From Pseudoalteromonas rubra (GTDB lineage Bacteria > Pseudomonadota > Gammaproteobacteria > Enterobacterales > Alteromonadaceae), in the NCBI RefSeq assembly GCF_005886805.2, contig NZ_CP045429.1, forward strand, positions 186,001-250,000: DNA of 64,000 bases. The letters run 5' to 3'. How positions within the stretch are numbered: position 1 is the stretch's first letter; the number at the start of each line of letters is the position of its first letter. The notes beneath the pieces are model-generated. The model was not told where the DNA came from. It ran no database searches and was given only the letters and a program-made list of their open reading frames with translations. A program made the position numbers and the translations under genes. Below are positions 1 through 64,000 of the stretch, in pieces.

Positions 1-2352
1 TACTATTATGTAAGTCGTCAGTTTGAGCGGTTTGATAGTGAGGGTAACACAACCTCTTTGTATCATAGTCTGCTGATCTATCACTATACTCCTGAAATAG
101 TACAAACAGAGTTTTTGCCAAGTAACCTCGATGATATTCACGATATGTGGGCAAAAGACGAGGATTTGGGTTGGTACAAAGTCATGTTTGGACCTATGTT
201 TTGGAGCATAGAACATCCAGACAGTGTTAAAAACCAGTTGATTATCAATGGCGTTGTGCATCAGTACGAATTAGAAGATGGTAAGTTAGCGTTCATGCTC
301 GACGAGCAACCGCATTATGTGGAGCTCCTGAATTATGATGTTAGGGGTATGCAGATCTGTCTTTATGCTGCCAGCCAGGGGTGTCAGGAGTCTGATAAGC
401 AACAGTGGTATTACGATTTTGATGGTTACGAGATCACGACTCAGACAATAGGGCAGGGCAATTTTTATCCCGCCTATCAGGAAATCCCTAAAGGACACTC
501 TGCGCATGTCTATGTTGAGTCCGAGGCAGGTTATATGCTGCAGAGCATCACTGGCTGTGGTGGTGAGCTATCCGAGCCGAATTATTACATTCCAGCACGT
601 GATACGGATTGTGAAATTACCGCCACTTTTGTTGAAAAGGCCAATCTGGCAGAGCTGGCCGGTATCACGGATCCCCGCCTTGCTGAGTGCGTAAACCAGA
701 TGCCGGTGCAGTCTCCTCAGGCAATTACCTCACTTTCTTGCACACCGAGTGAATCAATCCAGTCACTGAACGGATTGAATAATTTGACTGGGTTACAAGA
801 GCTGACACTTGGTCCTGTGGCCGTCAGCGAATTCGATTTGTCTGGTTTGAGTCAACTGACATCCCTCAGCATTGAGGGGAGCGAACACGGTATTTCTGCC
901 TTGACTGTGTCTGATCCTGAACAGCTACTGGCGCTGAAATTGCAAGGTCTCGGACTCAATGATGAGACGCTGGCATCGTTAGGTTTGGCACGTTTCACCG
1001 CACTGCATCAACTGGATTTATCCGGCAATGCGCTAAGCACGTTCGACGCACAAAGCTGGCCCAATTTGACAACCCTGATATTGTCAGACAACCGGCTCGA
1101 AGGACTTAACCTTGAGCACAACCTTCAGTTACATTACCTGAATGTCAGCATGAATTCGCTGAGTGCGCTGAGTATTGAGAACAATCTGCAGCTGCGTTAT
1201 TTGGACGCCAGTTGGAACGCATTAGCGCAGTTGGACATGACTGAGAATACCGCACTGTACGGTGTGGAGCTTTCTGGAAATCACTTAACACAAGTGTTGA
1301 CAGGTGAGCACCCTATGCTGACCAGGTTCATTGCCGGACAGAATAGACTTACAGCAGTGCAGCTGGATGGAATGCCAGGATTAAATGAGCTAGAGCTACA
1401 TTATAATAATCTGACACAGCTGGATGTTGCTCATAATCCTAACTTGGAGATGCTCTACATTAGCGCCACACAACTCGACCAGTTGGACCTGTCCGCTAAC
1501 CGTAAGTTGCTATTACTTTACGTTGACAGCATGCCGTTTCTGGCCGAGTTGGATTTGAGTCAGAATTCGCAGCTGACAAACCTGGACATTAGCAACAATG
1601 GTCACTTACAGTCTCTTACACTGGCTGATGGATTGCAGCTTGAATATCTGAATGTGGGTTATAGCCCACTGCTGGTGAGTCAGTTGGGGCAGTTCAATGG
1701 CAGCCAGCTATCTAATTTGGATATCAGTGGAGTTGATGCTCGTTGGGTGGACCTGGCGCAGTATCCGAATCTGATATCATTAGTCTGGCAGCGGGCCGCA
1801 CTGGAGCAGATTGATTTGTCCAGCCTGACCAGACTCCAAAATCTGGCCGTCGGTCATAATCCGCTAACGCAAATTGATTTGAGCCATAACATTGAATTGG
1901 ATAGCCTGTCTTTTTCCTACACGTCCATTACCGAATTAGATTTGCAGTATAACCCGCGCCTGCAATATGTCTATACACAGGCCAACGCACTGCATTCAGT
2001 AACCGGGATTGAGGCGATAGAGAATAAAGATGTACAGCTGGATCTTGGCTTAAACCCGCTCAGTAATGATACCGTTTCTTACCTGTTACAGTTGGAAAAC
2101 GATGGGTACTATAACCTGACTTACAGTCAATCTTCTCTGGCTGAGATTACTATCACAGGGCAGGGCAGTGTCAGTGAGTCTGCTGTAGAGCTTGAAAACA
2201 ATCAGTCTCTGGAACTTATCTTACAGCCAGATGCCGGTCATCAGGTTGGTCGTGTCACAGGTTGTCCGGGCGAGTTACTGGGCACGGTATACCGACTCGG
2301 TCCACTGCAAGGCTACTGTGTGTTGCAGGTGGAGTTCGTGCCGCTACCATAA
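1..2352 (+). CDS. Leucine-rich-repeat protein, 5' end outside window
   Basis: The reading frame is open from base 1, so the TTG at 58 is not the real start and the N-terminus, with any signal peptide, lies upstream. The visible part (about 783 residues) has an unassigned N-terminal section, a divergent InlB-B-like beta domain (G-x-G ... GY ... V-x-G-C pattern), some twenty leucine-rich repeats of about 21 residues (L-x-x-L-D-L-S-x-N type), and a second copy of the beta domain at the C-terminus. The two beta domains therefore bracket the LRR solenoid. Proteins of this build are usually secreted or surface-exposed and bind other proteins, but no specific ligand can be named. A perfect-stem terminator follows. 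Repeat recognition is firm; function is inferred. Confidence 0.8.
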   Translation, partial: YYYVSRQFERFDSEGNTTSLYHSLLIYHYTPEIVQTEFLPSNLDDIHDMWAKDEDLGWYKVMFGPMFWSIEHPDSVKNQLIINGVVHQYELEDGKLAFMLDEQPHYVELLNYDVRGMQICLYAASQGCQESDKQQWYYDFDGYEITTQTIGQGNFYPAYQEIPKGHSAHVYVESEAGYMLQSITGCGGELSEPNYYIPARDTDCEITATFVEKANLAELAGITDPRLAECVNQMPVQSPQAITSLSCTPSESIQSLNGLNNLTGLQELTLGPVAVSEFDLSGLSQLTSLSIEGSEHGISALTVSDPEQLLALKLQGLGLNDETLASLGLARFTALHQLDLSGNALSTFDAQSWPNLTTLILSDNRLEGLNLEHNLQLHYLNVSMNSLSALSIENNLQLRYLDASWNALAQLDMTENTALYGVELSGNHLTQVLTGEHPMLTRFIAGQNRLTAVQLDGMPGLNELELHYNNLTQLDVAHNPNLEMLYISATQLDQLDLSANRKLLLLYVDSMPFLAELDLSQNSQLTNLDISNNGHLQSLTLADGLQLEYLNVGYSPLLVSQLGQFNGSQLSNLDISGVDARWVDLAQYPNLISLVWQRAALEQIDLSSLTRLQNLAVGHNPLTQIDLSHNIELDSLSFSYTSITELDLQYNPRLQYVYTQANALHSVTGIEAIENKDVQLDLGLNPLSNDTVSYLLQLENDGYYNLTYSQSSLAEITITGQGSVSESAVELENNQSLELILQPDAGHQVGRVTGCPGELLGTVYRLGPLQGYCVLQVEFVPLP

Positions 2353-2408
2353 CTCTGTACTCACCCAGCGTTTTGCAATGTAACCAAGATTGCCACAACG
2401 CTGACGCT

Positions 2409-2445
2409 AAAACAGGACTTTGCATGCAAAGTCCTGTTTTTGTAT
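2409..2445 (+). terminator. Rho-independent terminator after the LRR gene
   Basis: A perfect 16-bp inverted repeat (arms 2409-2424 and 2425-2440) whose right arm runs into T-rich sequence. It lies 57 bases past the LRR stop codon. The A-rich left flank could also let it work on the other strand, but no minus-strand gene ends here. Confidence 0.8.
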
Positions 2446-2609
2446 GCAGTAAACACTGAACTTGCAACTTGTGTATTTTTGATTTAAAAAATTGCAAAAA
2501 ACAGGCTAATTATTCTTTTAAACCGACTAAATAAACAGATTCAAAATCACAATTCCCCTTTAAATGGATTAAGATCTCCGCCAAATTGTCATCCCTAGGC
2601 GAGAGCAAA

Positions 2610-3242
2610 ATGACCGCAGTAAACAACCAGAATTTGCTACAACTTCGTTTTATTCAACAAACGCACATCGATGCGGTTAAACCTTCGTTTAACCGTCTGC
2701 CAGATAACCCTTATGCGGATGGTGCATTCCGTAAACGTCGTTATTCCGTATTGAAATTTGCCAATGGCGAAGTGGCTCTGCAGCCGACTAAAGCCTTTGT
2801 GCAGGACGACTCAATCAACACCTTTCAGGGCAACATTGAGCGTGTTTATGAAAATCTGGAAGCAGACCTGATCCACAGCGAAGGTTTCAAGCACCTGCTG
2901 AATGAATTTAAAGTAATGACAGGTATCAGCGATGAGCGTGACATCGAAGTCCATCAGTTCCGCATGCTGGCCATTGAGAGTGATACACCGCCAGCACCAG
3001 AAGGCGTGCATCAGGATGGTTTTGATCATGTGTGCGTATGTGGTGTGTCGCATGAGAACATCGCGGGTGGTGAGCTGCTGGTATACGAGCACAAAGACGC
3101 TGAGCCATGCTTTAAGATGGAGATCAAAGATGGTCTGTTTGCTCTGGTCAATGACCGTGAGGTTTGGCACAACGCGACGCCAATGAACAAGCTAGATGCC
3201 ACGCAAACGGGGTATCTGGACTGTTTTGTATTTACCGCGTAA
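2610..3242 (+). CDS. 2OG-Fe dioxygenase family protein (possible free amino-acid hydroxylase)
   Basis: A 210-residue protein resembling the 2OG-Fe dioxygenase family that includes the Bacillus L-isoleucine 4-hydroxylase. The iron facial triad is visible as H-x-D (V-H-Q-D-G, residues 134 and 136) and a distal His in E-V-W-H-N (about 187). The family hydroxylates free aliphatic L-amino acids using 2-oxoglutarate, O2 and Fe(II); the substrate here is unknown. The ATG at 2610 is preferred over an in-frame TTG at 2586 because the extra eight residues are not typical and the ATG has a GGCGAG-like ribosome binding site. Only 9 bases separate it from the PLP-enzyme gene, so the two are probably co-transcribed. 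Confidence 0.8.
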   Translation: MTAVNNQNLLQLRFIQQTHIDAVKPSFNRLPDNPYADGAFRKRRYSVLKFANGEVALQPTKAFVQDDSINTFQGNIERVYENLEADLIHSEGFKHLLNEFKVMTGISDERDIEVHQFRMLAIESDTPPAPEGVHQDGFDHVCVCGVSHENIAGGELLVYEHKDAEPCFKMEIKDGLFALVNDREVWHNATPMNKLDATQTGYLDCFVFTA

Positions 3243-3251
3243 GAGGCCATT

Positions 3252-4490
3252 ATGAATCTGAATCAAGTGCGTCGTCAGTTTCCTGCCCTGATGCAACAAG
3301 TGGCAGGCCGTTCCCCTATTTTCCTGGATGGCCCGGGTGGCTCGCAAGTGCCGCAGTCTGTGCTCAGTGCTATGTCTGCGTATCTGGGTTACTTTAACTC
3401 CAACCTGGGTGGAGCCTTTTTCTCCAGTGATAAAACCGTCGAGCTAATGGACAATGCGCGTCAGGCGGTGGCGGACTTGCTCAATGCGCCAGCCAAAGAG
3501 CAGATTGTTTTTGGTGCCAACATGACCAGCCTGACGTTCAGCTTTAGTCGCGCGATTTCACGCGACTGGCAGGCTGGTGATGAGATCATTGTAACCAATG
3601 CAGATCATTACTCCAATGTCTCGTCATGGCGTCAGGCTGCTGAGGATAAAGGGGCGAGTGTACATGCAGTGAAGGTGAATGAAGCCGATTGCACGCTGGA
3701 TATGGACCATTTCCGTAGCCTGCTCAATAGTAAGACTAAGCTGGTGGCCGTGACTTATGCGTCTAATACCACCGGCTCTATCAATGACATCAAACAGATA
3801 GTCGAACTGGCGCACCAGGTTGGTGCACTGGTATACGTTGATGCCGTGCACTATGCACCCCATGAGCTGATCGATGTTCAGGCGCTGGACTGTGATTTCC
3901 TGGCCTGCTCTGTCTATAAGTTCTTTGGTCCACACGTTGGTGTGGTATACGGTAAAATGGCCCATCTGGCTGGCTTTACGCCGTATAAAGTCGAACCTGC
4001 AAAAGACGTGGTGCCGGGCCGTTGGGAAACGGGCACCCAAAGTTTTGAAGGGCTGGCTGGGGTTGTGGCAGCCATTGACTATATTGCCTCGCTGAGTGGA
4101 TTACCTGAAGATACCCCGCGACGGGAACGTCTGGGTGTGGCTTTTGCCAATACCAAAGCTCATGAAATGGCGTTAAGTGAATACTTCTTGTCACGCCTGC
4201 AGGCATTTCCGCAAATCCGTTTGTATGGAATCAAAGACACGGCGCGCCTTGGCGAGCGCACCCCCACGTTTGCATTAACCTTTGATGGCATTGCTCCACG
4301 CACCGTGTCTGAATACCTGGGTAAACAGCATATTTGTGTGTGGGATGGTAACTTCTATGCACAGGGCCTATGTGAACAGCTGGGTGTAATGCAAAGCGGT
4401 GGAGTTGTGCGTATCGGTTGTATGCACTACAACACAATTGAAGAGCTGGACACCTTGTTCGGACACTTCGAAGCATTACTGGCACAGTAA
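3252..4490 (+). CDS. Class V aminotransferase fold, cysteine desulfurase-like protein
   Basis: A 412-residue fold-type I PLP enzyme of the 'cysteine desulfurase-like' (TIGR01976-type) subfamily. The PLP aspartate is in V-Y-V-D-A-V-H (D197) and the Schiff-base lysine in S-V-Y-K-F-F-G-P (K223). The R-A-G-H-H-C active-site loop of SufS/CsdA is replaced by an I-C-V-W-D-G-N-F-Y segment, so true sulfur transfer is doubtful. It follows the dioxygenase by 9 bases and a terminator closes the unit. The pair probably acts in one amino-acid modification or breakdown route, but this is inference; no substrate can be assigned. Confidence 0.8.
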   Translation: MNLNQVRRQFPALMQQVAGRSPIFLDGPGGSQVPQSVLSAMSAYLGYFNSNLGGAFFSSDKTVELMDNARQAVADLLNAPAKEQIVFGANMTSLTFSFSRAISRDWQAGDEIIVTNADHYSNVSSWRQAAEDKGASVHAVKVNEADCTLDMDHFRSLLNSKTKLVAVTYASNTTGSINDIKQIVELAHQVGALVYVDAVHYAPHELIDVQALDCDFLACSVYKFFGPHVGVVYGKMAHLAGFTPYKVEPAKDVVPGRWETGTQSFEGLAGVVAAIDYIASLSGLPEDTPRRERLGVAFANTKAHEMALSEYFLSRLQAFPQIRLYGIKDTARLGERTPTFALTFDGIAPRTVSEYLGKQHICVWDGNFYAQGLCEQLGVMQSGGVVRIGCMHYNTIEELDTLFGHFEALLAQ

Positions 4491-4494
4491 TACT

Positions 4495-4521
4495 AAAAAG
4501 GCGCCTGAGGGCGCCTTTTTT
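4495..4521. terminator. Bidirectional terminator between convergent genes
   Basis: GGCGCC arms (4500-4505 and 4510-4515) flanked by five A on the left and six T on the right. The structure can end both the plus-strand PLP-enzyme transcript and the minus-strand cNMP-binding gene. Confidence 0.85.
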
Positions 4522-4527
4522 GAGTGT

Positions 4528-4986
4528 TCATAAATGGTCTTCAATATAATGGTTGAGTTGACTGATCCGTGCACTCATCCCTTCAATGATCTTATCTTTG
4601 ATTTTCTCTCTGATCACATTAGGTAAACGTGTCAATGCATCGGGCGTAATAGCCAGCAGGATGGTGTCTTTGCATGCCAGTGCGCTGGTGCTGCGTTCCC
4701 GGTGAGAAATAAAAGCGCCTTCGCCGAGAAATTCACCTGGGCCGACCCGGCCAATGGCATGATGTTGATCCTGGTTGTAGATAGACAGCTCACCACTGAG
4801 CACAATGTACAGTCGATTGTCTTTATCAAAACGCCGAAATGCGTGCCTGTCTTTGCTGACCAGGTACAGATGGCTAAAGGACTCAAGCAGCACCTGACGT
4901 TCGGACAGCGTAAACTCTTTGAAAAAGGTGAGTCTGTTGAGAATTTCCAACTGTTTGATCAGTGGGATATGCTCCAGTAGTTTCAT
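4528..4986 (-). CDS. Cyclic nucleotide-binding domain protein without DNA-binding domain
   Basis: A 152-residue protein made of one CRP-like beta-roll: the pattern runs from L-Y-I-V-L-S-G-E through G-P-G-E-F-L-G-E-G-A-F to R-S-T-S-A, the usual phosphate-binding cassette of cAMP/cGMP-binding folds. There is no helix-turn-helix after it, so it is not a CRP/FNR transcription factor. It may be a stand-alone nucleotide sensor or a structural relative that no longer binds nucleotide. An in-frame ATG at 4998 would add four residues (MLYI); the ATG at 4986 is chosen by alignment feel only. It is downstream of the small peptide gene but separated from it by a terminator. Confidence 0.75.
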   Translation of the reverse strand: MKLLEHIPLIKQLEILNRLTFFKEFTLSERQVLLESFSHLYLVSKDRHAFRRFDKDNRLYIVLSGELSIYNQDQHHAIGRVGPGEFLGEGAFISHRERSTSALACKDTILLAITPDALTRLPNVIREKIKDKIIEGMSARISQLNHYIEDHL

Positions 4987-5063
4987 GATATAAAGCAAGT
5001 TCGGATCAATATGACAGCATAGTGCTTGCTTTTTACAATGGGGTCAAGGCAGAAGCCAGTTCG

Positions 5064-5090
5064 AAAACTGCCGGGCTTTCACTCGGCAGT
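5064..5090 (-). terminator. Terminator of the 5102-5278 peptide gene
   Basis: Read on the minus strand, a 7-bp stem (ACTGCCG with CGGCAGT) closes a 10-base loop and is followed by TTTT. It begins 12 bases after the peptide stop codon, so the peptide transcript ends before the cNMP gene. Confidence 0.7.
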
Positions 5091-5101
5091 CAGGTGTATA
5101 T

Positions 5102-5278
5102 TTAGCAGCCTGGATCATACGGAGAGGTTGGGCAAGTTAGTCCTTGATAGGTCATACATCCCTTGTTATAGGGTGAGCTGGCATACATACCACCTGCAGC
5201 TTGTGGTGTTAGCTCCTGAGCTAATGGCGTTTTGTTGTTCAAGCGTTTGAGCGATTTTTTCTGTAAGCTGATTTTCAT
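5102..5278 (-). CDS. Small GG-leader, Cys-containing peptide precursor (family member 1)
   Basis: A 58-residue ORF. It begins M-K-I-S-L-Q-K-K and its Lys/Leu-rich leader ends L-T-P-Q-A-A-G-G at residue 30. The remaining 28 residues hold three Cys (41, 49, 58), five Pro or Tyr-Pro-type turns, and end in G-C. An AAGGA ribosome binding site sits 6 bases before the ATG, and a terminator follows directly. The same leader pattern (MK-hydrophobic-x-L-x-KK-x-x-K-x-L ... T-P-x-x-A-G-G) recurs in the 31787-31981 gene with an unrelated C-terminal part. By analogy with double-Gly leader peptides it is probably cleaved after GG and exported or modified; no processing gene is adjacent. It lies 108 bases after ntrC, with no clear promoter recognised. 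Coding status rests on the ribosome binding site, the paralogue and the terminator. Confidence 0.75.
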   Translation of the reverse strand: MKISLQKKSLKRLNNKTPLAQELTPQAAGGMYASSPYNKGCMTYQGLTCPTSPYDPGC

Positions 5279-5386
5279 AGTCGTTCCTTAAATGTTGTAG
5301 TTTTAGTGTGCAAAGTGCACTTATTAAAAGTACGAGTTCAAGCTTTTAGGAACAAGTGATGTTTTTTCATACAGGCAACGCTTTTC

Positions 5387-6787
5387 TCAGGTAAAGTTTC
5401 GTTCCTTCAATTTGCGGGTCAGGGTATTACGGCCCCAGCCAATTTTCAGCGCCGCTTCCTGCTTGTGACCATGGCATACGGCCAGCGCAGTTTTGATCAG
5501 GCGGGTCTCCAGCTGGGCCTGTACCTGAGGCCAGATGTCTTCTTTGCCCTGATGGAGCTCTTGTTCCAGCCAGTTTTGAAAGGCATCCAGCCAGTCACCT
5601 TCAATGGCATCCACAGCGGTAGCTTTGATTGGCTGGTTCAGCTCTTCTGGCAGGTCAGCGACATTGATGACATCACCAGGTGCCATCACCGTTAACCAGC
5701 GACAGCTGTTTTCAAGCTGACGCACGTTACCTGGCCAGTGAAATGCCTGCATAACCTTGAGCGCTTCGGTTGTTAGTATCTTGCAAGGGACTTTTAACTC
5801 TTTGGCACTGCGTACGAGAAAGTTCTCACTTAGTTTGGCAATGTCTTCTCGGCGCTCACGCAGCGGCGGCAGCTTAAGCCGAACGACATTCAGGCGGTGG
5901 AATAAGTCTTCGCGAAACTCCCCCTGTTCTACCAGGCGCTCCAGGTCCTGATGGGTGGCCGCAATGATCCGCACGTCGACCTTAACGCTGTGATGGCCGC
6001 CTACCCGGTAAAACTCGCCATCTGCCAGCACTCTGAGCAGGCGGGTTTGCACGTCCAGTGGCATGTCGCCGATTTCATCCAGAAACAGCGTACCACCATT
6101 AGCCTGCTCAAATCGTCCCCGACGTATGCTGTCTGCACCGGTAAAGGCGCCTTTTTCGTGGCCAAAGAGTTCAGATTCAACGAGGTCTTTGGGAATGGCT
6201 GCCATATTCAGTGCGATAAACGGCTGTTCCCGGCGCGGACTGTGGTTGTGCAAAGCGCCAGCCACCAGTTCTTTACCTGTGCCTGACTCTCCGTTGATCA
6301 ATACGCTCATGCTGGAGACCGAGAGTTTACCGATGGCCCGGAAAACCTCCTGCATGGCCGGCGCTTCACCAATGATATCGGGCTGTTTGGCATTGTTGCT
6401 GGGGCGCTTCGCTTTGTTATTTTGTGAGCTGGCCTGATAAGCGCGCTCCACCAGAGAGACGGCTTCGTCCAGATCAAACGGCTTGGCGAGATATTCAAAC
6501 GCCCCCTTTTGAAAGGCATTGACCGCCGAATCCAGATCGGAATGGGCAGTCATGATGATGACTGGCAGGTTGGGGTGTTGCTCTGCGATTTCTTCCAGCA
6601 AGGCCATACCATCTATGCCGGGCATTCTGACATCTGAGATCAATACTGCGGGTTGATCATAGGTCAGCGCGGTGAGTACATCCTGGCCATTAGAGAAACT
6701 CTCAGTTTGAAAGCCTGCACGCGCCAGCGCTTTTTCCAGAACAAAGCGAATAGATGCATCATCATCGACAAGCCAAACATTTTTCAT
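5387..6787 (-). CDS. ntrC: Nitrogen regulation response regulator NtrC (NR-I)
   Basis: A 466-residue sigma-54 activator. The receiver domain has the acidic D8-D9-D10 pocket and phospho-acceptor D52 (S-D-V-R-M-P). The AAA+ domain (about 140-375) carries the Walker A motif G-E-S-G-T-G-K-E, the sigma-54 loop G-A-F-T-G-A and the E-I-G-D-M-P Walker B region; the C-terminus has a Fis-type helix-turn-helix. When nitrogen is limiting, NtrB phosphorylates it and it drives glnA. It follows ntrB by 52 bases on the same strand, and its probable operators are found at ntrB and glnA in this window. Confidence 0.96.
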   Translation of the reverse strand: MKNVWLVDDDASIRFVLEKALARAGFQTESFSNGQDVLTALTYDQPAVLISDVRMPGIDGMALLEEIAEQHPNLPVIIMTAHSDLDSAVNAFQKGAFEYLAKPFDLDEAVSLVERAYQASSQNNKAKRPSNNAKQPDIIGEAPAMQEVFRAIGKLSVSSMSVLINGESGTGKELVAGALHNHSPRREQPFIALNMAAIPKDLVESELFGHEKGAFTGADSIRRGRFEQANGGTLFLDEIGDMPLDVQTRLLRVLADGEFYRVGGHHSVKVDVRIIAATHQDLERLVEQGEFREDLFHRLNVVRLKLPPLRERREDIAKLSENFLVRSAKELKVPCKILTTEALKVMQAFHWPGNVRQLENSCRWLTVMAPGDVINVADLPEELNQPIKATAVDAIEGDWLDAFQNWLEQELHQGKEDIWPQVQAQLETRLIKTALAVCHGHKQEAALKIGWGRNTLTRKLKERNFT

Positions 6788-6839
6788 GGTGTGATCCCAC
6801 TTCTCAAAATAGGTTATGAACGCACGTCACAAGACGCGT

Positions 6840-7901
6840 TTATGCTTCAAAGGGCAGGTAGATGGCAAACTCAGTATGGCCAGGCCAGCTGTCGCAATCG
6901 ATGAAACCATGGTGTTGCTCGACCAGTGTTTGGGCAATAGACAAGCCTAATCCAGAACCACCTTCCTTGTTGGTTACCATAGGGTAAAACAAGGTGGCCT
7001 GCATTTCCTGGGCAATGCCGGGGCCGTTATCTGTGACCCTGATCTGCAACGCTTTTTTCATCAGTTGCTTACCGCGTCTGATACGATGACGGATCCGGGT
7101 TGACACTTTTATCTCGCCTTGCTCACCCAGCGCCTGTTGTGCGTTGCGGATAATGTTTAACACCACCTGCTGGATTTTGGCTTCATCCATAACCACATCC
7201 GGAATGCTCGGGTCATAGTCTTTGACCAGGCGGATCCCAGCGGCCCCATCGAGTTCACTGAGCCGGATCACCGACTCCAACATACGATGGACATTACAAG
7301 GCTCTTTGCGAGGCAATTCGTTAGGGCCCAGTAGCCGGTCTACCAACTCGGTCAGGCGATCCGCTTGCTCAATAATTAACTCTGCGCATTCGTCCCGCTC
7401 TTCCTGCTGCACTTCATACTGCAATAATTGCGCCGCTCCTCGGATCCCACCCAACGGATTTTTGATTTCGTGTGCCAGGCCGCGGATCAAGTTGCGGGCA
7501 GCCTGATATTGGTGGGCCTGATTAAAGGCCTGATCGAATCGTAGTTCTTCATCGATACGGCGACATTCTAGTTGGATAAATGCCCGGTTTTGGAACATAA
7601 AACGACGTGCAAACAGGTTTAGTGTGCTGGCGCGATTATCGATGAAGACCACGTCAACCTTGTGTTGCTGGCAATCGACACCGTCTTCCAGTACGTAACG
7701 CTGAAGCCGCTTCATGTCGATCATATGGTGATGAAAAATCGCTTCGAATGGCTGATTTAGTAAGCGTTTACTGCCCAGGCCAAGGAGTTCGCTGGCGCTG
7801 TTGTTGGCAAAATAGATGGTGAGGTCTTCGGTCAGTAAGATCACTGCAGTGGATAGATTTTGCCATAATTCATGTATTAATTCTGAGGAGGGTTGTGCCA
7901 T
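6840..7901 (-). CDS. glnL: Nitrogen regulation sensor kinase NtrB (NR-II)
   Basis: A 353-residue cytoplasmic kinase: PAS domain (about 1-110), phospho-acceptor His in H-E-I-K-N-P-L, and a HATPase domain with N-I-I-R-N-A-Q-Q-A and D-N-G-P-G-I. It has no membrane segment, as expected for NtrB, which is controlled by PII protein. The ATG at 7901, with AAGGCG just upstream, is preferred to an in-frame GTG at 7931, because the longer form would run through the NtrC operator at 7914-7930. Confidence 0.95.
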   Translation of the reverse strand: MAQPSSELIHELWQNLSTAVILLTEDLTIYFANNSASELLGLGSKRLLNQPFEAIFHHHMIDMKRLQRYVLEDGVDCQQHKVDVVFIDNRASTLNLFARRFMFQNRAFIQLECRRIDEELRFDQAFNQAHQYQAARNLIRGLAHEIKNPLGGIRGAAQLLQYEVQQEERDECAELIIEQADRLTELVDRLLGPNELPRKEPCNVHRMLESVIRLSELDGAAGIRLVKDYDPSIPDVVMDEAKIQQVVLNIIRNAQQALGEQGEIKVSTRIRHRIRRGKQLMKKALQIRVTDNGPGIAQEMQATLFYPMVTNKEGGSGLGLSIAQTLVEQHHGFIDCDSWPGHTEFAIYLPFEA

Positions 7902-7913
7902 ATTGGATCGCCT

Positions 7914-7930
7914 TGCACCAAGTTGGTGCA
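7914..7930 (-). promoter_or_regulatory. NtrC binding site in the ntrB leader
   Basis: TGCACCA-N3-TGGTGCA, an exact match to the enterobacterial NtrC consensus and a perfect dyad. It lies 13 bases before the ntrB ATG and abuts its ribosome binding site. In E. coli a comparable site lets NtrC hold down the minor ntrBC promoter; the same autoregulation is inferred here. Confidence 0.8.
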
Positions 7931-7958
7931 CAGCAGATTAGCACACCTATTATTATAA

Positions 7959-8471
7959 TCAACGGTTGAGCACGCTGGCGCGGTGCAGAAAAAAGGTGGT
8001 TACTGCACTTTGGGCAACCAGCTTGCCTTTGTCATTAAATACTTTCATTTGCAATTTGTGTTCCCCTCTGGGCACATCGCGTAACGCAAAAGATGCTGTG
8101 GTTTGTTTGGGCCCGGTCGCTTTGCCATCAAGAAACAGCTGAACCTGAAAACCATTTGCAAAGCGCGGTGTCACTAGGCCATTCACATACACGCTACCGC
8201 TGTTTTCACGTAGCGTTTGCTGATCGCTTGGGGCTGTAATTTTTGCCTGATAAGAAACGGTGGGCGTGGACTGTGTGGGTGTTAAAATACTGGTGTCAGT
8301 CGCTGGCATGGTGAGCATATTGGTGCTCAATTTGACCTTCTCAGAGCCTTTTTTTGGCACATCCGAATAGACCCAGTTACCATTTTCGTCTTTCCAGCGG
8401 TAGACTTTTTGATCTGACACAGCACTTGCGCTGTACACCAAACAGAGAATCACCCAATAAAGCCGCAACAC
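7959..8471 (-). CDS. DUF4124 domain-containing exported protein
   Basis: About 170 residues. A hydrophobic signal-type N-terminus (L-Y-W-V-I-L-C-L-V-Y-S-A-S-A) precedes a DUF4124 motif (V-Y-R-W-K-D-E-N-G-N-W-V-Y-S-D-V-P), then a Thr/Pro linker and a beta-rich C-terminal domain of fibronectin-like character. The start is uncertain: GTG at 8471 has AAGGTG five bases upstream, while ATG at 8495 would give 178 residues with a charged extension. Proteins of this kind often lie between glnA and ntrB in related genera, but their role in nitrogen metabolism is unknown. Likely periplasmic. Confidence 0.8.
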   Translation of the reverse strand: MLRLYWVILCLVYSASAVSDQKVYRWKDENGNWVYSDVPKKGSEKVKLSTNMLTMPATDTSILTPTQSTPTVSYQAKITAPSDQQTLRENSGSVYVNGLVTPRFANGFQVQLFLDGKATGPKQTTASFALRDVPRGEHKLQMKVFNDKGKLVAQSAVTTFFLHRASVLNR

Positions 8472-8552
8472 GATTTCACCTTGCTTAAAAGACACACATT
8501 ACCAGCTATAACTTTAGTGCTTTTAGCGCAAGTTTACCATTGCACCGGCATG

Positions 8553-8574
8553 AAAAAAGCCCGCATTGCGGGCT
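8553..8574 (-). terminator. Terminator downstream of glnA
   Basis: On the minus strand an AGCCCGC/GCGGGCT stem is followed by TTTTTT. It lies about 150 bases beyond the glnA stop and just before the DUF4124 gene, so it should separate the two transcripts at least partly. A further imperfect inverted repeat without a T tract lies nearer to glnA (about 8682-8708). Confidence 0.75.
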
Positions 8575-8726
8575 TGAGAACACATATGATTTAAGAGCGC
8601 AGAGTCAGCCTGTTCTTTCACGACCAGCGGACTGATCAGTGAGTGAATGCAGCTGAAATAAGCATTCCGGATCGCGCAGTGTGTCAGCTGTAACAGCTCA
8701 CACACACCAGAACACTGAAAACCAGC

Positions 8727-10133
8727 TTATACGCTGTAGTACATTTCGAACTCAACCGGGTGAGTTGTCATGTTCAGCTTTTCAACTTCCTGAGATTTCA
8801 ATGCGATGTACGCGTCGATCAGGTCGTTAGTGAATACGCCACCTTGGATTAGGAATTCACGGTCTGCGTCCAGAGAGTCCAGTGCTTCTTGCAGTGAAGA
8901 GGCAACGGTAGGGATCTCTGCAGCTTCTTCAGCTGGCAGGTCGTATAGGTCTTTGTCCATTGCATCGCCAGGGTGGATCTTGTTTTTGATACCATCAAGG
9001 CCTGCCATCAGCATGGCAGAGAATGCCAGGTAAGGGTTGGCAGTTGGATCCGGGAAGCGGACTTCAATACGACGTGCTTTTTCAGAAGGGACAACCGGAA
9101 TACGGATTGACGCAGAACGGTTACGTGCAGAGTACGCCAGCATAACAGGTGCTTCAAAGCCAGGTACCAAACGCTTGTAAGAGTTAGTTGAAGCATTGGC
9201 AAACGCGTTGATGGCTTTAGCGTGCTTGATGATACCACCGATGTAGTAAAGCGCGTCTTCAGACAGGCCGCCGTACTTGTCGCCAGCAAAGATGTTTTTA
9301 CCATCTTTACCTAATGACTGGTGACAGTGCATACCTGAACCGTTGTCGCCAACCACAGGCTTAGGCATGAAGGTTGCCGTTTTGCCATACAGGTGTGCCA
9401 TGTTGTGGATAACGTACTTCATTTCCTGAATTTCGTCAGCCTTGATAACCATTGTATTGAAGCGCGTTGCGATCTCGTTCTGACCTGCTGTTGCTACTTC
9501 ATGGTGGTGTGCTTCTACAACCTGGCCCATTTCTTCCAGAACAAGACAGGTCGCACTACGCCAGTCACCTGATGAATCAACGGGTGCAACCGGGAAGTAA
9601 CCGCCTTTTACGCCAGGACGGTGGCCCATGTTGCCTTCTTCGTAGCTTTTATCTGAGTTCCAGCTCGCTTCTTGCGCATCAATCTTGTACATAGAGCCAG
9701 ACATATCTGTTTTGAACTTGACGTCGTCAAACAGGAAGAATTCAGGCTCAGGACCGAACAATACTGTGTCAGCAATGCCGGTAGAACGCATGTAGTCTTC
9801 AGCACGTTTTGCAACAGAACGCGGGTCACGCTCGTACCCTTGCATAGTTGAAGGCTCAAGCACGTCACAACGTACAATCAGAGTGGTCTCTTCTGAGAAA
9901 GGGTCTAGCTTAGCAGTCGTTGCATCTGGCATCAGTACCATGTCTGATTCGTTGATGCCTTTCCAACCTGCGATAGATGAGCCGTCGAACATTTTGCCAT
10001 CTTCAAAGAAGTCTTCATCGGCCTGGTGATGAGGAATAGAAACGTGTTGCTCTTTACCTTTAGTATCCGTGAAACGTAAATCAACGAATTTAACGTCATG
10101 TTCTTTAATAAGATCTAAAACCGATTGTGACAT
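8727..10133 (-). CDS. glnA: Type I glutamine synthetase
   Basis: A 468-residue GS-I-beta subunit, the usual length. It makes glutamine from glutamate, ammonia and ATP in the cytosol as a dodecamer. The adenylylation site motif K-D-L-Y-D-L-P is present near residue 398, so activity control by GlnE is expected, and N-F-D/G-E-Q-type active-site segments such as N-G-S-G-M-H-C-H are intact. The ATG at 10133 has a GGAGG ribosome binding site; an upstream in-frame extension to 10187 would overlap the sigma-54 promoter region and is rejected. Expression is probably driven by the promoter and NtrC sites upstream. Confidence 0.97.
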
Positions 10134-10192
10134 GTGTCCTCCGACTCGTAGGGTTATATTTTGTTGCAGTGCTCTGCATTTGCGCACTACTA

Positions 10193-10209
10193 AGCGTTAT
10201 TCGTGCCAA
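10193..10209 (-). promoter_or_regulatory. Sigma-54 promoter of glnA
   Basis: On the minus strand TTGGCACG-AATA-ACGCT places GG (-24) and GC (-12) ten bases apart, the required spacing; the -24 half matches TGGCACG fully, while the -12 half is weaker (ACGC for TTGC). The predicted start near 10182 gives a leader of about 49 bases to the glnA ATG. Confidence 0.75.
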
Positions 10210-10269
10210 TTTTTTAACTACATGTTTATAAAGGGTTTAGTTTATATCCAAACAAATAAAAAACAGTTT

Positions 10270-10286
10270 TGCACTAATTTGGTGCG
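10270..10286 (-). promoter_or_regulatory. NtrC enhancer site 1 for glnA
   Basis: TGCACTA-N3-TGGTGCG, one mismatch in the dyad to the NtrC consensus. Its centre is about 96 bases upstream of the predicted sigma-54 start, close to the arrangement at E. coli glnAp2. Confidence 0.8.
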
Positions 10287-10302
10287 TTAAGAATACTGTT
10301 GA

Positions 10303-10319
10303 TGCACCATGTGGGTGCG
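10303..10319 (-). promoter_or_regulatory. NtrC enhancer site 2 for glnA
   Basis: TGCACCA-N3-GGGTGCG. Centre-to-centre distance to site 1 is 33 bases, about three helical turns, so two NtrC dimers would lie on the same face, as at E. coli glnA. Confidence 0.75.
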
Positions 10320-10787
10320 TTATGCACGGTTTTAATCTAGCACAGTTGAAACCGTATCCGGCGGGTCAGAGCGTATTTTATTTCTCGTTGCGGTGGCAAG
10401 CTAGATGGACAGGATAAAGGTGCCTGCACGCAAGTGCACAGACCCGATGAGTCGTATCTTGTAAGTGCATAGTGCTGGAGCTTGCTGTGATATGTCAGAG
10501 TGCGACCAGTATGAGCAAAGGCGGTGAGCAAGGTTTCAGAGTAGCTTGGCCTGAGCGGCGTTGTCGTCTCAATAGTCACCTTATTTCAGGATGACGCGAG
10601 CCGTCATACTGACTTCACGCTTGTCTGTCAGGATTAAAAGTTGTGGCCGGATAAGGGGGCTGGTGCTCTGGTGCAAACTTGTTGCCTTAATGACAGTCCT
10701 TACTGTTTGTTCTCTTCTGAGTCGGTTCATTGGGCGCAGACAATTGCGTGTTTAGGCATACTGAGCAGAAAAAAACGCTGGATAAAC
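10320..10787. other. glnA-typA spacer without recognised gene
   Basis: This part of the divergent spacer holds no ORF with a convincing ribosome binding site or codon pattern on either strand. No RNA gene or repeat was recognised. Confidence 0.5.
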
Positions 10788-10816
10788 TTTCATCTGTCAC
10801 ATTATTAGGGGATAAT
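10788..10816 (+). promoter_or_regulatory. Putative sigma-70 promoter of typA
   Basis: TTTCAT, a 17-base spacer and GATAAT. The transcript would begin near 10823 and carry a leader of about 86 bases. Pattern match only. Confidence 0.4.
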
Positions 10817-10908
10817 ACGCGACCTTTAATTGTGGATCGGCATCTTAGGTGCGCATTTTTGCGCGATTCGACTAGGATCACTGAGGGCCAACTTCTCTGA
10901 GTAAAAAT

Positions 10909-12729
10909 ATGAGCATTGAAAAGTTAAGAAATATCGCGATCATCGCGCACGTTGACCATGGTAAAACTACCCTAGTCGATAAGCTGCTGGAACAATCTGG
11001 CACATTAGAGACACGCGGTGGCAACGAAGAGCGTGTCATGGACTCGAATGATATTGAAAAAGAGCGTGGCATCACCATCCTGGCGAAAAACACCGCCATC
11101 GAGTGGAATGACTACCACATCAATATCGTAGACACCCCGGGACACGCCGACTTTGGTGGTGAGGTAGAACGTGTACTTTCAATGGTTGACTCAGTATTGC
11201 TACTGGTTGATGCCCAAGAAGGTCCAATGCCACAAACGCGTTTCGTAACGCAAAAAGCATTCGCGCTGGGTCTGAAACCTATCGTTGTTATCAACAAGAT
11301 CGACAAGCCAGGCGCACGTCCTGATTGGGTTATGGATCAGGTATTTGACCTGTTCGATAACTTAGGCGCGACTGACGAGCAGCTGGACTTCCAGGTTATC
11401 TACGCATCAGCGATTAACGGTTGGGCGACATTAGACCTGGACGAACCGTCTGACAACATGCAGCCTATGTTCGAAGCTATCGTAGAGCAAGTTGGCCAGC
11501 CGGATGCAGATCCAGAGGGTGACTTCCAGATGCAGATCTCTCAGCTGGACTATAACTCATACATCGGTGTAATCGGTGTGGGTCGTATCAAGCGTGGTAC
11601 CGTTAAAGTCAACCAGCAGGTGACCATCGTTGGTGCTGATGGCACGACACGTAACGGTAAAGTCGGTCAGGTTCTGACTTATTTGGGTCTTGATCGCCAC
11701 GAAGCACAAGAAGCACAGGCGGGTGACATCATCGCTATCACAGGTCTGGGTGAGCTGAAAATCTCTGACACTGTGTGTGATGTAAATGCAGTAGAAGCGC
11801 TACCTGCGCTATCTGTTGACGAGCCGACAGTAACCATGACCTTCTCTGTAAACACGTCACCGTTCTCGGGTCAGGAAGGTAAATTCGTTACTTCACGTAA
11901 CATTCTTGAGCGTCTTCAGGCGGAACTGGTACACAACGTTGCATTACGCGTTGAAGAAACAGACAACCCGGATAGCTTCCGCGTATCTGGCCGTGGTGAA
12001 TTGCACTTAGGTATCCTGATTGAAAACATGCGTCGTGAAGGTTACGAGCTGGCAGTATCTCGTCCAGAGGTAATCCTGCGTGAAGTAGACGGCCAACTGG
12101 AAGAACCGTATGAAACTGTAACTGTTGACGTTCAGGAAGAGCACCAGGGTTCAATTATGGAGCAACTGGGTCTGCGTAAAGCAGAAATGACGGACATGGC
12201 ACCAGATGGTAAAGGCCGTATCCGTATGGACTTCGTGATGCCTTCTCGTGGCCTGATCGGTTTCCAGACTGACTTCATGACGCTGACTTCAGGTTCTGGT
12301 CTGATGTACCACACGTTTGATCACTATGGTCCACACAAAGGTGGCAACATCGGTCAACGTAAGAACGGTGTACTGATTGCAAACGCGGCTGGTAAAGCGC
12401 TGACTAACGCCCTGTTCAACCTGCAAGACCGTGGTAAGTTGTTCATTGGTCACGGTGTAGAAGTGTACGAAGGGATGATCATCGGTATTCACGCACGTGA
12501 TAACGACCTGACTGTTAATGCCCTGAAAGGTAAGCAGCTAACCAACGTACGTGCATCCGGTACTGATGAAGCGCAGAACCTGGTTCCGCCAATCATCATG
12601 ACGCTTGAGCAGGCACTTGAATTCATCGATGACGATGAGCTGGTAGAAGTAACACCAGAAAGCATCCGTATTCGTAAGAAGCTACTGACAGAGAGCGAGC
12701 GTAAGCGCGCGAGCCGTCAGGCCAAGTAA
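10909..12729 (+). CDS. typA: Ribosome-associated translational GTPase TypA/BipA
   Basis: A 606-residue member of the EF-G-like GTPase family, full length. The G domain shows H-V-D-H-G-K-T-T (G1), D-T-P-G-H (G3) and N-K-I-D (G4), followed by domains II, III, V and the BipA-specific C-terminal domain. It assists 50S subunit assembly and adaptation to cold or stress. It diverges from glnA, an order also found in E. coli. The ribosome binding site before the ATG is weak. A strong terminator follows. Confidence 0.97.
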
Positions 12730-12751
12730 GCAATTACTTGTCGAATACTAG

Positions 12752-12778
12752 AAAACGCCGCATTCGCGGCGTTTTTTT
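12752..12778 (+). terminator. Terminator after typA
   Basis: AACGCCGC and GCGGCGTT arms with a four-base loop, followed by seven T. Confidence 0.9.
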
Positions 12779-12807
12779 GTTGCTGCTCTCGGTAAGAGGG
12801 CTTTTAT

Positions 12808-12916
12808 TTCTTCCGGTTCATCGTCATTGCAAATGACCTAAGTAGAAAATAGCGCTGGGATGCAGCACCAGGCTCAGGTGTATTTCTTGTTTTATCTGCC
12901 CTTTATTCACCGTGCG
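12808..12916 (-). pseudogene. Decayed copy of the 3' end of the CheW-CZB gene
   Basis: About 109 bases here align with 12971-13080, the 3' end of the neighbouring gene. Read on the minus strand the copy keeps one frame for about 26 codons: the K-G-x-I-K-Q and S-L-V-L-x-P-S-A-I-F segments and the final H-L-Q match, about 18 of 26 identical, and then a TGA ends it. There is no start codon or ribosome binding site. It looks like the remains of a tandem duplication whose upstream part was deleted. Identity counts were made by eye. Confidence 0.75.
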
Positions 12917-12946
12917 GATTAATCTCTGTTGCTGCAGTTGGCAAGA

Positions 12947-13795
12947 TCAGAATAACCCATAGGCTTCTGTTTCTTCCGGTTCATAGTCTTGTAAGTGATC
13001 CGGACGGAAGATGGCGCTGGGGTCCAGCACCAGGCTGTGATGCTCTCCTTGTTTAATCAGCCCTTTCATCATCTTGCGCGTTTGAGGGTCAATTTCAAAT
13101 CCCATACTGGTCATTTCGTGCAGAGATTTGATGTCTGATTCATCGCAGTGAATATTGTCTTCTACCTGATCAACCAACAAACCAATATGTGGGCGCTGAC
13201 CATCTTGCGTGGTGAAGACAATGATGGGCTTATGGTCGAGAATGATTTGGTCGCGAGCCGATTCAAACAGCCGGATCAGCTTCATAAAGGTGGTGGATTT
13301 TTCTTTTTCCAGTAATCTCAGAGCCTCGGTTTTATCGCCCTTGGCATTGATGGTGAGCAGTTTGTCAGCCAGTGCATGGAGCTTATTATGTGGCTCTTCA
13401 AAGCGCGCCAATAGCGTGCGTAGGTCATCGTTGTCGGTTTTAAAACTGTAGTACCACTTACCAAAAGCGGATTGCTTTGGGTCCTTGGCCTGGGTAAAAG
13501 GCTGATCGTTGTATATGCAGCGCTCCAGCTCTGCCAGCCAGGCTTTTTGATCTTGCTCTCGCTCCTGCAACATAGTGACCAGAGACTTGTTAATGTCGTA
13601 GGAAGACTGGTTATTTAAGATTAAACCTAAGTCAAAGATGGGAGTAGGTGTGCCCATGTAGTCTTTGACGCCCATAAAGCTGGGATTATCATTGGGCAGA
13701 GAGGTGAGGTTTCCTTCGTAGCGCTCGGTCAGCAGGATATCCAATATTTTTAATGAAATGGTTTTTTTTCCTACCCGAAAATTGATTAAGTCCAT
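12947..13795 (-). CDS. CheW-like protein with inserted CZB domain (zinc site degenerate)
   Basis: A 282-residue soluble protein. Residues 1-75 and about 185-265 look like the two halves of a CheW fold (N-F-R-V-G-K-K-T-I-S-L-K-I-L-D-I; later H-I-G-L-L-V-D-Q-V). Between them is a CZB-like helical insert (about 80-145) with the F-G-K-W-Y signature and H136-x-x-x-H140. Two of the four usual zinc ligands are replaced: the first His is Gln83 (QKAW) and the Cys before FGKW is Ser109. It probably links a receptor or kinase complex to a signal, but zinc sensing is doubtful. It follows the binding-protein gene by 41 bases, so the two may be one unit. Confidence 0.75.
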   Translation of the reverse strand: MDLINFRVGKKTISLKILDILLTERYEGNLTSLPNDNPSFMGVKDYMGTPTPIFDLGLILNNQSSYDINKSLVTMLQEREQDQKAWLAELERCIYNDQPFTQAKDPKQSAFGKWYYSFKTDNDDLRTLLARFEEPHNKLHALADKLLTINAKGDKTEALRLLEKEKSTTFMKLIRLFESARDQIILDHKPIIVFTTQDGQRPHIGLLVDQVEDNIHCDESDIKSLHEMTSMGFEIDPQTRKMMKGLIKQGEHHSLVLDPSAIFRPDHLQDYEPEETEAYGLF

Positions 13796-13836
13796 GTCTG
13801 CCTCTGTACGTTAACTTGATGTCCTAAGCATAGACA

Positions 13837-14928
13837 TTATTGAAAGTAAGATCGATACACGCGGGGTTTATTCTCAGTGTCAGAGAGGCCAAAAATCGTG
13901 CGTATCGCCGGGTCTTTTTCCAATACCTGCTGCATTGCGTTGGCCAGGCACGCGCGCGTGACCGGCCTGGGGCAGTAGTCGAGCGCTGAAATAAAAATGG
14001 CGGCGTTGAGAAACCCTTCAAAAATCTGCGGACTGGTTGCTAAGTGTTGTTTGTGAATCAAAGAGCGAAATAACGCACATAATTGCGCCTGGCACTTGCT
14101 TGGGTCGGGTACCACTTCGCTGATCATCAGCGCTGGTTTGCTGGTCAGCTGGGCAAACAGCGCGGTGGAAGAAGTGAAAGAGACACCGGTAAAGGTGCCT
14201 TTAAACCCCCGGTGCATCGCTTTATCAATAAAAAGCGAGAGGGGCTGATAAGTGCCTATCATCGCCACGGCTGTGACTTCATTGCGCATGATCACCTTGA
14301 GGGCTTTGTTGATATCGGCACTGTTGCGCCGAAAGCGGGCCGTTACTTTGGGTTTGAGGCCCCTGGCGGTCAGTGCCTGACGAAAGCTTTTTTCCAGCGT
14401 CAGGCCAAACTCGTCGGCCTGGATCAACAGGGCAATGGCTTTATGTCCTTGTTCATCCACCAGGTAGCGAACCTGCTCATTGGCTTCATCCAGATAGCTG
14501 GCTCGCCAGTTAAACACCGGGTAGGGGGTGTTGAAGCGCAGAAAGTCTGCTCCGGTAAAGGGCACCAGGAAAGGGAGCTGATGATGCGTCAGGATTGCCT
14601 GAATAGCGTGTGCCGTAGGTGTGCCCATGTTGCCAAAGAGCGCCATGACTTTATGCTGATCAATCAGGTAACGGGTATTTACGACGGTGCGGGCGGGCTC
14701 ATAGCCATCATCCAGTACCATCAGTGACACTTTGGGGTGGGACCTGTCTGGCAGGCCATTGGCATACTCAAAATACAGCTGGGCGCCTTGTTTGAGTTGC
14801 TGGCCAATGTCTTTGGCCGGTCCGCTCAGGGCAACCGACATGCCAAGCTTGAGCACCTCGTCAGCGATAAGCTTAGGGCTGCTCAGCAGAGCGATGCAAC
14901 AACTCAGGATTGAGATTAATTTCAGCAT
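13837..14928 (-). CDS. Periplasmic binding protein of the Leu/Ile/Val-binding type
   Basis: A 363-residue protein with a clear signal peptide (about 1-22, cut near I-A-D-E) and a type I periplasmic binding fold (L-K-L-G-M-S-V-A-L-S-G-P-A-K at the mature start, as in LivJ-like receptors). No ABC permease or ATPase is nearby. The gene starts 56 bases inside the 3' end of tmcA in another frame, and the CheW-CZB gene follows by 41 bases. It may therefore serve a signalling route rather than uptake. The ligand is unknown. Confidence 0.8.
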   Translation of the reverse strand: MLKLISILSCCIALLSSPKLIADEVLKLGMSVALSGPAKDIGQQLKQGAQLYFEYANGLPDRSHPKVSLMVLDDGYEPARTVVNTRYLIDQHKVMALFGNMGTPTAHAIQAILTHHQLPFLVPFTGADFLRFNTPYPVFNWRASYLDEANEQVRYLVDEQGHKAIALLIQADEFGLTLEKSFRQALTARGLKPKVTARFRRNSADINKALKVIMRNEVTAVAMIGTYQPLSLFIDKAMHRGFKGTFTGVSFTSSTALFAQLTSKPALMISEVVPDPSKCQAQLCALFRSLIHKQHLATSPQIFEGFLNAAIFISALDYCPRPVTRACLANAMQQVLEKDPAIRTIFGLSDTENKPRVYRSYFQ

Positions 14929-16978
14929 GTACTTCCGTCACTATTGACCGCAAAGCGGCTTGTCGTTGTTTTTTTGTAGCCAGGTCCAAAGCATCATCTA
15001 ATACTTTTGGTGGGTGACGTTGTAATAATAGCCGAATCGTTGTGACTTGGGAACTGGCTGATAATCGGTCCAAAAGCACAGGATGATTGCGACACAGTGT
15101 GCTGATCAGGGCCGCGATTTGTTGCTCTCCTGCTGTGGTGTGTGCAAAGTAGTTTAGCTGTTGCACCAGCACAGGGTCGGGCTCGTTTTGTGGCAGGGTT
15201 TTACATAGCTCGATAACCAAAGCACAGGAAAAGTCACGATATAACTCACTGAGTTGATTGAACAGCAGATGCTTAAACCACTGTTGTAGCGGCTCAAGCG
15301 CAACGTTCTCAGTACAGGGTTTGATCACCAGGACAGCAAACTCACCGCTGGCTTTATCTTGTTTAAAGCCCAGTTTGACGGGCCGGTACTGGTGGTGCTG
15401 CCAGAATCGGAGTAATTGCGTGTTACAGCCAAAACTGCTGCCGAAATAGTCAACCTGGCCACTCAGTTGCTGCTCGGCAAAGCGCAATAACTGGCTGCCA
15501 ATCTGTTGTCCTTGTTGGTGTGGTGACACGGCGATCCGTACCACCCGCGCCCCGCGTTTTTGTGCCAGTTGTGCATTACCGGTTAGTTGCGCAAGTTGCT
15601 GTGCCATTAAATGCCCGGCAGGACGCCGCGTTGCTGCCGCAATATCCACACTGAGTGCGGCATCAAAGTCACCTTCCAGTTTTAGCAGACACACCGCCAC
15701 CACTGTCCCTTGCTGCCGGGCAAGGTATAAACGGTTATGCGGGCTGTCGAGCAGCTGGCGCAGATCGTTCACAGATGTTTGATAATGTGCCAGGACCAAT
15801 AAGGCAAACACCTGAGACAGAGTATCCTCATCCTCTGCTAACTGTGCGCCCGAACAAGCGCTGAATGCTAAGGGAGCTGTTGCTGTGTACGAACGTTGAT
15901 AGTCACAATCCAATGCAAATAGCTGACGTAACAGGGCTTCGAGCGGATCCCGTTCGGCATAGCGGATCGGCTGACTGAGGGATAAGCTCAGGTGCTGTGG
16001 GTGGGTGTGTGTAAGCTGCCTGGCAAAGCGCAGCGTATAGCCCCGGCCATTGCCTTCATAGCCAATCAGAGTACTGGAAAACACCACTTTGGGGTAGGCT
16101 TTAAGTAATGCCATGAGTACCGGTACCGGGATTGCGGCGGCCTCGTCAACCAGCAGCACATCACAGCTAGGGCGTTGTGCAAGCAGTTGATCAGGAGGCA
16201 TAAAACGCAGGTTAGCAAGCTGATTAAGTTTGTCGGTAACCGATTTATCCAGCGCGGCACCGAGATGGACAAAGCTGTTGTGAACGGCGCGGCGTTGCTG
16301 CGCGCATAACACAAAACTCAGCTCGGGCAAGCCAGCTGCCAGTCTGCCAAGCAGCGAGGACTTTCCACGGCCACGATCGGCACTCAGTAATACGGGCCCG
16401 GGAGTCGGTTGCTGTAAGTGAGTCGTCAGCTGCGTGAGGGCACGGTGTTGCTCACTGAAATCCAAAGTGGCGTGCGGTGCTTCATAGTGTGGTGGCAGTA
16501 AGTCACCCTGTGATTGACTGATCTGCCATACAGAAGTTCTGTTTAGCAGTGTTTGCCAACGTTGCAGGTAGGGGCTGGACTGCGCGGTTTCGTTATAGGA
16601 CAGCCAGCGCTCAAGTGCCGGATCGCACCAGCTTTGCCACTTTGATAACTCCGGGGAGAGCACAATCAGCAAGCCACCGGCTTGTACTGTGCCTGCGGCG
16701 GCGGCGAGAGTATTCGGTACTAGCCCGCTGAACAGGTCATAGATGACAAAAGGGTATTCCTGGCCCAGTACCTGATGCAAATGCTCAGGCCAGCAAGCTC
16801 CGGGCAGCCTTGAGTGCTGGCTCAGCACTAATGCCGTATTTTGCATAGCAGGGAACAGGCGCTGTACTTCAGTGTAGCTCCAGTCTTGCTCGCCGCTGAT
16901 CAGCATTAGTTGGCGATGTCGGGCCTGCTCAAGCTGTGAGAGCAGGCTCGTTAGTTTAGAGTGCTTGCAATCTGGCAT
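14873..16978 (-). CDS. tmcA: tRNA(Met) cytidine acetyltransferase TmcA
   Basis: About 701 residues. It acetylates C34 of elongator tRNA-Met using acetyl-CoA and ATP. The N-terminal domain is followed by a helicase-like ATPase with Walker A G-R-G-K-S-S and D-E-A-A, then a GNAT domain (V-R-I-A-V-S-P-H-Q-Q-G-Q-Q-I-G) and a C-terminal tRNA-binding tail. The open frame extends to 17134, but that would overlap uvrD by 179 bases. The ATG at 16978 puts the conserved L-x-S-G-E segment where E. coli TmcA has it. The chosen form overlaps the uvrD end by 23 bases, suggesting coupling. Confidence 0.9.
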   Translation of the reverse strand: MPDCKHSKLTSLLSQLEQARHRQLMLISGEQDWSYTEVQRLFPAMQNTALVLSQHSRLPGACWPEHLHQVLGQEYPFVIYDLFSGLVPNTLAAAAGTVQAGGLLIVLSPELSKWQSWCDPALERWLSYNETAQSSPYLQRWQTLLNRTSVWQISQSQGDLLPPHYEAPHATLDFSEQHRALTQLTTHLQQPTPGPVLLSADRGRGKSSLLGRLAAGLPELSFVLCAQQRRAVHNSFVHLGAALDKSVTDKLNQLANLRFMPPDQLLAQRPSCDVLLVDEAAAIPVPVLMALLKAYPKVVFSSTLIGYEGNGRGYTLRFARQLTHTHPQHLSLSLSQPIRYAERDPLEALLRQLFALDCDYQRSYTATAPLAFSACSGAQLAEDEDTLSQVFALLVLAHYQTSVNDLRQLLDSPHNRLYLARQQGTVVAVCLLKLEGDFDAALSVDIAAATRRPAGHLMAQQLAQLTGNAQLAQKRGARVVRIAVSPHQQGQQIGSQLLRFAEQQLSGQVDYFGSSFGCNTQLLRFWQHHQYRPVKLGFKQDKASGEFAVLVIKPCTENVALEPLQQWFKHLLFNQLSELYRDFSCALVIELCKTLPQNEPDPVLVQQLNYFAHTTAGEQQIAALISTLCRNHPVLLDRLSASSQVTTIRLLLQRHPPKVLDDALDLATKKQRQAALRSIVTEVHAEINLNPELLHRSAEQP

Positions 16979-19133
16979 AGGCAGTGACCAGCCACTTGCT
17001 GCCAACATCGTCAAAATTGACCTGAATTCGTGACTGTGCGCCGTTGCCTTCATAGTTGAGTACCGTGCCGGCACCAAATTTAGCATGTAATACGCGCTGA
17101 CCGAGGCTGAAACCGCTGTCTTCAAATGCTGCATGGCTCACCGAGCCGCTGAAACGACCACTAGGCGCTGGGCGTGAAACTTGCGTCTTGATGCGAATTT
17201 CTTCCAGGCAGTCTTCGGGGATTTCACGCAAAAAACGTGACGGGCTGTGGTATTTTTCCTGACCATACAGGCGGCGGCTTTCCGCATGACTGATGTAAAG
17301 TTTTTCCATGGCCCGGGTCATGCCTACATAACACAAGCGGCGTTCCTCTTCGAGACGGCCAGATTCTTCGTGGCTTTGCTGCGAAGGGAACATGCCTTCT
17401 TCTACGCCCACCATAAAAACCAGCGGGAACTCGAGGCCCTTGGCCGAGTGCAGTGTCATCATTTGCACGGCATCTTCGTGTTCATCGGCCTGACCTTCGC
17501 CAGATTCCAGTGAGGTATAGGCTAAGAAACCTTGTAGTGGCGAGGTGAACTCTTCTTCCACGGGTAAATCAAACTGACCACAGGCGTTGATCAATTCCTC
17601 GAGGTTTTCTACCCGGGCACGGCCTTTTTCACCTTTCTCAGCCTGATACATGGCCAGAAGACCTGATTGCTCTATGGTGGTTTTGGCTTGATCGGCCAGT
17701 TCGAGCTCCATCAGTTTGTCGTCCAGCTGTTCAACCAGTTCAATGAAGCGACGAATGGCGGTGGCGGCGCGGCCAGCCAGGTGGCCTTGCTCCAGCACAG
17801 CTTTGGCCGCGTACCACAGGGGGAGCGACTCGGCCCGGGCACAGTCTCGAATATGGCTCAGGGTTTTATCGCCGATACCGCGTGCCGGGGTATTAATTAC
17901 CCGTTCAAACGCAGCGTCGTCATTGCGATTGCTGATCAAACGCAAATAAGACAGGGCGTCTTTGATCTCCTGACGTTCGAAGAAGCGCATACCGCCGTAA
18001 ATGCGATACTTCAGGCCTTCCTGTAGCAAGGCTTCTTCCAGCACCCGAGATTGGGCGTTACTACGGTAAAGCACGGCACAGTCGCTCAGCGCGTTACCAC
18101 CCTGAAGCCAGGATTTGACTTTACCAACCATAAAACGGGCTTCGTCCAGCTCGTTAAATGCGGCATACACAGAGATAGGTTCGCCCTGATTGCCGTCGGT
18201 CCAGAGGCTTTTGCCCATACGCTCAGCATTATTCTGGATCAGCGCGTTAGACGCTTTCAATATGGTGCCGGTGGAGCGGTAGTTTTGCTCAAGGCGGATG
18301 GTTTGCGCGTCGAAGTCGGTTAAGAAGCGTTTGATGTTCTCAATCCGTGCGCCTCGCCAGCCGTAAATGCTTTGGTCGTCATCGCCCACTATCATGATGT
18401 TGCTGTCGCTGCCGGCGAGTAGTTTTAGCCATAAATACTGAATGCTGTTGGTATCCTGAAATTCGTCGACCAGCATATGGCGGAAGCGTTGCTGGTAATG
18501 GCGCAGCAGCGTCGGGTTTTGTTGCAGTACTTCGTAGCAGCGCAGCAAAATTTCGGCAAAGTCGACCAGACCGGCACGATCACAGGCATCCTGATAGGCA
18601 GTATACACCTGCAACATCAATTGCTCGTTGACGTCATGAGCGGTGATGTCTTTTGGACGCTGGCCTTCGTCTTTGCGCGCGCTGATATACCAACTAAGTT
18701 GCTTAGGTGGCCACTTTTTGTCGTCGATGTTCATCGACTTCAGCAGACGTTTGATCATTCTCAGTTGGTCGTCGGAATCCAGGATCTGAAACGATTCTGG
18801 CAGCCTGGCTTCGCGGTGATGGGCGCGCAAAATACGATGCGCTAGGCCATGGAATGTGCCGATCCACATGCCACCGACCGGGTTCTGCAAGGTCTCTTCG
18901 ACCCGGATACGCATCTCTTTGGCGGCTTTGTTGGTAAAGGTCACGGCAAAAATGCTGTACGCGGAGGCCTGCTCAACCTGCATGAGCCAGGCGATGCGAT
19001 GCACCAGCACCCGGGTTTTGCCCGAGCCTGCGCCCGCTAATACCAGCATATTTTGTAGCGGTGCGGCAACCGCCTCACGTTGTTTGTCGTTTAAGCCATC
19101 AAGTAATTCTGATACGTCCATCTTTGCGCCCAT
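16956..19133 (-). CDS. uvrD: DNA helicase II UvrD
   Basis: A 725-residue superfamily 1 3'-5' helicase, full length. Motif I is G-A-G-S-G-K-T (about 34-40), motif II V-D-E-F-Q-D-T, motif III G-D-D-D-Q-S-I-Y-G-W-R-G-A, and motif VI V-G-M-T-R-A. It unwinds DNA in nucleotide excision and mismatch repair. ATG codons at 19133 and 19121 are both possible; neither has a strong ribosome binding site. An SOS box lies 120 bases upstream, in keeping with LexA control in E. coli. Confidence 0.96.
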   Translation of the reverse strand: MGAKMDVSELLDGLNDKQREAVAAPLQNMLVLAGAGSGKTRVLVHRIAWLMQVEQASAYSIFAVTFTNKAAKEMRIRVEETLQNPVGGMWIGTFHGLAHRILRAHHREARLPESFQILDSDDQLRMIKRLLKSMNIDDKKWPPKQLSWYISARKDEGQRPKDITAHDVNEQLMLQVYTAYQDACDRAGLVDFAEILLRCYEVLQQNPTLLRHYQQRFRHMLVDEFQDTNSIQYLWLKLLAGSDSNIMIVGDDDQSIYGWRGARIENIKRFLTDFDAQTIRLEQNYRSTGTILKASNALIQNNAERMGKSLWTDGNQGEPISVYAAFNELDEARFMVGKVKSWLQGGNALSDCAVLYRSNAQSRVLEEALLQEGLKYRIYGGMRFFERQEIKDALSYLRLISNRNDDAAFERVINTPARGIGDKTLSHIRDCARAESLPLWYAAKAVLEQGHLAGRAATAIRRFIELVEQLDDKLMELELADQAKTTIEQSGLLAMYQAEKGEKGRARVENLEELINACGQFDLPVEEEFTSPLQGFLAYTSLESGEGQADEHEDAVQMMTLHSAKGLEFPLVFMVGVEEGMFPSQQSHEESGRLEEERRLCYVGMTRAMEKLYISHAESRRLYGQEKYHSPSRFLREIPEDCLEEIRIKTQVSRPAPSGRFSGSVSHAAFEDSGFSLGQRVLHAKFGAGTVLNYEGNGAQSRIQVNFDDVGSKWLVTAYARLQAL

Positions 19134-19252
19134 CGTCTTTATTCAGCGCAAAGTATACCTAGGGCAGGGCACAAAGCCCAGTTTGGTGCGGGTATTTTGC
19201 ACATGGTTAAAATTAACCACATGAAAAATATAAGGTTTAATTTTTACTTAAC

Positions 19253-19268
19253 CTGTTTTTATATACAG
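19253..19268 (-). promoter_or_regulatory. LexA (SOS) box upstream of uvrD
   Basis: CTGT-N8-ACAG with an all-A/T core, a full match to the gammaproteobacterial LexA half-site rule. It lies in the cheV-uvrD gap, directly after the cheV stop and 120 bases before uvrD. Confidence 0.75.
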
Positions 19269-20213
19269 TTATTGATTCAGTACGTCTTTCAGTCGACGCT
19301 GCATTTCATCAACCAGTCGGTCCGGCTGAAATTTAGATAAGAAAACATCACACCCCACCTTCTCTACCATGGCTTTGTTAAAGCTGCCACTGAGCGAGGT
19401 ATTGAGCACGATATAGAGGTCTTTTAGGCGGCTATCGTTACGTATTTCATAGGTTAGTCGGTAGCCATCCATAACAGGCATTTCAGCATCGGTGATCACT
19501 GCCATGAGTTCTTTGTTCACGTCTATGCCCTCATCTGCCCAGTGTTGGAGCAGCTTAAGGGCTTCGTGGCCATCGGTTGCGGGTAGCACTTCGATGCCCA
19601 GCTGAGCCAGCGTATCGGAGACCTGACGACGTGCCGTGGGAGAGTCATCCACATGCAAAATCTTGCGGCCCTGAAACTCGTTGATGATAGTTTTGTCGAG
19701 GATATTTTCGGGGATCACCACGTCGTACGCAATGATCTCGGCCAGCACCTTCTCGACGTCAATGATCTCTACCAGTAACTCCTGGTCGCCGCGCTTGAGC
19801 TTGGTCAGTGCGGTGAGGTAATGGTTACGACCCACTGAGCGCGGGGGCGGCATGATATCAGACCAAGTGGTGTTAACTATCTGGTCGACTTTACCCACCA
19901 GAAATGCCTGAATGGTTCGGTTATATTCGGTGATCACCAGATTGCTGTCACTGTCGTATTCACAATGCGGCATGCAGATCGCCTGGCGTAAATCGATCAC
20001 TGGGATAGACTCACCCCGAATAGTGGTGACACCGGCTATTTTCGGATGGGCATTGGGCATTTTGTTAAGATGCGGCAACTTAACGACTTCTTTGACTTTA
20101 AATACATTGAGTGCAAACAGATGTCGGCTGTGCAAATGAAACAACAGTAGCTCGAGGCGGTTTTCTCCCACCAGTTGTGTGCGTTGATCAACGGATGCTA
20201 ATACTCCGGCCAT
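19269..20213 (-). CDS. cheV: Chemotaxis coupling protein CheV
   Basis: A 314-residue protein with an N-terminal CheW domain (about 15-165; I-R-G-E-S-I-P-V-I-D-L is the typical segment) and a C-terminal receiver domain (V-D-D-S at 188-191, phospho-acceptor D242 in I-T-D-A-E-M-P-V-M-D-G). CheV couples chemoreceptors to CheA and, when phosphorylated, adjusts adaptation. It lies alone on the minus strand before uvrD and away from any cheA cluster, as is common for cheV. Confidence 0.93.
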   Translation of the reverse strand: MAGVLASVDQRTQLVGENRLELLLFHLHSRHLFALNVFKVKEVVKLPHLNKMPNAHPKIAGVTTIRGESIPVIDLRQAICMPHCEYDSDSNLVITEYNRTIQAFLVGKVDQIVNTTWSDIMPPPRSVGRNHYLTALTKLKRGDQELLVEIIDVEKVLAEIIAYDVVIPENILDKTIINEFQGRKILHVDDSPTARRQVSDTLAQLGIEVLPATDGHEALKLLQHWADEGIDVNKELMAVITDAEMPVMDGYRLTYEIRNDSRLKDLYIVLNTSLSGSFNKAMVEKVGCDVFLSKFQPDRLVDEMQRRLKDVLNQ

Positions 20214-20413
20214 AAAGCTACCCTAATATATGTACCTTCCCTCAGTATATACTTATTAGTAAATAAATTAATACTTTCTGTGCGCACAAATTGAGCCCAA
20301 TCAGGCTGAGTCAAACAATGGCGTTCGGCAAGTGCCACACAGAGGGTTATCTCAGTTGCATAATCCTGATTATTCAGTATGGTAAATCAGAGACTTGCAA
20401 TATAGGAATGACA

Positions 20414-21475
20414 ATGCCTTTGCTATTTAAGCGTTTGTTGTTGGTATTACAGACGCACATTGATCAGGCCAGTTGGCCACTGATTGGACTGGCGACTGTG
20501 TTGCATATGTGCGTGACCTGGGCATTGCTCTGGCTGGCACAGGAGCACGCATTATTGCCTGTCAGCACCTATATCTATTATTACGTCGTAACCACATCGA
20601 CAGTGGGTTATGGTGATTTTAGTGCCACGACCGACCTGGGACGCTGGGTTGTGGCCTTATTTCAAATCCCGTTGGGTCTGGCGTTGTTTGGCATTTTGCT
20701 GGGCAAAGTTGGGCAACTAATTACAATTTGGGTAAAAAGAGCAATGAAGGGCGACAAAGACTATTCACATCTGAGCGATCATATCATCATTTTTGGCTGG
20801 CATGCGACACGCACTGAGCGCATGATTGAGTATATTCTGGCCGATAATAAACGCATTGAGCGGCGTATTGTGTTGGCTGTGTGTGACGAAATGGAACACC
20901 CGTTGCTGCGTTTTTCCGAGGTGGATTTTGTGCGTTTGTTGAGCTTTACCGATGATCAGCAGTTGGTGCGCACTGGGTTAGCCTATGCGGATAAAATCAT
21001 TGTTGATGGTCAGGACGATGATCAAACCTTTACGACTGCGCTAAAACTCAGTCCGATGGTGAAAACGGCTGCGCACATCAGTGCTCATTTTAATGATGAA
21101 ACCAAGGCCCAGTTATTACGCCAGCATTGTCGCAATGTGGAGTGTTCGACGGCGATGTCAGCAGAGATTCTGGTGCGTTCGATGCAGGACCCGGGATCAA
21201 GTCGTATTCAGGAAGAGCTGCTCTCCACCCTGCATGGCGACACGCAATTTAGTTTGCAGCTGCCGAAGTCATTAACAGCGTTGACGTTTGGTCAGCTCTT
21301 TATGTATTTCAAAACGCATCATAATGCGATTTTACTGGGGGTGGCACGTGACCTCAGTGGTCGTGATATGGATCTAAACCCACCGTTGGATTACGCACTG
21401 CAGGGGGGCGATGTGTTGCATTATATTGCACCACAACGCGTACTTCACAGTGAAGTGAACTGGGAGCGAGTATGA
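20414..21475 (+). CDS. K+ channel-like protein with cytoplasmic TrkA-N/RCK domain
   Basis: About 353 residues. Two membrane helices (about 20-45 and 72-100) bracket a pore loop with the potassium filter T-V-G-Y-G-D (residues 63-68). A cytoplasmic Rossmann-type TrkA-N domain follows, starting H-I-I-I-F-G-W-H. The layout matches bacterial ligand-gated K+ channels. The ATG at 20414 has AGGA six bases upstream; the frame is open to 20291, but the added stretch has a poor start. The stop overlaps the next ATG by 4 bases. Confidence 0.85.
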   Translation: MPLLFKRLLLVLQTHIDQASWPLIGLATVLHMCVTWALLWLAQEHALLPVSTYIYYYVVTTSTVGYGDFSATTDLGRWVVALFQIPLGLALFGILLGKVGQLITIWVKRAMKGDKDYSHLSDHIIIFGWHATRTERMIEYILADNKRIERRIVLAVCDEMEHPLLRFSEVDFVRLLSFTDDQQLVRTGLAYADKIIVDGQDDDQTFTTALKLSPMVKTAAHISAHFNDETKAQLLRQHCRNVECSTAMSAEILVRSMQDPGSSRIQEELLSTLHGDTQFSLQLPKSLTALTFGQLFMYFKTHHNAILLGVARDLSGRDMDLNPPLDYALQGGDVLHYIAPQRVLHSEVNWERV

Positions 21476-21666
21476 CAGATCAATTGTTGCTATTGATGGG
21501 GGCCTTGTGCTTGTATTTGCTGCCGATAGGACTGGTTGCTGGCAGCAAACGCACTCGGGGTCATGAGAAAAATGGCTGGCTGATCGGCACTTTGCTGTTT
21601 TCCTGGCTGGCGCTGATCTTGTACTTTTCTATGATCCCCAAAGGAGGAAAGCAGAAAAAGCGTTAA
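21472..21666 (+). CDS. Small two-helix membrane protein coupled to the K+ channel gene
   Basis: A 64-residue protein with two hydrophobic stretches (about 4-24 and 36-55) and a basic tail (K-G-G-K-Q-K-K-R). Its ATG overlaps the channel stop in an ATGA, so translation is probably coupled. No family was recognised. It may be a subunit or partner of the channel, which is inference from the gene order only. Confidence 0.7.
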   Translation: MTDQLLLLMGALCLYLLPIGLVAGSKRTRGHEKNGWLIGTLLFSWLALILYFSMIPKGGKQKKR

Positions 21667-21692
21667 TATATCTGTTTCCTCGTCCGGCACTG

Positions 21693-22157
21693 TTACTCAG
21701 TGCCACCGAGCTGGCAGATGTGTGCCCACTCAGCGTCGGTCACAGGCATAATGGAGAGACGACCTGCCTTTTTTAGCGCCAGCTCTGTGATGGCATCATC
21801 CGCTTTAATGGCTTTGAGTGTCACTGGTCGCGGCAAATGCTGTTGGTAGCATAAGGTGACGCCTACCCAGCGTGGGTTGTCTGTACTGGACTTGGCATCA
21901 TAATAGTCACTGCTCAGATCAAATTGATGGGGATCTGTCTCTGCCCCTTTGGTGATAGTGGCGATGCCGACTACAGCGGGGGTTTTGCAGCTTGAGTGGT
22001 AAATAAAGACTTGATCGCCCACTTGTACATCATCGCGCAGAAAGTTACGGGCCTGATAATTACGGATTCCTTCCCAAAACGTACTTTGCTGTGGTGCCTG
22101 ATGTAAATCGTCGATGGAAAATGCGTCGGGTTCGGTTTTAAATAACCAGTATGCCAT
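21693..22157 (-). CDS. EVE domain-containing protein
   Basis: A 154-residue protein, almost entirely one EVE domain (Y-W-L-F-K-T-E-P at the N-terminus, W-E-G-I-R-N-Y-Q-A-R-N-F-L, and D-Q-V-F-I-Y-H-S). This PUA-related fold binds modified bases such as 5-methylcytosine or modified RNA. The length matches the stand-alone bacterial form (thymocyte nuclear protein 1 homologue). Its target here is unknown, and no restriction system is nearby, so a housekeeping role is more likely than defence. Confidence 0.9.
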   Translation of the reverse strand: MAYWLFKTEPDAFSIDDLHQAPQQSTFWEGIRNYQARNFLRDDVQVGDQVFIYHSSCKTPAVVGIATITKGAETDPHQFDLSSDYYDAKSSTDNPRWVGVTLCYQQHLPRPVTLKAIKADDAITELALKKAGRLSIMPVTDAEWAHICQLGGTE

Positions 22158-22318
22158 GTCAGTTACCTTGTCAGAAAAAGCCGATACACAGTGTATCGCA
22201 CTCTTGTCCGGCCTGCTACGTGCCTGGGTTAAGCACCTGATTTAAAGAGCTATGCCTCTCTTTACTTGCACAATAGTGTATAATTACAGGATTAGCTATG
22301 CAGTGTAAGAGGTGTGCA

Positions 22319-23185
22319 ATGAGTCAGGCATTACAGGGGTTGCTGGAGCTACTTCAGCTCGAAGAAATCGAACAAGGGATTTATCGGGGCCAGAGCCAGG
22401 ATTTGGGCTTTCCGCAGGTGTTTGGCGGCCAGGTAATGGGCCAGGCACTCTCCGCTGCCAAATACACTTTGCCAGAAGGGCGCTACGTGCATTCGCTGCA
22501 CTCGTACTTTTTACGCCCCGGCGACGCGGCTAAACCGATTGTGTACGATGTTGAGAATATCCGTGATGGCCGTAGTTTTAGTACCCGCAGGGTCAGTGCT
22601 ATTCAGTACGGTAAACCCATTTTTTACATGACCGCGTCTTTTCAGGGGGATGAACCTGGTTTATCCCACCAGTCAGAGATGCCGGAAGTTCCGGGTCCGG
22701 AAGCATTGCGATCATCGCTGGAGTTTTATCAGGATAAAGCAGACTTAATTCCTGAGCCGCTACGCGCCAAATTTACTCAGCCTATGCCCATCGAAATGCG
22801 TCCGGTGGAGTTTCATAACCCGTTTCAGCCCGAGGTGATGGAACCCACACGCCATGTCTGGTTTAAGGCCAATGGGGCCATGCCTGACGATCGCCGCATT
22901 CACAACTACTTGCTGGCCTATGCGTCGGATTTTGAGTTCCTGCCCACGGCGTTGCAGCCGCATGGGGTGTCCTTTATGCAAAAAAACATGCAGGTCGCGA
23001 CCATAGATCATGCGATGTGGTTCCATCGTCCATTTAGAATGGATGAGTGGTTGCTTTATAGCGTTGACAGCCCCAGTGCCAGCAACGGTCGTGGACTGGT
23101 CAGGGGCCAGTTCTTTAACCGTCAGGGCGAATTAGTGGCATCTACTATTCAGGAAGGAGTGATGCGTCAGCGCGAAGCGCGCTGA
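22319..23185 (+). CDS. tesB: Acyl-CoA thioesterase II
   Basis: A 288-residue double hot-dog thioesterase (E. coli TesB is 286). It hydrolyses medium- and long-chain acyl-CoA to free fatty acid and CoA. Typical segments are [17 protein letters not shown] and [11 protein letters not shown]. The ATG at 22319 has GAGGTG at a good distance; the ATG at 22298 would add seven untypical residues. It converges with plsB, giving two lipid genes tail to tail. Confidence 0.95.
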
Positions 23186-23188
23186 CGC
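23164..23188. terminator. Strong hairpin between convergent tesB and plsB
   Basis: A 10-bp perfect GC-rich stem (23164-23173 with 23179-23188) and 5-base loop that overlaps the tesB stop codon. There is no T run on either side, so it may stabilise mRNA 3' ends rather than terminate by itself. Confidence 0.5.
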
Positions 23189-23218
23189 TATGATGGTACC
23201 TTTATAGTGTAACGTCTT

Positions 23219-25645
23219 CTATAAGGTATCGCGGATAGACTGCCAGATCCTCGCTGGCAGTAAATCATTGAGGTGATCAGACAAAGTACTGAGTGTTGGC
23301 ATCGCAGTGATGGTCTGTTGTTCAGAAATACTGATAAAACCTTGTGTTTGTAACACGCTGATCAGGTTAGTCTGCACCTTCTTATCAAAGAACTCAGGGC
23401 TCTTAATGCCGTGTAAGGTACCAAGCCGCTTAGCCAATACGTCACTTTCATTCTCCAGTGTGGTGCGGGCAATGCCCTGATCACGTAATAACAAGCTGAC
23501 ACTGATGGCATAGCGTTCCAGCGTTAGGTGGATCACTTTACCCAGCATCTCTAACTGTGCCAGCGCCTTGTTGTCTTTTACGACGGTTGCCAGGTGACCA
23601 TCAAAGTCAATTAGACCCTCCTGAGCGAAGCAGTTTAATACGTCCTCAATATAGTCTTCACGCAGTTCATGCATAAACCATTCTTTGGCAAACAACGGAT
23701 ATAAAGTACCCAGGTGGGCCTGACACTCCGTGACCGTGACGCTGTAGCGGTTAAATAGTATTTGTGCAATAACGCTCGGGACAGCGAACAAATGCAAAAT
23801 ATTGTTGCGGTAATAGTTAAACAGGGTACGCTCTTTTTCCTTAATCGTGATGATCTCACCCAGTTCATCTGCCAGCACATCGAACTTATCCAGCTTAAGC
23901 GCGTGATTTAACAGTGCCTCGGCATCTTCATCTGGCGCTGTGACATTGGCATCATAGCGCGCCTGATTTTGCAAGGTGAGATAAAAGCGCATTTGTGTCA
24001 GCAGTTTTTGTCGGCTCAGCGCAAACTGCTCATTACACAGCAGCACCATGGCCAGCAGGTTGATGGAGTTCAGTGCCGCACTGGCATTGATATTGGTCAT
24101 GATCCGATCAGCCACCTGAGCCACCTGACCATTAAGCCACTGAGGTTTGGCGCCCTCACCTTGGCCGATGGCGTCGCGCCAGTCAGCCTGGTGTTCATTG
24201 AGGTATTGATTGAGGTGAATGGGGTCACCGAAGTTCAGATAGCCACGTCCATAGTTTTTGAGATTTTTAATGGCCTTAAAGACCCCAGCAACGGATTCAT
24301 TCTTTTTACTGTTACCGGCCAGCTCTTTGAGGTAGGTGTTGATCTCCATGACATGCTCATAGCCAATGTAGACGGGGACGATGGAGATAGGTCTATCGAT
24401 CCCGCGCAACATAGATTGCATGGTCATGGCCAACATCCCCGTTTTGGGCGGCAACAAGCGTCCTGTGCGACTGCGGCCACCTTCAGTGTAAAACTTGACT
24501 GAATAGCCTTTGATGAACAGCTGAGTCAGATACTCTTTAAAAATTGTCGAGTAGAGTTTGTTACCGGCAAAAGAGCGGCGAATAAAGAATGCGCCACAGC
24601 GCCGGAAAATGCCACCGGCCGGGAAGAAGTTCAGGTTCACCCCGGCTGCAATATGTGGTGGTACCAGACCCTGATGATAAATCACGTAGGTCAGTAACAG
24701 GTAATCCATGTGGCTGCGATGGCAGGGCACATAGATGATTTCGTGGCCTTTATCGGCCAGGTCATGTACGCGCTCGGCATTTTTTACTTCGATGCCGTTA
24801 TAGAGTTTATTCCACAGCCAGGTCAGTACGCGATCGCCCACGCGAACCATAGCTTCAGAGTAGTTGGCAGCAACTTCTTCCAGTAACTCCAGCGCTTTCA
24901 GGCGTGCTTCGTCATGGCTCAGCCCTTTCGACTTGGCTTCATCGGCGATGGCGCGTTTGACTGTGGGGGCAGCCAGCAGGGAATTGAACAGAGCTTCACG
25001 CGACGGTAATCTGGGTCCGGTTGCAGCCAGCTTCTGGCGATGAAAGTGCACCCGAGCCACGCGCAGCAGTTTATGAGGTAACTCGTCTACATCGGCTTTG
25101 TCTGTCATAAGCTGATCCAGGGCGATGGGGGCAGAGAAACGCACCAGGTTATCGCGACCAGAAAACAGCACAACCATAGCCTTGCGTAACCAGCTGGGGG
25201 TCAGTGAGTGGCTGAATAAGGTGCCTATCCCTGGTTTTTCTTTACCAGGGTTACGGCCCCACAGTACAGTCACCGGGACCACTTGTGCTTTGATGTCCGG
25301 GTGAGCACGCAAGGCAGAGAAAATCGCTTTACCTTGATCAATTGCGGGGCTCGGTCCTGCTGTTTTGCTCAGCAGAGGAGTCGGGTTTTTGATGCCGATA
25401 AAGCGCGGCAGTGTTTTATTCCCTAAAACCTGATCCTGCATCGGGCTTGGCAATCCCAGTTTCTTACACACCGCGTTGAGTGCAGCCAGATCAGCCCGTG
25501 AATTGAGTCGGGCTACATAAAAGGTGGGCAGGCTCGGGTCCAGGTTGAACTGCGACACGGGGTCGGCCGGCAACAGTTTGCTTCTGACCAGTAAACAGTT
25601 GGTCCATTGGGCCACTCGGTTGAGCCCCTGAGAAAGTAAGCGCAT
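23219..25645 (-). CDS. plsB: Glycerol-3-phosphate acyltransferase PlsB
   Basis: An 808-residue inner-membrane enzyme (E. coli 807), first step of phospholipid synthesis from acyl-CoA or acyl-ACP and glycerol-3-phosphate. The catalytic H-x-x-x-x-D is in V-P-C-H-R-S-H-M-D-Y, and the glycerol-phosphate motif T-E-G-G-R-S-R-T-G is present. It is divergent from the S10 ribosomal operon. It has no other plsB-linked gene (such as ubiA) beside it. Confidence 0.96.
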   Translation of the reverse strand: MRLLSQGLNRVAQWTNCLLVRSKLLPADPVSQFNLDPSLPTFYVARLNSRADLAALNAVCKKLGLPSPMQDQVLGNKTLPRFIGIKNPTPLLSKTAGPSPAIDQGKAIFSALRAHPDIKAQVVPVTVLWGRNPGKEKPGIGTLFSHSLTPSWLRKAMVVLFSGRDNLVRFSAPIALDQLMTDKADVDELPHKLLRVARVHFHRQKLAATGPRLPSREALFNSLLAAPTVKRAIADEAKSKGLSHDEARLKALELLEEVAANYSEAMVRVGDRVLTWLWNKLYNGIEVKNAERVHDLADKGHEIIYVPCHRSHMDYLLLTYVIYHQGLVPPHIAAGVNLNFFPAGGIFRRCGAFFIRRSFAGNKLYSTIFKEYLTQLFIKGYSVKFYTEGGRSRTGRLLPPKTGMLAMTMQSMLRGIDRPISIVPVYIGYEHVMEINTYLKELAGNSKKNESVAGVFKAIKNLKNYGRGYLNFGDPIHLNQYLNEHQADWRDAIGQGEGAKPQWLNGQVAQVADRIMTNINASAALNSINLLAMVLLCNEQFALSRQKLLTQMRFYLTLQNQARYDANVTAPDEDAEALLNHALKLDKFDVLADELGEIITIKEKERTLFNYYRNNILHLFAVPSVIAQILFNRYSVTVTECQAHLGTLYPLFAKEWFMHELREDYIEDVLNCFAQEGLIDFDGHLATVVKDNKALAQLEMLGKVIHLTLERYAISVSLLLRDQGIARTTLENESDVLAKRLGTLHGIKSPEFFDKKVQTNLISVLQTQGFISISEQQTITAMPTLSTLSDHLNDLLPARIWQSIRDTL

Positions 25646-25818
25646 AGCAGTACCAGATTCGTATTTTTGCTGTATAGAATATCAGGCTTTAACTGGACTG
25701 ACCATTTGTGTCAGTACAATGACAAGGACGGTGTATGCAATCCTTTGTATAAAGTATAGACGCCTTGTGCCACTTACAGTGAGGACGAGCCATACGACAA
25801 ATAATTTTGCAATAATTG

Positions 25819-25846
25819 TTGCATTTATCGCCAGTCTCATTATAAT
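25819..25846 (+). promoter_or_regulatory. Putative sigma-70 promoter of the S10 operon
   Basis: TTGCAT, a 16-base spacer and a perfect TATAAT (25841-25846). A start near 25853 gives a 5' leader of about 180 bases to rpsJ, close to the 172-base S10 leader of E. coli. Confidence 0.65.
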
Positions 25847-25852
25847 GCTCAA

Positions 25853-26344
<492 letters not shown>

Positions 26345-26371
26345 TCGAAAGATTAGAGAGGTTTTAGGAAA

Positions 26372-27007
26372 ATGGCATTAGGTCTAGTCGGTCGTAAAGT
26401 GGGTATGACACGCATCTTCACTGAAGATGGTGTATCTATCCCTGTGACAGTTATCGAAGCGACTCCTAACCGTGTTACTCAGATCAAATCTGATGCAACA
26501 GACGGTTACAACGCGCTTCAAGTTACTGCAGGCGAGAAAAAAGCAAGCCGTGTAAACAAACCAGAAGCGGGTCACTTCGCTAAAGCTGGTGTTGAAGCGG
26601 GTCGCGGCCTGTGGGAATTCCGTCTTAACGGCGGTGAAGGTGAGTTTGAAGTAGGTGCTGAGCTTACTGTTGAGCTATTCAACGAAGTAAACAAAGTAGA
26701 CGTTACTGGTACTTCAAAAGGTAAAGGTTTCCAAGGTGGTGTTAAGCGCTGGAATTTCAGCACACAAGACGCTACTCACGGTAACTCTCTATCTCACCGT
26801 GCTCCTGGTTCAATCGGTCAAAACCAATCACCTGGTAAGGTGTTTAAAGGTAAGAAAATGGCTGGTCAAATGGGTAATGTGCAAACAACTACTCAGAACC
26901 TAGAGCTAGTACGTGTTGACGCTGAGCGTAATCTGCTTTTAGTTAAAGGTGCAGTACCTGGCGCTATCGGCGGCGACGTTATCGTTAAACCAGCTGTTAA
27001 AGCTTAA
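26372..27007 (+). CDS. rplC: 50S ribosomal protein L3 (uL3)
   Basis: A 211-residue protein, full length. It begins the 50S assembly near the peptidyl-transferase centre. The conserved loop [15 protein letters not shown] is intact, including the Gln methylated by PrmB in E. coli. It follows rpsJ by 27 bases with an AGGTTTTAGGA ribosome binding site. Confidence 0.98.
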
Positions 27008-27024
27008 GTCCTGGAGATTTAGTG

Positions 27025-27627
27025 ATGGAATTAGCAATTAAAGGCGCTGGTGCGCTTGAAGTTTCCGAAGCTACTTTTGGACGTGAGTTTAACGAAGCAT
27101 TAGTACACCAAGTAGTTGTTGCTTTCGCAGCAGGTGCTCGTCAGGGTACTAAAGCTCAGAAGACACGTTCTGAAGTTGCTGGTGGTGGTAAAAAACCATT
27201 CCGCCAAAAAGGTACTGGCCGTGCACGTGCTGGTACAATCCGCAGCCCAATCTGGCGCAGCGGTGGTGTGAGCTTTGCAGCTAAGCCGCAAGATCACAGC
27301 CAAAAAGTTAACCGTAAGATGTATCGCGGTGCGATCAAGAGCATTCTTTCTGAGCTTGTTCGTCAAGATCGTCTAGTAGTTGTTGAAGAATTTGGTCTAG
27401 AAGCACCAAAGACTAAAGAACTAGTAGCTAAGCTGAAAGAGCTTGAGCTTAAAGACGTATTAATCGTGACTGAAGAAGTAGATGAGAATCTATTCCTTTC
27501 TGCACGTAACCTGTACAAGGTTGACACGCGTGATGTAGCTGGCATCGACCCAGTAAGCCTAATCGCTTTCGATAAGGTACTGATTACTGCTGCTGCTGTT
27601 AAGCAACTTGAGGAGGCGCTAGCATGA
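27025..27627 (+). CDS. rplD: 50S ribosomal protein L4 (uL4), operon autoregulator
   Basis: A 200-residue protein. It lines the exit tunnel and in E. coli represses the S10 operon by attenuation at the leader. The tunnel loop with [11 protein letters not shown] is intact. The ATG at 27025 (MELAIK) is taken; a GTG directly before it would add one residue. Its stop overlaps the rplW start by 4 bases (ATGA). Confidence 0.98.
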
Positions 27628-27926
27628 TCCGTGAAGAACGTCTTTTAAAAGTAATCCTTGCTCCACACATCTCTGAGAAAAGCACCATCTCTGCTGAAGA
27701 GAACAACACGATTGTTTTCAAAGTAGTTAAAGATGCAAACAAAGCAGAAATCAAAGCTGCTGTTGAGAAGCTTTTCGAAGTAGAAGTAACTGGTGTTCGC
27801 ACGCTAAATGTTAAGGGTAAAACTAAGCGTACAGGCATGCGTTTCGGCCGTCGTTCAGACTGGAAGAAAGCCTACGTTACTCTTAAAGAAGGCAGCGAGC
27901 TAGACTTTGTCGGCGGCGCCGAGTAA
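27624..27926 (+). CDS. rplW: 50S ribosomal protein L23 (uL23)
   Basis: A 100-residue protein at the tunnel exit, the docking site for trigger factor and SRP. The start [19 protein letters not shown] is typical. It overlaps rplD by 4 bases, so translation is probably coupled. Confidence 0.97.
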
Positions 27927-27943
27927 TAAGGGGAGTTAGAATT

Positions 27944-28768
27944 ATGGCACTTCAAAAGTGTAAACCAACTTCTGCGGGTCGTCGTCACGTCGTTAAAGTG
28001 GTTAACCCTGATCTGCACAAGGGTAAGCCTTACGCTCCGCTATTAGAGAAGAACTCTAAATCAGGTGGTCGTAACAACAACGGTCGTATCACGGTTCGTC
28101 ACATCGGTGGTGGTCACAAGCAACACTACCGTTTAATCGACTTTAAACGCACCAAAGATGGCATCCCAGCTAAAGTTGAGCGTCTAGAGTACGATCCTAA
28201 CCGTAGCGCAAACATCGCTCTTGTATTATATGCAGACGGTGAGCGTCGTTACATCATCGCACCTAAGGGTGTTAAAGCAGGTGATGCAATCCAGTCTGGT
28301 GTTGATGCACCAATCAAAGCTGGTAACGCAATGCCTATGCGTAACATCCCAGTAGGTACAACGGTACACAATGTTGAGCTTAAGCCTGGTAAAGGTGCTC
28401 AGATTGCCCGTTCTGCTGGTGCATATGTACAGATCCTAGCGCGTGAAGGCCAGTACGTGACTCTACGTCTACGTTCAGGCGAAATGCGTAAAGTTGAAGC
28501 GGATTGTCGCGCAACTATCGGTGAAGTAGGTAACGCTGAACACATGCTACGTTCACTAGGTAAAGCTGGTGCAACTCGCTGGCGTGGTGTTCGTCCTACA
28601 GTTCGTGGTGTTGCCATGAACCCGGTAGACCACCCACACGGTGGTGGTGAAGGTCGTACATCTGGTGGTCGTCACCCTGTGTCTCCATGGGGTAAGCCGA
28701 CTAAAGGTGCTAAGACACGTAAGAACAAGCGTACTGATAAATTTATCGTACGTCGTCGTACTAAGTAA
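27944..28768 (+). CDS. rplB: 50S ribosomal protein L2 (uL2)
   Basis: A 274-residue protein, one of the most conserved 50S proteins, needed for subunit joining and peptidyl transfer. The C-terminal H-P-H-G-G-G-E-G segment with the key His is intact. GGGGAG precedes the ATG at good distance. Confidence 0.98.
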
Positions 28769-28775
28769 TAGTTGA

Positions 28776-29063
<288 letters not shown>

Positions 29064-29075
29064 TCGGAGGGTATG

Positions 29076-29408
29076 ATGGAAGCATTAGCTAAACACAAAT
29101 TCGCCTCTGGTTCGGCGCAAAAAGCACGTCTAGTTGCAGATCAGATCCGCGGACTTCCGGTTGATCGCGCGCTAGAAATCCTAGCGTACAGCCCAAAGAA
29201 AGCGGCTGTATTAGTTAAGAAAGTACTTGAGTCTGCTATCGCTAACGCGGAGCACAACGAAGGTGCTGACATTGATGAGCTTAAAGTGGCTAAAGTATTT
29301 GTAGACGAAGGTCCTACAATGAAACGTATTATGCCACGTGCTAAAGGACGCGCAGACCGCATCCTTAAGCGTTCAAGCCACATCACTGTTGTGGTTTCAG
29401 ATAGCTAG
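29076..29408 (+). CDS. rplV: 50S ribosomal protein L22 (uL22)
   Basis: A 110-residue protein, same length as in E. coli. Its long beta hairpin ([11 protein letters not shown]) narrows the exit tunnel and is a site of macrolide resistance changes; it looks wild type. Two ATGs stand in tandem; the second (29076) fits the GGAGG spacing and the family start (M-E-A-L-A-K). Confidence 0.97.
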
Positions 29409-29420
29409 GAGATATAAGTA

Positions 29421-30122
29421 ATGGGACAAAAAGTTCATCCTACTGGTATTCGCCTAGGTATCTCTAAACCTTGGGTTTCTACCTGGTACGCGAATTCAAA
29501 AGATTTCTCTGAGCAGCTTTTTGGTGATCACAAAGTGCGTCAATACCTTACTAAGGAATTGAAAAACGCTTCTGTGTCTAAAATCGTTATTGAGCGTCCA
29601 GCTAAATCTATCCGTGTAACAATTCACACAGCTCGTCCTGGTGTTGTTATCGGTAAAAAAGGTGAAGATGTTGAAAAGCTTCGCCACGCTGTAACTAAGC
29701 TTGCTGGTGTACCTGCGCAAATCAACATCGCAGAAGTACGTAAGCCAGAGCTTGATGCACAACTAGTTGCTGACGGTATCTCTTCACAGCTAGAGCGTCG
29801 TGTAATGTTCCGTCGTGCGATGAAGCGCGCGGTACAGAACGCAATGCGTCTGGGTGCAAAGGGTATCAAAGTTGAAGTTAGCGGCCGTCTAGGCGGTGCT
29901 GAAATCGCACGTTCTGAGTGGTATCGTGAAGGTCGTGTACCTCTACACACTCTACGTGCTGACATCGACTACGCAACTTCTGAAGCTTTGACCACTTACG
30001 GTATCATCGGTGTTAAAGTTTGGATCTTCAAAGGCGAAGTTATCGGTGGTCTTCCACTGAAACAAGAAGCTGAGAAGCCAGCCAAGCGCGCTCCGAAGAA
30101 AGCTAAAAAAAGTGCTAAGTAA
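29421..30122 (+). CDS. rpsC: 30S ribosomal protein S3 (uS3)
   Basis: A 233-residue protein with an N-terminal KH domain (V-V-I-G-K-K-G-E-D) and a C-terminal domain, part of the mRNA entry channel and its helicase activity. The basic tail ([12 protein letters not shown]) is typical. Confidence 0.98.
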
Positions 30123-30135
30123 GAGGTAGCGACTA

Positions 30136-30549
30136 ATGTTACAGCCAAAACGTACAAAATTCCGTAAAGTGCACAAAGGCCGCAACCGTGGTCTTGCAAC
30201 TAGCGGTAATAAAGTTAGCTTCGGTTCTTTCGGCTTGAAAGCGACTGGCCGTGGCCGTATGACTGCTCGTCAAATCGAAGCAGCTCGTCGTGCTATGACA
30301 CGTCACATCAAGCGTCAAGGTAAAATCTGGATCCGTGTGTTCCCAGACAAGCCAATTACAGAAAAGCCGCTTGAAGTTCGTATGGGTAAAGGTAAAGGTT
30401 CTGTTGAATACTGGGTTGCTGAAATTCAGCCTGGTAAAGTACTTTACGAGATGGAAGGTGTTTCAGAAGAGCTTGCTCGCGAAGCATTCAACCTAGCTGC
30501 TCGTAAATTACCTTTCAAAACCACTTTTGTAACTCGGACGGTAATGTAA
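30136..30549 (+). CDS. rplP: 50S ribosomal protein L16 (uL16)
   Basis: A 137-residue protein that binds near the A-site and completes the peptidyl-transferase centre. The start [10 protein letters not shown] matches E. coli, and the Arg in the G-R-M-T-A-R loop region is present. Its stop abuts the rpmC ATG at 30550. Confidence 0.97.
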
Positions 30550-30741
30550 ATGAAAGCTAGCGAACTTAAAGACAAAAGCGTAGAAGAGCTAAATGCTGAA
30601 CTTCTAGAGCTTCTGCGTGAGCAGTTCAACCTGCGCATGCAAGCGAGCACTGGTCAGCTGGCTCAGACTCACGAGCTGAAAAAAGTACGTCGCAATATTG
30701 CGCGTGTTAAAACGGTTATCAACCAGAAGGCAGGTGCATAA
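30550..30741 (+). CDS. rpmC: 50S ribosomal protein L29 (uL29)
   Basis: A 63-residue helical-hairpin protein near the tunnel exit (M-K-A-S-E-L-K-D-K; later R-R-N-I-A-R-V-K-T). It starts directly after rplP and shares one base with rpsQ, the tightest packing in the operon. Confidence 0.97.
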
Positions 30742-30998
30742 TGAGCGATAAGATCCGTACTCTTCAAGGTCGTGTAGTTAGCGACAAAATGGACAAGTCA
30801 ATCGTTGTTGCTATCGAGCGTCAGGTTAAGCACCCGATCTACGGTAAATTCATCAAGCGTACAACTAAGTTGCACGCACACGATGAGAGCAACACTGCGC
30901 AAGCAGGTGATACTGTGACTATCCGTGAATGTGCACCGATCTCTAAGAAAAAATCTTGGACTTTGGTAGACGTTCTGGTTCGTCCTAAGAAAGCTTAA
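30741..30998 (+). CDS. rpsQ: 30S ribosomal protein S17 (uS17)
   Basis: An 85-residue OB-fold protein, a primary 16S rRNA binder ([15 protein letters not shown]). It is full length. It is the last gene of the run: rplN and the rest of the spc operon, which usually follow, are absent. Instead the last 28 or so codons and the terminator are repeated downstream (31097-31564). Confidence 0.97.
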
Positions 30999-31022
30999 TT
31001 TTTATTAATTAAGTTTGTCTTG

Positions 31023-31051
31023 AAAGCCCCGGCCTTTTGGTCGGGGCTTTT
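31023..31051 (+). terminator. Terminator of the S10 operon (first of three)
   Basis: A stem of about nine bp (GCCCCGGCC with GGTCGGGGC, loop TTTT) followed by T-rich sequence. It begins 25 bases after the rpsQ stop. Identical copies lie 189 and 378 bases downstream. Confidence 0.88.
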
Positions 31052-31211
31052 GCGTTTGGGGCGGTCAGGTTATTTTGGGGGTCGTCTGAATAGAATGACT
31101 ATCCGTGAATGTGCGTCACCACCAAAACCTCCTAAGAAAACATCCTGGACTTTGGTAGACGTTCTGGTTCGTCCTAAGAAAGCTTAATTTTTATTAATTA
31201 AGTTTGTCTTG

Positions 31212-31240
31212 AAAGCCCCGGCCTTTTGGTCGGGGCTTTT
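31212..31240 (+). terminator. Second copy of the S10 operon terminator
   Basis: Identical stem, loop and T tract to 31023-31051, carried by the first downstream repeat unit. Confidence 0.85.
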
Positions 31241-31400
31241 GCGTTTGGGGCGGTCAGGTTATTTTGGGGGTCGTCTGAATAGAATGACTATCCGTGAATG
31301 TGCGTCACCACCAAAACCTCCTAAGAAAACATCCTGGACTTTGGTAGACGTTCTGGTTCGTCCTAAGAAAGCTTAATTTTTATTAATTAAGTTTGTCTTG

Positions 31401-31429
31401 AAAGCCCCGGCCTTTTGGTCGGGGCTTTT
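31401..31429 (+). terminator. Third copy of the S10 operon terminator
   Basis: Identical to the first two and carried by the second full repeat unit. The next unit (31475 onward) has lost this structure. Confidence 0.85.
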
Positions 31430-31720
31430 GCGTTTGGGGCGGTCAGGTTATTTTGGGGGTCGTCTGAATAGAATGACTATCCGTGAATGTGCGTCACCAC
31501 CAAAACCTCTTAAGAAAAAATCCTGGACTTTGGTAGACGTTCTGGTTCGTCCTAAGAAAGCTTAATTTTAGCTTTTAACTAAATTGAACTTTTGCGTTTG
31601 GGAATGGCTAGTTAGGGTAATGTGCTAGTGCACAGTGACTATCCGTGAATGTGCGCCATTCCTGGGGGTATTCTTACAGAGGTACTGCAGCGATGCGTGT
31701 TACGTTGCTAAATCAAGGTA

Positions 31721-31749
31721 TTGAGGTTGGTCGTTTTTTGAACTATGCT
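31721..31749 (+). promoter_or_regulatory. Putative promoter of the 31787-31981 peptide gene
   Basis: TTGAGG, a 17-base spacer and TATGCT. A start near 31756 leaves a leader of about 30 bases to the ATG. The site is just past the last fragment of the repeat array. Pattern match only. Confidence 0.45.
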
Positions 31750-31786
31750 CGGTGGTGCAATTCACTTTGTTATTAAGGAAAATCCA

Positions 31787-31981
31787 ATGAAATTGAAACT
31801 CAAGAAAAAGCCGATGAAGGCGTTATCGCCAAGCACAACCACAATGCCTGTTGATATGACCCCAAAAGTTGCGGGTGGCTCACTGCTCGCTTGTTTACCA
31901 GTTGGCACGCGCGGTTGTCGAACCAATAACTCCTGTGATCACTTCTGTTTTATTTCCGATCCTGAGGTTCATGGTTGTTAA
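31787..31981 (+). CDS. Small GG-leader, Cys-rich peptide precursor (family member 2)
   Basis: A 64-residue protein. The leader (M-K-L-K-L-K-K-K-P-M-K-A-L to M-T-P-K-V-A-G-G at 31) matches family member 1 at 5102-5278. The 33-residue remainder has five Cys (36, 44, 50, 54, 64), is otherwise unlike member 1, and also ends in G-C. AAGGA lies seven bases before the ATG at 31787; an in-frame ATG at 31745 has no ribosome binding site. A terminator follows directly. It is likely cut after GG and exported, possibly with disulfide or thioether cross-links; no maturation gene is adjacent. The neighbour hemN is a normal haem gene on the other strand. Compared with known RiPP families I recognise only the general leader style. 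Confidence 0.8.
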   Translation: MKLKLKKKPMKALSPSTTTMPVDMTPKVAGGSLLACLPVGTRGCRTNNSCDHFCFISDPEVHGC

Positions 31982-31983
31982 TT

Positions 31984-32028
31984 GAAGCACCACTAAACGG
32001 GCTGTACGTATGAGGTGCTTCCCTTTTT
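31984..32028 (+). terminator. Terminator of the second peptide gene
   Basis: An 8-bp stem (GAAGCACC at 31984-31991 with GGTGCTTC at 32014-32021), a 22-base loop, then CC and five T. It starts two bases after the stop codon. Confidence 0.7.
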
Positions 32029-32036
32029 GTAAGTCC

Positions 32037-33407
32037 TTAAATCACCCGTGAAAAGCGGGTGTTTTTGATCTGTTGTTGCAGATAGGCATCAAAGCACATG
32101 CAGATGATGCGGATAAACAGGTTCCCCTTAGCTGTGACTTCAATACGTTGCTCGGTGAGCTCCACCAGGCCATCTTCAGCCAGAGGTTTAAGTGCCGTTA
32201 GCGCATCGGCAAAGTAGTCGTCAAAGTTGAGGCCATGCTCTGCGGCAAAGGTAGTTTTGTCGAGCTCGAAGTGGCAAATAAGCTGCTTGATCGCGGCGGC
32301 TCGAATTTCATCATCTCTGGTGAGCTTAACGCCTTTATGAATAGCGCTACGGCGCTCAGTGACGGCCTGGTAGTAGGGCTTCAGGTCTTTTTCATTTTGT
32401 AAAATGGCATTACCGATCTGTGAAATAGACGACACGCCGAGGCCGAGCAAGTCGCAGTTACCATGGGTGGTATAGCCCTGGAAGTTTCGGTGCAGATGAT
32501 TATGTCGCTGTGCCACAGCCAGCTCGTCATCGGTTTTGGCAAAATGGTCCATACCGATAAACTGGTAACCGGCATCGCTCATCTGTGTCAGTGTTTGCTT
32601 AAAGATCGCGAGCTTTTCTTTGGCGTTGGGCATATCGGCCTCTTTCAGCTTGCGCTGGGCGGCGAATCTTTCCGGCAGATGGGCATAGTTAAACACCGAA
32701 ACCCGATCAGGGCCCAACTCAATGAGCTGCGCTATGGTATCGCGATAGGACTCAACGCTCTGATGAGGCAGGCCGTAAATCATGTCCATATTAATGGATT
32801 TAAAGCCCAGCTCGCGGGCTTGTTTTAAGAGCGACAGCACTTCTGCAATCTGTTGCGGGCGATTTACTGCTGCCTGTACCTGATCATTAAAATCCTGCAC
32901 CCCGAATGACACCCGATTAAAGCCGAGCGTTTTCAGTGCTGGCAGCATGTCTTCGGCCAGTGATCTGGGGTCGATTTCAATGCCGCGCTGGGCAGTTGGT
33001 GTGAAGGTGAAGTGCTGCTCCAGCATGGTGACCAGGCGGGTCATTTGCGCTGTGGTCAGAAAGGTGGGGGTGCCGCCTCCGAGGTGCAATTGCTCAACCT
33101 GATAAGCTTTAAACAGCGGTGCCTGAGCGGCTATCTCCAATTCCAGATGGTCGAGGTATACGTCGGCCTTGGACTGATGTCGGGTAATAATCTTATTACA
33201 GCCACAGTAATAGCAAAGCTGGTGACAGAATGGGATATGAATATACAGCGACAGTGCACGGGTGTCGGAGTGTGCGATGGCATCAACCAGATCGGCCTGA
33301 GTATAACCTGATTCAAGTGACAGGGCTGTTGGATAAGAGGTATATCTGGGGCCTGAGATATTGTATTTGTTGATGAGGGAGTCATCCCACTGAGGTAAAT
33401 TAATCAC
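32037..33407 (-). CDS. hemN: Oxygen-independent coproporphyrinogen III dehydrogenase
   Basis: A 456-residue radical SAM enzyme (E. coli 457) that turns coproporphyrinogen III into protoporphyrinogen IX without O2. The 4Fe-4S motif C61-x3-C65-x2-C68 is followed by C70, as in true HemN. The H-L-G-G-G-T-P-T-F segment for SAM binding is intact. Length and motifs indicate the haem enzyme and not a HemW-like or peptide-modifying relative. Convergent with the small peptide gene. Confidence 0.95.
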   Translation of the reverse strand: MINLPQWDDSLINKYNISGPRYTSYPTALSLESGYTQADLVDAIAHSDTRALSLYIHIPFCHQLCYYCGCNKIITRHQSKADVYLDHLELEIAAQAPLFKAYQVEQLHLGGGTPTFLTTAQMTRLVTMLEQHFTFTPTAQRGIEIDPRSLAEDMLPALKTLGFNRVSFGVQDFNDQVQAAVNRPQQIAEVLSLLKQARELGFKSINMDMIYGLPHQSVESYRDTIAQLIELGPDRVSVFNYAHLPERFAAQRKLKEADMPNAKEKLAIFKQTLTQMSDAGYQFIGMDHFAKTDDELAVAQRHNHLHRNFQGYTTHGNCDLLGLGVSSISQIGNAILQNEKDLKPYYQAVTERRSAIHKGVKLTRDDEIRAAAIKQLICHFELDKTTFAAEHGLNFDDYFADALTALKPLAEDGLVELTEQRIEVTAKGNLFIRIICMCFDAYLQQQIKNTRFSRVI

Positions 33408-33524
33408 GATCGCACTCTCTTTGCTATTGAGAAGGCTAGTGTAAGCAAAGTTGTGCTTTGAGGCGTTGATCTAAAGCAAAAGGAAGGGCAGGTGATGACG
33501 CTCACTGCCCCATCTTGTAGGGCC

Positions 33525-35474
33525 CTACAGCCTAAATTGGTCCACCAGGGTGTTCAGTTCACGGGCAATGTGGCTCAATGCTTTGGCGTCCTGGGATACT
33601 TGTTGTGCCCCTTGCGCTGTTTCCGCGGCACTCTCACTGACATGGGTGACACTTTCAGATATTTGCATTGAGACCGTATTCTGCTCTTCTGATGCGCTGG
33701 CAATTTGTAAATTCATTTCGCGAATGGTGCTGATTGAGCCGCAAATTGCTTGTAACGTTGCGCCGGCGTGTTCGGTTTGCTCCGCGGAGTTTTCCGCATG
33801 GTCAACATTGCGCTGCATATGCTCTACTGAGCGTTTGGCCTCGTTTTGTAAGCGCGAGATCATCGCCTGGATCTCTTCGGTACTTTGCTGCGTACGACTG
33901 GCCAGGCTGCGTACTTCATCGGCCACTACGGCAAAGCCCCGGCCTTGCTCGCCAGCCCGCGCGGCTTCGATCGCCGCGTTGAGTGCCAGCAGATTGGTTT
34001 GGTCTGCAATACTGCGGATCACATCCAAAATGGAGCCGACCGACTCCGTCTCGTTTTCTAACTGGGTAATGGCCTCACTGACTTGTTGAATACTGCCCAC
34101 CAGTTCACTCATGGCTTCACGAGACGTTTGTACCACCTGGATCCCGGTCTGGGATTGCTGATCAGCTTCGGTAGCCGCGTCGGCAGCCAGTTGCGCGCTC
34201 TGCGTGATCTCATGTACGGTCGCACTCATTTGTTGCATCGCTGTGGCACTTTGGGTCAGTTGATCTTGCTGTTGATCGGTTTCACTTTTGGTTTTCTCAG
34301 TGATTGAAATCATTGCTCCGGTTGTGTCATTTAATGTGGTGGTAGCAGATTTGATTTTACTCACTATGTCTCGCAGTGTGGTTGTCATTTCGGACATCGC
34401 CCGATATATGCCTGTGGTATTCGTGGTCGCAAATTGGTAACTGAGATCGCCTTTGGCGATGGCTTTGGCCAGTGCTTCGATTTCTCTTGGCTCACCGCCA
34501 ATGGGCTCGCGCAGTAAATTGCTGACATACCAGCTCAAGAACGCGCCCGCGAACACCACCAACACCGATACTGTGGTTACCAGCATCACCGCCTGCTCAC
34601 TGGTGCTTTGCGCTTGAGGGCCAAGCTCGTCCTGGCGGTTTTTAATATCCAGTTTAATATCTTCCAGTGTGTTAGCTACCTGAGGGCCAATGACATTGAG
34701 TTTTTGTGAGATGAGCTGGTTACGCTGCAATATGGTCTGGTTCACGGCTTTGACGGCAGTAATGTAATCGAGTTTGTGCTGTAAGAATTCAACAAGCATG
34801 CCCTGAACCGGTTGCCATGCAAATGCTCCGGCCTGTTCGTCCAGCAGGGCAGCCAGTTGGCTAAACTCCTCAATGGCGCGTTGGTAATCCTTGTCTGTGT
34901 TTGTCACCAGGAATTTGACCACGTATAAACGGCCGAGCAACAACGTTTCCTGCAACCGGGCCGCTGCGAACAAGGCTTCATTATTGTTTTGTTGATGTGC
35001 ATTGTTGATCACATCGCTGAGTATGGTGCGCATTTGTACGCCTTTGACATCCAGCTGGTTGGTTACGATGTCATTGCGTTTAGCGTATAACTGGACAATT
35101 TGCTCGAATGCCCGCCGATATTCTTCAATGTCGCTCGCACTATTATTGAGTTGGGTCTGGTAACTGGTATCCGAGATACTTGCCTGGGCCTGATCCATGA
35201 GTTCCTTGAGCAAATCAAAACGCTCATTAAATTCATTAATGTTGGTTGTGCTCTGCTCTTTCAGGTATTTGAGTGCATTGAGGCGCACCATCAGTAAATT
35301 CGCCTGCAGACGGCCGCTTAAATTGGCATTGCGTGCCAATGTACGATATTCGACGAAGTTGTTATAACCGGTATTCAGCCCAAGGTAGGCAGAGATAGAA
35401 ATCACCGTCATCAGAGCGATGAGGGCGCCAAATGAGTACGCAAGCATCTGCGCCAGTTTGAGGTTTTTAAACAT
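33525..35474 (-). CDS. Methyl-accepting chemotaxis protein with HBM-like sensor
   Basis: A 649-residue receptor: membrane helix 1 (about 10-30), an all-helical periplasmic part of about 265 residues resembling helical bimodular (HBM) sensors such as McpS or TlpQ, helix 2 (about 298-322), a short HAMP-like linker, and the signalling hairpin. The CheA/CheW-contact tip [21 protein letters not shown] is intact. The ligand is unknown; HBM sensors bind organic acids or polyamines. No C-terminal CheR-binding pentapeptide is seen. Confidence 0.9.
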
Positions 35475-35606
35475 AATTAAGCACTGATCCGCAAAGAGTC
35501 ACCTTATAAGTGATCGTCTGCAACTGTGCATTAGTCAAGTTTTGGCAAGACAGAAATAGTGAGGAATGTGTTTTCAGGAGGCCCGGGAGCCCGGGCCACT
35601 CAGACG

Positions 35607-37637
35607 TTACAGTTTAAACTGATTTACGGTGTTGTTAAGTGCTTTAGCCAGGCTGTTCAGATCACGGGCTTCATCGGCCAGCAAGTGTGCATGGTTCGCT
35701 GTGCTATTGACCAGGTCGTTAATGGCATTGAGGCTATTATTGATATCCTCAGCGACGACCGTTTGTTCTTCCGTTGAGGTCGCAATCTGGTGACTTTGAT
35801 CTTGTACCGTACTGACCGACTCCGTGATATTACGCAGTGCATCCAGCACTTCCTGCGTTTGTCCCACAGACCCTTCTGCACGCTCCTGACCCTGCTGCAT
35901 CATCACAGAAGCTTGCTGAGCGATCTGTTGCAGGCGAGAGATCATGTTACGGATATCATCTGTCGACTCCTGGGTACGACTGGCCAGGCTGCGTACTTCA
36001 TCGGCTACCACGGCAAAACCGCGGCCCTGCTCACCCGCGCGGGCAGCTTCAATGGCAGCGTTGAGTGCCAGCAGGTTGGTTTGCTCTGCAATGCCATTGA
36101 TTACGTCAATCACGGCACCAATGTTGCTGGTTTCCTGTTCCAGACCGGCAACCACTTTGGCCGCCTCTCCAATGTGACCAGCAAGCTGAGTCATGACTTC
36201 CTGTGCCTGACCCGAGCGCGCTGCACCGTCATTGGTCATGCTCTGAACCAGATCAGCTGCCCGATTTGTTTCATGGGCATTGCGGGAAATCTCAGTGACT
36301 GTGGCCGCCATCTCTGTGACTGCTGCGCTCACACTGTCAACTTGCTCTTTCTCCTGCTGGATCTCATTGTTGGTGTTAGTTGAGACATCCTGTAATTGTG
36401 CTGCAGCACCACTGAGTTGCTGCGCTTGTGCAGCGGTATCGAGCATCATACTGCGCAGCTTGTCGATAAAGGTGTTCATGTGATGAGCCAGCTGACCGAC
36501 TTCATCCTGACTGTTGATATCGATGCGACGAGTCAGGTCGCCTTCACCTGAGGCAATATCTCGCATGGTATTGGTTAGCGTAGTGATGGGCGCAGCAATC
36601 ATTTGTGTGGCCCACAGAATCATGGCAACAATAATGGCTAGAATAATGATCACAGCGGTCACTGTGCTCATAACGGCATCATTGACAGGTTCTTCAATCA
36701 GGCTGACGGGGATCAACAAACCCAGATGCCAATCCAGGATTGGTTTGTCGAGTTTGACGTTGTTGAATACCACATAGTAGTCAACGCCTTTGAGGGTAAC
36801 CATCGCGGCACCCGCGCCTTCTGAACGCATTGCGCGATTGAGCTCAGCAAACCCTTCGGTATCTGCAAATTGTCTTTCCAGCGCTTCCAGGCCTTCTTTG
36901 CCGTTCGCGCCCTCATCAGTAATAGAGAGTTTATGCCCGGTTCGTTTGGACAGATGGACCACTTTATAATCGTGGTCGAGTAAGAAGCCATAACCCTGAC
37001 CATCAAACTGGATCTGCTCAACCAGTTCACTGATCTTGTTAATTTGCAGGTCAACGCCACCTACCGCAACCAGTTCGCGTTGGGCATTGTAGACAGGTTG
37101 CTGAACAACGGCAGAGACGGCACCCGTGTTGATATCTACAGATACCGCACCGACATACAGACCTCCATGACTCAGCGCATCCTGCCACCATGGGCGCTTG
37201 TACGAGTAGTAAGGGCGACCATCAGAGTAGTTTGAGGTACGCTCATTTTCTTTGAAGTATTCACCTGTGCGTGCCGATGCCATAAAAGCGGAAAGAATAT
37301 TCTCATCGCTGGCTGAGATGCGGATAAAGTCCTGATTGACTTCCTGATAGCCAAGGTCGGCGCTGAGCGGCTTTTCTCGCTGGGTGTAGTCGTCAAACCA
37401 ATTCACATTATGCGGATTGGTGACGAAGGTTTCTACAATGGCACCATAACGCGTAAAGAAGGATTCCATGGAGAGCTTTTCGGCATATAAATGACTTTCT
37501 GCTTCTCTCTCTATGCCTTCTCGGGAAAGTTGGGCAATGTGGTTAACGAAATACCCTGATGCAGCAACCAATAAAATAGAAATGGTACCGCCAATCAAAA
37601 AGAGGATTTTTTTTCTAAGGGATAAATTTTCAAGCAT
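35607..37637 (-). CDS. Methyl-accepting chemotaxis protein with dCache sensor
   Basis: About 676 residues from the ATG at 37637 (a TTG at 37673 would add twelve charged residues). Helix 1 (about 10-32), a double-Cache periplasmic domain (about 35-310), helix 2, HAMP and signalling domain follow. In the distal Cache pocket Y-Y-S-Y-K-R-P-W-W and a later G-V-D-L resemble the amino-acid-binding motif of dCache_1 receptors (Y, R, W, Y/W, D). The contact tip is intact. It lies 132 bases upstream of the HBM receptor gene on the same strand. Confidence 0.9.
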
Positions 37638-37898
37638 GCGTTTTTCTTTTTCTTGGGACCAGGCAAGCCTCAATCAAACCATATCTCATGCAAGAAGGCT
37701 ACAAATTAAGGCGGTTGATTGATAACACTTGGCGAATAATCTTTACATCCCTAATCGGCAATAGGGACAGATACTTTAACTTTTAGCAATAAATCAGTCG
37801 TTTTTATTACTTTCTATGTCATCGCAGATTTTTGCCAGCGCACCGTGCTCTGTTGCATGATGTGTAGCGCTGATCACATCACATTACAGGACAATGAT

Positions 37899-38660
37899 AT
37901 GCACGATAAACTCGTTGTTGCCGGCGCGGGCTGGTTGGGAATGCCTACAGCTGAGGCTGCGGCGGAGAAGGGGTGGCAGGTACAGGCAACCCGACGGCAG
38001 CCACACAGCAATGCACTGACGCGTCAACTCGCTCATGATGGGACAAGACTGGTGCATGACGTATCGTTACAGCACGCTTTTTGGCTCTGTGCTATGCCGC
38101 CGGGTGCGCGTCGTGAAGACAGTAACTATCTGGTGACGCTAGAAGCGACGCTGGCGTTGGCAACAGAGCTGCAAATGCAGGGCTTTTTATTGTGCTCAAG
38201 CACTGGGGTTTATGCGCAAGCTGATGGGGTTTATAGCGAGCAGGGAACATTGGCTGCAACCGATTCGCAGCGTCAACGCGTTTTACAACAGGCAGAGCAG
38301 CTGGTGCTGTCGCATGGTGGCAAGGTGCTGAGGCTGGCAGGCTTAGTAGGGCCTGAACGGGAACCAGGACAATTTATCGCTGGCAAGACCTTACGCAGTA
38401 GCAGCCAAGAGCGGGTTAATATGGTACACCGGGATGATGTGGTTGCGGCCATTATGTCAGTCCTGACTCACTGGCCGCAGGCGAGGTCAGTTTACAACGT
38501 GTGTTCTCCTGCACATCCGCTTAAGCAGGATTACTATCAGGCGCATTGTACGCAAGCAGGCACACAGGCCCCGAGCTTTGCCAGTGATGACAGCAAAGCA
38601 CGTATCATTGACGGCGCGGCTATCTGTGAACTGGGGTTTAGTTATCAGCACGCCATCTGA
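37899..38660 (+). CDS. Rossmann-fold NAD(P)-binding protein, SDR type (YeeZ-like)
   Basis: About 253 residues. The nucleotide-binding loop is G-A-G-W-L-G at the N-terminus; the C-S-S-T-G-V-Y-A and later Y-N-V-C-S-P-A-H segments are those of extended short-chain dehydrogenases such as YeeZ. The typical Y-x-x-x-K pair is not clear, so activity is uncertain. The ATG at 37899 has AGGA eight bases upstream and is preferred to the frame start at 37845. Substrate unknown. It converges with hutC. Confidence 0.8.
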   Translation: MHDKLVVAGAGWLGMPTAEAAAEKGWQVQATRRQPHSNALTRQLAHDGTRLVHDVSLQHAFWLCAMPPGARREDSNYLVTLEATLALATELQMQGFLLCSSTGVYAQADGVYSEQGTLAATDSQRQRVLQQAEQLVLSHGGKVLRLAGLVGPEREPGQFIAGKTLRSSSQERVNMVHRDDVVAAIMSVLTHWPQARSVYNVCSPAHPLKQDYYQAHCTQAGTQAPSFASDDSKARIIDGAAICELGFSYQHAI

Positions 38661-38666
38661 GTGGGT

Positions 38667-39377
38667 TCACTTTTTAAAGGTCAGGTGACCGCCCAGGCGA
38701 TATTTACTGCCCGGTGAGATTAACCGGGCAAAGCTGACAATGCCTCCTTCAGACCAGGTTCTGCGGATCAGTTGTAAGCAAGGCTCTTCATGAAACATAT
38801 TTAGCCACTGGCAAATATCCGGGCCGGGCATGATGGCCTCAACGGTATGGCGTGCCTCTGTCAGGGGCGCAATCTGGACCAGGTACTCATGGGGGGTGAT
38901 TTGTGTGAAGTCCTGTTGCAGATAGTCAGGTGCCAATTGGGGGTTAACGAAGCGCTCTTCCACTTGCAGAGGTTGTTCGTTGTCATGATGTACCAGCACA
39001 CTGCGATACACCTGAGTATCCATTTCAACACCCAGTGCAATGGCGATTGGGGCAATGGCCGCCATGGATTCCAGGGACAGGACCACACAGGTGTAGTCAC
39101 CACCGCGCTCTTTGACCTCATCGGCGATATTACGTATTTCCAGCAGAGAAGATTGGGATTTGAATCTGGCAACAAAGGTACCCAGACCCTGGCTACGAGT
39201 TAGGATCCCTGCGTCGGTGAGTTCACTGAGCGCGCGTCTGGCGGTCATGCGGCTTACTCTGAATTGCGCGGACAAGGCGTTTTCAGACGGAACTTGTTGA
39301 TCTTCCTGCCAGACACCACTGCGGATCTGCGTGATGATATGTTGTTTTATTTGTGCAAATTTGGGTTGCGTTGTCAC
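38667..39377 (-). CDS. hutC: Histidine utilisation repressor HutC
   Basis: A 236-residue GntR-family regulator: an N-terminal winged helix (V-P-S-E-N-A-L-S-A-Q-F-R-V-S-R-M-T-A-R-R-A-L) and a C-terminal UTRA ligand domain. Urocanate is the inducer in known HutC proteins. It diverges from hutI, with a palindromic operator between the two genes, so it probably controls both. Confidence 0.93.
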   Translation of the reverse strand: MTTQPKFAQIKQHIITQIRSGVWQEDQQVPSENALSAQFRVSRMTARRALSELTDAGILTRSQGLGTFVARFKSQSSLLEIRNIADEVKERGGDYTCVVLSLESMAAIAPIAIALGVEMDTQVYRSVLVHHDNEQPLQVEERFVNPQLAPDYLQQDFTQITPHEYLVQIAPLTEARHTVEAIMPGPDICQWLNMFHEEPCLQLIRRTWSEGGIVSFARLISPGSKYRLGGHLTFKK

Positions 39378-39464
39378 AATCTCATGCCATGGTTAGTAAA
39401 GTAAACCCAACTGTAGCGTCAGGCTGAGCGAACATAGCTCGCTGATAAACATGGCACACCTCTA

Positions 39465-39476
39465 TTGTATATACAA
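39465..39476. promoter_or_regulatory. Putative HutC operator
   Basis: TTGTAT-ATACAA, a perfect 12-base palindrome that fits the TGTATATACA-type HutC site. It lies in the hutC-hutI gap, 47 bases before the hutI start. Confidence 0.65.
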
Positions 39477-39522
39477 GTAATCTTGCTACACTCAAACCAG
39501 CAAGTTAGAGATGAGGAATTGA

Positions 39523-40749
39523 GTGGTGATGGAAGTAGATTTAGTGGTTCTGGACGTTAATCTGGCGACAATGGACCCTGATATTGAGCGCCCTTATGGG
39601 GCCATTGAGCATGGGGCGATGATGGTCAAAGGTGGGGTAATCTGTTGGCTTGGTGCACAGGCTGATCTGCCGGAGTTTGATCCGGTGACGACACCGACTA
39701 TCTCAGCAAAAGGGGCCTGGATGACGCCGGGTCTGATTGATTGTCATACTCACATTCTGTTCGCCGGTTCACGCGCTCAGGAATTTGAACAACGCCTTAA
39801 TGGTGTGTCTTATCAGCAAATCGCGCAACAGGGCGGCGGCATTGCGACGACCATGAAGGCAACCCGTGCGGCGGATCATGAACACTTGTTTGTGGCTGGT
39901 AAAACGCGACTGAATGCCTTGCTCAGTGAGGGTGTCACCACAGTAGAAAGCAAATCGGGCTATGGTCTTGATTGTGAAAGCGAAATTAAGCTGCTAGAAG
40001 TCAACCGCATGCTGGATGAACATCACCCTATCAGTGTACAAAGTACGTTCCTGGGTGCCCATGCGCTTCCACCGGAATATCGGGATGACGCCGATGGTTA
40101 TATCGATCTGGTGTGTGAGCAAATGTTACCTCAGGTAGCCGAACACTCCCTGGCCGATGCGGTCGACGCATTTTGTGAAAATGTCGGTTTTAGCAATGCG
40201 CAAACGCGCCGTGTGTTTGCCAAAGCCACAGAGCTAGGTTTAAAAGTAAAATGTCATGCTGAGCAGTTGTCTAATCAGCACGGCAGTGAGCTGGTGGCTG
40301 AGTTTAATGGTTTGTCCGCCGACCACATTGAGTACCTGGATGAAACCGGTGTTAAAGCGATGGCCGAAGCGGGCACTGTTGGGGTGCTGCTGCCGGGTGC
40401 GTTTTATTTTCTTCGTGAAACTCAATTACCCCCGATTGAGCTCCTGCGTCAGCATAATGTGCCGATTGCACTGGCCAGTGACTTTAATCCTGGAACTGCG
40501 CCATTGTGCTCATTACGTCTGATGTTGAATATGGCATGTACCTTGTTCCGTATGACACCTGAAGAAGCATTGCTGGGCGTAACACGCCATGGTGCCAAAG
40601 CGCTGGGTCTGTCGGATCGGGGGATGCTAAAAGTCGGCATGCGCGCCGATATGGTGCTGTGGCAGGTCGGTCATCCGGCTGAACTCAGTTATCAGTTTGG
40701 CGTAAATGACCTGTTAAATACCTGGATTTCGGGTAAACTTGTGCAATAG
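39523..40749 (+). CDS. hutI: Imidazolonepropionase
   Basis: A 408-residue metal-dependent amidohydrolase, third step of histidine breakdown, producing formimino-glutamate. Metal ligands are seen in D-C-H-T-H (H-x-H), K-C-H-A-E-Q and A-S-D-F-N-P-G. The start is GTG at 39523 (AGGA five bases upstream) or the ATG at 39529. hutH and hutU do not lie in this window. The GGDEF-EAL gene follows by 24 bases on the same strand. Confidence 0.95.
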
Positions 40750-40773
40750 TAAGAATTTCACAATGGTCCGCCG

Positions 40774-42639
40774 ATGACAAAAAAAGCGCTGCTAAAACAT
40801 TGTAACAAAAGTATTATCTTACTTCTGGCTGTGTTTCCCTTTGCTGTGATAGCTGCTGCGGGGGACGTTTCGGCGGTCTCTTTCTGGCAAGGTGCAGGTC
40901 AACACTCCCCAATGCTGATGGCTTTTGTAGCCGGTGCGCTGCTCAGTGCCAGCCTTAGTGCGATTATGGTGAGTCAACAGCCATTGCATCGAATTGTATA
41001 TGCATCCACAACAGCGGTGGCGTTGGCGTTCCTTGCTGACACCGCACATCTTTTTTCTTACTTACTGGCGCCGCTGTTGGTATTGCATATCTGGCTTGCC
41101 ATTCGCTCTGAGCAGTTAAAGTACCAGGTCATTACTTGCTTCAGTGCCTGTGCTGCTGTGTTGGCACTGGCCGGCATATTGTTCTGGCAACTGTCCCCCG
41201 GCTTACTGGTGCTGGCGCTGCTACCGATGTTTTTGGCCGAGTTAACGTTATCCAGATCTTCCCTGGCACCTGCGCCCCCGGTGAGCAGTGATGAAAGCAA
41301 AGCGGCGGACATTCTGGAGTTACCGGACAGGGCTGGGTTTCGCAGTGCGTTTTACGATTTTCGTCAGCGTGACCCCAGTGAAGCCATGCTCGTCATGATC
41401 CGCCTTGAAGGCTTCCAGCAGGTGAACTTTCATCTTGGCCGGGAGTTTGGCGATCTCTTGCTGGCCCAGTCTGCCAATCGAATTAAACAGCATTTACAGC
41501 ATCCGGATGTGATGCCAATTCCGCTTGGCAATGATGTATCCCGGCTGGCTCATCTAGGCGGTTTGCATTTTGTGTTTGTGTGTAGCCTGGTTAATCAGCA
41601 TCACTTGCATGAGCAGATGATCGGTGAAATTATCGAAAGTACCCTGAAACCCTTTAATGTGGGCAACTGCACCATTGAAGTGAAAGCGCGTGCCAGTTAT
41701 GTGAACTGTGATGAAGAGCAGGGGTTGTTCGAGAATTTATTAACCTGTGTTTTTTTGGCGCTGGATAGCCAGCCTGACAGTCCGATAGCTCCGTATCAGC
41801 AGCAGATGCAGATCAATCGGCTGGAGCAACAGGCCCGTCTGGCAGAGCTTGCACATATTGATTTTCGCCAGGAACTGGAGTTGTATTTTCAGCCTGTGGT
41901 ACGCAATGAAGATGGTGATATTGAATTTCTGGAGTTGCTGTTGCGCTGGCAGCACCCCAAGCAGGGGATCCTGGCTGCTGGTAAGTTTATCGAAGATATC
42001 CGTATTGCGGGCCTGGCATTGCCCGTCGCGCAATACGTGATTGAGCGTGCCGCAGAGATCGCGCTGGCATTGCGTATGGAAGGCATTGCTATGCCACTGA
42101 GCCTGAACCTGTTTGGGCCGGAAATGCTGCACGAGGAATTTATCGAGTTTATCGACCACGTGTTGCTAGAGCATCAGCTGAAGCCGGGTGATTTGATCAT
42201 AGAGTGCCCAGCCAGCTTGTTTACCAGCCTCGAGCCTCAGGGCATTGCCATGGTATCGCGGTTGCGCTCGATGGGGCTGCGTTTGTGTATCGACAGCTTC
42301 GGTGAAACCCCGGTCACTTTGTCTAAATTGCCTCAGCTAACCGTAGATTATGTCAAGCTGGGCCGCTCGCTGACCTCAGATCATGGTCATCAGGGCACCT
42401 TCAAGAGCGTGGTTCGTGGGATTGTGGAAATGCAGCAGATCCAGGAATGCAAAGTGATTTGTGAGGGGGTGGAGTCACCGGAGCAGCTCCAGTTCGTGAA
42501 AAGCCTCAACACGTTCGCGGCGCAGGGATATTATTTTGCCAGACCCCTGAGCAGTGTGGGCATGATCAGCTGGCTGAAACAATGGCGCTGGGAGCACCCG
42601 GAAGACACCCCAGAAACTTTTCAGCCAGACTCAAATTAA
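40774..42639 (+). CDS. Membrane protein with degenerate GGDEF and EAL domains
   Basis: A 621-residue protein. An N-terminal region of about 160 residues holds five or six membrane helices. The GGDEF domain (about 180-335) has G-G-L-H-F instead of the signature, so it cannot make c-di-GMP. The EAL domain (about 355-605) has E387 (E-L-L), N445, E477, D507 and K528 in place, but the second Asp of the D-D-F-G motif is Ser508 (D-S-F-G), so hydrolysis is doubtful. It may be a c-di-GMP receptor. It follows hutI by 24 bases and could be in that transcript; its tail converges with hutG. Confidence 0.88.
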   Translation: MTKKALLKHCNKSIILLLAVFPFAVIAAAGDVSAVSFWQGAGQHSPMLMAFVAGALLSASLSAIMVSQQPLHRIVYASTTAVALAFLADTAHLFSYLLAPLLVLHIWLAIRSEQLKYQVITCFSACAAVLALAGILFWQLSPGLLVLALLPMFLAELTLSRSSLAPAPPVSSDESKAADILELPDRAGFRSAFYDFRQRDPSEAMLVMIRLEGFQQVNFHLGREFGDLLLAQSANRIKQHLQHPDVMPIPLGNDVSRLAHLGGLHFVFVCSLVNQHHLHEQMIGEIIESTLKPFNVGNCTIEVKARASYVNCDEEQGLFENLLTCVFLALDSQPDSPIAPYQQQMQINRLEQQARLAELAHIDFRQELELYFQPVVRNEDGDIEFLELLLRWQHPKQGILAAGKFIEDIRIAGLALPVAQYVIERAAEIALALRMEGIAMPLSLNLFGPEMLHEEFIEFIDHVLLEHQLKPGDLIIECPASLFTSLEPQGIAMVSRLRSMGLRLCIDSFGETPVTLSKLPQLTVDYVKLGRSLTSDHGHQGTFKSVVRGIVEMQQIQECKVICEGVESPEQLQFVKSLNTFAAQGYYFARPLSSVGMISWLKQWRWEHPEDTPETFQPDSN

Positions 42640-42647
42640 GTGCCGGT

Positions 42648-43700
42648 TTATTTAGGCGCGGCCTGTAGGTAGCTACAGACGAGTGAAGCGAGAACCTGGC
42701 CGGCATCGCTGATCCCCTGTTTCACACCTTGTGGGTGATGCTCGGGTGCCGCTTCGCACAAATGCAGATAACGCGCGCGTTCCTGACTTGCCGCTAAATG
42801 AACGAAGTGCTCGGCATCATTCACGGTAAAACCACAGTTGGTATAGGCGCTCACTGGCATTTGAGATATCGCATCGACATCGACTTCAACACCCAGAGGC
42901 GCTTGTCCGGCAAAGCGATTCAGCCCGATCTGGCAGGCCTCAGTCAGAGTCAGTGTACGACGTACCAGAATATCTTGGTAGCTGGCGTAGCTGAATCCCG
43001 CATTATCCAGTGCTGAGATAATGGTGTGGTTGTTTTTCTGTTCATGCATACCAACCACGTGATAATCGGACAGATGGCCCTGATCATGAGCATAGCTGAA
43101 GCCGTTACCAGAATGACGGCCTTCCAGCGCGCGAAAATCGGCATGTGGGTCGAAGTTAATGGCATGACAAGCCTGCTGAGTGCTTTGCGACAACGCTTGC
43201 AGCAGGCCGTAGCAGTTATTGTGGCCACCACCAATTACAATGGGCGCCAGACCGGCATCAAAGATGGCTTTCATAACATTGCTGACGCGTTCATCAAGTT
43301 GGCCGTTGAGCTCGCGCAACTGAGCCAGTTGCTGCGGGTCACGGTTATCCAGATCGGCACCCTGCTGTTGCAAATCATCACATCGGACTTCGCCTAACAG
43401 CAAGACATCATCCGGAGTTAAAAAGCGATTACAAGGCAGGTTTAAGAAGCGCTGTAAAAAAGCTTGCCAGCCCAGGTGGGCGCCACCCCGGCCACAATTA
43501 GCCCGAGGTCCCAGGTCCTCGTTAATGGCAACCAACACATACTTAATGCCAAACTGCGCAGCATCGCGCAGCGCCTGGGTTAAGTCATTTTTGGGTTGCA
43601 GGAAAGCCAGGGTTTGCCAGAAGCGTTGTTCATTCTCACGGCTGTGGCAATATGCGGTAATGTCCGCTTCGGTGTAAATATGAAGCCAGTGGTTACTCAT
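42648..43700 (-). CDS. hutG: Formimidoylglutamase (arginase family)
   Basis: A 350-residue Mn-dependent ureohydrolase. G-G-G-H-N-N, F-D-P-H-A-D-F-R and V-D-V-D-A-I are the metal-binding segments. It hydrolyses N-formimino-glutamate to glutamate and formamide, the last step of the hut route that hutI precedes. The best call is HutG from the context of hutC and hutI, though agmatinase-type specificity is not excluded by sequence alone. It converges with the GGDEF-EAL gene with an 8-base gap. Confidence 0.85.
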   Translation of the reverse strand: MSNHWLHIYTEADITAYCHSRENEQRFWQTLAFLQPKNDLTQALRDAAQFGIKYVLVAINEDLGPRANCGRGGAHLGWQAFLQRFLNLPCNRFLTPDDVLLLGEVRCDDLQQQGADLDNRDPQQLAQLRELNGQLDERVSNVMKAIFDAGLAPIVIGGGHNNCYGLLQALSQSTQQACHAINFDPHADFRALEGRHSGNGFSYAHDQGHLSDYHVVGMHEQKNNHTIISALDNAGFSYASYQDILVRRTLTLTEACQIGLNRFAGQAPLGVEVDVDAISQMPVSAYTNCGFTVNDAEHFVHLAASQERARYLHLCEAAPEHHPQGVKQGISDAGQVLASLVCSYLQAAPK

Positions 43701-43775
43701 AATTCAGGTCGATCTATGGGGTTGTGCCGGGCAAAGTCGGGCTTTACCCGGGGAGATTAGAATGCGCTAGCGGTG

Positions 43776-44282
43776 TTATTCGCTCTGTTCGTCGTCGACT
43801 TCTAACTGCAGTTCTTCAGCAGAAATAATGATGCCGGTGGCATCCGCATACAGGTAGTCATCGTCATAGAAAGATACGCCGGCAAAATTGACCGGGATAC
43901 CTTGCTCACCGCTGCCTTGGCTGTCGGCAGCAACGGGTATTGAAGCGATTGCCTGGATACCGAGTTCACACTCTTCCAGTTCCTCAACATGGCGCACAGC
44001 ACCATAGACCACAATACCCTGCCAGTTATTTTCCATTGCCAGTTCTGCAAGCTCAATATCGATGAGTGCCCGGCGTGTGGAACCTCCGCCATCGACCAAT
44101 AAGATTTGGCCTGTACCATCTTGCTGTAAAACCTGGTTGATCAGTTCATTATTCTCAAAGCACTTGAGTGTTTTGATACGGCCACTGAAGGCGCTTTGAC
44201 CGCCAAAGTTAATAAACATCGGCTCTAATACATCAACCGCATCGGCAAAATGGTCACATAAGTCGGAAGTGCTGTAATCCAT
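43776..44282 (-). CDS. rraA: Ribonuclease E activity regulator RraA
   Basis: About 168 residues (E. coli 161). RraA forms a ring trimer that binds and inhibits RNase E. It has the family's D-L-C-D at the start and [10 protein letters not shown] segment. The ATG at 44282 with GAGGA seven bases upstream is chosen; the frame is open to 44345. Related aldolases share the fold, but the length and acidic C-terminus fit RraA. Confidence 0.92.
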
Positions 44283-44443
44283 ACGGGCGTCCTCGAAAAT
44301 AACTGAATTCACAATCCAGTATACTCCCATTATGTAGGGGCGCAATGCTTTGAATCAACATACATAATTGTGTCACAAAAATGTCGTGGCAGTGTTATTT
44401 AGCTCTTCTATGCTGAATTTGTGAACAAATGTAAGCATGAGCT

Positions 44444-44965
44444 ATGAAAGCACAGATCATCAAACTCGATACGGCGCTTTATTTCGCCCTTTATAAACCC
44501 GAGTGTAAGCCCTGGTTCAAAATGGTGATGTTGGCCCTGTCAAAAAGCGGAAACGGTGGACTTTACGTGATTTTGGGAGTCCTGAGTGCACTGTTTATGG
44601 GCTCGGTTGGGCAGCAATTTGCCTTGTGTGCCGTGGTCGCTTTTGCCATTGAGCGGCCGCTTTATCTCTATCTGAAAAACCGCATTGCGCGGATCCGTCC
44701 CTGTGATTGCCTGGCCGTGAAAGCCATGCTTACGCCAAGTGATAAATTTAGCATGCCTTCTGGTCACAGTGCCGGTGCCTGGCTGTATGCCACGTGTCTG
44801 ATGGAGCATTTTCCGGCACTGGCGCTGCCGCTGATGATGTGGGCATCGGGTGTCTCATTGTCGAGGATTGTTGTCGGGGTGCATTATCCGATTGATGTCA
44901 TTCTGGGGGCGGTGATAGGTAGCGGATGTGCTGTGTTGGCGATAGGAGTTGTAGGGGAATTATGA
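44444..44965 (+). CDS. PAP2-family phosphatase (membrane)
   Basis: A 173-residue protein with four or five membrane helices. It has the three acid-phosphatase motifs: K-x6-R-P (K-N-R-I-A-R-I-R-P), P-S-G-H, and S-R-x5-H-x3-D (S-R-I-V-V-G-V-H-Y-P-I-D). It likely dephosphorylates a lipid phosphate such as phosphatidyl-glycerol-phosphate or undecaprenyl-PP. Its stop overlaps the next ATG by 4 bases, so it and the glycosyltransferase-like gene are likely partners. Confidence 0.9.
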   Translation: MKAQIIKLDTALYFALYKPECKPWFKMVMLALSKSGNGGLYVILGVLSALFMGSVGQQFALCAVVAFAIERPLYLYLKNRIARIRPCDCLAVKAMLTPSDKFSMPSGHSAGAWLYATCLMEHFPALALPLMMWASGVSLSRIVVGVHYPIDVILGAVIGSGCAVLAIGVVGEL

Positions 44966-46014
44966 AGATTTTATATGGCGTACAAGGGACTGGTAATGGT
45001 CATATTACCCGCGCCCGGGTGATGGCAGAGTGTTTTTCGCGTTTAGGCGTTGATGTTGACTACGTGTTTTCTGGTCGTCCGGACGAGCGCTATTTTGATA
45101 TGTCGGTGTTTGGAGATTACCAAACTCGTCGCGGGATCAGCTTTGCGACTCGTCATGGTCGATTGCATTACCAGGGGACGCTTCAGCAATTGCGTGTCGG
45201 GCGCTTTGTTAAGGATGTGCAGCGCTTTGATATGCGTGGCTACGACATGGTCTTTAACGATTTTGAGCCGGTGACGGCCTGGGCTGCACGTCGTGCTAAG
45301 GTGCCAGTGGTTGCAATGAGCCATCAAAGTGCTTTTTTATCACCTAAAGTGCCCATCTTTGGTGGCAACTTTATGCTGCGTTCATTAATTCGTTGGTTTG
45401 CACCGGCAGACATTCACCTGGGTGTACACTGGCAACCTTTTGCTGAAAATATCGTACCGCCTTTTATTCCCTACCAGTTGGGAGATTTTGGCAATCAGTC
45501 TATCGCGAACAAAGTTTTGGTTTACCTGCCCTTTGAAGACTTATCGCATATTGTTGAGTTACTTAAAGACTTCCCTGACCGGGAGTTTTACTGTTATCAC
45601 CCGGATGCACATAACACCTCACTGAATCATATTCATCTGCGTGAACCATCACGAGATGGGTTTATCGCTGATTTAGCCAATGCGTCCGGTGTGGTGGCCA
45701 ATGCCGGGTTCGAATTGTCCAGTGAAGCCCTGAAGTTTGGTAAAAAGTTGTTGTTAAAGCCCTTGCAGGGGCAATTTGAACAGCAAAGTAATGCGATGAC
45801 CTTACAGTCTCTGGGACTGGCTCAGGTAATGAACTACCTGAATTCAGAAGCGCTGGACGAATGGCTGGAATCACCTGGCGGACAGCAAATTAATTTCCCC
45901 AGTGATGCGACACCATTAGCCCTGTGGCTGACAAAGGGACAATGGCATAATGTCAATGAGTTACATGATACGCTCTGGCAAACGGTGCTCAATAAAGCAC
46001 CAAAGGCCGCTTAA
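44962..46014 (+). CDS. Glycosyltransferase-like protein (MJ1255 family)
   Basis: A 350-residue protein with a GT-B-like fold: Y-G-V-Q-G-T-G-N-G-H at the N-terminus is the loop typical of UDP-sugar transferases, and the C-terminal half has G-V-V-A-N-A-G-F-E-L-S-S-E-A-L, a donor-binding segment. It resembles the MJ1255-type 'conserved glycosyltransferase' family. The acceptor is unknown; the PAP2 neighbour suggests a lipid sugar. ATG at 44962 overlaps the PAP2 stop. Confidence 0.82.
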   Translation: MKILYGVQGTGNGHITRARVMAECFSRLGVDVDYVFSGRPDERYFDMSVFGDYQTRRGISFATRHGRLHYQGTLQQLRVGRFVKDVQRFDMRGYDMVFNDFEPVTAWAARRAKVPVVAMSHQSAFLSPKVPIFGGNFMLRSLIRWFAPADIHLGVHWQPFAENIVPPFIPYQLGDFGNQSIANKVLVYLPFEDLSHIVELLKDFPDREFYCYHPDAHNTSLNHIHLREPSRDGFIADLANASGVVANAGFELSSEALKFGKKLLLKPLQGQFEQQSNAMTLQSLGLAQVMNYLNSEALDEWLESPGGQQINFPSDATPLALWLTKGQWHNVNELHDTLWQTVLNKAPKAA

Positions 46015-46123
46015 TTAATGTGCATTTAGTAATAAAGTCGTGCAAAAATAGCAAATAGTGCGCGGCGTTGCTGACGGAATAATCTATACTCTATTGCAGG
46101 TCTTGTAATAATTGGGTAACCGT

Positions 46124-48004
46124 ATGGCATTTCTGGAAAATCTGACCATCAAGCGGCGCTTGCAGTTAAATGCGCTGGTGGTGGGTGTGGCTTTAGTCGT
46201 TATGCTGGCAGTGATTATGATCGAAGCCAGTACGATGCGTAAACTGAATGAAACCATTCAGTATGCTGAAGAGCTTGATATTCATGAGCTTTCAATGCGC
46301 AAACATGAAAAGAACTTTTTGTTCTATAAAGATACTGAGGCACTAGATTTATATGCCAAGGACTACAGCGAACTGCAACGTAAAGCTGGGCTACTGGACG
46401 AGATATTTGCTGAGTTCGGTATCGATGACAGTAATTTACGTGAGTTCGAACGTCTTGCGCAAACCTATGTTGATGATTTTAATCACGTTGTTGAGTTACA
46501 ACAAACCATAGGGCTGCATCCTAAGGATGGTCTCTATGGCGCGCTTCGTAGCGCGGTTCATGAAGTAGAGACAATGCTCAAACAGCAATCACGTGATGAC
46601 CTGCTGGTCACCATGTTAATGCTCAGACGCGCAGAAAAAGACTTTATGTTGCGACTGGACCTGAAATACCTCAAGAAGTTTGACGATCAAATCAGCAAAT
46701 TTGAGGAGAAGGTCAAAGCGGCTGGCTTTGATTCGCAGTATGAGCGTCAGATCCAGACCCTGATAAAGCAATATCAAACCCGCTTTAGAAATTTAGTTGA
46801 TGCACAGACCAAGCTTGGCCTGGATCTTCAAAGTGGTGCTCTGGGCAGCATGAAGAAAAGTGTTGAGCAGAGTGATGCTGTTGTCGCGCGGATCGTCGAG
46901 CAGGCAAAAGAAGCCGTGACAGAGAATACGCAAATGGCGCAGATGGCTGCCCTGATCATTTTTGTTGTGGCCTCTGTGGTGGTGATGTTGCTGGTGCTGT
47001 CGACCAGCCAGTCAATTATTCGTCCGGTTGAACGGGTTTACCAGACCATAGAGCGGATCCGTCGTGAGAATAATTTACGTATTCCTATCGAACAGACGGG
47101 TAACGATGAAATTACCCTGATGACCAAAGACTTCAATAGTCTGATTGGCGACTTTAAAGAGTTGATTGGCGACGTAAACAGTGCGCTTGCGATCATCAAT
47201 GATGCAACCCACCACTTATCGGATACCACAGCACAGACCAGTGCAGGCATGACTGAGCAGCTGCACGAGGCCGATATGGTGGCAACGGCGGCCACTGAGA
47301 TGCAGGCCACGATCCAGGATATTTCACATAATACCGAAGCGGCGGCAGACAAAGCCGAGTCAACTAACAAGAATGCACAGCTAGGTCGCTCTGAGGTGAC
47401 TGCAACGATTGAGCATATTATGCAGCTGTCTGAATCGCTCGGTGGTGCATCCGATGTAGTGGGCCAGCTAGAACGCGATGGCGAAACAATAGGCTCAGTA
47501 CTGGATGTGATCCGCGGTATCGCCGAGCAAACCAACCTGCTGGCACTGAATGCGGCGATTGAGGCGGCCCGTGCCGGTGAGCAAGGTCGTGGTTTTGCTG
47601 TGGTCGCGGATGAAGTGCGCTCGCTGGCGCAGCGTACTCAGGATTCGACGCAGGAAATCGAAAGCATTATTTCAACCTTGCAACAGCGTACACGTGAAGT
47701 GGTTAATATCATGGAGCAATGTCGCGAGCAGGGCAATGAAAGTGTGGCACAGGCCGAACGCGCAGGCGATCTGCTCGGAATGATCACCGAAGATGTGCAA
47801 ACAATAATGGAAATGAGCACCCATATCGCCACCGCGATAGATGAGCAAAAACAGGTGGCCTCTGAAGTAAACAAAAATGTTGTGAAGATCCGAGATATTG
47901 CCCAGGTGGCGTCAGATCATGCCAGCAGTAATGCGCAAAGCAGTGAGGAGCTGTCGGAGCAGGCGCGGAATTTATACGAGTCGGTGGAAAAATACCAGGT
48001 ATAG
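46124..48004 (+). CDS. Methyl-accepting chemotaxis protein with helical sensor
   Basis: About 626 residues: helix 1 (about 15-35), an all-helical periplasmic domain (about 35-275), helix 2 (about 278-300), HAMP ([12 protein letters not shown]) and signalling region with the intact contact tip [17 protein letters not shown]. The ATG at 46124 is preferred to a TTG at 46112, because it gives the usual [11 protein letters not shown] start. The ligand is unknown. A terminator follows. Confidence 0.9.
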
Positions 48005-48033
48005 TACCAGCCCGGTTCACCGGGTTTGTAAAA

Positions 48034-48061
48034 GAAAAGGCGACCACAGGTCGCCTTTTTT
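48034..48061 (+). terminator. Terminator after the chemoreceptor gene
   Basis: An AGGCGACC/GGTCGCCT stem with a 3-base loop and six T. A smaller hairpin (about 48011-48024) precedes it. Confidence 0.85.
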
Positions 48062-48078
48062 GTGTTTATCACAGCGGA

Positions 48079-48447
48079 TCAGGGCGTAAACTTAATGGGC
48101 ACATCGTGGCGTGCAGACACACGCTGCTGATAAAGTTGCCACAGTTCATCCTCTTGCTCACTGAGCTTTCGCAGGTACTGCCAGCTGAACAGTCCTGAAT
48201 TATGACCGTCATCGAACACCAATCTGACTGCATAGTGTCCCACCGGCTCAATTTTGCTGATGGCTACATCTTGTTTATTGAGGACCAGTTGCTGCTGACC
48301 GGGGCCATGTCCCTGTACTTCAGCGGAGGGAGAATGGACCCGTAAAAACTCAGCGCTGAGTGTGTGCGTCAGACCATCATCAAAGTACACATCAAGCAGG
48401 CTTTGTTGGGTGTGGTAATGCAGTTTGGTAACTTGATACATAGGCAT
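48079..48447 (-). CDS. DUF971 (gamma-butyrobetaine hydroxylase-like N-terminal) protein
   Basis: A 122-residue protein, all of it a DUF971 domain (Y-Q-V-T-K-L-H-Y-H near the start; F-L-R-V-H-S-P-S-A-E-V-Q-G-H-G; the F-D-D-G-H-N-S-G-L-F-S-W-Q-Y segment). In eukaryotes this domain opens gamma-butyrobetaine hydroxylase; the bacterial single-domain form has no known reaction but is widely found beside hslVU, as here. The ATGs at 48447 and 48441 are both possible. The start lies directly after the T tract of the hslU terminator, so it depends on read-through or a promoter within hslU. Confidence 0.85.
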   Translation of the reverse strand: MPMYQVTKLHYHTQQSLLDVYFDDGLTHTLSAEFLRVHSPSAEVQGHGPGQQQLVLNKQDVAISKIEPVGHYAVRLVFDDGHNSGLFSWQYLRKLSEQEDELWQLYQQRVSARHDVPIKFTP

Positions 48448-48472
48448 AAAAAAGCCCGATCAGTGACCGGGC
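48448..48472 (-). terminator. Terminator or attenuator after hslU
   Basis: On the minus strand a GCCCG/CGGGC-based hairpin is followed by TTTTTT, ending directly at the ATG of the DUF971 gene. Some hslVU transcripts probably stop here. Confidence 0.7.
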
Positions 48473-48481
48473 GGGATTCCG

Positions 48482-49810
48482 TTAAAGAATAAAGCGGCTC
48501 AGGTCTTCGTCCTGTACCAGCATATCTAAATGCTTGTCGACATAGGCGGCATCTATCGTTAGTGACTCACCGGCTTTATCGGAAGCATCGAAAGAGATTT
48601 CTTCCATCAGCTTTTCCATCACAGTGTGCAGACGACGGGCACCAATGTTTTCCGTTTTCTCATTCACCTGCCAGGCAGCCTGGGCAATGCGCTCAATGGC
48701 ATCCTCACTGAATGCGATGCTGACACTTTCTGTGTCCATCAGGGCTTGTTGTTGCTCTGTAAGTGACGCATGTGGCTCTGTCAGAATGCGTTTGAAGTCT
48801 TTTGCTGTAAGTGCTTCGAGCTCAACACGAATTGGTAAACGGCCTTGCAGCTCAGGAATAAGATCAGAAGGCTTGGCCATCTGGAATGCCCCTGAAGCGA
48901 TAAACAGAATGTGGTCTGTTTTTACCATGCCATGTTTAGTACTGACCGTTGAGCCTTCAATGAGTGGCAGCAGGTCGCGCTGAACCCCTTCTCGGCTGAC
49001 ATCGGGCCCTGAGGCTTCGCCACGCTTACAGATTTTGTCGATCTCATCAACGAACACGATGCCATTTTGTTCAACGGCAAAAATCGCCTGCTCTTTTAGC
49101 TCTTCTGGGTTTACCAGCTTCGCAGCTTCTTCTTCAATCAACAGTTTGAAGGCTTCTTTGATTTTTAGCTTGCGGCTTTTCTTTTTGTCGCCTGACAGAT
49201 TTTGGAACATGCCCTGTAATTGATTGGTCATTTCTTCCATGCCTGGCGGTGCCATGATCTCAACCTGAGGGGAGGTTTCTGCCACTTCAATGTCGATCTC
49301 TTTATCATCCAGCTGGCCTTCACGCAGCTTCTTGCGGAATACCTGACGCGTAGAGCTGTTGTCACTCTGTTGTGTTTCACCCCAGGCATCTTTGGCTGGT
49401 GGCAGCAGCGCATCTAAAATGCGTTCTTCAGCGGCTTCTTCTGCACGGTGTTTGTGCTTCTTGGTTTGCAGCTCGCGCGTCATTTTAAAAGATACTTCAA
49501 CCAAATCACGGATGATGGTTTCGACTTCTTTACCCACATAACCGACTTCGGTGAATTTAGTCGCTTCAACTTTGATAAATGGCGCGTTCGCCAGCTTCGC
49601 CAGGCGACGGGCGATTTCGGTTTTACCCACACCGGTTGGGCCAATCATCAAAATATTTTTGGGGGTGACTTCAGTACGTAGCTCTTCAGGGAGCTGCATG
49701 CGACGCCAGCGGTTTCTGAGCGCAATGGCAACGGCTTTCTTTGCTTTGTCCTGACCAATAATATGCTGGTCCAGCTCATGGACGATTTCTCTTGGGGTCA
49801 TTGCTGTCAT
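48482..49810 (-). CDS. hslU: ATP-dependent protease HslUV, ATPase subunit
   Basis: A 442-residue AAA+ unfoldase. Walker A is G-P-T-G-V-G-K-T-E, Walker B F-V-D-E-I-D-K, and the pore loop G-Y-V-G is present (V-G-Y-V-G-K). The I domain with its long acidic insert (about 110-230) is normal. It feeds unfolded proteins into HslV. It follows hslV by 11 bases. Confidence 0.97.
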
Positions 49811-49821
49811 GGCAATTCCTA

Positions 49822-50340
49822 TTACAATTCTTCGATGGTTTGGAAATTGTTGGTAAAGACGCAGATATCGCCTGCGATTTTAAGGCTCTTTTCCACAATT
49901 TCTCGGGCACTCAGGTCGGTGTTCTCAATCAGCGCGGTGGCAGCTGCCTGAGCAAAGTTACCACCACTACCGATGGCGATTAGATCGTGCTCTGGCTGAA
50001 CAACGTCACCATTACCTGTGATGATCAATGACGCGGTTTCATCGGCAACGGCCAGCAAGGCTTCGAGCTTGCGCAGTGCTCTGTCGGTTCGCCAATCTTT
50101 TGCCATTTCCACGGCTGCACGAGTTAGGTGGCCCTGGTGCATTTCCAGTTTGGTTTCAAAGCGCTCAAACAGGGTGAAGGCGTCGGCAGTGCCACCTGCA
50201 AAGCCTGCAAGCACCTTACCGTTGTATAGGCGACGCACTTTTTTAGCATTGCCTTTCATTACCGTATTGCCAAGCGAAACCTGGCCATCTCCACCTATTA
50301 CGACTTTGTCGCCTCGGCGAACACTCACGATAGTTGTCAT
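49822..50340 (-). CDS. hslV: ATP-dependent protease HslUV, proteolytic subunit
   Basis: A 172-residue N-terminal-nucleophile hydrolase. After removal of Met, Thr2 (T-T-I-V-S-V-R-R) is the active-site threonine, and the G-G-D-G-Q segment with the nearby Lys (K-V-V-I) is intact. It forms the dodecameric core of the heat-shock protease. Expected order with hslU downstream. Confidence 0.97.
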
Positions 50341-50416
50341 AGTATTCCTTAATCAGGAGGCACATGCCTCAAGTATAAAATCAATTAGGGTAGAGATAGG
50401 GACGATTTTACGAAGA

Positions 50417-50950
50417 TCAAGTCCACTTCCAGATCCCACAGCTGACGATGTTTATTCGTTCCAGCTTATTTTTATCGCTCTCAGCGCCCCGTTTGGTGTC
50501 ATAGGGACCCAAACGCACCCGGTACCAGACACCGTTGGAGCCTTCTGTGCGACGGATCTCGGCGATCAGGCCAGCGAACGCCATTTTGGCTTTCATTTGT
50601 TCGGCCTGCTCATAGGTTCTGAATGAGCCACACTGCATCTGATAGGGGCCCTGGCTCTCTATTTTCTTGACCTCAACTTTAACCTCATGATCTTTAATGT
50701 CTTTGATGAAGTCTGGTGGGCGTGGCAGGTCTTTTTCTGCTTTCGGTTGCTCCGTTTTCTTTGCTGGCATTGGGCTGATGGGCTGTGCCTCGGGTTCGCC
50801 ATGCTGCTTGATGTACCACAGGCCATAACCAAAGGCACCAATCAACACCAGTGTCAGAGCAGCAAAAAATTTCGGGAAAGGTTTGGCAACCTTTCCTTTG
50901 GCGGCTTTTTTACCGCCCGGCTTCTTATTTATGTAGTCGTGTTGTGCCAT
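50417..50950 (-). CDS. ftsN: FtsN-like SPOR domain protein
   Basis: A 177-residue bitopic protein: short basic cytoplasmic N-terminus, one membrane helix (about 28-46), a Lys/Pro-rich linker (about 50-100), and a C-terminal SPOR domain (about 100-177; Q-C-G-S-F-R-T-Y-E-Q-A-E-Q-M-K). SPOR binds denuded septal peptidoglycan. Place between priA and hslV is that of ftsN in E. coli and Shewanella; at 177 residues it is much shorter than E. coli FtsN (319), because the linker is short. Confidence 0.82.
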   Translation of the reverse strand: MAQHDYINKKPGGKKAAKGKVAKPFPKFFAALTLVLIGAFGYGLWYIKQHGEPEAQPISPMPAKKTEQPKAEKDLPRPPDFIKDIKDHEVKVEVKKIESQGPYQMQCGSFRTYEQAEQMKAKMAFAGLIAEIRRTEGSNGVWYRVRLGPYDTKRGAESDKNKLERINIVSCGIWKWT

Positions 50951-50959
50951 AACGTTTTT

Positions 50960-53131
50960 TTAATAGGTATCCATAGGGTCAACGTCAATACTCCAGCGCA
51001 CCCGGTTGGCGAGTTTATGCTGGCCGATATAATCAGCCAGTTGTGCCAGGTATTGATGCAGTACTTTGCGTTGCGCTGCCTGAATATGCAATTGATATCG
51101 GTATTTTCCGGCCAGGCGTTCCATCGGCGCGGGGATCGGTCCGAGTAATTGTATACCAGGGTAGGGGGTGGCTGGAACCAGATCCGATAAAAACGCCATG
51201 ACCAGTTGTGCATTGGTGGCTTCTGCACGGATCAAAGCCAGATGGCTGTATGGGGGCATCTGGGTTTCCTCGCGTTCGCGCAATGCATAGCGGGCAAAAT
51301 CCTGATAGCCGTTGTTCACCAGATCCTGTAACAAAGGATGTTCCGGGAAGTGGGTTTGCAACAGCACAGTACCGGCTTCGCCACTACGCCCGGCTCGCCC
51401 TGCGACCTGGGTTATGAGCTGCGCCATGTGCTCAGTGGCGCGAAAGTCGCACGAATACAAGCCACTGTCTACGTCGAGGATCACCACCAGGTTGACGTCT
51501 GCGAAATGATGTCCTTTGGCGAGCATCTGAGTGCCAATGAGCAGTCGCGCGCCCCCTTGGTTAATTTCATCCAGTACGGTTTCCAGGCTACCTTTGCGCC
51601 GGGTTGAATCCCGGTCTATCCGGTGCACCGGAAAATCAGCAAATTGCTGGGTTAAAAACTCTTCCAGTTGCTCGGTGCCATATCCCGTTGGCATGATCTG
51701 GGTGCTGCCACAGTCAGGGCATTGCACGGGCACAAACGCTTGTTCAGAACAGTGGTGGCAGATCAATCGGCTAAGGGATTTATGATAGGTGGCGCTGGTA
51801 CTACAACGATTACAGTTGCTGAGCCAGCCGCACTCATGACAGATAAGTGTCGGGGCAAAGCCACGCCGGTTGAGAAATACCATGACCTGCTGTCCGCGTG
51901 CCAGTGTAGCAGCTATGGTATCCAGGCTGGCCTTGGCAAACCCCGATTGCTCAGCCTGACCTTTCATATCGACTAACATAAAGCGGTTATCTTGCTGTGT
52001 TTGTGCGCGTTTGGTGAGAGGCAGCAGTTGATAGCGGTTTTGCAGGGCTTTTTGCAGGGTTTCCAGTGCCGGGGTGGCGGTGCCGAGGATTAATGGAAAC
52101 TGGCCTTGTGCAGCACGGTAGGCCGCGAGATCACGGGCATGGTAGCGCAACCCGTCTTGTTGTTTGAATGAGCCGTCGTGTTCTTCATCGACTACTATCA
52201 TGCCCAAGGTCTGAAAGGGCAAAAAGATGGCTGAGCGGGTGCCAATCACCAGAGCTGACTCTCCCAGCTCGGCGCGACGCCAGGTGTGTAAGCGCTCATT
52301 ATCGGTGAGATTCGAGTGCCAAAGATCGATGGGTAACCCCTCAAAACGGCGTTTGAAACGGTTAACCGTTTGTGGCGTCAGCCCTATTTCTGGCACCAGT
52401 ACGAGTGCCTGTTTGCCACTGGCTAAAATGGCTTCGAGGCTTTGCAGATACACTTCGGTTTTACCACTGCCTGTCACACCTTCGAGTAAGAAGGTACGAA
52501 ACCCGGTCTCACTGTTGATGGCACTGCAGGCGGTAGCCTGCTCTGGGTTGAGTCTGGGTTTACTACCGAGCTGCAACGGCCTGGATTGCCAGTGTGTATC
52601 TGTGCGCAGTTCTTCCTGGATCAGTGCTTTTTCTAACAAGGCTTTGATCTGTGCCTGTGAGAAGCCCAGTGTTTTGAGCTCACTGGCGGTGGCATCTCCG
52701 GCACTGCGCAGTTGCTCAAGCAATGATAATTGTTTCTTTGCTCTGAGCTGAGTGGTTTCACGCCCCGCTACTGTCAGCGTCAGTACCGGCACCTGGGTTT
52801 TATCAACTTGCTCGCCTTCGCGCAGTGCGCCGGGTAGGGCAGTAAACAAGGTTTCGCCCAGAGGGTGACAATAATACTGGGCACCGAAGCGCAAGAATCC
52901 GAGGTGCTCTGGCGACAGCACGGGGGCAGTATCCAGTACAGACTCAATGGCTTTTATTTTCTCGGCGGGCACATCGCTGTGAGACTTTAAGGCCACAACA
53001 ATGGCAACGCAGGCCCGGCTGGCAAATTTTACTCTGACTCGGCCGCCCACACAGGGCTGCTGTTGTGGCTCGAGGCGGTAATCAAAGGTTCTATGTAAAG
53101 GCACTTTTAAAGCGACTTCGGCGAAGCGCAT
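50960..53131 (-). CDS. priA: Primosomal replication protein N' (PriA helicase)
   Basis: A 723-residue helicase that restarts stalled forks. Walker A G-V-T-G-S-G-K-T-E, D-E-E-H box, and eight Cys (C-H-E-C-G, C-N-R-C, C-H-H-C, C-P-D-C) that bind two zinc ions. Full length. ftsN follows directly by 9 bases. Confidence 0.97.
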   Translation of the reverse strand: MRFAEVALKVPLHRTFDYRLEPQQQPCVGGRVRVKFASRACVAIVVALKSHSDVPAEKIKAIESVLDTAPVLSPEHLGFLRFGAQYYCHPLGETLFTALPGALREGEQVDKTQVPVLTLTVAGRETTQLRAKKQLSLLEQLRSAGDATASELKTLGFSQAQIKALLEKALIQEELRTDTHWQSRPLQLGSKPRLNPEQATACSAINSETGFRTFLLEGVTGSGKTEVYLQSLEAILASGKQALVLVPEIGLTPQTVNRFKRRFEGLPIDLWHSNLTDNERLHTWRRAELGESALVIGTRSAIFLPFQTLGMIVVDEEHDGSFKQQDGLRYHARDLAAYRAAQGQFPLILGTATPALETLQKALQNRYQLLPLTKRAQTQQDNRFMLVDMKGQAEQSGFAKASLDTIAATLARGQQVMVFLNRRGFAPTLICHECGWLSNCNRCSTSATYHKSLSRLICHHCSEQAFVPVQCPDCGSTQIMPTGYGTEQLEEFLTQQFADFPVHRIDRDSTRRKGSLETVLDEINQGGARLLIGTQMLAKGHHFADVNLVVILDVDSGLYSCDFRATEHMAQLITQVAGRAGRSGEAGTVLLQTHFPEHPLLQDLVNNGYQDFARYALREREETQMPPYSHLALIRAEATNAQLVMAFLSDLVPATPYPGIQLLGPIPAPMERLAGKYRYQLHIQAAQRKVLHQYLAQLADYIGQHKLANRVRWSIDVDPMDTY

Positions 53132-53328
53132 GGAGACTCCGGCATCTGAATATCAAAGTTAAGGACTGGCGCCTGATAGCCCTATCGGGTGCTAACAGAA
53201 CACGGGCTCAGTATACCGTAACAATGTAAAAATGCATGCCAGTGGTGAGGGAGTTTAGTGTGTATGGCATATTTTGCGGTTACATTCCGAGATTGCGCAA
53301 AAAATAACAGCTAAATTGCATTTATTGC

Positions 53329-53357
53329 TTGTGGATCATCCCGATTGACCCTAAAAT
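53329..53357 (+). promoter_or_regulatory. Putative sigma-70 promoter of rpmE
   Basis: TTGTGG, a 17-base spacer and TAAAAT, in the priA-rpmE divergent gap. It gives a leader of about 77 bases. The remainder of this 309-base gap holds no recognised gene. Confidence 0.45.
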
Positions 53358-53440
53358 ACGCGTCCACAATTTTTGTATAACTACGTATGGTGCCAGACTT
53401 CGGGTTTGGAGAGCGATACGGCCTTAACTAGAGGTGTCCT

Positions 53441-53656
53441 ATGAAAGAAGGTATTCATCCTACGTACGAAACAATTACAGCAACTTGTTCGTGCGGTAAC
53501 AAATTCGAGACTCGTTCAACACTGTGTAAAGACATTCACCTGGACGTATGTTCTGCATGTCACCCGTTCTACACTGGTAAGCAGAAGATCCTAGACACAG
53601 GTGGTCGTGTTGATCGCTTCAACAAGCGCTTTGGCGCGCTTAGCAGCAAGAAGTAA
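53441..53656 (+). CDS. rpmE: 50S ribosomal protein L31 (bL31), zinc type
   Basis: A 71-residue protein of the C+ (zinc-binding) type: Cys in C-S-C-G, C-K-D and C-S-A-C are in place. It bridges the subunits at the central protuberance. Full length. This is the form replaced by YkgM-type L31 under zinc shortage. Its terminator follows. Confidence 0.97.
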
Positions 53657-53674
53657 GCCTTACTTCTGTTGTAG

Positions 53675-53699
53675 AAAAAGCACCTTCGGGTGCTTTTTT
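53675..53699 (+). terminator. Terminator after rpmE
   Basis: AAGCACC/GGTGCTT stem with a TTCG-type tetraloop and six T. Confidence 0.9.
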
Positions 53700-54284
53700 C
53701 GTTTCTGTCCCCGGTAATGTGCGATTTTGCCAAATGCTGCACTTTACTATGCTAAGTGGACGGATCAGTGCCGTTCGGTCAGTAAAGTTTCCAGTAATGC
53801 AAGATTGTTGCCGACAAACCTGCATGCTATAGCGTTCGTTAAGTTGTGCTCATGTGACAACCATATCACAGCGCAAATTTCCCCTGAATGATCATATTCA
53901 CCTGATTAATCTGCATAGCTACCCCGGCCAATGTCTCGATTTTTTTATTTAATATTAGTTAAAAGTCGGTATTTTCTCTCATTATGTTGCTAAATGTCGG
54001 GAACTTGTTTTTTACGTTTGTTTTATTCATTTGATTTATACTCCGCATAAAAATGACGCTATTTTGACCTGAAAATGACACTTATCGGATCATTTGTTGT
54101 GAGTTAAGTTTGCCGAAAAGTAGCAAAAAAGTCGCTAAATATTGCTAACTGCCAACTATCTTTGCTTTAACAGGATAGACCTGATATGGCTTGAATTAAT
54201 TTTTAAAAAAGGTATGGTTTAACACAGTTAGCGAATTTTTATCTCACTCTCACTTTCAACTTCTTCGTAGGAAAAAATCGCGTC
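53700..54284. other. AT-rich spacer before the malic enzyme gene
   Basis: About 585 bases without a convincing ORF. The only candidates have no ribosome binding site. Two similar ATGAC-containing stretches (about 54051-54060 and 54074-54083) precede the malic enzyme and could be operator halves, but the match is weak and no regulator is assigned. Confidence 0.5.
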
Positions 54285-55526
54285 ATGTCAGACTTTCGTG
54301 AACAAGCTTTACATTATCATGCCCACCCCGTTCCAGGAAAAATCAGCGTAGAGTTGACCAAGCCTGCAGAAACCGTCAAAGACTTAGCCCTGGCATACAG
54401 CCCGGGTGTTGCAGAGCCGGTTCGTGAAATTGCAGCCGATCCCAGCAATGCATACCGTTATACAGGCAAAGGTAACATGGTGGCTGTGATCAGTAATGGT
54501 ACTGCTATCCTCGGGTTAGGCAACCTGGGCCCATTGGCGTCCAAGCCAGTGATGGAAGGTAAAGCCTTACTGTTTAAGCGCTTTGCTGGTCTTGATTCAA
54601 TTGATATTGAAGTTAAGCATCGGACCACTGAAGACTTTATCAATACAGTTGCAAACATTGCCGATACCTTTGGCGGTATTAATCTGGAAGACATCAAAGC
54701 ACCTGAGTGTTTTGAGATTGAGCGTGCGCTGATCGAGCGTTGTGATGTGCCGGTGTTCCATGATGATCAGCATGGCACCGCGATTGTAACCGCTGCGGGT
54801 ATGTTGAATGCGCTGGAGATTCAGGGCAAAAATATTCATGACGCGATTATCGTTTGTTTGGGGGCTGGTGCAGCTGCCATCGCGTGTATGGAGCTTTTGA
54901 TTAAGTGTGGTGCACAACGTGAACACATTTATATGCTTGACCGTAAGGGGGTTATTCACACTCGCCGTGATGATCTCAACGAATACAAAAAGTTGTTTGC
55001 CAATAACACGGATAAGCGCACGTTACAGGACGTGATCGAAGATGCAGACGTGTTTGTGGGTGTATCTGGTCCGGACCTGTTGTCACCGGAAGATCTGAAA
55101 TTAATGGCTGATAAGCCTGTGGTGTTTGCCTGCTCTAACCCGGATCCTGAGATCAGCCCGGAAGTGGCACATGGCGCGCGTGATGATCTGATCATGGCAA
55201 CGGGCCGCTCTGATTACCCTAATCAGGTGAACAATGTACTGTGTTTCCCGTTTATCTTCCGAGGTGCGCTGGACGTGCGTGCAACGGCCATTAATGATGA
55301 AATGAAGATAGCCGCGGTTGAAGCAATTCGCAGCATTGCCAAAGAGCCGGTGCCTGCTGAAGTACTCAAAGCGGCGGATGTGGACAGCCTGGAGTTTGGT
55401 GAACATTACATCATTCCTAAGCCGATGGACCCGCGCTTGCTACCACGTATCGCCAGAGCTGTTGCCGAGGCCGCGGTAGAATCGGGTGTCGCACAAATTG
55501 AGATGCCAGAAAACTACATGGCATAA
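54285..55526 (+). CDS. NAD(P)-dependent malic enzyme, short form
   Basis: A 413-residue oxidoreductase that decarboxylates malate to pyruvate. It has the Y-S-P-G-V-A-E-P and G-N-L-G-P-L-A-S-K-P-V-M-E-G-K substrate region, catalytic Lys in this stretch, the metal site F-H-D-D-Q-H-G-T-A, and a Rossmann loop G-A-G-A-A. It lacks the C-terminal phosphate-acetyltransferase-like domain of MaeB, so it is the short bacterial form. The cofactor cannot be fixed by eye. Confidence 0.93.
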   Translation: MSDFREQALHYHAHPVPGKISVELTKPAETVKDLALAYSPGVAEPVREIAADPSNAYRYTGKGNMVAVISNGTAILGLGNLGPLASKPVMEGKALLFKRFAGLDSIDIEVKHRTTEDFINTVANIADTFGGINLEDIKAPECFEIERALIERCDVPVFHDDQHGTAIVTAAGMLNALEIQGKNIHDAIIVCLGAGAAAIACMELLIKCGAQREHIYMLDRKGVIHTRRDDLNEYKKLFANNTDKRTLQDVIEDADVFVGVSGPDLLSPEDLKLMADKPVVFACSNPDPEISPEVAHGARDDLIMATGRSDYPNQVNNVLCFPFIFRGALDVRATAINDEMKIAAVEAIRSIAKEPVPAEVLKAADVDSLEFGEHYIIPKPMDPRLLPRIARAVAEAAVESGVAQIEMPENYMA

Positions 55527-55538
55527 GTCAGTTTGAGC

Positions 55539-55570
55539 AAAAAAAAGCCTCACAATGTGAGGCTTTTTTT
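55539..55570. terminator. Bidirectional terminator between the malic enzyme gene and metJ
   Basis: AAGCCTCAC/GTGAGGCTT stem with a 4-base loop, seven or more A on the left and seven T on the right. It can serve both convergent transcripts. Confidence 0.88.
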
Positions 55571-55599
55571 ATTGCTGTTTTTCACTGTCGCTGCACAGA

Positions 55600-55920
55600 T
55601 TATTCTTCATTAATCTCTGGGATCTCCAGACCCATTTCCGTCATGATCTGACGGACTTCCGCCGGGATTTTTTCCGGATTGTCTTTGCGCAGATCTTCGT
55701 CACCAGGGAGTGGCTGGCCGGTAAAGGCATGCAGAAATGCCTCACACAGTAACTCACTGTTCGTCGCGTGGCGCAGGTTGTTGACCTGGCGACGGGTGCG
55801 CTCATCGGTTAGCACTTTCAGTACGTTGAGCGGGATAGAAACAGTAATCTTTTTTACCTGTTCTGATTTCTTACCGTGTTCTGCATAAGGGTGAATATAT
55901 TCACCGTTCCATTTAGCCAT
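55600..55920 (-). CDS. metJ: Methionine repressor MetJ
   Basis: A 106-residue ribbon-helix-helix repressor (E. coli 105), nearly complete match in the DNA strand K-K-I-T-V-S-I-P and the helix region. With S-adenosylmethionine it binds tandem met boxes. It diverges from metB, as in E. coli, and the boxes lie between them. Confidence 0.97.
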
Positions 55921-56162
55921 AGTGATGTACTTGCCTCAGTGTTGTAGATGCAATGCGAATAAGACTGTGTACTGTGTATGGATCCAACCGTGACACGTAG
56001 GCTCTCTGTTGGCAATGTTGCACGTCATTTGCCATAGTTTAAGCTCAAATACTCAGTCTTATTAGCATAGAGTTCGCGTTGAGTGGCGAAATTTTATCGG
56101 TTTAAAAAAGATAGTCAAATACTAGTTATTTAGCCATTTAGCGGTATAAATGTTTTGACTTC

Positions 56163-56210
56163 TAACTTTTGTTCATCTAACCTTTTAGACGTCTAAACAT
56201 CTAATTCATC
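56163..56210. promoter_or_regulatory. MetJ operator (tandem met boxes)
   Basis: A perfect AGACGTCT (56187-56194) followed without gap by AAACATCT (6 of 8) and flanked on the left by weaker 8-base units (for example GTTCATCT at 56171-56178). It lies just upstream of metB in the metJ-metB gap. The remainder of this gap (55921-56160) has no ORF of note. Confidence 0.8.
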
Positions 56211-56220
56211 CAGGTGACCT

Positions 56221-57444
56221 ATGAGCCAAAGCAACAAGTCAACCATAGCGGTACGTACAGGCATAGATGCCGATAAGCATCATGGTGCGGTGGTGCCGCC
56301 GCTTTATCTGTCGACCACCTATTCTTTCGCGGATTTTGATAAGAAGCGTGATTACGATTACGGTCGCAGTGGTAACCCTAATCGCGATATTCTTGCGCAA
56401 ACACTGGCGGAACTGGAAGGTGGCGCTAAGGGGATCATTACCGCAACGGGTATGGCCGCGGTTCACCTGGTGACTCAGTTACTGAATGCTGATGATACCT
56501 TAGTGATCCCACACGACTGTTATGGGGGCAGCTATCGCTTGTTTACCTCTCTGGAAAAGCGCGGTTTGCTCAAGGTTAAAGTACTGGATCTGACGCGCAG
56601 CGACAGCTTGCAGGAAATTCTGGCCATTAAACCTAAGCTGGTCTGGATTGAAACACCGAGCAACCCCATTTTGCGCTTGACGGATATTCAGGCTGTTGTG
56701 GATGTCGCCACGCAGTGTGGTGCGCTGGTCGCTGCTGACAATACTTTCTTGTCGCCGGCACTGCAAAACCCCATCGCATTTGGCGTCGACATTGTGGTCC
56801 ATTCCACCACTAAGTATATCAATGGTCACTCGGATGTTGTGGGTGGGGCTGTTATCGCTAAAACCGAGGAGTTGGGTGATGAACTGGCCTGGTGGGCCAA
56901 TAATATCGGTATCACGGGCGCGCCGTTTGACAGTTACCTGACTTTACGGGGTTTACGTACGCTCAATGTTCGCCTTAAACAGCATCAGGAAAATGCGCTG
57001 GCGATTGCACGTTACCTTGAGCAATCAGAATTTGTTAGTCAGGTTTATTACCCAGGGCTGGAAAGCCATCCTCAGCACGCACTGGCGAAACAGCAGCAAC
57101 AAGGCTTCGGTGGCATGGTGAGCTTTGATATTAAAGGGGATCTCGCGGATGCCGCTAAATTCCTGACCAGTGTGAAGCAATTCTCTCTGGCGGAATCTCT
57201 GGGTGGTGTTGAAAGCTTGATTTGTCACCCGGCGACCATGACACATGCGGGTATGGACCCGGCCGCACGGCTTGAGGCGGGTGTGGGCGACACACTGATC
57301 CGCATTTCGGTGGGGATTGAGGAAATCGACGATTTACTAGCAGACTTTGAGCAGGCATTTGCCGCGGTGAAGGCCGCACAAGGCAACTCCAGTGACAATG
57401 CGAAAGCATTTAAGCTCTCGCCAGCACATACGGCATTGTGGTAG
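56221..57444 (+). CDS. metB: Cystathionine gamma-synthase
   Basis: A 407-residue PLP enzyme that joins activated homoserine with cysteine to form cystathionine. The PLP lysine is in H-S-T-T-K-Y-I-N-G-H-S-D, and Y-G-R-S-G-N-P-N is the phosphate-binding loop. The family includes sulfhydrylases, but place before metL and divergent from metJ supports MetB. MetJ control is expected. Confidence 0.93.
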   Translation: MSQSNKSTIAVRTGIDADKHHGAVVPPLYLSTTYSFADFDKKRDYDYGRSGNPNRDILAQTLAELEGGAKGIITATGMAAVHLVTQLLNADDTLVIPHDCYGGSYRLFTSLEKRGLLKVKVLDLTRSDSLQEILAIKPKLVWIETPSNPILRLTDIQAVVDVATQCGALVAADNTFLSPALQNPIAFGVDIVVHSTTKYINGHSDVVGGAVIAKTEELGDELAWWANNIGITGAPFDSYLTLRGLRTLNVRLKQHQENALAIARYLEQSEFVSQVYYPGLESHPQHALAKQQQQGFGGMVSFDIKGDLADAAKFLTSVKQFSLAESLGGVESLICHPATMTHAGMDPAARLEAGVGDTLIRISVGIEEIDDLLADFEQAFAAVKAAQGNSSDNAKAFKLSPAHTALW

Positions 57445-57449
57445 AAGAA

Positions 57450-59798
57450 ATGACAAAAGCAGTACATAAATTCGGCGGGTCGAGCTTAAGCTCGGCTGCT
57501 CGCTATCAGGCGGTTGCCAATATCATCATTGGACAGTGCCAGAGTGGTGACTGTATCGTGGTATCGGCAGCAGGCAAAACCACCAATACCTTGGTTGCCT
57601 TGTGGCACAGTTATCAGCAGCAGGACGAACGAGCCTTTAGCGATATCTTGCTGCAAGTGGAAAACCATCAGTTGCAGCTGATTGATGAGCTATTTTCCGC
57701 AGCGCAGCAATCCTCGCTGGTCTCTGAATTACGTGATGAGCTGAGCAGTATCGGTCGCCAGGCGCAGTCGCGTCAGCTACTTGAAGCCCCGTTATTGGCG
57801 TTTGGCGAGATCTGGTCAGCACGTTTATTGGCTGCCTTGTTGAACACTTTGAATATTGCCGCTCAGGACATTGATGCACGCACTTTGTTTACTCAGCATC
57901 AGGGACAGCTGATGCACAGTCAAAATCGCAGTGCCTGTCATCAGGCACTCGATCAGGACAAAATTTATGTGGTGACAGGGTTTATTGCTGCTGATAGTGC
58001 TGGCAATACGGTGACATTAGGGCGCAATGGCAGTGATTATAGCGCTACATTATTGGCCAATTATTTAGATGCCGCGTCAGTGTCAATCTGGACTGACACG
58101 CCGGGTGTTTTTAGCACCGATCCGCGCAAAGTGGGTAATGCAATCAAGTACAGCAAAGTGTGCCGTGCTCAGGCTAATTTGCTGGCACGGCTTGGCAACC
58201 CGGTGTTGCACGCAAAAACACTGTCACCACTTAAAGAAACCGCCATTAAGCTACAGGTACGCAGCAGCTTTGAGCCAGACGTGCAGGGCACTGAAGTGGT
58301 TAAGCAAGGTTACAGCAAAGAAAAGCGCTTTGTGACCACTTTTGGTGACCTGGATTTATTGCGGGTTGATACCCTGGTTTCGGGAGAAGTCGGGGCGCTT
58401 AGTCAGCTTATTCAGCATGGCATTCATCACTTCAACCAAAACGGTGAAGATTACCTATTGGTGCCTAGCGAGTTTACACATCAGGTTGTTTTACGCCTGA
58501 GTGGCCGGGTCACCATCGTCGAGTCACACCTACGTGGCTTTGCTGTGGTTGCACCTTGTCCGGACATTGCTCCGTTGGTGCGTCAGGCACAGACGGTGCT
58601 GGATGAACAGGCAGTGGTGGTGCGCTTCACTCACAGTGCCACAGACTATGCTTTATTCCTTACCGATCAGGCCATTGACAGTGATGTATTGGCTATTTTG
58701 CATGATAAACTGGTGAATAAGGGACGTGAACTGGCGGTGATCATCGCTGGTCTGGGCAACGTTGGTGAGGTCTTCCTGAGCCAGTGTCAGCAACAAATTA
58801 CGCGCCTGCAAAGCCAGTTTGATCTTAAAGTGGTAGCACTGTTACGCTCACAGAAAATGGTGTTTTGCCCGAGTGGTTTAACTGTGTCGCAATGGCAGCA
58901 GCAGTGGCAAAGTGAAGCGCTGGATTACTCGCATGAAGAGTTGCTGGATCGCATCAGTGAGCTTGATTACGAACATAAGGTGGTGATTGATATCACTGCC
59001 AGTGAGACATTTAGCCAGCTGTACCCGGATTTTGCGGCCCATGATTGCCATTTGATCAGTGCAAATAAGTATGCCGGAACTGCGCAGCATGACTGGTATC
59101 AGGCATTGCGTACTCAGTTACAGGAACGTAATTTGCTGTGGCGTTATAACACCAGTGTTGGTGCTGGACTGCCAGTTAATTTTGCGCTGGCGGATCTGCA
59201 AAATAGCGGTGACAGAGTTGTGCGCATTGAAGGGGTGTTTTCGGGCACTTTATCCTGGTTGTGTAGCAGTTTTGATGGCACTCGTCCTTTCTCTGAGCTG
59301 GTTTTGGCAGCACAAGAAATGGGGTATACCGAGCCGGATCCCAGAGAAGATTTATCCGGTCGCGATATGCAGCGCAAGCTGCTGATCCTGGCGCGTGAAC
59401 TGGGGTTACAGCTGGAGCTGGACGACATTGCATTAGAGGCGTTGATGCCTGAGACACTGGCTGAAGGCAGCTGGGACACCTTTTTGGCACGCAAAGATGA
59501 GTTAGATGCGTTTTATCAGCAGCGTCAGGAAGCAGCCCAGGCCGCTGATAAAGTGCTGAGGTATACCGGTGCCCTAGAGATTGACGCATCAGGAACAGTC
59601 CATGCCAAAGTGGGGATTGCACAAGTTGCTCAGGGGAGCGCGATTGCCAATTTGACCCCGGGGGACAACATTTTTGTGATAACCACCCAGTGGTATGAAC
59701 AAAATCCTTTAGTGATTCAAGGACCTGGTGCGGGTAAAGAAGTCACCGCTGCGGGGATCCATTCCGACCTATACTGGTTAACACAGCAGCTGAGATAA
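57450..59798 (+). CDS. metL: Bifunctional aspartokinase / homoserine dehydrogenase II
   Basis: A 782-residue fusion. The N-terminal kinase opens K-F-G-G-S-S-L, an ATP-binding start, and carries G-R-N-G-S-D-Y-S-A; a regulatory ACT-like part follows. The C-terminal half is homoserine dehydrogenase with G-L-G-N-V-G and N-T-S-V-G-A-G-L-P-V. Both act in the route from aspartate to methionine/threonine. The ATG at 57450 is 5 bases past the metB stop; the frame start at 57438 would overlap metB. Confidence 0.95.
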   Translation: MTKAVHKFGGSSLSSAARYQAVANIIIGQCQSGDCIVVSAAGKTTNTLVALWHSYQQQDERAFSDILLQVENHQLQLIDELFSAAQQSSLVSELRDELSSIGRQAQSRQLLEAPLLAFGEIWSARLLAALLNTLNIAAQDIDARTLFTQHQGQLMHSQNRSACHQALDQDKIYVVTGFIAADSAGNTVTLGRNGSDYSATLLANYLDAASVSIWTDTPGVFSTDPRKVGNAIKYSKVCRAQANLLARLGNPVLHAKTLSPLKETAIKLQVRSSFEPDVQGTEVVKQGYSKEKRFVTTFGDLDLLRVDTLVSGEVGALSQLIQHGIHHFNQNGEDYLLVPSEFTHQVVLRLSGRVTIVESHLRGFAVVAPCPDIAPLVRQAQTVLDEQAVVVRFTHSATDYALFLTDQAIDSDVLAILHDKLVNKGRELAVIIAGLGNVGEVFLSQCQQQITRLQSQFDLKVVALLRSQKMVFCPSGLTVSQWQQQWQSEALDYSHEELLDRISELDYEHKVVIDITASETFSQLYPDFAAHDCHLISANKYAGTAQHDWYQALRTQLQERNLLWRYNTSVGAGLPVNFALADLQNSGDRVVRIEGVFSGTLSWLCSSFDGTRPFSELVLAAQEMGYTEPDPREDLSGRDMQRKLLILARELGLQLELDDIALEALMPETLAEGSWDTFLARKDELDAFYQQRQEAAQAADKVLRYTGALEIDASGTVHAKVGIAQVAQGSAIANLTPGDNIFVITTQWYEQNPLVIQGPGAGKEVTAAGIHSDLYWLTQQLR

Positions 59799-59800
59799 CA

Positions 59801-59831
59801 AAAAAGGCCAGTGATTGACACTGGCCTTTTT
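59801..59831. terminator. Bidirectional terminator between metL and mrcA
   Basis: AAGGCCAGTG/CACTGGCCTT stem with a 5-base loop, A run on the left and T run on the right. Confidence 0.88.
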
Positions 59832-59843
59832 GCGTTGTGGTTT

Positions 59844-62291
59844 TTAGAACAGCTCTTCTGTATCCGGGAGTTGCTCTTCAAATGGCGTACTTGAGCCTGT
59901 TTCTAGCACGTATTTTGTTGGGGTTGTGCCGCGTTCAAAGTACTCGAAACGGCTGGTGTGGTCGTTACGCTCACTCAATAACCCGGTTTTTAAATCGATG
60001 CGCACAGACACCAGGCCCGGAGGTGGATCAATCGGTGCAAGTGGTTCGTCTTGTAACGCTGTACGCATAAACTGTACCCAGCCAGGTAATGCAGACGTGG
60101 CACCTGCTTCGGCACCGACCACTTGTTGTTTACCCAGGTTAGCGTTGTACGCGGCGCGGCCCAGTGATTTACCCGGATCGTCAAACCCGACCCAGACGGT
60201 GGTTAATACGTTGCGATTAAACCCCGTGAACCAGGTATCGACCGAGCTGTTGGTGGTGCCCGTTTTGCCAGCCAGATCTTTGCGTTTAAGCGCCTGTGCA
60301 CGCCAACCCGTGCCGGTCCAGCCGGTTTTGTGTTTCCAGCTGCCGCCGCCCCAGATCGCGCTTTTCATCGCATCAGCGATTAAAAATGCATTTTGTTCCG
60401 AGATGATCCGCGGTGCACAAGTGTATTGATCGATTTCCCACTCTTCTTCACTACAGATGGTCAGTGGCTGGGCGGCTCCCAGAACGTTGCCGTAGCTGTC
60501 AGTGAGTTTTTCAATAAAATAGGTCTCGACCAAGTGGCCGCCATTGGCAAAGGCACTCATACCGCGGGCCATTTCCAGCGGCGTCAATGACGCACTTCCC
60601 AGAGCCAGCGATTCACTGCGCACAATGTCCTCGTTATTGAAACCAAACTTGAGAATATGATCGGCGGCTTCGTTGAGCCCCATACCCCGCAGCAAGCGTA
60701 CTGATACAACGTTTTTCGATTGAGCCAGGGCACGGCGAATACGGATAGGGCCACTGTACACATCTGGGCTGTTTTTCGGACGCCAGGCGACGCCCATGCT
60801 TTTATCCCAATGATTGATCGGAGCATCATTGATGATGGTCGACAACGTATAGCCAGCCTCCAGTGCACCCGAGTAGATAAATGGCTTGATGTTTGAACCA
60901 ACCTGGCGTTTGGCCTGAACAGCCCGATTGTACTGGCTTTGACGGAAGCTATAGCCGCCAACCAGGGCTTTAATGCGGCCACTTTGAGGATCCAATGACA
61001 CCAGGGCACTTGCAGGCTGGGGCTGTTGGCTAAGTTGCCAATTCTGGTCTTTGTAACGTACCCAGATTTGCATACCTGTCGCGAGAATATCACTCGCTTG
61101 TTTCGGGGGTAATCCCTGGCGGCGTTCTGTGATGTAAGCACGCGCCCATTTTAATCCGGACCAAGGCACAGTGACTGAGGAGCCGTCTTTGAGCAACACA
61201 GTTGCACTTTGCTCCTCCAGTGCTGTTACAACACCAGCTTGAAGCGGGTCTATCTCTTTGACATTGCGCAGCCTTTCCAGGATCTGAGTAGTCGTCCAGG
61301 GGGCCTCCTCCGGCTGCCAGTATTGCGCCTGCGGGCCACGGAAGCCGTGTCGCATATCATAAGCGTGCAGGTTGTCGATCAGGGCTTGCTGTGCGGCGGC
61401 CTGAACATTGGATTCGACTGTGGTATAGACTTTAAACCCTGAGTTGTAGGCTTGGTCCTCACCATAGGTTTTCACCATGTAAGCACGGACCATTTCCGAT
61501 ATGTAGGGGGCATAGAGTTCTATTTCAGCGCCGTGGCGTTTAGCTGTGATAGGTGCCTGAGTGGCTTCGTTGTACTGAGCTTGAGAAATATAGCCTTCAG
61601 TCAGCATCCTGCCCAACACGACATTTCGGCGCAATTTAGCTCGTTGTGGGTTACGGATTGGGTTGAGCGCTGAAGGGGCTTTGGGCAGGCCAGCCAGCAT
61701 TGCCATTTGCGCCAGGCTCAGCTCGTTTAGCTCCTTGCCATAGTACACTTGGGCGGCGGCCCCAATCCCAAAGGCACGATGGCCCAGTTCTATTTTATTG
61801 AGGTAAAGTTCAAGAATTTCGTCTTTATTGAGTAAGCGTTCGATATGTAACGCGATAAAGATCTCTTTCACTTTACGAATATAGGCCTTTTCCCGGGTCA
61901 GGAAGAAGTTTCGTGCCAGCTGCATGGTGATGGTACTGGCGCCTTGCTTTTTCTCCCCGGTACTGACCAGGACAATAAATGAACGCACAATACCGATCGG
62001 ATCAATACCAAAATGATCATAAAAACGGTTGTCTTCGGTGGCCAGAAAAGCCTGGAGTAAAGGCTCTGGAATTTCGTTAATTTTAACCGGAATACGGCGT
62101 TTCTCGCCAAACTGGTTGATCAGTTTGCCGTCGCGGGTAAAGACCTGCATTGGGGTTTGCAGCTGTACATCTTTTAAAACCTTTACACTGGGAATGTCAG
62201 ATTTGACATAGTAATAAAGGCCGAACAAGGTAAGCAGGCCCAGTGTCGTGCAAAGCAGTATAAGTTGTAGTAATCTTTTTAATAAATTCAC
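59844..62291 (-). CDS. mrcA: Penicillin-binding protein 1A
   Basis: An 815-residue class A PBP (E. coli 850). One N-terminal membrane helix (about 8-29), a glycosyltransferase domain with catalytic Glu86 in A-T-E-D-N-R-F-Y-D-H, and a transpeptidase with S-x-x-K (S-N-I-K), S-x-N (S-K-N-V) and K-T-G-T. It polymerises and cross-links peptidoglycan. Divergent from pilM, an order widespread in gammaproteobacteria. Confidence 0.96.
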   Translation of the reverse strand: MNLLKRLLQLILLCTTLGLLTLFGLYYYVKSDIPSVKVLKDVQLQTPMQVFTRDGKLINQFGEKRRIPVKINEIPEPLLQAFLATEDNRFYDHFGIDPIGIVRSFIVLVSTGEKKQGASTITMQLARNFFLTREKAYIRKVKEIFIALHIERLLNKDEILELYLNKIELGHRAFGIGAAAQVYYGKELNELSLAQMAMLAGLPKAPSALNPIRNPQRAKLRRNVVLGRMLTEGYISQAQYNEATQAPITAKRHGAEIELYAPYISEMVRAYMVKTYGEDQAYNSGFKVYTTVESNVQAAAQQALIDNLHAYDMRHGFRGPQAQYWQPEEAPWTTTQILERLRNVKEIDPLQAGVVTALEEQSATVLLKDGSSVTVPWSGLKWARAYITERRQGLPPKQASDILATGMQIWVRYKDQNWQLSQQPQPASALVSLDPQSGRIKALVGGYSFRQSQYNRAVQAKRQVGSNIKPFIYSGALEAGYTLSTIINDAPINHWDKSMGVAWRPKNSPDVYSGPIRIRRALAQSKNVVSVRLLRGMGLNEAADHILKFGFNNEDIVRSESLALGSASLTPLEMARGMSAFANGGHLVETYFIEKLTDSYGNVLGAAQPLTICSEEEWEIDQYTCAPRIISEQNAFLIADAMKSAIWGGGSWKHKTGWTGTGWRAQALKRKDLAGKTGTTNSSVDTWFTGFNRNVLTTVWVGFDDPGKSLGRAAYNANLGKQQVVGAEAGATSALPGWVQFMRTALQDEPLAPIDPPPGLVSVRIDLKTGLLSERNDHTSRFEYFERGTTPTKYVLETGSSTPFEEQLPDTEELF

Positions 62292-62515
62292 GAATTTATC
62301 CCTAGCGAGACTCCCAATTACAATCGGACGCTGTTAGTATATCCTGATTAAAAAACGATTAATAATTTTTGCGTAAATTACTTTGTGCCTAAAGAAGGTG
62401 CATGGGAGTGTGGCCGAAAGTTGGCAAGTAGTATAACGCTTTTCGCCAAACTGTACCTAAATGACTAAACTCTTAATTAACACTGTACAGAATTCTGGAT
62501 ACTTGGGCTAACGGC

Positions 62516-63595
62516 ATGTTGCGTCAATTCTTAAAAAAACAAGCTCCAATGATGGTCGGGGTAGACATAGGCTCACACTGTGTAAAGGCTGTTTTATTGG
62601 CTGAATCAAGCGCAGGGTACCGGGTTGAGGCCGTCGCCATTGAACCTTTACCCAAGGGGGCAATGAAAGAGCGCGCCATCCAGGATATTGAAGCGGTTGG
62701 TAAAGTCATCAGTAAAATACGTAAGCGTTTGCCAAAAACCAGTCACTTTGCCGCTGTTGCTGTCTCCGGGCAAACGGTTATCACTAAAATGATTTTTATG
62801 GATGTGTCGTTAAGCGATGCCGAATTAGAATCACAAATCGCGATTGAGGCCGACAGCCTGATCCCTTACCCACTTGATGAAGTCAGTCTGGATTTCGAAA
62901 AACTAACAGTGAATGAAGCGGATCCCTCCAAAGTCAATGTGTTGTTGTCCGCGGCCAGAACAGAAAGCGTGCAGGCCCGCGTTAGTGCACTGGAAGAAGC
63001 AGGCTTGAAAGCGAAAGTCGTAGATGTTGAAAGCTATGCCCTCGCGCGCTCCGCGGAAGTTTTATATGGTCAGCTTCCCTCTGATGCTTACGATAAGGTC
63101 GTAGGGATCATCGATATTGGCGCCGTGGTGACTTTAGTGAGTGTCGTACAGTCCGGTAAAACGTTATATACCCGGGACCAGGTTTTTGGTGGAGAGCAGT
63201 ACACCAATAGCATTGTTGCGTATTACAACAAGAGCTTTGATCAGGCCGAGTTGGCAAAAACCACCGGTGATTTGCCGCCGAATTATACCTTTGAAGTGCT
63301 CGCGCCATTCCAGACCTCGCTGTTACAGCAGGTGCGTCGCGCGTTACAAATGTTTATGACGACCAGTGGTCAGGAGCAGGTCGACTACATTGTTTTAACC
63401 GGTGGTACTGCACAAGTGGAAGGGCTCGACCGTTTGCTTGTGGATGAACTGGGTGTGCATGCGATTGTGGCGGATCCGTTTGCGAATATGGAAATAGCGC
63501 CTAAAGTGGATCGAGGTGTATTGAATAATCACAGAGCGCAGTTTGCCATCGCAACCGGGTTGGCATTGAGGAGCTTTTCATCATGCCACATATAA
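62516..63595 (+). CDS. pilM: Type IV pilus assembly protein PilM
   Basis: A 359-residue actin-like ATPase of the cytoplasmic pilus platform. G-V-D-I-G-S-H-C-V-K is its first nucleotide-binding loop, and G-I-I-D-I-G-A and V-L-T-G-G-T-A-Q are the others. It binds the N-terminal tail of PilN, whose gene overlaps by 13 bases. Expected to be followed by pilN, O, P and Q outside the window. Confidence 0.95.
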   Translation: MLRQFLKKQAPMMVGVDIGSHCVKAVLLAESSAGYRVEAVAIEPLPKGAMKERAIQDIEAVGKVISKIRKRLPKTSHFAAVAVSGQTVITKMIFMDVSLSDAELESQIAIEADSLIPYPLDEVSLDFEKLTVNEADPSKVNVLLSAARTESVQARVSALEEAGLKAKVVDVESYALARSAEVLYGQLPSDAYDKVVGIIDIGAVVTLVSVVQSGKTLYTRDQVFGGEQYTNSIVAYYNKSFDQAELAKTTGDLPPNYTFEVLAPFQTSLLQQVRRALQMFMTTSGQEQVDYIVLTGGTAQVEGLDRLLVDELGVHAIVADPFANMEIAPKVDRGVLNNHRAQFAIATGLALRSFSSCHI

Positions 63596-64000
63596 ATTTA
63601 CTGCCCTGGCGTGAGCAGCAACGGCAGGCTTCTCAGCAAAAATTCCTGACCATTTTGGGGATCATCGTCGCAGCCAGTTTAGCGCTGATGTACGGTATTG
63701 GTGCATTTTATGACACCCTTAAAGAAGGGCAGGAAATCAAAAATCTTTATCTGTCCAGTGAGATTAAAAAGCTGGATAAGCGGATCGGGGAAATTCGTGG
63801 GTTGAACCAACAAAAAGAAAATCTGCAGCGCCGGATCCGATTGATTGAAGAGTTGCAGAGCAACCGTAATTTGGGCACCCAGATCATTGATGAAGTGACA
63901 CGCGTTGTGCCTGCGGGCGTTTATTTGACGAGCCTGGAACGGCAAAAGAATATGATCAAAGTGATAGGTCGAAGCGAATCGAACAACCGCTTGTCGCAAA
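63583..64000 (+). CDS. pilN: Type IV pilus assembly protein PilN, 3' end outside window
   Basis: About 139 residues are visible. It begins P-H-I-N-L-L-P-W-R-E, the PilM-binding motif (I-N-L-L-P-W-R), then one membrane helix (about 22-42) and a coiled-coil periplasmic region. It overlaps pilM by 13 bases with GAGGAG upstream. The coding frame runs off the end of the window. Confidence 0.93.
   Translation, partial: MPHINLLPWREQQRQASQQKFLTILGIIVAASLALMYGIGAFYDTLKEGQEIKNLYLSSEIKKLDKRIGEIRGLNQQKENLQRRIRLIEELQSNRNLGTQIIDEVTRVVPAGVYLTSLERQKNMIKVIGRSESNNRLSQ

Follow-up and report, generated by a model that had tools for sequence, protein, structure and literature searches.

The precursor gene and its sister gene

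The gene at 31787-31981 of the window (the whole stretch of Pseudoalteromonas rubra DNA analysed, 64,000 nucleotides) raises the question of what kind of peptide it encodes, and which enzymes would process it. The original prediction described a 64-residue reading frame whose Cys are at positions 36, 44, 50, 54, and 64, a double Gly at 30-31, and a good ribosome binding site, and all of these features were found (Table 1). The leader layout of the 5102-5278 gene is also the same, as had been proposed. Downstream of the stop codon, a GAAGCACC...GGTGCTTC stem with a T-run behind it was read from the sequence, and the 8-bp stem was recovered by a script permitting longer loops. The terminator scan did not report this structure (31984-32029), because it does not allow a loop as long as the 22 nt present here. 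No sigma-70 consensus promoter was found for this gene by the promoter scan.

Table 1. Positions of the precursor genes and associated elements in the window.
Feature	Position	Strand	Description
Precursor gene	31787..31981	+	64 aa; proposed class I lanthipeptide precursor; leader profile 45.3 bits
Ribosome binding site AAGGAA	31775..31780	+	Read from the sequence; 6 nt before the ATG
Leader, residues 1-31	31787..31879	+	Ends in the double-Gly motif TPKVAGG; based on leader alignments
Core, 33 aa	31880..31978	+	Five Cys and five Ser/Thr; 3/33 residues differ in the related genome G007
Putative terminator	31984..32029	+	8-bp stem, 22-nt loop, T-run; after the stop codon
Sister precursor gene	5102..5278	-	58 aa; three Cys and six Ser/Thr in the core; leader profile 46.3 bits

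The gene at 31787-31981 was confirmed as real. When the window was searched with the leader profile, the two precursor genes scored 46.3 and 45.3 bits, and no third match reached 10 bits. The top score in 5.95 Mb of simulated DNA with the dinucleotide make-up of the window was 11.2 bits; thus, the leader family is not due to chance. Neither window peptide matches any NCBIfam model or, up to an E-value of 10, any Pfam family. The Rfam search over 29000-34000 gave no match.

A dispersed family with conserved leaders and variable cores

Single-sequence searches of the P. rubra genome (two contigs, 5.94 Mb) identified eight loci. The leader alignment of these loci gave 35 matches at E<=10 in the same genome, with 30 at E<0.01; the search across the genus gave 30 for this genome at E<=1e-4. 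The dispersed family that had been predicted therefore exists: about 30 genes are distributed across both contigs, and the family occurs in 51 of 108 genomes of the genus. A plausible ATG start was found in 29 of the 30 loci; the remaining one (L037) and five weaker matches were excluded from the alignment, composition, and placement analyses. L037 (around 1501-1690 of its locus, G000:C1:3231065) is a leader-family remnant about 340 bp from the intact member L026, and is a possible pseudogene.

Alignment of the 29 members showed that the leaders share the consensus MKLxLxKKxLKxLS...TPxVAGG, with a mean pairwise identity of 48%. The mean identity of the cores is 26%, versus 24% against shuffled cores; the cores are unrelated to one another. 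The expected combination of a conserved leader and a variable core was thus borne out. The cores are 19-40 residues long and contain 1-6 Cys, which make up 11.8% of the core residues versus 0.2% of the leader residues. An AGGA or GGAG sequence is present within 22 nt of the start in 26 of the 29 members (AAGGAA in 19), and in 16 members the 80 nt after the stop codon include a perfect stem of at least 6 bp with a T-run. The family genes look monocistronic. The motif search upstream of the members detected only AAGGAA and A/T-rich words. Flanking DNA was considered as a vehicle of dispersal and rejected: the flanks of the paralogs in this genome have only short repeats in common, except for one overlapping pair of neighbouring loci.

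The NCBIfam scan and the search for relatives covered 21 of the 29 members. Two members match the leader model lant_leader_L1a (NF038153) at E<=1, with 10.4 and 17.6 of the required 22 bits and a best E-value of 0.0032; one matches lant_leader_L1b (NF038158) with an E-value of 0.013 and 15.6 of 27 bits. These models describe class I lanthipeptide leaders and are the nearest relevant ones. All three scores are below the cut-off, so the members would be missed by standard annotation. The search for relatives yielded 40, and almost every one that carries a source name is annotated as hypothetical or uncharacterized.

Enzyme genes

The double-Gly peptidase that had been sought is present as a single C39 match in the genome, with a LanC gene about 2 kb away. 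Four consecutive genes on the same strand (C1:4543397-4551370) encode a membrane fusion protein, the C39 peptidase/ABC exporter (LanT), LanC, and LanB; gene order and spacing suggest one operon. The LanB and LanC genes lie at G000:C1:4543397-4547774. LanB is full-length (1049 aa), and the glutamylation and elimination domains are both present (PF04738, 448 bits; PF14028, 207 bits), jointly covering most of the protein. It aligns with solved dehydratases including NisB. The NisB-like motifs FFIRYGDP and EVERYGG are conserved, as is HMHNNR in a weak separate alignment piece. LanC matches PF05147 with 130.5 bits. Its WCYG and CHG motifs align with 8byk, and the conserved Cys and Cys-His residues are presumably the zinc ligands.

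Among the enzymes named in the original prediction, LanB and LanC of class I were thus found, but the radical SAM gene beside the 31787-31981 gene is of the HemN type and looks unrelated. The genome contains two LANC-like matches, the stand-alone LanC and a class III LanKC (G000:C2:175143-177710) that scores above the NCBIfam cut-off; no LanM-type synthetase is found among them. The LanKC gene belongs to a class III-type locus (L043, 3145-10755, G000:C2), where it is flanked by genes for an ABC transporter and for a protein of the prolyl oligopeptidase family.

No leader-family match above 15 bits was found in a 20-kb stretch around the four-gene run. Along the contig, about 334 kb separate the run from the closest of the 30 members; on a circular contig, the distance would be about 235 kb. 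The run is accompanied by a GlmU-like gene, a gene of 180 aa, and an AraC-type regulator gene; no recognisable immunity gene was seen beside the enzyme genes, the 180-aa neighbour having no Pfam match.

Co-occurrence of the leader family and LanB

Among the 108 genomes of the genus, the leader family (E<=1e-4) was found in 51 and LanB (E<=1e-20) in the same 51, and 57 genomes have neither (Fisher p ~5e-32, a value that ignores relatedness, since genomes within a genus are not independent). A single LanB was found at this threshold in 49 of the 51 genomes. A second, divergent LanB is encoded at G021:C2:393-3485 (39% identity) and at G076:C38:1394522-1397599 (35%). The number of leader matches per genus genome ranges from 1 to at least 71; high counts are lower bounds, because the best 75 candidates per genus genome and the best 20 per family-level genome were considered. 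At the family level (395 genomes), the leader was found in 31 genomes (8/52 genera) and LanB in 37 (11/52 genera), and all of the 31 are among the 37. Six LanB genomes have no leader match. Five of them have a LanB of 29-38% identity, and one (G146) has only LanB fragments, some with stop codons. One further genome (G201) has a LanB of 38% identity, yet two weak leader matches.

This distribution also bears on whether the precursors might be substrates of the separate class III LanKC. The enzyme is encoded in the same genome with a score above the curated cut-off, and the 10 of 108 genus genomes that contain a LanKC are all within the 51 leader genomes. However, 41 of these 51 have no LanKC, and this explanation is scarcely credible.

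Placement of Ser/Thr around the core Cys

The placement of Ser/Thr was compared with cores in which the Cys positions were fixed and the remaining residues shuffled. In the 29 cores, Ser/Thr occurs 2-10 residues N-terminal to 93 of 95 Cys, versus 78.9 +/- 3.2 expected (0/5000 shuffles); on the C-terminal side of the same Cys, 61 were counted versus 57.2 +/- 3.2. An upstream Ser/Thr of its own could be assigned to every Cys in 28 of the 29 cores, versus 18.5 +/- 2.1 (0/2000 shuffles). Further cores were taken from 209 leader matches of at least 30 bits; removal of own-genome loci and of cores more than 50% identical to those of P. rubra or to each other left 48, some of which (L114, L147) are diverged orthologs of P. 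rubra genes. Seven of the 48 have no Cys, so they cannot form lanthionine, and were left out of the test. In the other 41, Ser/Thr lies N-terminal to 136 of 140 Cys versus 115.2 +/- 4.1 (0/2000 shuffles), and the C-terminal count is 97 versus 91.7 +/- 4.3, which was reached by 261 of 2000 shuffles. The pooled Ser/Thr profile (overall frequency 0.17) gives 0.31 at -3 and 0.27 at -5 from Cys, and is highest at +2 (0.34); thus, the placement is not one-sided at short range. In thioether formation, Dha/Dhb is usually N-terminal to Cys, and the N-terminal excess is therefore what thioethers would require; disulfides need no such excess. As in class I precursors, the leader is followed by a core with Ser/Thr and Cys able to form thioethers.

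The abundant Cys, the leader ending in GG, and the C39 exporter in the genome would also fit unmodified Cys-rich bacteriocins or microcins, whose leader is removed by the exporter and whose Cys form disulfides, while LanB and LanC serve something else. This reading is distinctly unlikely. It is opposed by the Ser/Thr placed N-terminal to nearly every Cys above the shuffled level, by the number of Cys, which is odd in 13 of the 29 cores and even in 16, by the exporter gene lying in one run with LanB and LanC, and by the leader family tracking LanB across the 108 and 395 genomes.

The proposed system

Taken together, the scattered precursors, including the 31787-31981 gene, very probably belong to a class I lanthipeptide system and are processed in trans by one LanB/LanC/LanT set. 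The shared leader would be recognised by one distant LanB and one LanC. These enzymes would dehydrate Ser/Thr of the core and close thioether rings with Cys that lie mostly C-terminal of them. LanT, the only C39 ABC exporter found, and its membrane fusion partner would then cut the leader after GG and export the product; the peptide sequence is consistent with the predicted cleavage after residue 31. Given recognition of the leader by a single LanB/LanC, one enzyme set would convert about 30 unrelated cores in P. rubra, and up to 71 or more in relatives. For the products, a role as secreted effectors or as signals directed at other cells is most likely.

Selection on the cores

Orthologs were paired between P. 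rubra (G000) and the genome of a second species (G007). From the 42 matches in G007, 30 were used; 23 of the 30 own loci were paired, and differences were counted over aligned residues. The dN/dS was 0.10 (0.06-0.15) for the leaders and 0.11 (bootstrap 0.04-0.19) for the cores. Diversifying selection on the cores was considered, and is not seen overall; the cores are under purifying selection between the two species. In 11 of the 23 pairs the cores show no difference over the aligned residues, while the DNA around them differs. One example is L010/L125, where two matching pieces of the locus are 91% and 78% identical. The purifying selection and the identical cores together suggest that most cores are kept for their own sake. 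A few cores (L032, L020, and L031) have diverged much faster.

The low core dN/dS argues against most of the scattered copies being unused remnants or spare copies of a local lanthipeptide gene, as do the AGGA/GGAG-type sites (26/29) and the stems with T-runs (16/29) of the members. Such relics would account for L037 with its lack of a plausible start codon, and for the copy number, which varies strongly among genomes; overall, this explanation is very improbable.

LanB loci in related genomes

Named genomes were searched with LanB, and the loci found include some in P. rubra (91-92% identity), P. luteoviolacea, P. aurantia, P. phenolica, P. flavipulchra (63%), P. piscicida, and Colwellia. None of the five loci most similar to the P. 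rubra enzyme locus (L045-L047, L064, and L070) has a leader match in the stretch examined around LanB. Leader-family precursors are present within or close to the LanB gene run in P. flavipulchra, P. phenolica, and Colwellia: three matches at the P. flavipulchra locus (L068), one and four at two P. phenolica loci, and one and three at two Colwellia loci. One of the P. flavipulchra precursors (~8354-8554, minus strand) lies antisense between lanT and lanC. The gap between these two genes is nearly closed in the P. rubra genome and in L047 (~176 bp). A local precursor may have been lost in the P. rubra group.

Leader-family genes of a different kind also occur at LanB loci. Tandem genes at P. 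luteoviolacea-group loci have Cys-free cores with SDTSVT motifs, and other cores contain NTDTVTQ repeats (L048, L050, L063, and L075, near 2300-3100; L049, near 311; L056, near 428). The P. aurantia locus L055 (1724-2267) has four near-identical tandem copies with NTDTITQ. Cores of these kinds cannot form lanthionine alone.

Relationship to known systems

Studies of class I enzymes usually involve a single adjoining precursor or a small number of them. Among the published systems consulted, the nearest in organisation is that of the prochlorosins, which are of class II (PMC10783134). Like the prochlorosins and synechococsins of the picocyanobacteria (ProcA/ProcM and SyncA/SyncM), the P. rubra system has one synthetase set with many dispersed precursors and diverse cores. 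However, prochlorosins combine Nif11-family precursors with an enzyme of the ProcM group (LanM, class II), whereas the P. rubra enzymes are LanB and LanC, and no Nif11-type leader was recognised in the two window peptides among Pfam matches up to an E-value of 10. The system is probably the class I equivalent of the prochlorosins, present in about half of the examined genomes of Pseudoalteromonas and in some related genera. The cores are unrelated within a genome yet largely frozen between two related species, and no recognisable immunity gene adjoins the enzymes; this would suggest that the secreted ring peptides form a fixed vocabulary, as opposed to a set of antibiotics.

Several lanthipeptides of the genus have been reported. 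The pseudorosins A-C of the Psf system from P. flavipulchra S16 are class I lanthipeptides mentioned in PMC12819058 and cited in PMC10885120. The LanB of P. flavipulchra NCIMB 2033 may be the counterpart of PsfB; it is 63% identical to the P. rubra enzyme over nearly the whole protein, and its 23-kb locus contains three leader-family precursors. The class I lanthipeptide precursor PciA of Pseudoalteromonas citrea DSM 8771 was modified in E. coli and is presented as a gene cluster, unlike the scattered precursors of P. rubra (PMC9993889). The likeness to the NF038153 and NF038158 leader models is limited to weak member matches below the cut-off, and the 31787-31981 peptide has none. A glycosylated lantipeptide pathway is mentioned for all of 13 P. 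luteoviolacea-type strains in passages of another study (PMC5069768), and class III lanthipeptide predictions with no identifiable core gene are mentioned for two Pseudoalteromonas isolates in passages of a further one (PMC10456417).

As stated in passages of a mining study, the search was confined to a distance of seven genes from the LanC-domain protein (PMC7268733); scattered precursor sets would be missed within such bounds. Passages of a review that deals with the promiscuity of lanthipeptide enzymes do not mention Pseudoalteromonas (PMC12328550). No report of scattered class I precursors was found in titles and abstract openings, with subscription papers outside this scope. If the proposed system is correct, many predicted lanthipeptides per genome would be added in a marine genus, and a natural, broadly tolerant LanB/LanC pair would be at hand for peptide engineering. 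The purpose of such a repertoire, as yet open for the prochlorosins too according to passages of the source (PMC10783134), would also become testable.

Neighbourhood of the precursor gene

The 31787-31981 gene has duplicated rpsQ 3' ends, arranged as an array, on one side and a convergent gene of the HemN type on the other. The HemN-type radical SAM gene was considered as a modifying enzyme and judged to be unrelated housekeeping. Synteny was checked at five of the loci matched in related genomes, and the order of rpsQ repeats, peptide gene, and hemN is kept in G007 (peptide 92% identical) and G093 (53%). The interval from rpsQ to the peptide gene showed no additional ribosomal gene. The tandem array (30943-31569) begins within the real rpsQ and contains about 3.3 copies of a 189-bp unit, which includes the 3' end of rpsQ and its terminator. 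Four extra copies of the rpsQ tail are present at the G007 locus, and copies are found in G093 too.
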